Origin: an uncultured Actinomycetes bacterium
Lineage (GTDB): Bacteria; Actinomycetota; Actinomycetes; Actinomycetales; Microbacteriaceae
Direction of reading: 5' to 3'
DNA length: 34,920 nucleotides
NCBI GenBank assembly: GCA_903920435.1
Contig: CAIXMB010000199.1
Location: 1-34,920, forward strand
The notes under the pieces: model-generated
Database searches by the model: none
Told to the model about the DNA's origin: nothing
The model's input: only the letters and a program-made list of their open reading frames with translations
In this document: positions 1-34,920 of the stretch, in pieces
Position numbering within the stretch: the first letter of the stretch is position 1
Layout of the letters: every line of letters begins with the position of its first letter
Made by a program: the position numbers and the translations under genes

Positions 1-329
<329 letters not shown>

Positions 330-653
330 TGTTTGATTGCTCGAGCAGCAAGCTGCTCGGCACATCTAGCGCCACCCGCATCCGGAATGGGATGTCGAGG
401 TGACAAGTTTGAAACTGACAGAACAAATCAATACTGACTTGCTTTGTTGTTTATATCTTTTCCAAAGGAATCCGAACCTACCGAAGTAGGCACGGGTTTT
501 TGGCATTTGACATTGTGCACGCTGTTGAGTTCTCAAGGATCGGACGCGCAAGAAACTCAGCCTTTCGGCGTGTTGTCTCAGGGCTCTTGCCTTTTGTTTC
601 AGACAAAGAAGTCTGTGTGCTACCCTCCCGCTCTCGCGCAGGGCAACTTGTCT
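330..653 (-). promoter_or_regulatory. rRNA operon leader with conserved actinobacterial element and hairpins
   Basis: Transcribed spacer between the rrn promoter and 16S. At 515-538 the minus strand reads CCTTGAGAACTCAACAGCGT and on into GCAC. TTGAGAACTCAA(C/T)AG-type sequences are a known hallmark of actinobacterial rRNA leaders, linked to boxA-like antitermination and RNase III processing. A UUCG hairpin (CCTAC-TTCG-GTAGG) lies at 477-490. A CGAGCAG/CTGCTCG hairpin at 342-359 sits just before the mature 16S end. Short ORFs here have no coding character. Confidence 0.75.
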
Positions 654-681
654 AACTTAGCACCTTCGCGGCTCTTGTCAA
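654..681 (-). promoter_or_regulatory. Main rRNA operon promoter
   Basis: On the minus strand a perfect -35 TTGACA (676-681) is followed after 16 bases by TAAGTT (654-659), which fits the actinobacterial -10 pattern TANNNT. Transcription would start near 647, giving a leader of about 320 bases. This is the best promoter match in the rrn upstream region. Confidence 0.7.
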
Positions 682-746
682 ATCGACCGGCCCGAGCATT
701 TCTGCCCGTTCCTATCGAGTGACCAGCTCTACGAGGTGGGTTACTC

Positions 747-776
747 ATCCTAAGATCTGAAGACAACTTGCCGCAA
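747..776 (-). promoter_or_regulatory. Possible second rRNA promoter
   Basis: On the minus strand TTGCGG (771-776), an 18-base spacer and TAGGAT (747-752). The -35 is weak but the -10 fits TANNNT. Tandem promoters are common before rrn operons. I see no other clear signal in 777-909, which separates tyrS from this site. Confidence 0.4.
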
Positions 777-909
777 GAGCGAGGCTCATCAGCGCGGTTG
801 CTATTTGACTTAGGATTTGGTCCCTCTTGAGGCCGGCTAGTTGAACGGTGCCTTTGCAAGCACTTCGTTCCGAACTTTCCGCACCTTTGGGGTGACAAGT
901 AAGAACTTT

Positions 910-963
910 ACGTGCGACGTGAACGGCTGGCAAATTTCAGCGAATCCCGGGCGTGTCGCACGT
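910..963 (-). terminator. Possible tyrS terminator (inverted repeat)
   Basis: A perfect 9-bp inverted repeat, ACGTGCGAC (910-918) and GTCGCACGT (955-963), starts 5 bases after the tyrS stop. The 36-base loop is long and only a weak T-rich stretch (TAAAGTTCTT) follows on the minus strand, so termination is uncertain. The arms could instead be a protein-binding site. Confidence 0.4.
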
Positions 964-968
964 GAACG

Positions 969-2276
969 CTATTCGACAAAGACGCCGGCGAGCGTCTTCT
1001 TCCCCCGTCGCAGCACGGCCATTCCGCCAATAAGCGCGCCCGCATCGAGCACGGATGCCTCGTCCTCGACCCGCGCGTTGTTGAGGTAGACCCCGCCCTC
1101 GGCGATCGAGCGCCGCGCCGCCCCCAGGCTGGGGCTCAGGCCGGTGTCGACCAGGAGCTGGGCGATCGAGCTCGTCGGCATGGTCGTCGTGTTGGGCAGT
1201 TCGCGCAATGCCGACTCGAGCGTCGCGGCATCGAGTGCCGCGAGGTCGCCCTGGCCGAAGAGGGCGTCGGCCGCGGCGATCGCGGCCTCGGTCGCGGCCT
1301 CGCCGTGCACGAGCGTGGTGACGATGCGCGCGACGATCTTCTGCCCCTCGCGCTTGAACGGCTCGGCGGAGTGCGCCTCCCCGATGCGCTCGATCTCGTC
1401 CCGGCTGAGGAAGGTGAACACCTTGAGTCGGTCGACGACGTCGGCGTCATCGGTATTGAGCCAGAACTGGTACATCGCGTACGGGCTCGTGAGCGCGGGG
1501 TCGAGCCAGATCGCGTTGCCCTCGCTCTTGCCGAACTTGCGGCCGTCGGAGTTGGTGACGAGCGGCGTTCCGATCGCGTGAACGGATGCCCCCTCCGCCC
1601 GCTTGACGAGATCGACGCCGCTCGTGAGGTTGCCCCACTGGTCGCTGCCGCCCGTTTGGAGGAGGCATCCGTACTCGAGGTACAGCTGGCGGAAGTCGAG
1701 GCCCTGCAGTATCTGGTAGCTGAACTCGGTGTAGCTGATGCCCTCGTCGGAGTTGAGGCGCGTGCTCACCGCGTCTTTCTTGATCATGGTGCCCACGCGG
1801 TAGTGCTTGCCGATGTCGCGCAGGAAGTCGATGGCGCTCATGGGCGCCGTCCAGTCGAGGTTGTTGACGAGCTTGGCGGCGTTGTCGCCGTCGAAACTCA
1901 GGAACTTGGCGACCTGTGCCTGCAGGTAGCCGACCCATTCCGCGACGACCGACGCCTCGTTGAGTGTGCGCTCGGCCGTCGGTTTCGGGTCGCCGATGAG
2001 GCCGGTCGACCCACCGACGAGTCCGAGCGGGCGGTGGCCGGCCAGCTGGAGTCGGCGCATGAGGAGCAGTTGCACGAGGTTGCCGAGGTGCAGGCTCGGC
2101 GCCGTGGGGTCGAAGCCGCAGTAGTAGGTGATGGGCGGGCCCGCCAGGAGCGCACTGAGTTCCTCGGGGTTCGTCGATACGTGCACGAGACCGCGCCAGT
2201 TGAGCTCCTCCCAGATGCTGGGGAAGGAGTCGTCGTTGCGCTGGTTGCTGAGGGATTCCGATGCGGGGGCTGACAC
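969..2276 (-). CDS. tyrS: Tyrosyl-tRNA synthetase
   Basis: Class I aminoacyl-tRNA synthetase that activates tyrosine and charges tRNA-Tyr in the cytosol. The 435-residue product has the family's normal length. The HIGH-type motif is HLGN at residues 63-66, after the tyrosine-pocket sequence YYCGFDPTAPS; the KMSKS-type loop is KFGKS at 247-251. An S4-like RNA-binding domain fills roughly residues 365-430. The start is GTG at 2276; there is no Shine-Dalgarno sequence, but a -10 hexamer lies 7 bases upstream, so I infer leaderless initiation. It lies upstream of the rrn operon in the same direction. The VOC gene stops 28 bases before it. Confidence 0.97.
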   Translation of the reverse strand: MSAPASESLSNQRNDDSFPSIWEELNWRGLVHVSTNPEELSALLAGPPITYYCGFDPTAPSLHLGNLVQLLLMRRLQLAGHRPLGLVGGSTGLIGDPKPTAERTLNEASVVAEWVGYLQAQVAKFLSFDGDNAAKLVNNLDWTAPMSAIDFLRDIGKHYRVGTMIKKDAVSTRLNSDEGISYTEFSYQILQGLDFRQLYLEYGCLLQTGGSDQWGNLTSGVDLVKRAEGASVHAIGTPLVTNSDGRKFGKSEGNAIWLDPALTSPYAMYQFWLNTDDADVVDRLKVFTFLSRDEIERIGEAHSAEPFKREGQKIVARIVTTLVHGEAATEAAIAAADALFGQGDLAALDAATLESALRELPNTTTMPTSSIAQLLVDTGLSPSLGAARRSIAEGGVYLNNARVEDEASVLDAGALIGGMAVLRRGKKTLAGVFVE

Positions 2277-2283
2277 GGGTTAA

Positions 2284-2289
2284 ACCGTA
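2284..2289 (-). promoter_or_regulatory. -10 box of leaderless tyrS promoter
   Basis: TACGGT on the minus strand, 7 bases before the GTG start. Transcription would begin at or next to the start codon. No convincing -35 is visible. It lies between the VOC stop and tyrS, so tyrS need not depend on readthrough. Confidence 0.6.
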
Positions 2290-2304
2290 GCGGAGCGGGG
2301 AGCC

Positions 2305-2649
2305 CTACTCGGTCTTGTCGAACAGCCCGATCACATTGCCCTCGCTGTCTTTGATGTAGACCCAGCGGGAGTTCTCGTCGAGCGGCTGGATCTCGCCCAG
2401 CTGCGAGCCGCCGTTGGCCACCGCCTTGGCGACGGTCTCCTCGATGTTGTCGACGGTGAACACCACAGTGGGGTGCGAGAGCACGCCCTCGACGTGCAGG
2501 TCGCCGTTGATGCCCTTCTCCTGCGGCTGCAGGAGCATGCCCATGTCGTCGCCCCACGGCTCGTAGCCGAAATCGAGCACCTGCTTGTAGAACGCCTGGG
2601 CGCGCTTGATGTCGCTGGACGGGATCTCGAAGTGCTCTACGAAGGCCAT
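2305..2649 (-). CDS. VOC (glyoxalase/bleomycin resistance) family protein
   Basis: Small cytosolic 114-residue protein made of a single vicinal-oxygen-chelate module. It opens with the family's typical N-terminus (VEHFEIPSSDIKRAQAFYKQ) and ends with the usual WVYIKDSEGNVIGLF strand. A protein this size would form the active site as a dimer. The substrate cannot be told from sequence; relatives include glyoxalases, dioxygenases and antibiotic-binding proteins. Start ATG at 2649 has no Shine-Dalgarno sequence. AATGCT lies 6 bases upstream and is a weak -10 candidate, so this gene may also be leaderless. It stops 28 bases before tyrS. Confidence 0.85.
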   Translation of the reverse strand: MAFVEHFEIPSSDIKRAQAFYKQVLDFGYEPWGDDMGMLLQPQEKGINGDLHVEGVLSHPTVVFTVDNIEETVAKAVANGGSQLGEIQPLDENSRWVYIKDSEGNVIGLFDKTE

Positions 2650-2687
2650 GGGACTAGCATTGCCGGTCCGGTCGCGCGGATCAACGC

Positions 2688-2774
2688 ACTTGCGTTTCTA
2701 AGCTTGATCAACCCAAACTTGCGCCTATAGACTTGATTGCAATCGACTTGCGTCTCCAAACTTGAGGAACCTAT
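2688..2774 (+). repeat. Three 29-bp tandem units with six phased CTTG half-sites
   Basis: Three head-to-tail units begin at 2688, 2717 and 2746, exactly 29 bp apart. Each opens with ACTTGCG and has a second CTTGA 14 bases in, so [A/G]CTTG recurs at 2688, 2702, 2717, 2731, 2746 and 2760 (alternating 14 and 15 bp). The rest of each unit has diverged. The array holds a promoter (2704-2731) and the perfect palindrome GATTGCAATC (2735-2744). Its last CTTGA runs into the ribosome-binding site of the next gene. It looks like a control region for the 2773-3929 operon. Confidence 0.8.
2704..2731 (+). promoter_or_regulatory. Promoter of the SatD-like operon, inside the repeats
   Basis: TTGATC (2704-2709), a 16-base spacer and TATAGA (2726-2731). 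The predicted start near 2738 falls on the palindrome GATTGCAATC, which would suit an autoregulatory operator. The leader would be about 35 bases and end in a GAGGA Shine-Dalgarno sequence. Confidence 0.5.
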
Positions 2775-3393
2775 GTTCATCATTACCGCTGATCAGATCG
2801 ACAGTCGTCACCGCGACGACCTGGCCGGCCCTGCCGTGACCGCCCTCAACACGCGGTACGGCGAGCGGATCGCCCTGCCCGTCGACCGGAATGCCGGGGA
2901 CGAGATCCAGGCCCTCGCCGCGGACCCGATGACCGCTCTCGCGATCATCGCCGACCTCACTCGAACGGGCACGTGGAGCGTCGGGTGCGGCGTCGGGCAT
3001 GTCCGCACTCCCCTGCCCGCCCACACGCGGGAGGCGAGCGGGGCCGGCTTCATCGCGGCACGCGCCGCGGTCGATCGCGCGAAGGGCGCGCAGCTGCACT
3101 TCGCGCTCGAGAGCGAGTCGCCCCGCAATGCCCCCGCCGCGGAGGCGCTCATCGAGTTGCTGCTGCTCATCCGTTCGCGACGCACGCCCGAGGGGTGGGA
3201 GCTGTTCGACCTCGTCGCGAGCGGCCTCACGCAGACCGCGGCGGCACAGGTGCTCGGCATCAGCCCGCAAGCGGCGAGCCAGCGTGCGCGGACCGCGGCG
3301 ATCCGCACGGAGCTCGCTGCCCTGCCCGCACTCGCGAGCGTGCTCTCGCGCCTCGACGCCGACACCGACGAGAATGGGCAGGAGGAGGGGTGA
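2773..3393 (+). CDS. SatD-like protein: cyclase-like N-terminal domain plus C-terminal helix-turn-helix
   Basis: A 206-residue cytosolic protein resembling the SatD family (named from a streptococcal secretion and acid-tolerance locus; function unknown). Visible motifs are TADQIDSR (5-12), AGDEIQAL (41-48), GCGVGHVRTP (71-80), then AGFIAARAAVDRA. This order (Asp strand, G-D hairpin, GxGxG strand) recalls class III nucleotidyl cyclase or GGDEF palm folds, an inference that needs a profile search. Residues 152-176 (LTQTAAAQVLGISPQAASQR) are a clear helix-turn-helix, so the protein probably binds DNA. ATG at 2773 is chosen because GAGGA precedes it; an in-frame ATG at 2737 has no such site. Its stop overlaps the next start by one base (TGATG). 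Confidence 0.75.
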   Translation: MFIITADQIDSRHRDDLAGPAVTALNTRYGERIALPVDRNAGDEIQALAADPMTALAIIADLTRTGTWSVGCGVGHVRTPLPAHTREASGAGFIAARAAVDRAKGAQLHFALESESPRNAPAAEALIELLLLIRSRRTPEGWELFDLVASGLTQTAAAQVLGISPQAASQRARTAAIRTELAALPALASVLSRLDADTDENGQEEG

Positions 3394-3929
3394 TGAGCAT
3401 CATCATGATCGCAGTGGCAGTCGTCGGCCTGGTCTTCGCGATCCTCGCGCAGGGCGCCAGGCGGCACTGGCTCGTCATCGGCTCCGCCGTAGTGGTCGCT
3501 GCCGCCGTGGTGGCCTCGGTCGCGGTGCCGCCCGCCGGGCAGCCCACGTGGGCGGCGGTGGCCATCGGGATCGTGTTCAGCGCCATCGGCGTGCTCGGCG
3601 GCAGCCCCGTGGTCGCGCTCGTGCTGCGCTTCGCCCAGGGCGGCGTCGAGCTGGGCGACCACGGCGGCATCGTGGTCGATGACGACGCCCCGCACGGCCG
3701 CGAGATCCTCCGCGGCGGCGCGACGATCGGCTACCTCGAGCGGTTCGCCCTGATCGGCGCGGTCATCGCGGGTCAGGCCGCCGCGGTCGCCCTCATCATC
3801 GCCATCAAGGGGCTCGGTCGATTCTCCGAACTCGACGACAGCCGCGCGCGCGAGCGCTTCATCATCGGAACGCTCACGAGCCTGTGCTGGGCCGGCGCGT
3901 GCGTCGCCGCCGCCATCATCGCGAGCTAG
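3393..3929 (+). CDS. Five-helix membrane protein paired with the SatD-like gene
   Basis: A 178-residue integral membrane protein of unknown function. Hydrophobic segments lie at about 2-20, 27-46, 53-80, 118-138 and 156-177. A polar cytoplasmic or external stretch (81-117) carries GGIVVDDDAPHGREIL. The segment IKGLGRFSEL (138-147) followed by ERFIIGTLTS (154-163) looks conserved-family-like rather than random. The ATG overlaps the upstream TGA, with GGAGGAGG just before it, so the two genes are translationally coupled and probably act together. SatD-type genes commonly have a membrane partner. Its TAG shares CTAG with the stop of the convergent glycosylase gene. Confidence 0.75.
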   Translation: MSIIMIAVAVVGLVFAILAQGARRHWLVIGSAVVVAAAVVASVAVPPAGQPTWAAVAIGIVFSAIGVLGGSPVVALVLRFAQGGVELGDHGGIVVDDDAPHGREILRGGATIGYLERFALIGAVIAGQAAAVALIIAIKGLGRFSELDDSRARERFIIGTLTSLCWAGACVAAAIIAS

Positions 3930-4506
3930 CTGCGCTTCTTCGCCACCGCCGGCTTGTAGGGCGAGACCGTCGGGTCGCCCGGGATCCAGAATCGCCACGG
4001 GTACTGGTCGGTGCCGCCTGCCCCCGACACCCCCGTGCGCGGACCGGTCGCGTGCGGCGTCGGCGACGCGGGCAGCTCGAGGTGGAAGCGCGGGCCGTCG
4101 AGGCTCGCTCCCCCATCGGCGAGCGTGATGCCGAGAGCCACGCACAGCCGGGCGGGGCCGCGCGCGAGGTCGGTGTCGGTGCGGCTGGTCGTGCGGCGGC
4201 GGCGCGCGGCATCCGTGCCCTCGACGATCTCACCGGCACGCAGCAGCACCGCAGTCGCGATTCCATCGGGCGAGCACACCACGTTCGCGCACACGTGCAT
4301 GCCGTAGGTGAAGTACGTGTAGACGTGCCCGGGCGGGCCGTACATGACGGCGTTGCGCTTACCCGGCCCGCGGAACGCGTGGGAACCGGGGTCGATCTCG
4401 CCCAGGTACGCCTCGACCTCGGTGATGCGCAGCGTGACGCCGTCCACCCGCAGCAGGCCGCCCAGCAGCAGCGGGGCGACCTCCGTCGACGGGCGTTCCA
4501 GGAGCT

Positions 4507-6062
<1,556 letters not shown>

Positions 6063-6986
6063 CTAGCTATTCTCCAGCAACCACACCATGAGGGCCTTCT
6101 GGGCGTGCAGGCGGTTCTCCGCCTCATCCCAGATGACACTCTGCGGTCCGTCGATGACCTCGCTCGTGACCTCGTAGCCGCGGTCTGCGGGCAGGCAGTG
6201 CAGGAAGATCGCGTCGGGCTTCGCGAGCGCCATCATGTCGGCGTCGACCTTGTACGACGAGAGGGATGCCACGCGCGCAGCCTTCTCGTCCTCCTTGCCC
6301 ATCGACACCCACGTGTCGGTGACGACCACGTCGGCACCCGCGACCGCCTCGAGCGGATCGGTGTAGATCGTGACCGACCCCCCGGTCTGCACGGCGATCG
6401 CGTCGGCGTCGGCGACGACCCGCTCGTCGGGCATGTAGTCGGCGGGGCAGGCGACGCGCACGTGCATGCCGGCGGTCGCGCCCGCCAGCAGGTACGAGTG
6501 CACCATGTTGTCCGCGCCGTCGCCGAGGAAGGTGACGGTGAGACCCGCGAGCGTGCCCTTGTGCTCGCGGATGGTGAGCAGGTCGGCGAGCAGCTGGCAC
6601 GGGTGGAACTCGTCGCTCAGCGCGTTGATCACCGGCACGGTGGTGTCGGCTGCCATCTCGACGAGGCCGGACTGGGCGTAGGTGCGCCAGACGATCGCGG
6701 CGACCTGGCGCTCGAGCACGCGCGCGGTGTCGGACGGGCTCTCCTTGCCGCCGAGCTGGCTGTTGGCCGTGGAGATGATGAGCGGCTGGCCGCCGAGGTC
6801 GGCGATGCCGACCGCGAACGAGACACGAGTGCGAGTCGACGACTTGTCGAAGATCACGGCGACCGTCTGCGGGCCGGCGAGGGGCGTGCGGCCCCAGCGG
6901 TCGGCCTTGATCTGCTCGGCGAGGTCGAGGATCGCGGTCTGCTCGGCCTGGGTCAGGTCGTCGTCGCGCAGGAAGTGGCGGGTCAT
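6063..6986 (-). CDS. argF: Ornithine carbamoyltransferase
   Basis: Makes citrulline from ornithine and carbamoyl phosphate. The 307-residue product carries the carbamoyl-phosphate motif SSTRTR (49-54), HPCQ (128-131) and the ornithine-site HCLP (263-266), the standard anabolic OTCase set. The ATG overlaps the argD TGA by four bases (ATGA). In many actinobacteria argR and argG follow argF; here argH follows immediately. Confidence 0.97.
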   Translation of the reverse strand: MTRHFLRDDDLTQAEQTAILDLAEQIKADRWGRTPLAGPQTVAVIFDKSSTRTRVSFAVGIADLGGQPLIISTANSQLGGKESPSDTARVLERQVAAIVWRTYAQSGLVEMAADTTVPVINALSDEFHPCQLLADLLTIREHKGTLAGLTVTFLGDGADNMVHSYLLAGATAGMHVRVACPADYMPDERVVADADAIAVQTGGSVTIYTDPLEAVAGADVVVTDTWVSMGKEDEKAARVASLSSYKVDADMMALAKPDAIFLHCLPADRGYEVTSEVIDGPQSVIWDEAENRLHAQKALMVWLLENS

Positions 6987-8158
6987 GCGTTGGCCTCCAG
7001 AGCCTTGGTGAACTTCTCGATGAACTCGGCGACATCCGCCTCGGTGATGATCAGCGCCGGTGCGAGACGGATGCTCGTGTCGTTGGGCGCGTTGACGATG
7101 AGCCCGAGGCTCGCCGCCGAGGCAACCACCGCGGGGGCGACGGGCTTCGCCAGCCCCACGCCGATCAGCAGCCCCTGGCCGCGGATCTCGTCCACGAGTG
7201 GGAGGCCCGCGAGTGCTGCACGGATCTGGCCGCCGCGCTCGGCCGCATTGGCGACGAGGCCCGCTGATTCGATCTCGCCCAGGACGGCGTTCGCCGCCGC
7301 GGTCACGAGCGGGTTGCCGCCGTACGTGCTGCCGTGCTGGCCGGCGACGAGCAGGTCGGCGGCCGCACCGTAAGCGACGAGTGCGCCGATGGGCACTCCC
7401 CCGCCGATGCCCTTGGCGAGCGCGATCGCGTCGGGCACGATGCCCGTCTTCTGGAAGGCGAACCAGGAGCCGGTGCGCCCGGCGCCCGTCTGGATCTCGT
7501 CGAGGATGAGCAGCACGCCGTGCTTCGCGGTGATCTCCCGTGCGGCAGCGAGGTAGCCCTCCGGCAGGTCGATGACACCCGCCTCACCCTTGATCGGCTC
7601 GACGAAGAGGGCGGAGACATCCGGCCCGATCGCCGCCTCGAGGGCCGCGATCGTCGAGTCGATGTGCTCGACGTTCGGCAGCAGCGGCTCGAACGGCTCG
7701 CGCAGCGCAGGCTTGCCGGTGAGCGAGAGCGAGCCCATAGTGCGCCCGTGGAAGCTGTTCTGCAGAGCGAGGATGCGCGGGCGCCCGGTGCGGCGCGCGA
7801 GTTTGATACCCGCCTCGATCGCCTCGGCGCCCGAGTTGCAGAAGTACACCCGGTCGCCGCCGGTGAGGCGCAGCAGGCGCGCGGCGAGCTCGAGCTGCGG
7901 AGGCGTCGCGAAGTAGTTGGAGACGTGGCCGAGGGTCGCGATCTGCTCGCTGACCGCCTTCACGAGCACCGGGTGCGCGTGACCGAGCGAGAGCACGGCG
8001 ATGCCGCCGAGGAAATCGAGGTACTTGTTGCCCTCGGAGTCCCACACGCGGGCGCCCTCGCCGCGCACGAGCTCGGCGCTCGGCAGGGCCGCGGACTTCA
8101 TGATCTTGTTCTGATAATCCTCTTGCCACGCCTGCACTGAGCCTGTCGAATGTGTCAT
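6983..8158 (-). CDS. argD: Acetylornithine aminotransferase
   Basis: PLP-dependent class III aminotransferase converting N-acetylglutamate semialdehyde to N-acetylornithine. 391 residues, normal for the family. [15 protein letters not shown] (108-122) is the cofactor phosphate region, [14 protein letters not shown] (217-230) holds the PLP-ring aspartate, and Lys249 in ALAKGIGGG is the Schiff-base lysine. I start it at ATG 8158, which overlaps the argB stop by four bases (ATGA). The frame stays open further upstream, but that stretch is argB read out of frame. Confidence 0.97.
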
Positions 8159-9006
8159 GCGGGTACTACCTCCGTGCCGATACCGCTCTGGGTGAAGACC
8201 TCGAGCAGGATTGAGTGCTTCTCGCGGCCGTCGATGATGGCGGCCTTGGGCACTCCCCCGGCCACCGCCTCGAGGCACGCTGCCATCTTGGGGATCATGC
8301 CCGACTCGAGGCTCGGCAGTAGCTGCTCGAGCTCGGCGGTGGTGATGACGCTCACGAGCGAGTCGCGGTCTGGCCAATCGCTGTAGAGGCCGGCCACGTC
8401 GGTGAGGATCACGAGCTTCGCGGCCCCGAGCGCCACCGCGAGCGCGGCCGCGGCGCGGTCGGCGTTGACGTTGAGCCAGCTGTCTGGGCCATTGGCCACG
8501 GTCGACACCACGGGGATGTGCCCGTCTCCCAGTATCCGGAGAACGCCGTCAGGGTCGACGGCCGTTACGTCGCCCACGAGCCCGAGGTCGCCGCGCACCT
8601 CGCCCGTGAAGAGCCCGTGCTCGTCGCCGGAGATGCCGCGCCCGAGGTCGCCGTGCTCGTTGATGAGCGCGACGAGCTCGCCGCCCACCTGCTCCTTGAG
8701 CACCTGCCGGATGACCGGCATCGACTCGGCCGTCGTGACCCGGTACCCGCCCCGGAACTCGCTCGGGATGCCCCGGCGCGTGAGCTCCGCGGTGATCTGC
8801 GGTCCCCCGCCGTGCACGACCACGGGCTTCACGCCCGCGTAGCGCAGGTAGACCATGTCCTCCGCGAAGGCGCGCTTGAGCTCGTCGTCGATCATGGCGT
8901 TGCCGCCGAACTTCACCACGATGATCTCGTCGTGGAACCGCTTGAGCCAGGGCAGTGCCTCGATGAGCACTGCCGCCTTGGCCGCGGCCTGATCCTGGCT
9001 GACCAT
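8155..9006 (-). CDS. argB: Acetylglutamate kinase
   Basis: Phosphorylates N-acetylglutamate, usually the arginine-feedback-regulated step. 283 residues. The N-terminal lysine loop VVKFGGNAM (30-38) and the substrate-binding [10 protein letters not shown] match the amino acid kinase family. The N-terminal extension before VVKFGG, with a helix rich in Ala and Leu, is of the type that lets arginine-sensitive NAGKs form hexamers; this is inference. The ATG overlaps the argJ TAA by one base. Confidence 0.97.
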
Positions 9007-10157
9007 TACGACGAGTACGCGGAGTTCTCGTGCACGTAGTCGTGCGTGAGGTCGTTGGTCAGGATCGTCGCGCTCTCGGTGCCGACCCGCAGGTCGATGA
9101 GCAGGTCAACGCGGCGTGGCGTGATGTCCACCTCGCTGCGCGGGCGGTCGGGCGCGCCCGCGTGGCACACGCGCACCCCGTTCATGCTGACGTCGACGTC
9201 GTAGGGGTCGAACGCGGCATCCGTGGTGCCGATCGCCGCGAGCACGCGACCCCAGTTCGGATCGTTGCCGAACACGGCGGCCTTGAACAGGTTGTTGCGC
9301 GCCACCGAACGGCCGACGATCACGGCGTCGTCCTCGGTGAGGGCGCCCACGACCTCGATCCGGATGTCGTGGCTCGCGCCCTCGGCGTCGCCCTGCAGTT
9401 GCTCGGCGAGATCGAGGCACACGCTCGTGAGGGTCGCGACGAAGTCGTCGAAATCGGGCTCGACACCGGAGGCACCGGACGCGAGGAGGGAGACCTGGTC
9501 GTTCGTCGACATGCAGCCGTCGGAGTCGAGGCGGTCGAAGCTCACGTGCGTGGCCCTGCGCAGGGCGATGTCGAGCTCGGCGCTGGAGAGCACCACGTCG
9601 GTGGTGATGACGACGAGCATCGTCGCGAGGCCGGGCGCGAGCATGCCCGCGCCCTTCGCCATGCCACCGACCGTGTACCCGCCCGTGCCGGTGCGCACCG
9701 AGCGCTTGGGCTTCGAGTCGGTGGTCATGATCGCGCGGCTCGCCTCCTCGCCGTGGTCGCCGAGGCCGGATGCCGCGGCCGCAACCCCGGCGAGCACCTT
9801 GTCGAGCGGCAGCTGGTCGCCGATGAGCCCCGTGGAGCACACGAGCACGTCGCCCGCGCTCACACCGAGCGCCGCGCCGACCGCCTCTGCCGTCGAGTGC
9901 GTGACCTGGAAGCCCTGGGCCCCGGTGAAGCAGTTCGCGCCGCCCGAGTTGAGCACGATGGCACTCACCGTGCCGTCGGCGATGACCTGCTGCGACCAGA
10001 TGATCGGGTTGGCCTTCGACCTGTTGCTCGTGAAGACGACGGCGGCGTTCTGCAGCGGCCCGCGGTTGACGACGAGCGCGAGATCGAGCCCGCCGCTCGC
10101 CTTGAGCCCTGCGGTGACGCCTGACGCGTCGAAGCCGGAAGCTGCTGTGACGCTCAC
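9006..10157 (-). CDS. argJ: Bifunctional ornithine acetyltransferase / N-acetylglutamate synthase
   Basis: Recycles the acetyl group from acetylornithine to glutamate. 383 residues. The self-cleavage site lies in [20 protein letters not shown], between Ala178 and Thr179, with Thr179 the nucleophile of the beta chain. Whether it can also use acetyl-CoA cannot be read from sequence. The GTG start overlaps the argC TGA by two bases (GTGA). The reading frame is open further upstream, but that part lies within argC and encodes no family sequence. Confidence 0.95.
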
Positions 10158-11185
10158 GGTGCCACCCCATCTGTCGTGAGTCCTGTCGTCTCGGGGAATC
10201 CGAGCGCGATGTTCGCCGACTGGATCGCGGCGCCCGCGGTCCCCTTGACGAGGTTGTCGATCGCCGAGACCACCACGACGCGGCCGGCGGCCTCGTCGAC
10301 AGCACGCCCCATGAGGCACGTGTTGGCGCCGAGCGTGTCAGCCGTGCGCGGGAACTGGCCGTCGGGCAGCACGTGCACGAACGGCTCGTCGGCGTAGGCG
10401 GCCTCCCACGCGTCGCGCACCTGGGCCTTCGTGACGCCGGGCGCGAGGCGCGCGGTCGAGGTGGCGAGGATGCCGCGGCTCATCGGCACGAGCACCGGGG
10501 TGAACGACACGCTCACGCCGCTGCCGCCGGCGAGTTCGAGGTTCTGCCGGATCTCGGGCGTGTGCCGGTGGATGCCGCCCACCTGGTACGCGTTCGCCGA
10601 ACCGAGCAGCTCGCTCGCGAGCAACTCGGTCTTGAGGGACTTGCCCGCTCCCGACGGCCCGACCGCGAGCACGGCGACGAGGTCGGCCGACTCGATGACG
10701 CCCGCGGCGATGCCGGGAGCGAGGGCGAGCGTGATCGCCGTGACGTTGCATCCGGGCACCGCGATGCGCGTCGCACCCGCGAGGGCGGCGCGCTGCTGGG
10801 CGAGCTCGGGCAGGCCGTAGGTCCAGGCGCCGTAGTAGTCGCCGCCGTAGAACTGGGCCCAGTCGGCCTCGCTCGTCAGGCGGTGGTCGGCGCCGCAGTC
10901 GATCACGAGCGTGCCCTCGGGGAGGTCCCCCGTCACCCCGCCGGACTTGCCGTGGGGCAGGGCGAGGAACACGACGTCATGGCCGGCGAGGGTCGCGGCA
11001 TCCGTCGGCTGCAGCTGGAGGTGGGCGAGCGAGCGCAGGTGCGGCTGCGCGGCGATGAGCGGCTGGCCGGCGTTCTGGAACGCCGTGACGGTCGTGATCT
11101 CGAACTCGGGGTGGGCACTGAGCAGGCGCAGCACCTCACCTCCGGCATAGCCGCTGGCACCAGCCACGGCGACGGAAAGGGACAT
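10154..11185 (-). CDS. argC: N-acetyl-gamma-glutamyl-phosphate reductase
   Basis: NADPH-dependent reduction of acetylglutamyl phosphate. 343 residues, with the Rossmann motif GASGYAGGE (9-17) at the N-terminus and the catalytic Cys146 in [10 protein letters not shown]. First gene of the arg operon. There is no Shine-Dalgarno sequence before ATG 11185; TAAGGT lies 6 bases upstream, so it is probably leaderless. A second, longer transcript may start further up at the Arg-rich short ORF (11271-11345). Confidence 0.97.
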
Positions 11186-11191
11186 GGGTCA

Positions 11192-11197
11192 ACCTTA
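11192..11197 (-). promoter_or_regulatory. -10 box of leaderless argC promoter
   Basis: TAAGGT on the minus strand, 6 bases before the argC ATG. No clear -35 (the region is C/T-rich). Confidence 0.55.
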
Positions 11198-11233
11198 TTG
11201 AGAGAGGGACGAGGGGAACGTGCGGCGGCGGCT

Positions 11234-11256
11234 CACGCGACCGTGTGTCGGTCGTG
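11234..11256 (-). other. Hairpin between Arg-rich short ORF and argC
   Basis: On the minus strand CACGACCG (11256-11249), a five-base loop and CGGTCGCGTG (11243-11234) form an 8-bp stem with a two-base bulge. It lies 15 bases after the short ORF's stop. There is no T-tract, so it is not a classical terminator. It could influence readthrough or be a pause structure. Confidence 0.4.
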
Positions 11257-11270
11257 GCGCGAAACGTCGC

Positions 11271-11345
11271 CTATCGTCGCTCGTCGGACCGGCGGCGCAG
11301 GCCAGCGTTCAGCACGAGGCTGTCGTTGGTGCGGAGCGTGGTCAC
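11271..11345 (-). CDS. Candidate Arg-codon leader peptide upstream of argC
   Basis: A 24-codon ORF beginning GTG at 11345 and ending TAG. It has six Arg codons, five of them in the last nine positions (C-terminus RRRSDERR). A -10 hexamer TACTGT lies 7 bases before the GTG, so it could be translated leaderlessly. Such a peptide 85 bases before an arginine operon is what an attenuation leader looks like. This is inference: no homologue or transcript is seen here, and a hairpin but no T-tract follows. Confidence 0.45.
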   Translation of the reverse strand: MTTLRTNDSLVLNAGLRRRSDERR

Positions 11346-11352
11346 GTCACCG

Positions 11353-11358
11353 ACAGTA
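11353..11358 (-). promoter_or_regulatory. -10 box before the Arg-rich short ORF
   Basis: TACTGT on the minus strand, 7 bases before the GTG at 11345, so transcription would start at that codon. No good -35. Confidence 0.45.
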
Positions 11359-11441
11359 GTGCACTCCCGCGTATCCCCGCGAATCGCTAGCCTTGTGGCG
11401 GATGCTCGGAGCGAGCTCCCCGTGACACAAGGAGAAACCCC

Positions 11442-11999
11442 ATGTCAGATTTCGATGGACTGCTCGACCTGATCCCCGTCGGCGACATCGCCAAGCAGCT
11501 CGGCGTGCCCGAGGACGTGGCCGAGGCCGCGGTCAAGCAGGCGATCCCGGCGATCATCGGTGGCATGGCCGCCAACGCCAAGGACTCCGGCGGGGCCAAG
11601 TCGCTCGAGAAGGCCCTCAGCAAGCACGCCACCACCTCCAGCTCGGGCAAGAAGGTCGCCGTCAAGGACATCGACACCTCCGACGGCGAGAAGATCGTCA
11701 ACAACGTCTTCGGCGCCAAGAAGAACGACGTGGTCGCGGCCGTCGCCGACACGAGCAAGGGCGACGTCACCAAGGAGCTCATCGCCAAGCTCCTGCCGAT
11801 CATCGCGCCCATCGTGATCTCGTTCATCGCCTCGCAGTTCCTCGGCCAGAAGACCGAGACGCCCGCCGCCAAGGAGGAGGCGCCCGCCGCGTCGTCCGGC
11901 GGCATCGGCGACCTGCTCGGCGGCCTGCTCGGCAGCGCCGGCGGCCAGGAGGTCATCGGCAGCGTGCTCGGCGGCCTCCTCGGCGGCGGCAAGAAGTAG
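11442..11999 (+). CDS. DUF937 (YidB-like) family protein
   Basis: A 185-residue protein of unknown function. The N-terminal two thirds is a helical DUF937 domain (residues 1 to about 100: LLDLIPVGDIAKQLGV, AVKQAIPAIIGGMAANA). A hydrophobic stretch follows at about 118-135 (LIAKLLPIIAPIVISFIA). An acidic/Ala/Pro linker then leads to a Gly-rich tail with repeated GGLLG blocks ending GGGKK. ATG 11442 has AAGGAG nine bases upstream. A TAGCCT at 11388-11393 may be its -10. A strong hairpin terminator follows. It is the only plus-strand gene between argC and pheT. Confidence 0.85.
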   Translation: MSDFDGLLDLIPVGDIAKQLGVPEDVAEAAVKQAIPAIIGGMAANAKDSGGAKSLEKALSKHATTSSSGKKVAVKDIDTSDGEKIVNNVFGAKKNDVVAAVADTSKGDVTKELIAKLLPIIAPIVISFIASQFLGQKTETPAAKEEAPAASSGGIGDLLGGLLGSAGGQEVIGSVLGGLLGGGKK

Positions 12000-12013
12000 A
12001 GGTCGCACACGCG

Positions 12014-12048
12014 GATGCCCCGTCACGCCCTCGGGCGGGCGGGGCATC
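12014..12048. terminator. Bidirectional hairpin terminator between DUF937 gene and pheT
   Basis: Perfect 9-bp arms GATGCCCCG (12014-12022) and CGGGGCATC (12040-12048), with a second CGCCC/GGGCG stem inside. A short GTTGTT follows on the plus side. It lies 14 bases after the DUF937 stop and 15 bases beyond the end of convergent pheT, so it can serve both. Confidence 0.75.
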
Positions 12049-12063
12049 GTTGTTCCGCGATAC

Positions 12064-14555
12064 CTACTCGCGCAGAACCGCCCCCACGCGCGCCGTGGCG
12101 AGCGCGACCGCGGCGTTCTTCGCCTCCGTCGCCTCCGCCTGGGTGAGCGTGCGGTCGGCGGCGCGGAAGCGCAGCGCGAACGTGAGCGACTTGCTGCCGT
12201 CGGGCACTCCGGGGCCGCGGTAGTCGTCGACGAGGGTGACGTGCTCGAGCAGCTCCCCGGCGCCCTCCACGAGCAGCGCGCGCAGGTCACCCGCGCGCAC
12301 CTCGTTCGAGACGACGAGCGAGACATCCTGCGTCGCCGCCGGCAGCGCGAGGATGGGCGCCGTCGTCACGTCGGTGATCGAGAGCGCGATGAGGGCGTCG
12401 AGATCGAGCTCGAGCACCGCGACGACGCGCGGGAGGTCCAGCTCGGCGGCCAGTGACGGCAGCAGCTCCCCGGCGTAGCCGACGACGCGGTCGCCCGCGC
12501 GCAGCTCCGCCGTGCGGCCCGGATGCATCGCCTGATGCGTTCCCGTCGCGACCGTGATCGGCGACGCGAGCACGGTGGCCAGGTGCTGTGCGGCACCGAG
12601 GGCGTCGGCGAGCCCGTTCGCGACGGCGGACTGACCGGGCTGCTTGGCCACGGCGTCGCCGAGGAACAGCGCACCGACGTGCCACGGCTGCGGCGGGATG
12701 CTCGCGCGGAGCGCGGAGAGCACCTCGTCGGACGGACGCGCGTCACCCGCGGGCAGCGGACCGCTGCCATACGCAGTACCTGCCTCGGGCAGGAAGACCG
12801 TCCCGACCTCGAACAGCGCGAGGTCGGTGAGCCCGCGCGAGAGGTTGCGTCGCGCCGTGGCGATGAGACCCGGCAGCAGCGAGGTGCGCAGCCACGCGGC
12901 ATCCGGGTCGAGGGCGTTTGCGAGCGTGATCGCGGGCACCCCACCGGCCGTCGGCGAGCCGAACAGGTCGTTCGAGGCCTGCGACACGAACGGGTAGGAG
13001 AGCACCTCGGTGAGTCCGCCTGCCGCGAGCGAGCTCGAGGCGAGCCGGCGCAGGCGCTGCTCGCGGGTGAGTCCGCGGCCGGGCGGGGCGACGGGCAGCA
13101 CCGACGGGATGCGGTCGTAGCCGACGATGCGGGCAACTTCCTCGGCGAGGGTCGCCTTGTCGGTGAGGTCGGGGCGCCAGGTGGGCGGAGTCACGGACCA
13201 GCCGCCCTCGGTCGCGACGACGGTCGTGCCGATCTCGGTGAGCGACTCGGTGACCTCGTCAGCCGAGAACTCGACGCCGATGATCTTGGCGACGTATCCG
13301 TCGGGCAGGTCGATGGGCGACGGCGCGACCGAGTTGTCGATCGTCGCGCCCAGGTCATCGGCGGTGCCGCCGCCCAGCTCCTCGAGCAGCTGGACGACGC
13401 GTGCCACTCCCGCGCCGGCGACCTGCGGATCCACCCCGCGCTCGTAGCGGCGCGCGGCCTCGCTCCACAGCTTGTGGCGGCGGGCCGTGCGGGCGATCGT
13501 GATCGGATCCCAGTTGGCGGCCTCGACGAGCACGTTCGTCGTCGTGTCGCTGATCTCGGTCGCCGCTCCCCCCATGACACCGGCGAGGCCCACGGGGCCG
13601 TTCTCGTCGTCGATGAGCAGATCCTCGGGGCTGAGCGTGCGCACCTGCGCGTCGAGCGTCTCGAAGGTCTCCCCCGCCCGCGCGCGACGGATCGTGAAGC
13701 CGCCCGAGAGCTTGTCGAAGTCGTAGGTGTGGTTGGGCTGCCCGAGTTCGAGCATGACGTAGTTGCTGATGTCGACGACGAGCGAGATCGACCGGATGCC
13801 CGCCAGCCGCAGCCGCGATGCCATCCACGACGGCGTGGGGCGGGTCGGGTCGATGCCGCGCACCACGCGCGCCATGAAGACGCTCACGCCGATCCGTCCA
13901 CGGATGGGGGCCTCGTCGTTGATCGTCACCGGGAAGCCCGAGACCGAGACGGGAGTCACGAGCGACGCGGGATCGCGGAAGGCCGCACCGGTCGAGTGGG
14001 CGTACTCGCGCGCCACGCCCCGGATGGAGAACGCGTAGCCGCGGTCGGGGGTGACGTTGATCTCCACGGCGAAGTCGTCGAGGCCGAGCAGCGGGATCGC
14101 GTCGGTGCCCACCTCGGGGTCGAGGCCGAGGTTCTTCAAGAGCAGGATGCCGTCGTGCTCCTCGCCGAGGCCGAGCTCGCGGGTCGACGCCATCATCCCG
14201 TCGGAGACGTGGCCGTACGTCTTGCGCGCCGCGATCGGGAACGGGCCGGGCAGCACGGCGCCCGGAAGGGTCACCACCACCTTGTCGCCCACGGCGAAGT
14301 TGTGCGCACCGCACACGATGCCGCGAGGGGCATCCTCACCGACATCGACCTGCACCCAGTTGATGGTCTTGCCGTTCGCCTGCGGCTCGGGCGTGAACTC
14401 GAGGACCTTGCCCACGACGATGGGGCCCGTGACGTCGAACGAGTGGACGTCCTCCTCCTCGAAGCCGACCTTCACGAGAGCGGCGTGCACCTGCTCGAAG
14501 GTGACATCCGCGGGGATGTCGACGAACTCGCGGAGCCAGCTGATCGGGACGCGCA

Positions 14556-14556
<1 letters not shown>
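12064..14556 (-). CDS. pheT: Phenylalanyl-tRNA synthetase beta subunit
   Basis: Structural, editing and tRNA-binding subunit of the alpha2-beta2 enzyme. 830 residues, as expected for the long bacterial form. Domains in order: N-terminal MRVPISWLREFVDIP; OB-fold tRNA-binding domain at about 40-155 (GIVCGAHNFAVGD, DGMMASTRELGLG); B3/B4 editing region; B5 domain (about 405-475); catalytic-like core; C-terminal ferredoxin-fold anticodon-binding domain (about 735-830, DVSLVVSNEVRAGDLRALL). The ATG overlaps the pheS TGA by one base (TGATG). The open frame continues upstream through pheS but that is not coding. Confidence 0.97.
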
Positions 14557-16559
<2,003 letters not shown>

Positions 16560-16563
<4 letters not shown>

Positions 16564-17207
16564 CGCTGGATCCTCACCCGTCGCTCAAGGTAGTTGGCCG
16601 CTTGACCGAGCGGCACGGTGATCACGAGATAGAAGACCGCGACCGCCACCAGGATCGGCACCGTGGCGTTGCCGTTCAGCTGAATCACCTGACGTGACAC
16701 GGCGACGAGTTCGAGCACCGCGAAGCCCGCCGCGACCGACGTGTTCTTGGTGAGGGCGATGAGAACGTTGATGAGCGGCGGGATGACCATCCGGATCGCC
16801 TGCGGCATCACGACGAGGCCGAGGGTCTGGCCGAAGCCCAGGCCGATGGCGCGGGCGGCCTCCGCCTGGCCGACGGGGACGCCATTGACCCCCGAGCGCA
16901 CGGCTTCGGCCACAAAGGGCGAGGTGTACAGCGTGAGCCCGATCGTGGCAGCGACCGTGTAGTCCAACCGGACTCCGATCTGCGGAAGCACGAAGGCGCA
17001 GAAGAAGAGCACGAGAGTGAGCGGCGTATTGCGCAGTATCTCCGTGTAGACCGTGGCGAAGCCGCGCAGCGCCGGCACCGGTGAGATCCGCAGAGCCGCG
17101 ATGAGCGTGCCGATGACGAGAGCGCCGAGCCCAGAGACTGCGAGCAGGCGCAGGGTCATGAGGAAGGCAGCGGCGAACCGTGGCAGGTTCTCGACTATGG
17201 CGTCCAT
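16560..17207 (-). CDS. gluC: Amino acid ABC transporter permease (GluC-like)
   Basis: Second channel subunit, 215 residues, about five helices. The ATPase-docking segment VPVGQAEAARAIGLGFGQTL is a textbook EAA loop, followed by VVMPQAIRMVIPPLINVLI, typical of HisMQ-type permeases. GAGGAGG lies four bases before ATG 17207. A strong hairpin (17243-17276) separates it from gluB. The stop overlaps gluD. Confidence 0.9.
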
Positions 17208-17242
17208 GCGCCTCCTCAGGCGGTGTATGTGTGTGGTGTGCG

Positions 17243-17276
17243 GGTGGCCCGCCCGAGCGGGGTGGGGCGGGCCACC
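17243..17276 (-). terminator. Intercistronic hairpin between gluB and gluC
   Basis: Perfect 12-bp arms GGTGGCCCGCCC (17243-17254) and GGGCGGGCCACC (17265-17276) with a 10-base loop, 11 bases after the gluB stop. No T-tract follows on the minus strand. Such structures in ABC importer operons commonly stabilise or partly terminate mRNA so that the binding protein is made in excess over the permeases. Confidence 0.7.
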
Positions 17277-17287
17277 GTGAGTGCTGA

Positions 17288-18166
17288 CTAGTAGCGGTCG
17301 ACAGCGGGCGGGTCGGGCAGCGGAAGCTCAGTGCCCGCCGTCTTCTCCCACGCTGCGGCCCACGAGCCGTCCGCGTACGCATCTTCCAGCACGTCATTGA
17401 TGAACATCCGGAAGTCGGTGTCGTCGAGCGCGAGGCCGATACCGTACGGCTCCTCTGTGAAGGGGTTGCCGACCACCTCGAACTCACCGGCGCTGTTCGC
17501 GGCGAGGCCCGCCAGGATGACGTTGTCGGTGGTCACCGCGACCACGGCGCCAGAGCTCAGCAGCGGCAGGCACTCGGCGTAGTCACCGAGCGCCGTCACC
17601 TGGTCGGTGTACTCGGCGATGTTGGCCTCCGAGGTCGAACCGGTCACCGTGCACACGGGCTTGCCGGCGAGATCCTCCGGGCCCTCGATGCCGTCGGGGT
17701 TGCCGGCGAGCACGAGGATGTCCTGTCCAGCGCTGTAGTACGGCCCCGCGAAGGAGATGACCTCCTTGCGCTTGTCGTTGATGGTGTACGTCGCCACCAC
17801 GATGTCGACCTCGCCCGATTGGATGAACGGCTCGCGGTTCGCCGAAACGGTCTCGGTCCACGTGATGCCGGATTCGGGAATGCCGAGCTTGGCTGCGATG
17901 AGCTTCGCGATCTCGACATCGAAACCCTGCGGGTCGCCACTCGCGTCGACCTGGCCGAACAGGGGCTGGGTGAACTTGGTGCCGACGGTGATGGCGCCGG
18001 CCTCGTTGAGCCGGGCCATCGTCGTTCCTGCTTCGAACTCGATGGTCTCCCCGGCCGGCGCGGTCTCCTCGGGGGCTGGTGCGCCGGAATCCGTGCACCC
18101 TCCGAGCCCGAGAACTCCGATGGCGGCAAGTGCAGGGATCAGCAGGCTTCGTCGTGTGAGCCTCAT
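17288..18166 (-). CDS. gluB: Amino acid ABC transporter substrate-binding lipoprotein (GluB-like)
   Basis: Captures the amino acid outside the membrane. 292 residues. N-terminal basic MRLTRRS, hydrophobic core and lipobox GLGGC, with Cys24 the lipidation site; then a Ser/Ala/Pro/Glu linker. The periplasmic-binding fold follows (FDVEIAKLIAAKLGI, FAGPYYSAGQDILVL, DLAGKPVCTVTGST, YGIGLALDD), typical of family 3 solute-binding proteins. Two further Cys (in KPVCTV and AECLPLL) may form a disulfide. ATG 18166 is chosen for its strong AGGAGG; an earlier in-frame ATG at 18199 lacks one and would spoil the signal. Confidence 0.92.
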   Translation of the reverse strand: MRLTRRSLLIPALAAIGVLGLGGCTDSGAPAPEETAPAGETIEFEAGTTMARLNEAGAITVGTKFTQPLFGQVDASGDPQGFDVEIAKLIAAKLGIPESGITWTETVSANREPFIQSGEVDIVVATYTINDKRKEVISFAGPYYSAGQDILVLAGNPDGIEGPEDLAGKPVCTVTGSTSEANIAEYTDQVTALGDYAECLPLLSSGAVVAVTTDNVILAGLAANSAGEFEVVGNPFTEEPYGIGLALDDTDFRMFINDVLEDAYADGSWAAAWEKTAGTELPLPDPPAVDRY

Positions 18167-18202
18167 GGTGTCCTCCTTGTTGCTGTGCTTCCCACCCACC
18201 GG

Positions 18203-18940
18203 TTAGTGGGTAAGTACCTTCGAGAGGAAGTCCTTCGCTCTCGGGCTCTGGGGGTCGGTGAAGAACTTCTCGGGCGTGGCCTCTTCGACGATCTGGCCAT
18301 CGGCCATGAACAGCACGCGCTGCGCTGCCTTGCGCGCGAAACCCATCTCGTGGGTGACGACGACCATGGTCATGCCGTCGGCGGCGAGGCCGACCATGAC
18401 GTCGAGCACCTCATTGATCATCTCGGGATCGAGCGCGGACGTCGGCTCGTCGAACAGCATGACCTTGGGGTCCATCGCCAGGGCGCGGGCGATGGCGACC
18501 CGCTGCTGCTGTCCACCGGAGAGCTGCGCGGGCATCTTGGCCGCCTGGTCGGCGACTCCTACGCGGTCGAGCAGCTCGAGCGCGCGCTTGTCGGCGTCGG
18601 CGCGCGAGCGCTTGCGCACTTTCAGCTGTCCCAGCGTGACGTTCTCGAGCACGGTCTTGTGGGCGAACAGGTTGAACGACTGGAACACCATTCCCACGTC
18701 TGCGCGAAGCCGCGCGAGCGCCGGACCCTCCTCGGGCAGCGCAACCCCGTCGATGGTGATCGTGCCGTCGTCTATCGTCTCCAGCCGGTTCACGGCCCTG
18801 CACAAGGTCGACTTTCCGGAGCCACTCGGGCCGATGACGACCACGACCTCGCCGCGATGCACGGTCGTCGTGATGTCTTTCAGAACGTGAAGCTCGCCGA
18901 AGTGCTTGTTAACGCGATCGATCACCACGAGAGGATCCAT
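18203..18940 (-). CDS. gluA: Amino acid ABC transporter ATPase (GluA-like)
   Basis: Drives the importer. 245 residues. Walker [10 protein letters not shown] (37-45), Q-loop [17 protein letters not shown], signature [15 protein letters not shown], Walker [13 protein letters not shown] and the switch histidine in VVVTHEM are all intact. First gene of gluABCD. The 73 bases between it and the methyltransferase stop hold a direct repeat, CAACGGGGGT/CAACGGGTCG, and a TATGAC, but I cannot assemble a convincing promoter. No clear Shine-Dalgarno precedes ATG 18940. Confidence 0.93.
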
Positions 18941-19013
18941 CCGTCGAACGTGTCATACCCCTCCAACGGGGGTCAACGGGTCGTTCTATCGGTGGAAGTG
19001 TGCTAGCAGCCCA

Positions 19014-19814
19014 CTAGCTGCGCTGGGCGAATGCACTTTCGTACAGGCAGACCGACGCTGCCGTGGCGAGGTTCATCGACTCGGCATGGCCGTAGATCGG
19101 AACCGTGATCACCCAGTCGGCGAGGGCGTAGTGGGCGTCGCTCAGTCCGCGCGCCTCGTTGCCGAACAGCCAGGCCGTCGGCGCGGCCAGGGCGCCCTTC
19201 TTGCGGGCGGCGAGCAGGTCGGCGCCCTTGATGTCGGCGGCGATCACCTGCAGCCCGACGGCCTTTGTCTTCTCGACGACGCTCTCGAGCTCGGGGGCGA
19301 TCGCGACGGGCAGGTGGAACAGCGAGCCCGTGGTCGCCCGCACCACCTTGGGGTTGTACAGGTCGACGCTGCGCCCCGAGAGGATCACCGCGTCGGCGCC
19401 CGCTGCGTCTGCAGCACGGATGATCGTGCCCGCGTTTCCCGGATCGCGCACCTCCTCGAGGATCGCGATGAGCTTGGGCTCGGCACCCAGGATGTCCTTG
19501 AGCGAGGTCGGGAACTGGCGGCACACGGCGATGACGCCCTGCGGCGTCACGGTGTCGGCCATGGCGTCGAGCACGACCTCGGTGACGAACTCCACCTCGA
19601 GGCCTGCCTCGGCCGCCGCCTTCGCGATGTCGGAGTAGCGCTCGAGCGCGGTGGGCGTCGCGTACAGCTCCACGAGCAGCTCGGGCCGGTAGGTGAGCGC
19701 CTCGGAGACTGCCTGCGGACCCTCGAGGAGGAACAGGCCGGTCTCCTGCCGCGCGTCGCGCTTGGCGAGCTTGGCCACGGCGCGGACGCGCGGGGAGCGC
19801 GGGTTGTCGATCAT
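19014..19814 (-). CDS. SpoU/TrmH family RNA 2'-O-methyltransferase
   Basis: A 266-residue S-adenosylmethionine-dependent methylase of the SPOUT class. An N-terminal substrate-binding domain (residues 1 to about 100, with FLLEGPQAVSEAL) precedes the knotted domain. The three SpoU motifs are present: EEVRDPGNAGTIIRAADAAG, LFGNEARGLS, and VPIYGHAESMNLATAASVC. The target (23S rRNA or tRNA) cannot be told. It follows rplT, the usual place for TsnR/RlmB-type genes in Gram-positive bacteria. ATG 19814 has no Shine-Dalgarno sequence; TAGGGT lies 7 bases upstream. Confidence 0.92.
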   Translation of the reverse strand: MIDNPRSPRVRAVAKLAKRDARQETGLFLLEGPQAVSEALTYRPELLVELYATPTALERYSDIAKAAAEAGLEVEFVTEVVLDAMADTVTPQGVIAVCRQFPTSLKDILGAEPKLIAILEEVRDPGNAGTIIRAADAAGADAVILSGRSVDLYNPKVVRATTGSLFHLPVAIAPELESVVEKTKAVGLQVIAADIKGADLLAARKKGALAAPTAWLFGNEARGLSDAHYALADWVITVPIYGHAESMNLATAASVCLYESAFAQRS

Positions 19815-19821
19815 ATGCCCC

Positions 19822-19827
19822 ACCCTA
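19822..19827 (-). promoter_or_regulatory. -10 box of leaderless methyltransferase promoter
   Basis: TAGGGT on the minus strand, 7 bases before ATG 19814 and just downstream of the rplT terminator. It lets the methyltransferase be expressed apart from the ribosomal operon. Confidence 0.6.
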
Positions 19828-19842
19828 TGGGGCGCAGATGAA

Positions 19843-19881
19843 CGAAGGGCCCCGGCGCGCGCTGCGCACCGGGGCCCTTCG
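19843..19881 (-). terminator. Terminator of infC-rpmI-rplT
   Basis: Perfect 13-bp arms CGAAGGGCCCCGG (19843-19855) and CCGGGGCCCTTCG (19869-19881) with a 13-base loop, 13 bases after the rplT stop. The minus-strand sequence after it is modestly T-rich (TTCAT). One of the strongest hairpins in the window. Confidence 0.85.
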
Positions 19882-19894
19882 ATGGAACTGGAAA

Positions 19895-20281
19895 CTACGC
19901 GGACACCTTCGGCGCCGACGTGTCCGCGGGGAGCGCTGCCTTGGCGGCGGCGACGATCGCGGCGAACGTGGCGGGCTCGGTGACCGCGAGGTCGGCGAGC
20001 ATGCGGCGGTCGACCTCGATGCCGGCCAGGTTGAGCCCCTGGATGAGGCGGTTGTAGGTCAGGCCGTTCGCGCGCGACGCGGCGTTGATGCGCTGGATCC
20101 ACAGGCGGCGGAAGTCGCCCTTGCGCGCACGGCGGTCACGGTATGCGTAGACCAGCGAGTGGGTGACCTGCTCCTTGGCCTTGCGGTACAGGCGCGAACG
20201 CTGGCCGCGGTAGCCGGAGGCGCGCTCGAGGATGACGCGACGCTTCTTGTGGGCGTTTACCGCCCGCTTTACTCTTGCCAT
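19895..20281 (-). CDS. rplT: 50S ribosomal protein L20
   Basis: Binds 23S rRNA early in large-subunit assembly. 128 residues. The basic N-terminus [18 protein letters not shown] and the core [21 protein letters not shown] are unmistakable. The C-terminal tail (about 110-128, Ala/Pro-rich) slightly extends the core. In other bacteria L20 represses its own operon by binding the leader, which is relevant to the hairpin before infC. Confidence 0.98.
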
Positions 20282-20299
20282 TTTTCTGTTCCTTGACCC

Positions 20300-20494
20300 T
20301 TACTTACCGAGAAGCTTCTTGATGACCTTGGCATCGGCCGGAGCGAGAACGCGCTCGGCGTTCAGCGAGCGCTTGAGCTTGCCGCTCTTGACCTCGAGGT
20401 TGTGGCGCATGCCAGCCCCCTGCTTCATGACCTTGCCGCTACCGGTCAGCTTGAAGCGCTTCTTGGCACCGGAGTGCGTCTTCTGCTTAGGCAT
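20300..20494 (-). CDS. rpmI: 50S ribosomal protein L35
   Basis: 64-residue ribosomal protein, full length: [20 protein letters not shown] at the N-terminus and [16 protein letters not shown] at the end. Its ATG lies inside the last codons of infC (8-base overlap), so translation is probably coupled. 18 bases separate its stop from rplT. Confidence 0.98.
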
Positions 20495-21197
20495 CCTTCA
20501 CTTCTTCCTTGGTTGTTACAGGCTTCTTGGGTGTTGCTGTCTTTGCCGCCGGGGCTGCCGCCTCGACTACATCTGCTGACTCCGTGGCCGGTTCCGGCGC
20601 GGAGTCGACCGCGGGCAGTTCCGAACCAGGACCGCGAGACGCCTTGTTGGCCGCCTTGCGGGCGTCGGCCTCCGCCTTCGCGGTTGCCTTGTTCTTGTGG
20701 GGACCGATGACCATGACCATGTTGCGACCGTCGATGGTCGGGGTCGACTCGACGGAGCCGAACTCCGACACGTCTTCCGCGAACTTCTGCAGCAGGCGCA
20801 CGCCCTGCTCGGGGCGGGACTGCTCGCGGCCACGGAACAGGATCATCGCTTTGACCTTGTCACCGCCCTGCAGGAAGCCCTCGGCGCGCTTGCGCTTCGT
20901 CTCGTAGTCGTGGGTGTCGATCTTGAGGCGGAAACGAACCTCCTTGAGGATCGTGTTCGCCTGGTTGCGCCGCGCTTCCTTGGCCTTCTGGGCCTCTTCG
21001 TACTTGAACTTGCCGTAATCCATGATCTTGGCGACGGGCGGCTTGGAATTGGGAGCAACCTCAACCAAATCCAGGTCGGCCTCCTGCGCCAGGCGCAGTG
21101 CGTCTTCGATACGGACGACACCGACCTGCTCGCCGTTGGGGCCAACAAGACGGACCTCCGGAACGCGGATTCGGTCATTGGTACGGGGATCGCTGAT
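20487..21197 (-). CDS. infC: Translation initiation factor IF-3, probable ATC start
   Basis: Keeps ribosomal subunits apart and proofreads the start codon. N-terminal domain [17 protein letters not shown] through [21 protein letters not shown], then the C-terminal domain with [10 protein letters not shown] and [13 protein letters not shown] low-complexity Ala/Pro/Lys tail of about 65 residues follows, which E. coli IF-3 lacks but actinobacteria often have. I place the start at ATC (21195-21197): AGAGGAG lies at ideal distance and the family sequence begins there. Rare start codons are a classical feature of infC. An in-frame ATG at 21233 would add 12 unconserved residues and lacks its own ribosome-binding site. 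With ATC the product is 236 residues. Confidence 0.9.
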
Positions 21198-21203
21198 GCG
21201 GGT

Positions 21204-21243
21204 ACTCCTCTGTCTGGTGGATGTTTCGTGCACGCAGAGGAGT
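21204..21243 (-). promoter_or_regulatory. Hairpin burying the infC Shine-Dalgarno sequence
   Basis: On the minus strand ACTCCTCTG (21243-21235) and CAGAGGAGT (21212-21204) are perfect 9-bp complements around a 22-base loop. The second arm is the infC ribosome-binding site, seven bases before the ATC start. Folded, the RNA would block initiation. This looks like a control element for infC-rpmI-rplT; the effector (IF-3 itself, L20 or another) is unknown. Confidence 0.65.
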
Positions 21244-21366
21244 GAAGCCCGAGCAATCGGTCATGAGAACCGACGGGGCATTACTTACCCGATAGCCTTG
21301 AGAAGCGGCTAGCAGGTGGGAGAAATCTCCTCTTCGTGGCCAGGGACATGCCCATGGGCCTGTACG

Positions 21367-21396
21367 AGAATAGCAGACGCCGCGCCAATCAGCTAA
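21367..21396 (-). promoter_or_regulatory. Possible infC operon promoter
   Basis: TTAGCT (21391-21396), an 18-base spacer and TATTCT (21367-21372) on the minus strand. The -10 is good, the -35 poor. The leader would be about 160 bases, with a GGAGATTTCTCC hairpin, the palindrome GCCCATGGGC just downstream of the start, and the ribosome-binding-site hairpin. Confidence 0.4.
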
Positions 21397-21406
21397 GGAA
21401 CTACCG

Positions 21407-21766
21407 ATGAGCGACGCCTCCCCCGAGAACTACTACGCCGACGACGAGATCCGCGACATCTCCGAGGTGCCCGCGATCGAGGTCATCAACACCGTCGCAG
21501 TGCACCTCATGAGCGCCGCGGCGGTCAAACTCGGGCTCTCCGACACGCCGGATGCGGCATCCGACGTCGACCTCGACGAGGCGCGCAAGCTCATCACCGT
21601 GCTCGCGGGGCTCGTGACCGCCGCCGCGCCGGAGATCGGCGACCACCACGCGCGCCCGCTGCGCGACGGTCTGCGCTCGCTGCAGCTCGCGTTCCGCGAG
21701 GAGTCGACGATCCCGGATGCCCCCGGCAAGGGCCCCGGCGAGAAGCTGACCGGTCCCGTCAACTAG
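21407..21766 (+). CDS. DUF1844 family protein
   Basis: 119-residue cytosolic protein of unknown function. The DUF1844 core is VPAIEVINTVAVHLMSAAAV followed by LDEARKLITVLAGLV and a helix to LRSLQLAF. The N-terminus is acidic and the last 20 residues are Pro/Gly-rich and likely disordered. Divergent from infC, its usual neighbour in actinobacteria. AAGGA lies before ATG 21407. Its TAG shares CTAG with the stop of the convergent SseB-like gene. Confidence 0.88.
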   Translation: MSDASPENYYADDEIRDISEVPAIEVINTVAVHLMSAAAVKLGLSDTPDAASDVDLDEARKLITVLAGLVTAAAPEIGDHHARPLRDGLRSLQLAFREESTIPDAPGKGPGEKLTGPVN

Positions 21767-22509
21767 GCGGACGCCAGCACGACGCGCATCGAGTCGACGC
21801 GCTCGGCGATCACGTCGCTGGAACCCCACCGCTCCTGCAGCCGCGCGAGCACTGCATCGAGGGCGGCCCGATCGAGTCCGGGCGCGAGGGTGAGCTGCAC
21901 GACGAGCTCCGGCCCCGCGAGGCGCGAGCCCGGGTCGCCGGGAGCGAGCTGCACGGCGATGACGACGGGCTCGGGCGCGGCGGCGTCCATGAATGCCGTG
22001 AGCACCTCGGTGTCTGCGTAGCTCGGGGTCCACGGCAGTGACTGCGCGAGCGCCCACAGCGCGGGGCGGCGCACGACGAACTCGGTGTCGCTCGTCGCAT
22101 CGATCACGACGAGGTCGGTGCTCTCGCTCGCCGCGGCGAGTGCCACACGGGCTGCGGTGGCGGGCACCGGGCGTGCCTTCGGGTTCCAGTGCGCCATCGC
22201 GGTCACCGACGTGAAGGCCGGCAGCACGATGCGCCCATCGGGGCCCTCGACCGTCACGATCGAGAGTTCCTGGCTCTTGTCGTGGCCGTGCGCATCGACC
22301 CCGTCGGCGCCCAGGACCGCGACGAGCGGAATGAGCAGGCGCGACTCGCGCAGCGCGGCGAGCACGTCGACCTCCCCGAGGTCGTGCGCGTGGAAGCGCC
22401 GGATCGCCTCGATGAGCTTCTCGGGAGCGGAGCCGTCGTCGTCGGAGCTCTCGGTGTGCTCGAAGTGGCGCCCCTCCCAGGGCACGCCCGCGGAGTCGGC
22501 CCCGGGCAT
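21763..22509 (-). CDS. SseB family protein
   Basis: 248 residues. The SseB-type domain is seen in RESRLLIPLVAVLG, KSQELSIVTVEGPDGRIVLP and AFTSVTAMAHWNPKARPVP, followed by the LVVIDATSDTEFVVRRPALWALAQ segment. The C-terminal part (about 170-248) resembles the SseB C-terminal domain. SseB was first noted for enhancing serine sensitivity in E. coli; its biochemical role is not settled. It follows priA with a two-base gap, so it is the last gene of the his operon. Start ATG 22509. Confidence 0.8.
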   Translation of the reverse strand: MPGADSAGVPWEGRHFEHTESSDDDGSAPEKLIEAIRRFHAHDLGEVDVLAALRESRLLIPLVAVLGADGVDAHGHDKSQELSIVTVEGPDGRIVLPAFTSVTAMAHWNPKARPVPATAARVALAAASESTDLVVIDATSDTEFVVRRPALWALAQSLPWTPSYADTEVLTAFMDAAAPEPVVIAVQLAPGDPGSRLAGPELVVQLTLAPGLDRAALDAVLARLQERWGSSDVIAERVDSMRVVLASA

Positions 22510-22511
22510 GG

Positions 22512-23261
22512 CTACTTCGACGCTACGTCGAGGGCCTCGGCGAGCGTGAACGCCTTGGCGTAGAGCGCCTTGCCCACGATCGCGCCCTCGACACCGTGCG
22601 GCACGAGCTCGCGCAGGTCGGCGATGTCGTCGAGGGTGGCGATGCCGCCGGAGGCGATGACGGGCTTGTCCGTGCGGTCGGCGACCTCCGTGAGCAGGTC
22701 GAGGTTGGGGCCTTTGAGCGTGCCGTCCTTGGTCACGTCGGTGACGACGTAGCGCGCACAGCCGGCGGCCTCGAGACGGTCGAGCACCGTCCACAGGTCG
22801 CCGCCGTCCTGGGTCCAGCCGCGCGCCGCGAGCGTGGTGCCGCGCACGTCGAGCCCGACGGCGATCGCCTCCCCGTACTCGGCGATGACGTGCGCCGCCC
22901 ACTCGGGGTTCTCGAGCGCGGCAGTGCCGAGGTTGATGCGCTTGGCGCCGGTCGCGAGGGCGGCCTCGAGGCTCGCGTCGTCACGGATGCCGCCGGAGAG
23001 CTCGATATTGACCTTGCGCGGCGTGTTCTTGATGACGCGCTTGATCACGCCGTGGTTGTTGCCTCGCCCGAAGGCCGCGTCGAGGTCGACGAGGTGGATC
23101 CACTGCGCACCCTGGTCCACCCAGAGCTGGGCGGCGTCGACGGGGTCTCCGTAGCTGGTCTCGCTGCCTGCCTCGCCCTGCGTCAGGCGCACCGCCTTGC
23201 CGTCGGCGACGTCGACAGCGGGCAGGAGCACGAGACCGGGGGTCGTCGCGAAGTCACTCAT
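22512..23261 (-). CDS. priA: Phosphoribosyl isomerase A (HisA/PriA)
   Basis: (beta-alpha)8-barrel isomerase. 249 residues. The catalytic Asp17 lies in [15 protein letters not shown] and the second acid in [19 protein letters not shown]; the phosphate loops [15 protein letters not shown] and ASGGIA are intact. In actinobacteria lacking trpF this enzyme serves both histidine and tryptophan synthesis; that is established for PriA and inferred here from the lineage. The ATG overlaps the hisH TGA (ATGA). Confidence 0.95.
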
Positions 23262-23890
23262 AGGGTTGCTAGCCAATTCTTCAGTAGACGGATGCCGGCC
23301 TCGCCGGACTTCTCGGGGTGGAACTGCGTGGCCATGAGCGGCCCGTTCTCGACCGCGGCCAGAAACCTGCCGCCGTGGTCGGCCCACGTGAGCTTAGGTT
23401 GCGGGAACGGATCGTGCACCTCGAGCGTCCACTCGCGCGCGGCGTAGCTGTGCACGAAGTAGAAGCGCTCGTCCGCGATGCCCTCGAAGAGGCGGGAGTC
23501 GGCGGGGGCGTCGACCGTGTTCCAGCCCATGTGCGGGAGCACGGGGGCGTCGAGCTCGGTGACCACTCCCGGCCACTCGCCGAGGCCGGGGGTGTCATTG
23601 CCGCGCTCGACACCGTGCTCGAACAGCACCTGCATACCCACGCAGATCCCCAGCACCGGGCGGCTGCCCGTGAGGCGCTTCTCGACGATGGCTCCCCCGC
23701 GCACCGCGGCGAGCTGGCGTGCCACGGCCTCGAACGCCCCGACACCGGGCACGACGAGGCCGTCGGCGGCTTCAGCAGCCGAGCGGTCGGCGGTCAGGGT
23801 CACGTTCGCGCCCGCGAGCTCGAGGGCTTTCGCGGCGGAGTGCACGTTGCCTGAGCCGTAGTCGAGGATGACGACGGTGGGGTTCGTCAC
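23258..23890 (-). CDS. hisH: Imidazole glycerol phosphate synthase, glutaminase subunit
   Basis: Class I glutaminase that feeds ammonia to HisF. 210 residues from the chosen start. [13 protein letters not shown] opens the fold; nucleophile Cys83 is in [11 protein letters not shown], and the catalytic His and Glu are in TQFHPEKSG. Two GTG starts are possible: 23890 (one base after the hisB stop, product starting MTNPTVV) and 23902 (overlapping hisB by 11 bases). I prefer 23890 because it matches the usual N-terminus. hisF is not in the window. Confidence 0.93.
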
Positions 23891-23891
23891 G

Positions 23892-24497
23892 TCAGAGCGC
23901 ACCCTTGGTCGACGGGATGCCGGTCACCCGGGCATCCGGCGCGACAGCGACCCTGAACGCGCGTGCGAACGCCTTGAACTCGGCCTCGGCGATGTGGTGC
24001 GGGTCACGGCCGCCCAGGACGGTGACGTGCACGGTGAGGGCGCCGTTGTACGCGATCGCCTCGAACACGTGGCGCAGCATCGACCCCGTGAAGTGGCCGC
24101 CGATCAAGTGGTGCTCGAACCCGGCGGGCTCGCCGGTGTGCACGAGGTAGGGGCGGCCGGATACATCGACCACGGCCTGCACGAGCGCCTCGTCGAGCGG
24201 CACGAGGGCGTCGCCGAACCGCGAGATGCCGGCCTTGTCGCCGAGCGCCTGCTTGATCGCGGTGCCGAGCGTGATGCCGATGTCCTCGACCGTGTGGTGC
24301 ACGTCGATGTGGGTGTCCCCGGTCGCTTTCACGGTGAGATCGACGAGCGAGTGCTTCGCGAAGGCGGTCAGCAGGTGGTCGAAGAAGGGCACCGAGGTGT
24401 CGATCGACGAGGCTCCCGTGCCGTCGAGGTCGAGGCTGAGCTCGATGCTCGACTCGCTCGTGGCGCGCGAGAGCGTGGCGGTCCGCGTTCCGGTCAT
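23892..24497 (-). CDS. hisB: Imidazoleglycerol-phosphate dehydratase
   Basis: Mn-dependent dehydratase of histidine synthesis. 201 residues: the single-function bacterial form without the phosphatase domain of E. coli HisB. The two repeat motifs for metal binding are visible: FFDHLLTAF ... [11 protein letters not shown], and [10 protein letters not shown] ... [21 protein letters not shown] 24497; the hisC stop is 23 bases upstream. The reading frame is open much further 5' but only as an out-of-frame copy of hisC. Confidence 0.96.
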
Positions 24498-24520
24498 GAT
24501 GTCGATCCTACCGAGCAGTT

Positions 24521-25594
24521 CTAGCGGGCACTGATCCGCGCGAGCGCATCGAGGAAGATCGTGGTCTCGGCGTCGCTGCCCGCGGTGACGCGCAGGTGGT
24601 GCGGAATGCCGACATCGCGGATGATGATGTCGTTCGCGAGCAGCTCCTCGAACACCGCGTGCGGGTTCTCGACTCCCCCGAACAGCACGAAGTTGGCCGC
24701 GCTCGGCAGCGGTGTGTAGCCCAGTTCGGGTAGGGCGGCGATCATCCGGTCGCGCTGAAGCTTGATGTCCTCGACCATGGCGAGCATCTCCGGCGCGTGC
24801 GCGAGGGCGGCGACGGCCGCGGCCTGGGTGAAGGCGGAGAGGTGGTACGGCAGTCGCACCAGGCGCAGGGCATCGGTGACGGCGGGGTCGGCGGCGAGGT
24901 AGCCGAGCCGGGCCCCCGCGAACGCGAACGCCTTGCTCATGGTGCGGCTCACGAGAAGCCGCGGGCGCCCCTCGAGCAGGGTGAGGGCGGTGTCGCCCTC
25001 CTGGAACTCGGCGTAGGCCTCGTCGACCAGCAGGATGCCCGGCGTCGCGTCGTACGCCGCCGCGATGGTCTCGAGCGAGAGCGGCGTGCCGGTGGGGTTG
25101 TTGGGCGAGCACAGGAACACGATGTCGGGCTGCTCGCGGCGGATCGCCTCGACGACCGTCTCGGGCGAGAGCTCGTAGCCCGCGTCGCGCTGGGCGGTGA
25201 GCCAGCGCGTGCCTGTTCCGCTCGCGATGATCGAGTGCATGGAGTAGGTGGGCGGGAAGCCCAACACGCTGCGACCCGGCCCGCCGAAGGCCTGCAGCAC
25301 CTGCTGCAGCACCTCGTTCGAGCCGTTCGCCGCCCAGACATTGTCGCGCGTGAGCCCGTGACCCAGGTAGGCGGCGAGCGAGTCGCGCAGCTCGGTGAAC
25401 TCGCGGTCGGGGTAGCGGTTCACGCCGAGCACGGCGCCCGCCAGGGCGGTGACGATGTCGGTGGCCACGGCCTCGGGGATCGGGTGCGTGTTCTCGTTGA
25501 CGTTGAGCTGGATCCGCACGTGCTCCTGGGGCGCGCCGTACGGCGTCAGGCCGCGCAGGTCGTCACGGATCGGCAGGTCGGAGAGCTCGGTCAC
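24521..25594 (-). CDS. hisC: Histidinol-phosphate aminotransferase
   Basis: PLP-dependent class I/II aminotransferase. 357 residues. [14 protein letters not shown] near the N-terminus, [11 protein letters not shown] for cofactor and substrate, [10 protein letters not shown], and PLP lysine Lys221 in [17 protein letters not shown]. It is the first gene of the operon here; hisD, which usually precedes hisC in actinobacteria, is missing and the LysM gene sits there instead. GTG 25594 has no Shine-Dalgarno sequence, but TAGGCT lies 6 bases upstream. Confidence 0.96.
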
Positions 25595-25600
25595 CCGACA

Positions 25601-25606
25601 AGCCTA
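25601..25606 (-). promoter_or_regulatory. -10 box of leaderless hisC promoter
   Basis: TAGGCT on the minus strand, 6 bases before the hisC GTG, in the 40-base gap after the LysM gene. It suggests a separate transcript for hisCBH-priA. Confidence 0.55.
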
Positions 25607-25634
25607 GGGCGGCCCGGGGCACCCCGACGTCGTG

Positions 25635-25979
25635 CTACTTGAGCCCCGCCGGGATGGCGAGCTGCTGGCCCGCGTACACGTCGGAGCCGCTCAGCTGGTT
25701 GAACTGCACCAACTGCGCGATGACGTCGCGCGGGTCGGACTGGGGCGCGACCTCCTCCGCGACCTGCCACATCGTCTGGCCGGCCTCGACCGTCACGTAC
25801 TCGAACTGCACGTTCGAGCCCTCGAGCGACGCGGTGGCGCCGCCGCCGTTGATCGCGAACAGGAAGGCCGCGATGACGAGTGGTGTGGCCGCGAGGAACG
25901 TGAGAACCGCGCGGCCACGCTGGGTGAGGCGAAGGCGCGGTGCAGTGGGGACATATCCGCCGATAACTGCTGTGCTCAT
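25635..25979 (-). CDS. LysM-domain membrane protein, probable SOS-induced division inhibitor (YneA/ChiZ/DivS type)
   Basis: 114 residues: a cytoplasmic N-terminus with basic RLRLTQRGR, one membrane helix (about 31-50, [19 protein letters not shown]), then a C-terminal LysM peptidoglycan-binding domain (about 66-113, [20 protein letters not shown] to [11 protein letters not shown]). It is divergent from lexA and its promoter overlaps a LexA box. That is the setting of yneA in Bacillus, Rv2719c (chiZ) in Mycobacterium and divS in Corynebacterium, which delay cell division after DNA damage. The role is inferred from this context. ATG 25979 is chosen for its GAGGAG site; the longer open frame upstream is regulatory DNA. 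Confidence 0.85.
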
Positions 25980-26049
25980 CTTCTGCTCCTCAAGTTGTTC
26001 GCATCCCTCACTCGGCCGGGAGGAGGGATACGAAGTTAGTAGGTACGTT

Positions 26050-26065
26050 CCGAACATACATTCGA
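26050..26065 (-). promoter_or_regulatory. LexA box of the LysM gene
   Basis: CCGAACATACATTCGA matches 10 of 12 fixed positions of the actinobacterial SOS box TCGAAC-N4-GTTCGA. It covers the -10 of the minus-strand promoter, so LexA binding would block it. Confidence 0.8.
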
Positions 26066-26081
26066 ATCGGGGTTGTTTCAA
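26053..26081 (-). promoter_or_regulatory. Promoter of the LysM gene
   Basis: On the minus strand TTGAAA (26076-26081), a 17-base spacer and TATGTT (26053-26058). A good match. The predicted leader is about 67 bases and contains the GAGGAG site. Confidence 0.7.
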
Positions 26082-26122
26082 GTAGATCTTCGAACAAGCC
26101 ACCGACATTGTTGGCAACACAC

Positions 26123-26138
26123 TCGAAAACATGTTTGG
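26123..26138 (+). promoter_or_regulatory. LexA box of lexA
   Basis: TCGAAAACATGTTTGG matches 9 of 12 fixed positions of TCGAAC-N4-GTTCGA. It overlaps the -35 of the lexA promoter, consistent with autorepression. Confidence 0.75.
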
Positions 26139-26163
26139 TTTTAGCCCGTTCGACGGATACAGT
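26135..26163 (+). promoter_or_regulatory. lexA promoter
   Basis: TTGGTT (26135-26140), a 17-base spacer and TACAGT (26158-26163). The leader would be about 37 bases. Confidence 0.6.
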
Positions 26164-26206
26164 TTCGAATGAGCCACTGACATTGGCTTCAGAAACGGGG
26201 TTGACC

Positions 26207-26872
26207 ATGGACGGCACGAGACGCCGCACGAGCCTGAGCGACAAGCAGCTCGCGATCCTCGACGTGATCCAGCGCTCTGTGTCGGGGCGCGGCTACCCGC
26301 CGAGCATGCGCGAGATCGGCGACGCAGTCGGCCTCTCCTCGCTCTCGAGCGTCACGCACCAGCTCAACCAGCTCGAGCTGAGTGGCTACCTCCGCCGCGA
26401 CCCCAACCGCCCCCGCGCCATGGAGGTGCTCATCGACCTGCCCGGCAGCGAAGACCGGGGCGGCGACGACGTGGCCGAGTCCGCCCCCGCCGTGGGCGAC
26501 GCCGTCATGGTGCCGCTCGTGGGCCGCATCGCTGCAGGTATCCCCATCACCGCCGAGCAGCAGGTCGACGAGGTCTTCCCGCTCCCCCGCCAGCTCACCG
26601 GCAAGGGCGATCTCTTCATGCTCAAGGTCGTTGGTGAGTCGATGATCGACGCCGCCATCTGCGACGGCGACTGGGTGGTCGTGCGCCAGCAGAACCACGC
26701 GGAGAACGGCGACATCGTCGCCGCCATGCTCGACAACGAGGCGACCGTCAAGGTGTTCCGCCAGCGCGACGGCCACACGTGGCTGCTTCCGCGCAACTCC
26801 AACTTCGAGCCGATCCTCGGCGACCACGCGACCGTGCTCGGCAAGGTCGTGACGGTACTGCGCTCGCTCTAG
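26207..26872 (+). CDS. lexA: LexA repressor, SOS master regulator
   Basis: Represses DNA-damage genes; RecA filaments trigger its self-cleavage. 221 residues. The winged-helix DNA-binding domain is about 8-73 ([33 protein letters not shown]). The S24 peptidase domain follows with the cleavage site Ala110-Gly111 in GRIAAGIPI, nucleophile Ser145 in VVGESMID and general base Lys182 in ATVKVF, all intact. The linker is longer than in E. coli, as is usual in actinobacteria. ATG 26207 is preceded by CGGGG at weak spacing; TTG at 26201 is a possible alternative. Its TAG shares CTAG with metE. Confidence 0.97.
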
Positions 26873-29190
26873 CTCCCCGCAGACAGCCTGGCGCGCGCCG
26901 CCCGCGTCGCGGTGAGGATGTTGGTGAGCGACTCGACGGTCTCGTCGTACCCGCGCGTCTTCAGCCCGCAGTCGGGGTTCACCCAGACCTGGCGCTCGGG
27001 GATGGAGCCGAGGGCGATGTCGATCAACTCGCCCACCTCCGCTACCGACGGCACGCGCGGCGAGTGGATGTCGTAGACGCCCGGCCCGATCCCACGCCCG
27101 AAGCCGCTCGCCCTGATGTCGGCGACGACCTCCATCTTCGACCGGGCGGCCTCGATCGACGTCACGTCGGCGTCGAGCCGCGAGATTGCATCGATGACGA
27201 CGCCGAACTCCGAGTAGCAGAGGTGGGTGTGGATCTGCGTGCGGTCGGCGACGCCCGCCGTCGCAAGCCGGAACGACCCGACCGACCAGTCGAGGTACTC
27301 CTCGTGGTCCTTCTTCTTGAGCGGCAGCAACTCGCGCAGGGCGGGCTCGTCGACCTGGATGATCCCGATGCCCGCTGCCTCGAGGTCAGCGATCTCGTCG
27401 CGCAGCGCGAGCGCCACCTGGTTTGCCGTCTCGCGCAGGGGCTGATCGTCGCGCACGAATGACCACGCGAGAATCGTGACGGGGCCGGTGAGCATGCCCT
27501 TGACGGGCTTGGCGGTGAGGGACTGCGCGTACGTCGACCACTCCACGGTGATGGGCGCGGGCCGCGAGACGTCACCCCACAGGATGCTGGGGCGGGTGCA
27601 GCGGGAGCCGTACGACTGCACCCAGCCGTTCTGGGTGACCGCGAATCCGTTCAGGTTCTCGGCGAAGTACTGCACCATGTCGTTGCGCTCCGGCTCGCCG
27701 TGCACGAGCACGTCGAGGCCGATCCGCTCCTGCAACTCGACGACGCGCGCGATCTCCGCGCGCATCGCCCGCGTGTACTGCTCGTGGCTGATCCGGCCGG
27801 ATGCGGCTGCCGCACGCTGCCGCCGGATCTCCTCCGTCTGCGGGAACGAGCCGATCGTGGTCGTGGGCAGGAACGGGAGTCCCAGCGCTTCGTCCTGTGC
27901 GGCAAGCCGCGCCGAGTACGCACCGCGCGAGAAGTCGGCGTCCGTGAGCGTTCGGCCCCGAACCGCGCCGTCGCGCACGCCGGGCGCGGTGCGACGGTCG
28001 GCGAGGGCAGCGGTCGCGGCGTCGAGTTCCAGCTGGATCGGCTCACCCTTGAGCCCGCGGGCGAGAGTCGCGACCTGACCCACCTTCTGGTCGGCGAACG
28101 CGAGCCAACTCGTCAGTCGATCGTCGAGCAGCGGCTCATCGCCCACGTCGTGCGGCGTGTGGAAGAGGCTCGTGGAGGTCGACACGGCCACGTGCGGCGA
28201 GAGCGCGCGCAGGGCCCCGAGCGTCGAGAACGCCGCAGCGAGGTCACCGCGCCAGATGTTGTGGCCGTCGATGACGCCGCCGACGAGCACCTTGTCGGTG
28301 GTGACTCCGGTGGGCCCTTCGAGAGACTCAGGGACCGCGCCCTTCACCAGGTCGAGCCCGATCGCCTCGACGGGCGTGCCCAGCAGCACGGGCAGGGCGT
28401 CGTCGAGCGAGCCGTAGGGCGCCGCAACGAAGATGCTCGGTCGCGCGGGCACCGCGCCCAGCACGTCGTACGCGCGCCTCGTCGCGGCGAGCACGTCGGC
28501 GCGGGGCACGTCGATGCTCTCGCTCACGAGCGCCGGCTCGTCGAGTTGCACCCACGCGGCACCCACGGCCGTGAGGGCGGCGATGAGCTCGGCGTACACG
28601 GGCAGCAGGTCGTCGAGGCGGTCGAGCGGCCGGTAGCCCTCCGGCGCACCCTCGGAAGGCTTGCTGAGCAGCAGGAAAGTCACAGGCCCGACGATCACCG
28701 GGCGGGTACGGAAGCCCGACACCGTCGCCTCGGCGACCTCGCGCAGAAGTCGATCGGAGGCGAGGTGGAACTGCGTCTCCGGGCCGATCTCGGGCACGAG
28801 GTAGTGGTAGTTCGAGTCGAACCACTTCGTCATCTCGGCCGGGGTGTCAGCGCCCTCACCCCGCGCGATCGTGAAGTACCCCGCGAGGTCGAGGGAGCCG
28901 TCGGCTTTCACGAGGCGCTGGAACCGGGTGGGAACGGCGCCCACGGTCACCGCGGCGTCGAGCACGTGGTCGTAGAACGAGAAGGCCTCGGGGATCGAGG
29001 AGTCGGTGCGTCCGAGACCGAGCGCCGCAAGCCGCTCGCGCGTCGTGGCCCGCAGTGCGGCAGCGGCCTCTTCGAGCTCGTCGACGGTGATGCGCCCGGC
29101 CCAGAAGGCCTCGACGGCCTTCTTGAGCTCGCGGCGGCGGCCGATGCGCGGGTAGCCCAGTACCGTTCCGGTCGGGAAGTCGGTGGTCAT
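26869..29190 (-). CDS. metE: Cobalamin-independent methionine synthase
   Basis: Transfers methyl from methyltetrahydrofolate polyglutamate to homocysteine. 773 residues, two-barrel enzyme of normal length. N-terminal [14 protein letters not shown]; the C-terminal barrel begins near [12 protein letters not shown]. The Zn ligands are in [10 protein letters not shown] (His and Cys) and [13 protein letters not shown] (Cys). ATG 29190 has GGAGA eight bases before it; an in-frame ATG nine codons upstream does not. Divergent from metH, so both isozymes come from one intergenic region. I found no B12 or SAM riboswitch in its leader. Confidence 0.97.
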
Positions 29191-29387
29191 CGTGGTTCTC
29201 CATTCGTTGGTGCTCAACGGGGACCACGGCTGCCCGGGTCACCCGACGAGTGACGGGGTCAACCGTCGTTCGCGGGCGGGTACCGGGCTCGGCTTTCGCT
29301 CGACTCGAGCCTAGGCACCGATGCGGAGCACCGGCGGTTTGTTACACCGATCGGGCCTGTGTTACCCCGTCCGATTAAGCTGGTCGA
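29191..29387. promoter_or_regulatory. metE-metH divergent control region
   Basis: On the metE side, TAGGCT (29308-29313, minus) is a possible -10. The leader holds two hairpins that share bases and exclude each other: GTCAC/GTGAC (29238-29254) and GACGG/CCGTC (29252-29267). On the metH side, a direct repeat starting GTTAC (29341 and 29361, 20 bp apart, GTTAC-N-CCG core) sits just before the metH -10. I do not see the conserved boxes of cobalamin, SAM-I, SAM-IV or SAH riboswitches. Confidence 0.45.
29376..29381 (+). promoter_or_regulatory. -10 box of leaderless metH promoter
   Basis: TAAGCT, 6 bases before the metH ATG, with no Shine-Dalgarno sequence between. The 20-bp-spaced GTTAC repeats occupy the -35 area. 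Confidence 0.6.
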
Positions 29388-32300
29388 ATGCCCTCCTCGT
29401 CGCTCGCCGACATCACCGCGCTCAGCCTCACCCCCCGCTCCGAAGCGCTCCTGGGCGCTCTTCGGGAGCGCGTCGTCATCGCCGACGGCGCGATGGGCAC
29501 GATGCTGCAGGACGCCGGCCCGACGATGGACGACTTCCAGCAGCACGAGGGCTGCAACGAGATACTCAACGTGTCGCGGCCCGACATCGTGGAGACCATC
29601 CATGCCGAGTACCTCGAGACCGGTATCGATGCGATCGAGACGAACACCTTCGGCGCCAACTGGTCGAACCTCTCCGACTACGGCATCGAAGACCGCATCG
29701 AAGAGCTCGCGCGCGCCGGTGCCGAGATCGGCCGACGTGCGGTCGGGAAGTTCGAGGCGGCCGACGGCCGGATGCGCTGGGTGCTCGGCTCGATGGGCCC
29801 GGGCACGAAGCTGCCGAGCCTCGGGCACACCACCTACGACAACCTGAAGGTCACGTTCGCCGAGCAGGCCACGGGGCTGATCCTCGGCGGCGCCGATGCG
29901 CTGCTCATCGAGACGTCGCAGGACCTGCTGCAGGCCAAGGCGGCGGTCAACGGCGGCAAGGCGGCGATGCTCGCGACGGGCATCCGGCTGCCGATCTTCG
30001 TCGAGGTGACGGTCGAGACCACGGGCACCATGCTCATGGGCAGCGAGATCGCCGCGGCGCTCACCACGCTCGAGCCACTCGGTATCGACATGATCGGCCT
30101 CAACTGCGCGACCGGTCCCGCCGAGATGAGCGAGCACCTGCGGCACCTGTCGAAGTTCGCGCACATCCCGGTGATGTGCATGCCGAACGCCGGACTGCCC
30201 GTGCTGGGCGCGAACGGCGCGAGCTACCCGCTGACGCCGGACGAGCTCGCCATCGCGCACGAGCAGTTCGTCAAGGAGTTCGGCCTCGGCCTCGTCGGCG
30301 GCTGCTGCGGCACGACCCCCGCGCACCTGCGGGCGGTGGTCGAGCGCGTCGGTGGCGCCCGCGCCGTCACGCGGGTGATCGAGGAGGACGCGGGCGTCGC
30401 GAGCCTCTACCAGCACGTGCCCTTCAGCCAGGATGCCTCGTACCTCGCGATCGGTGAGCGCACGAACGCCAACGGCTCGCTCGCGTTCCGCGAGGCGATG
30501 CTCGAGGAGCGCTGGGACGACTGCGTCGACATCGCCCGCAACCAGGTGCGCGAGGGCGCCCATCTGCTCGACGTCTGCATCGACTACGTCGGGCGGGACG
30601 GGGTCGCCGACATGCGCTCGGTCGTCTCCCGACTCGCGAGCGCGTCGACACTCCCCCTCGTCGTGGACTCCACCGAGCCCGCCGTGCTGCAGGCCGGAAT
30701 GGAACTGATCGGCGGCCGCCCGGTGGTCAACTCGGTGAACTTCGAGGATGGCGAGGGGCCCGACTCCCGGTTCAACCGCATCATGCCGCTGGTCAAGGAG
30801 CACGGCGCCGCGGTGATCGCCCTCACCATCGACGAGGAAGGCCAGGCCCGCACCGCCGAGCACAAGGTGCGCATCGCCTCGCGGCTCGTCGACACACTCG
30901 TGGGCGAGTGGGGCATGCGCGTCGAGGACATCATCGTCGACGCCCTCACCTTCCCCATCGCCACGGGTCAGGAGGAGACCCGCCGCGACGCCATCGAGAC
31001 CATCGAGGCGATCCGCCAGATCACCGCGAAGTACCCGGGCATCCACACCACCCTCGGCGTCTCGAACGTGTCGTTCGGCCTCAACCCCGCCGCGCGCTCC
31101 GTGCTCAACTCGGTGTTCCTGCAGGAGGCGGTGGCCGCCGGCCTCGACTCGGCGATCGTCAACGCGGCGAAGATCGTGCCGCTTGCGTCGATCCCGGATG
31201 ACCGCCGCAAGGTCGCGCTCGACCTCGTGTGGGACAAGCGCGAGTACGACGCCGACGGCAACCTCACCTACGACCCGCTGTCGGCCCTGCTCGACCTGTT
31301 CGCGGGCGTGGACTCCGCAGCGCTGAAAGACGAGCGCGCCGCCGAGCTCGCCGCGCTCCCGGTGGGCGAGCGCCTCGAGCGCCGCATCATCGACGGCGAG
31401 CCGAAGGGCCTCGAGGCCGATCTCGACCTCGCGCGCAGCGACGGGATGACCGCCCTCGGCATCATCAACGACCACCTCCTCGCCGGCATGCAGGTGGTGG
31501 GCCAGCGGTTCGGCAGCGGCGAGATGCAGCTGCCGTTCGTGCTGCAGTCGGCGGAGGTCATGAAGGCGGCCGTCGCGCTCCTCGAGCCGTACATGGAGAA
31601 GTCCGACGCCGCGGGCAAGGGCACGATGGTCATCGGCACGGTGCGCGGTGATGTGCACGACATCGGCAAGAACCTCGTCGACATCATCCTCACCAACAAC
31701 GGCTACGACGTCATCAACATCGGCATCAAGCAGCCGCTGAGCGAGTTCATCCGTGCTGCGGAGGAGCACAACGCCGACGTCATCGGCATGAGCGGCCTGC
31801 TCGTGAAGTCGACGGTGGTGATGAAGGAGAACCTCCTCGAGCTCACCGCGCGCGGCCTCGGCACGCGCTGGCCCGTGCTGCTGGGCGGCGCCGCCCTCAC
31901 CCGCGCCTATGTCGAGGACGACCTCGCGTCGATGTTCGACGGCGAGGTGCGCTACGCGCGCGACGCCTTCGAGGGCCTGGCGCTCATGGAGCCGCTCGTC
32001 GCCATCGCGCGCGGTGCGGAGCCGGCGAGCGTGGGCCTTCCCCCGCTCAAGAAGCGCATCCACGCGCGCGCGACGATCGACGTCACCGAGCCCGAGGACA
32101 TGCCCGCGCGCTCCGACATCGTCTCCGACAACGTCGTTCCGACCTCGCCGTTCTGGGGCACCCGCATCGTGAAGGGCGTCGCCCTCGCCGACTACTCGGC
32201 GTTCCTCGACGAGCGCGCCACGTTCATGGGCCAGTGGGGCCTCAAGCCCAGCCGCGCTGAGGACGGCGCGAGCTACGAGGAGCTCGTTCAGACGGAGGGC

Positions 32301-32996
32301 CGTCCGCGGCTGCGGTACTGGCTCGACCGCATCCTCTCCGAGGGCATGATCGACGCGTCGGTGGCCTACGGCTACTTCCCCGCCTACTCGGAGGGCGACG
32401 ACCTCGTCATCCTCCACCACGGCGACGACCCCACGGGCCTGCTGGGCCCTGCCGGCATGCTCGCGCCCGACGGCGGCTCGGGCGGCCCGATCGGCACCGA
32501 GCGGCTGCGCTTCCACTTCCCGCGCCAGCGCCGCGACCGCCATCTGTGCCTCGCCGACTACGTGCGCTCGAAGGAGTCGGGCCAGATCGACGTCGTCGCC
32601 CTCCAACTCGTGACCGCGGGCTCGGCAGTCGATGCGTTCACCGCCAAGATGTTCGCCGAGAACAAGTACCGCGACTACCTCGAGCTCAACGGCCTGACCA
32701 TGCAGCTCACGGAGGCCCTCGCGGAGTACTGGCACTCGCGCATCCGTGCCGAACTGGGCTTCGCGGGCGAGGACCCGGCCACGATCGAGGGCATGTTCAA
32801 GCTGAACTACCGCGGCGCACGGTTCTCGCTCGGCTACCCGGCGTGCCCTGACATGGAGGACCGCCACAAGGTGGTCGAGCTGCTCAGGCCCGAACGGATG
32901 GGGGTGGAGCTGTCGGAGGAGCTGCAGCTGCACCCCGAGCAGTCGACGGACGCGTTCGTGTTCCATCACCCCGAAGCTCGCTACTTCTCGGTGTGA
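29388..32996 (+). CDS. metH: Cobalamin-dependent methionine synthase
   Basis: Methylates homocysteine using B12. 1202 residues with all four modules. The homocysteine barrel starts DGAMGT (33-38) with Zn ligands Cys240, Cys306 and Cys307 (GGCCGT). The pterin-binding barrel begins near IGERTNANGSLAF. The B12 cap and Rossmann domain carry GDVHDIGKN with cobalt ligand His757, then MSGLLVKST and LLGGAAL. The reactivation domain at the C-terminus includes RPRLRYWLDR and YRGARFSLGYPACPD. Nothing is missing. Its last 113 bases overlap, tail to tail, the 3' end of the ECF membrane gene. Confidence 0.98.
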   Translation: MPSSSLADITALSLTPRSEALLGALRERVVIADGAMGTMLQDAGPTMDDFQQHEGCNEILNVSRPDIVETIHAEYLETGIDAIETNTFGANWSNLSDYGIEDRIEELARAGAEIGRRAVGKFEAADGRMRWVLGSMGPGTKLPSLGHTTYDNLKVTFAEQATGLILGGADALLIETSQDLLQAKAAVNGGKAAMLATGIRLPIFVEVTVETTGTMLMGSEIAAALTTLEPLGIDMIGLNCATGPAEMSEHLRHLSKFAHIPVMCMPNAGLPVLGANGASYPLTPDELAIAHEQFVKEFGLGLVGGCCGTTPAHLRAVVERVGGARAVTRVIEEDAGVASLYQHVPFSQDASYLAIGERTNANGSLAFREAMLEERWDDCVDIARNQVREGAHLLDVCIDYVGRDGVADMRSVVSRLASASTLPLVVDSTEPAVLQAGMELIGGRPVVNSVNFEDGEGPDSRFNRIMPLVKEHGAAVIALTIDEEGQARTAEHKVRIASRLVDTLVGEWGMRVEDIIVDALTFPIATGQEETRRDAIETIEAIRQITAKYPGIHTTLGVSNVSFGLNPAARSVLNSVFLQEAVAAGLDSAIVNAAKIVPLASIPDDRRKVALDLVWDKREYDADGNLTYDPLSALLDLFAGVDSAALKDERAAELAALPVGERLERRIIDGEPKGLEADLDLARSDGMTALGIINDHLLAGMQVVGQRFGSGEMQLPFVLQSAEVMKAAVALLEPYMEKSDAAGKGTMVIGTVRGDVHDIGKNLVDIILTNNGYDVINIGIKQPLSEFIRAAEEHNADVIGMSGLLVKSTVVMKENLLELTARGLGTRWPVLLGGAALTRAYVEDDLASMFDGEVRYARDAFEGLALMEPLVAIARGAEPASVGLPPLKKRIHARATIDVTEPEDMPARSDIVSDNVVPTSPFWGTRIVKGVALADYSAFLDERATFMGQWGLKPSRAEDGASYEELVQTEGRPRLRYWLDRILSEGMIDASVAYGYFPAYSEGDDLVILHHGDDPTGLLGPAGMLAPDGGSGGPIGTERLRFHFPRQRRDRHLCLADYVRSKESGQIDVVALQLVTAGSAVDAFTAKMFAENKYRDYLELNGLTMQLTEALAEYWHSRIRAELGFAGEDPATIEGMFKLNYRGARFSLGYPACPDMEDRHKVVELLRPERMGVELSEELQLHPEQSTDAFVFHHPEARYFSV

Positions 32997-33753
32997 TCCG
33001 CGCCCGGCCCACGCGCGCCCTCCGCAGCGCGGCGAGGGCGGCGGGGCCGACGAGGAGGATGCCGACGCTCGTCGTGATCGCGCGCTCGGTGTCCGAGGTG
33101 AGCGTCGAGGTCACGAGGGAGTACAGGCCGATCGAGGCCAGGTTCTGCCCGAGCGGGCCGGCCGCGTCGTACGAGATCGCCGTGCTGCCGCCCACCGCGA
33201 ACGGCCAGAACCAGAAGTTCATGATGAGCCCGAACGCATACGACGCCACGATGCCGTAGCCCACCAGCATCGCGAGCTCCCACCGGCGTGACCGGATGCG
33301 CGGCAGCAGCCCGGCGCCGGCGGCCACCCACCCGCACGCGAACACCTGGAACGGCGTCCACGGCCCGATGCCGCCCCACAGCACCGACGACAGCGCGATG
33401 GTGAGCATGCCGAGCAGGAACCCGAACCGCGCACCGTAGGCGCGGCCCGCAAGGATCAGCACGACGAACACCGCCTCGATACCGCCGACGCCCGTGCCCG
33501 CGATGCGCACCGCGGCGCCCACGGCCGCGAGCACGCCGAGCAGTGCGACGGTGGTCGCGGAGTGCATCTGCCGGTCGAGCCCGAACGCGATGGCGATCAC
33601 GACGGCCGGCACGAGCGCGAGCGCGACGATGGGAACGGCCGCTTGCGCGTCCTGCGGCACCGCGGTGGCGACGAGCGGCCACGCGAACCCCGCGAGCCCG
33701 AACAGGCTCGCGGCCACCAGCGAGACGCGCGACCACGCGTCACGCCGCATCAT
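32884..33753 (-). CDS. ECF transporter substrate-binding membrane component (S component)
   Basis: 289 residues, about six to eight hydrophobic segments in the first 245. The segment GGIEAVFVVLILAGRAYGAR, then LGMLTIALSSVLWGGIGPWTPFQVFACGW is characteristic of vitamin S components of the ECF group; G-x-GPWTPFQ-x-FA recalls cobalamin (CbrT-like) members as I remember them. Neighbouring metH needs B12, which makes cobalamin a reasonable but unproven substrate. A hydrophilic Arg/Pro/Ala tail (about 246-289) is encoded antisense to the metH 3' end. ATG 33753 overlaps the ATPase stop (ATGA). Confidence 0.75.
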   Translation of the reverse strand: MMRRDAWSRVSLVAASLFGLAGFAWPLVATAVPQDAQAAVPIVALALVPAVVIAIAFGLDRQMHSATTVALLGVLAAVGAAVRIAGTGVGGIEAVFVVLILAGRAYGARFGFLLGMLTIALSSVLWGGIGPWTPFQVFACGWVAAGAGLLPRIRSRRWELAMLVGYGIVASYAFGLIMNFWFWPFAVGGSTAISYDAAGPLGQNLASIGLYSLVTSTLTSDTERAITTSVGILLVGPAALAALRRARVGRARITPRSSELRGDGTRTRPSTARGAAAAPPTAPPPSVRA

Positions 33754-34920
33754 CGCGCCACCCTGGCGGTCGCATCGATCCGTCCGTCGGCCATGCGGAC
33801 CGTGCGCGTAGCGAAGCGCTCGGCGAAGTCGCCGTCGTGGGTGGCGATGACCACCGCAGCACCGGATGCCGCGGCCGCGAGCAGCACGCCGCCGACGAGC
33901 TCGCGTGCCGCCGCATCCAGCCCACGACTGGGCTCGTCGACCAGGAGCACGCGCGGGTGCGCCGAGAGCTGGAGCGCGAGCGCGAGGCACAGCCGCTCCC
34001 CCGCGGAGAGATCGCGCGGGTGGCGCGCGCGCAGATCGCGGCCCACGAGCCCCTCGAAGATCTCGAGCGCGCCCGAGCGCCCGCACTCCTCACCGACAGT
34101 GAGGGCGAACAGCAGGTCGTCGTACGCCTCGGGCACGAGCGCCACCGAATGGCGGCGGTCCCGACGCCTGAGGCCGTGGACATCGACGCCGTCCACAATG
34201 ACGGTTCCAGCAGCAGCGGGGCGCGCGAGCGCGTGCAGCAGGCTGCTCTTGCCCGCGCCGTTCGGGCCGCGGAGTGCGACGAGCTGCCCGGCGGCGAGCG
34301 TCAGGCTCGCGTCGTCGACGGCGGGCCGCTCGCCGTGCCGCACGGTCACTCCGCGCGCCTCGGCGATGATCGGGCCGGGGGCGGCGTGCCGCACGGGGGC
34401 GAGCTCGGGCTCGACGGACCCGGTCACGGGGTGCACTCCCCCGTCGCGGAGGTCGAGGCGGGCATCCGGCGCCGTGCCCCACCCGCCGAGCGCGTGCTCG
34501 GCGACGATCACGCACACGCCGGCCTCGTGCGCGAGCCTGTCGAGCACGTCGATCACGCGGGCGCGCGCGCGGTCGTCGAGGTCGGCGAGGGGCTCGTCGA
34601 CGACCAGCAGAACGGGGTTCTCGACGATCGCCGCGCCGACGCCCACGAGGGCGGCCTGGCCCGCCGAGAGCGCGTGGATCTCGCGATCGAGGAGGTCGCC
34701 GATACCCAGGCGTTGGGCGAGCTCTTCGACGCGCGCGCGCACGATGACGGGCGCGACGCCGCGATTGGCGAGGGCGAACCCGAGCTCCTCGGCCACCGTC
34801 GGCGCCACGAACGAGAGCCGCACGGACTGCGACACGACCCCCACGAAGCCCGCAGTCTCCCGCGGCGGCACCGCCCGGCGGTCGACACCGCCGACCTCGA
34901 TGACCCCGCGCTGCTGGCCA
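33750..34920 (-). CDS. ECF transporter ATPase, fused A1-A2 type (5' end outside window)
   Basis: Energises vitamin uptake. The frame is open to the window edge, so the N-terminus with the first Walker A is missing. The visible part of the first half has Q-loop GVVSQSVRL, a degenerate signature ALSAGQAALVGVG and Walker B VLLVVDEPLADLD. The second half is complete: Walker A GPNGAGKSS, signature LSAGERLCLALALQ, Walker B VLLVDEPSRGLD and switch ATHDGD; its Q-loop position reads ALVPEAY, Glu in place of Gln. Two ATPase halves in one chain are typical of actinobacterial ECF systems. The T component is probably upstream, beyond the window. Confidence 0.88.
   Translation of the reverse strand, partial: GQQRGVIEVGGVDRRAVPPRETAGFVGVVSQSVRLSFVAPTVAEELGFALANRGVAPVIVRARVEELAQRLGIGDLLDREIHALSAGQAALVGVGAAIVENPVLLVVDEPLADLDDRARARVIDVLDRLAHEAGVCVIVAEHALGGWGTAPDARLDLRDGGVHPVTGSVEPELAPVRHAAPGPIIAEARGVTVRHGERPAVDDASLTLAAGQLVALRGPNGAGKSSLLHALARPAAAGTVIVDGVDVHGLRRRDRRHSVALVPEAYDDLLFALTVGEECGRSGALEIFEGLVGRDLRARHPRDLSAGERLCLALALQLSAHPRVLLVDEPSRGLDAAARELVGGVLLAAAASGAAVVIATHDGDFAERFATRTVRMADGRIDATARVAR

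Follow-up and report, generated by a model that had tools for sequence, protein, structure and literature searches.

The argC locus and its upstream open reading frame

We analyzed a stretch of 34,920 nucleotides (hereafter the window) from an uncultured member of the Microbacteriaceae (contig CAIXMB010000199.1), in which a cluster of arginine biosynthesis genes lies on the minus strand. The first cluster gene is argC (10154-11185; TIGR01850, E 1.8e-107), followed downstream by argJ (9006-10319), argB (8155-9006), argD (6983-8377), argF (6063-6986) and argH (4647-6062), with the limits of these five genes (4647-10319 together) being those of their open reading frames. The argCJBDFH genes probably constitute one operon. 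The window's own genome, of which the assembly is possibly incomplete, has no match to argG (PF00764). Seven relatives (L127-L133) carry a divergent argG, and a crude scan of seven loci with approximate argG starts revealed no Arg leader before a separate argG.

Between argC and a divergent DUF937 gene, beyond which lies pheT, there is a short upstream open reading frame (uORF) of 24 codons on the minus strand (11271-11345, VTTLRTNDSLVLNAGLRRRSDERR) that is kept in the genus and in a family sample. An earlier note had described it from the letters of the window as a candidate leaderless arginine leader peptide, and rereading bore this description out. Specifically, the frame runs from a GTG at 11345 to a TAG ending at 11271, five Arg residues fall within its final nine, its stop lies 85 nt from the argC ATG at 11185, and a -10-like TACTGT hexamer of the TANNNT type (11353-11358, minus strand) stands 7 nt before the GTG. 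The Arg codons cluster at 11274-11297 (minus strand), with an RRR run at 11297-11289 and a terminal RR at 11279-11274. The hairpin that had been placed between the uORF and argC is also there, with a 5' arm at 11271-11265 and a 3' arm at 11230-11224. This arrangement suggests a leaderless transcript that would begin at the uORF GTG. A search of 10900-11600 returned neither a sigma-70 consensus match nor a T-tract terminator, the absence of the latter being a weak point that the note itself had named. Just before the argC ATG, an SD-like AAGG (11193-11196, minus strand) is located inside a TAAGGT that could serve as a -10 box. At the Rfam gathering score the sole match in the window is a 16S rRNA gene fragment at the contig end (1-329, minus strand, RF00177), with no T-box, riboswitch or leader family matched at the uORF element.

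Conservation of the leader and distribution of ArgR

The earlier note had staked its proposal on the frame staying rich in Arg codons among close relatives, which is what we observed. All 27 genomes of the genus have argC (identity 74-100%) and an Arg-rich uORF before it. The uORF peptide ends in ERR in 26 of them, of which 15 have an Arg run preceding this ending and the other 11 have a thinner version, LRGADERR, with just three Arg in the final eight residues. The divergent peptide of L025 reads MDIAGSRQGQVRRPVARARRS. For the family, 100 upstream regions were hand-picked, with no more than five per genus, from the best-scoring argC places of 332 matching genomes, so that genomes with a more divergent argC are absent from this sample. 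Two upstream regions (L206 and L234) lacked a recognized argC start, and 61 of the 98 usable ones, hand-picked as they were among the best-scoring, contain an Arg-rich uORF; the rule itself gave 62, one of which (L215) was dropped as a pheT end. The named relatives are Salinibacterium, Rhodoglobus, Leifsonia, Glaciihabitans, Mycetocola and Microbacterium, all members of the Microbacteriaceae.

The occurrence of the uORF is far above background. A strict rule for a leaderless Arg-rich uORF was positive for 78 of 125 argC upstream regions, as compared with 16 of 3295 random windows of the named argC loci (0.5%) and 47 of 2500 dinucleotide shuffles. When the same rule was applied to the 125 regions with other residues in place of Arg, the highest count after R (78) was that of A (16), with S giving 11. 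Subtraction of the 62 family positives from 78 under this rule leaves just 16 positives among the 27 genus members.

The features of the leader were quantitated in a set of 100 leaders. This set was obtained from 137 upstream regions (27 from the genus, 98 from the family and 12 hand-picked from 80 named loci) by removal of 33 in which the rule found no uORF and of four pheT ends, L215 among them. The leaders carry 29 genus labels, one of which we assigned to eight named Microbacterium-like loci, and four more named loci were placed by us under labels g3, g56 or g84. The uORFs have 18-42 residues, with the start being ambiguous in at least four leaders (L014, L023, L024 and L026, where a second GTG with a TANNNT lies downstream), which affects lengths and spacings. 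The TANNNT box, whose presence at 5-8 nt formed part of the uORF search rule, is separated from the uORF start by 6 nt in 77 leaders, 7 nt in 22 and 8 nt in one. An SD-like sequence occurs upstream of the uORF in only nine of the 100.

In the 15 codons before the hairpin the ORF frame of the 100 leaders contains on average 6.03 Arg codons versus 1.24 and 2.72 in the other frames; it is the frame richest in Arg codons for 28 of 29 genus labels, and each of the 100 leaders has three to eight Arg codons in this region. The last Arg codon begins 8, 5 or 2 nt before the GGCG arm of the hairpin in 64, 35 and one of the leaders, respectively. All 100 leaders have the hairpin arm in the same frame with respect to the ORF, with the stop codon shifting between a position at the arm (63 leaders) and one beyond the arm start (37 leaders). 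The uORF endings vary from genus to genus (RARRS, DRRI, GRRL, RRLSATS, ATSHR). In the last ten codons of the uORF in the window's genus, single-change differences comprise 227 synonymous versus 117 others, as counted over non-independent pairs of 17 distinct sequences with L025 left out. Judged from these sequences, what is conserved is the density of Arg codons, the frame they are in and how far the last of them lies from the hairpin, and not the peptide. Relative to argC of the named loci, where CGA makes up 73 and CGG 324 of 1259 Arg codons, the leaders are richer in CGA (203 of 729) and poorer in CGG (43 of 729). Since CGA is also among the invariant letters of the element, codon choice is not separable here from a constraint on the RNA.

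A covariance model of the whole RNA element, R1, matches the window at 11183-11298 on the minus strand with E 3.4e-13, the window sequence being among the 48 leaders of the model; because R1 was built from these leaders, part of its specificity for this place is by construction. R1 has a single match in the window's own genome at E <= 0.1, one strong match at argC in each of the 27 genus genomes, and matches in 167 of 349 family genomes, representing 48 of 85 genera. A few of these matches are weak (E above 0.001), and there is a second weak match in genome G009 (E 0.024). R1 matches and argC were paired by hand among the matches listed in both searches, and all 96 of the 96 matches so paired, among those listed, end at the start of argC.

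Another 3' end can occupy the place of the uORF. Genus labels g5, g32 and g36 account for 21 of the 167 R1 matches, and their nine fetched members have the 3' end of pheT in place of a uORF with the hairpin kept. Loci with pheT directly upstream of argC and its 3' end at the uORF position are L035, L042, L043, L045, L142-L146, L151-L153 and L215. Examples of these ends are GAGCGATTCGGGGCGAC and GERFGATLRD, and a hairpin of the GGCGAC/GTCGCC or GCCGCC type is retained. The uORF tails of several genera (RRxSATS, GERFGAP) resemble this PheT tail GERFGATLRD. This similarity could reflect an origin of the leader in pheT, an extension of pheT over the element, or convergence.

Among the other loci examined, some genera that lack a uORF carry a TANNNT box immediately ahead of the argC ATG, as in TAGATTTGATGC-ATG. 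The Clavibacter (L057, L058, L061, L063) and Cryobacterium (L052, L054) loci contain no Arg uORF by the rule and no ArgR match, and their argC looks leaderless, with a TANNNT about 6 nt before the ATG. In Leucobacter (L060, L064-L066, L069-L075), GGTGCCAGAATAG or a near variant was seen by eye about 30-50 nt before argC, GGAGCGTCG-ATG occurs at argC in many, and the upstream region is unlike the leader of other genera. The repeated Leucobacter sequence is possibly another promoter or control site.

The earlier note had observed that argR is missing from the cluster and proposed that the leader replaces ArgR control. The absence extends to the window's whole genome (96% complete), where no ArgR match (PF01316) was found, as well as to all 27 genus genomes and all 349 family genomes. 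In contrast, 181 of 198 genomes in a sample of the order have an ArgR match, and the 17 without one comprise 14 Microbacteriaceae and three others, two of which are under 1 Mb. Seen across these genomes, the absence of ArgR goes with the family, with the R1 element covering about half of it, a distribution with which the proposed replacement would fit. For the named loci, of which 75 were first chosen, 50 genomes were searched and six contain ArgR, namely Demequina, Promicromonospora, Antribacter, two Cellulomonas and one actinobacterial MAG. All six have an ARG-box-like sequence at argC by eye. Such sequences, for example TGTATAGTTATGCAC and GCATAACTATGTA, were seen at argC of L089, L092, L096 and L098-L107, which belong to other families. 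ArgR occurs in most other genomes of the order, with ARG-box-like sequences seen by eye at argC in Demequina and Promicromonospora, but it is a protein repressor and has no match in the Microbacteriaceae (0/349).

Predicted pairings within the leader RNA

Structural analysis was based on alignment A1, consisting of 48 of 55 leaders after seven near-duplicates were left out. Invariant in A1 are a CGA codon, the GGCG of the 5' arm, a GCC of the 3' arm and the first G of the near-invariant AAGG before argC. RNAalifold returned a GGCG/CGCC stem with two further pairs unprompted, with a covariation term near zero (-0.07). In a 12-pair stem 80.7% of cells are paired, and its covariation of 0.219 compares with 0.154 +- 0.014 in shuffled alignments, a value reached by none of 500 shuffles and by no slid version of the stem. 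Two of five pair measures, those counting pairs or pair types, were not above shuffles, with 85 and 334 of 500 shuffles being as high. The local fold of the window (11183-11360) is no more stable than shuffled sequence (z -0.81), so the structural support comes from comparison.

Four segments of the leader, all on the minus strand, are of relevance. Segment 1 (GACGAG) lies at the uORF end and is the partner of segment 4. Segment 2 (GGCGACG, 11265-11271) is the 5' arm of the hairpin and shares the last base of the stop codon, and segment 3 (CGCCGCC, 11224-11230) is the 3' arm, which was found by RNAalifold and pair counts and pairs with segment 2 with one A-C mismatch; across leaders this hairpin is of the type GGCGACG...CGTCGCC. 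Segment 4 (CTCGTCC, 11207-11213) emerged from the minimum free energy fold and from permutation tests of the 1:4 and 3:4 pairings. A first swap test, done without row and column centring, had found a leader's own pairing better in 497 of 500 draws; the top tenth was reached by just eight of 29 genus labels, and the window's own 3' region was equalled or surpassed by 26 of 28 foreign ones. With different segment limits and controls, the test was redone as an alignment-free genus permutation test, in which permutations were as good as the real arrangement in 134 of 5000 cases for 2:3, two of 5000 for 3:4 and five of 5000 for 1:4. Five control pairings gave null results in these permutations. A classical 1:2 pairing was also tried and received no support from them. 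The 2:3 and 1:4 pairings are nested and 3:4 competes with both, which supports the view that the three pairings would make up two mutually exclusive folds, as in ribosome-mediated attenuators.

Folding with a simulated ribosome is consistent with such a switch. A ribosome stalled at the first Arg codon leaves 2:3 in place (6.5 pairs), whereas with the ribosome at the stop codon 2:3 drops to 0.2 pairs and 3:4 goes from 4.1 to 6.4. For 22 of 29 genus labels a ribosome at the stop gives more 3:4 pairing, though in the genus of the window this pairing is weak, going from 0.6 to 2.7 pairs. With the ribosome stalled at the last Arg codon the outcome resembles that of a ribosome at the stop, such that early and late stalls result in opposite folds. 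The simulations would therefore reproduce classical attenuator logic provided that the early Arg codons matter most.

How the folds might act on argC was also addressed. Intrinsic termination is ruled against by the missing T-tract in 10900-11600 and in the 100 leaders, in each of which the longest T run before argC is no more than 4. Sequestration of the SD by the 2:3 hairpin likewise received no support, as masking segment 1 or 2 left the predicted SD accessibility unchanged overall; medians are 0.44-0.46 whatever the ribosome position. In single genera, such as g42, 3:4 helices extend to the SD. The 48-nt stretch ahead of the SD is rich in C (0.42 C and 0.25 G, relative to 0.37 C and 0.32 G in the uORF), a composition that would suit Rho without being proof of its action.

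A proposed arginine attenuator and its alternatives

On the basis of sequence comparison we put at roughly three in four the probability that this element is an arginine-responsive leader-peptide attenuator of the argCJBDFH cluster. In this model transcription would begin at the GTG of the leaderless uORF, which would then be translated. When arginyl-tRNA is scarce, a ribosome would stall in the Arg cluster at segment 1 and leave segment 2 free, so that 2:3 pairs, 3:4 is blocked and argC expression can proceed. With plentiful arginine, a ribosome reaching the uORF end would cover segment 2, allowing 3:4 to form near the argC start and to lower argC expression through premature termination or hindered initiation. 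Premature termination would probably be factor-assisted because there is no U-tract. In the Microbacteriaceae the element would take the place that ArgR has in other families of the order.

Some of the same observations could arise if translation of the uORF controls argC without any sensing of arginine. A hairpin at the end of any upstream frame, be it the uORF or pheT, might couple argC to general translation or Rho, with Arg codons being favored since their RNA letters suit pairing. The g5, g32 and g36 members that keep the hairpin after a pheT end, the PheT-like uORF tails of many genera and the pairing of segment 1 with segment 4 all favor this explanation. We nonetheless judge it unlikely, as the Arg codons are concentrated in a single frame, their enrichment spans 15 codons and so extends beyond the paired letters, and differences in the last ten codons within the window's genus are mostly synonymous even if counted over non-independent pairs. 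The well-kept ERR ending of the genus (26/27) would also agree with a functional small protein or an arrest peptide, for instance an exit-tunnel sensor of free arginine. Across genera, however, both the length (18-42 residues) and the sequence of the peptide vary, with Arg density and geometry alone being common, and we give this explanation very little credence.

The earlier note had also raised the concern that argC appears to have its own -10 box closer in, which would let a promoter of its own (TAAGGT, shortly ahead of the ATG) account for most argC expression and leave the uORF region with no regulatory role. Part of this concern stands, given that 68 of the 100 leaders, that of the window included, have a TANNNT at leaderless distance before argC, and that related genera without the uORF show argC starts with such a box, as noted above. 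It is softened by the 32 leaders without a TANNNT and by an SD-like sequence before argC in 99 of the 100. A useless region would moreover hardly retain an Arg-rich frame and a paired stem over 29 genus labels, and we regard this as the least probable of the alternatives, with only the slightest chance of being correct.

A more encompassing version of the attenuator reading is put forward as tentative, and we would not be surprised to see it fail. ArgR may have been lost at the base of the Microbacteriaceae, with much of the family coming to rely on a leaderless Arg-codon attenuator that has no intrinsic terminator and alternates between two folds, one with 1:4 and 2:3 nested and the other with 3:4. 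Its origin would be the 3' end of the neighboring pheT, the last codons of which still occupy the uORF place in some genera.

Leaderless short ORFs with poly-Cys stretches in mycobacteria are reportedly cysteine-responsive attenuators, to go by the title of Canestrari et al. 2020 (doi 10.1111/mmi.14498). As far as that title goes, they share with the present leader an actinobacterial host, leaderless initiation and a short ORF before an operon that is rich in codons for one amino acid, and they differ in that here the amino acid is arginine, the family is another and a conserved hairpin adjoins the control codons. No conserved RNA regulatory structures are reported upstream of the arginine operons examined in a 2005 survey of RNA control of amino-acid genes in Actinobacteria (PMC1262725). 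The trp and leuS leaders of Actinobacteria (PMC1262725) and the ilvB1 leader of Mycobacterium tuberculosis (PMC13236596) are classical ribosome-mediated attenuators. In these as in the argC leader, control codons lie in a short ORF, and antiterminator-like and terminator-like pairings exclude each other according to where the ribosome stands; the argC element differs from them in lacking a U-tract terminator and in having an extra 1:4 pairing and a leaderless uORF. In the speF leader of Salmonella, Arg codons in the uORF orf34 mediate arginine control by ribosome pausing, and no intrinsic terminator was reported there, with Rho, RNA folding and decay being involved (PMC6386406). It shows that arginine control by an Arg-codon uORF does not require an intrinsic terminator. 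The same report gives orf34 two consecutive Arg codons, a conserved peptide and its own Shine-Dalgarno sequence, and has it governing ornithine decarboxylase and not arginine synthesis (PMC6386406); we claim no common descent of orf34 with the argC leader.

Measured against known attenuators, the locus has a short ORF with a run of Arg codons close before an arginine operon, and exclusive ribosome-dependent pairings that are seen statistically and in silico and are weak in the window's clade. A U-tract intrinsic terminator, as found in the classical transcriptional form, is absent, so our claim is that the element would work like an attenuator and not that it is a classical member of that group. 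We found no description of an arginine leader in the Microbacteriaceae in the literature searched, most subscription journals being outside its coverage.

If the attenuator reading is true, the range of amino acids to which leaderless leader peptides respond would come to include arginine. The leaders of this family would also provide a large set of natural variants for studying attenuation without a U-tract terminator in high-GC actinobacteria, with ArgR-bearing sister families serving as a comparison. For the Microbacteriaceae themselves, it would mean that in a family where the protein repressor ArgR is missing throughout, a device made of RNA and the ribosome likely has the same task at the same operon.
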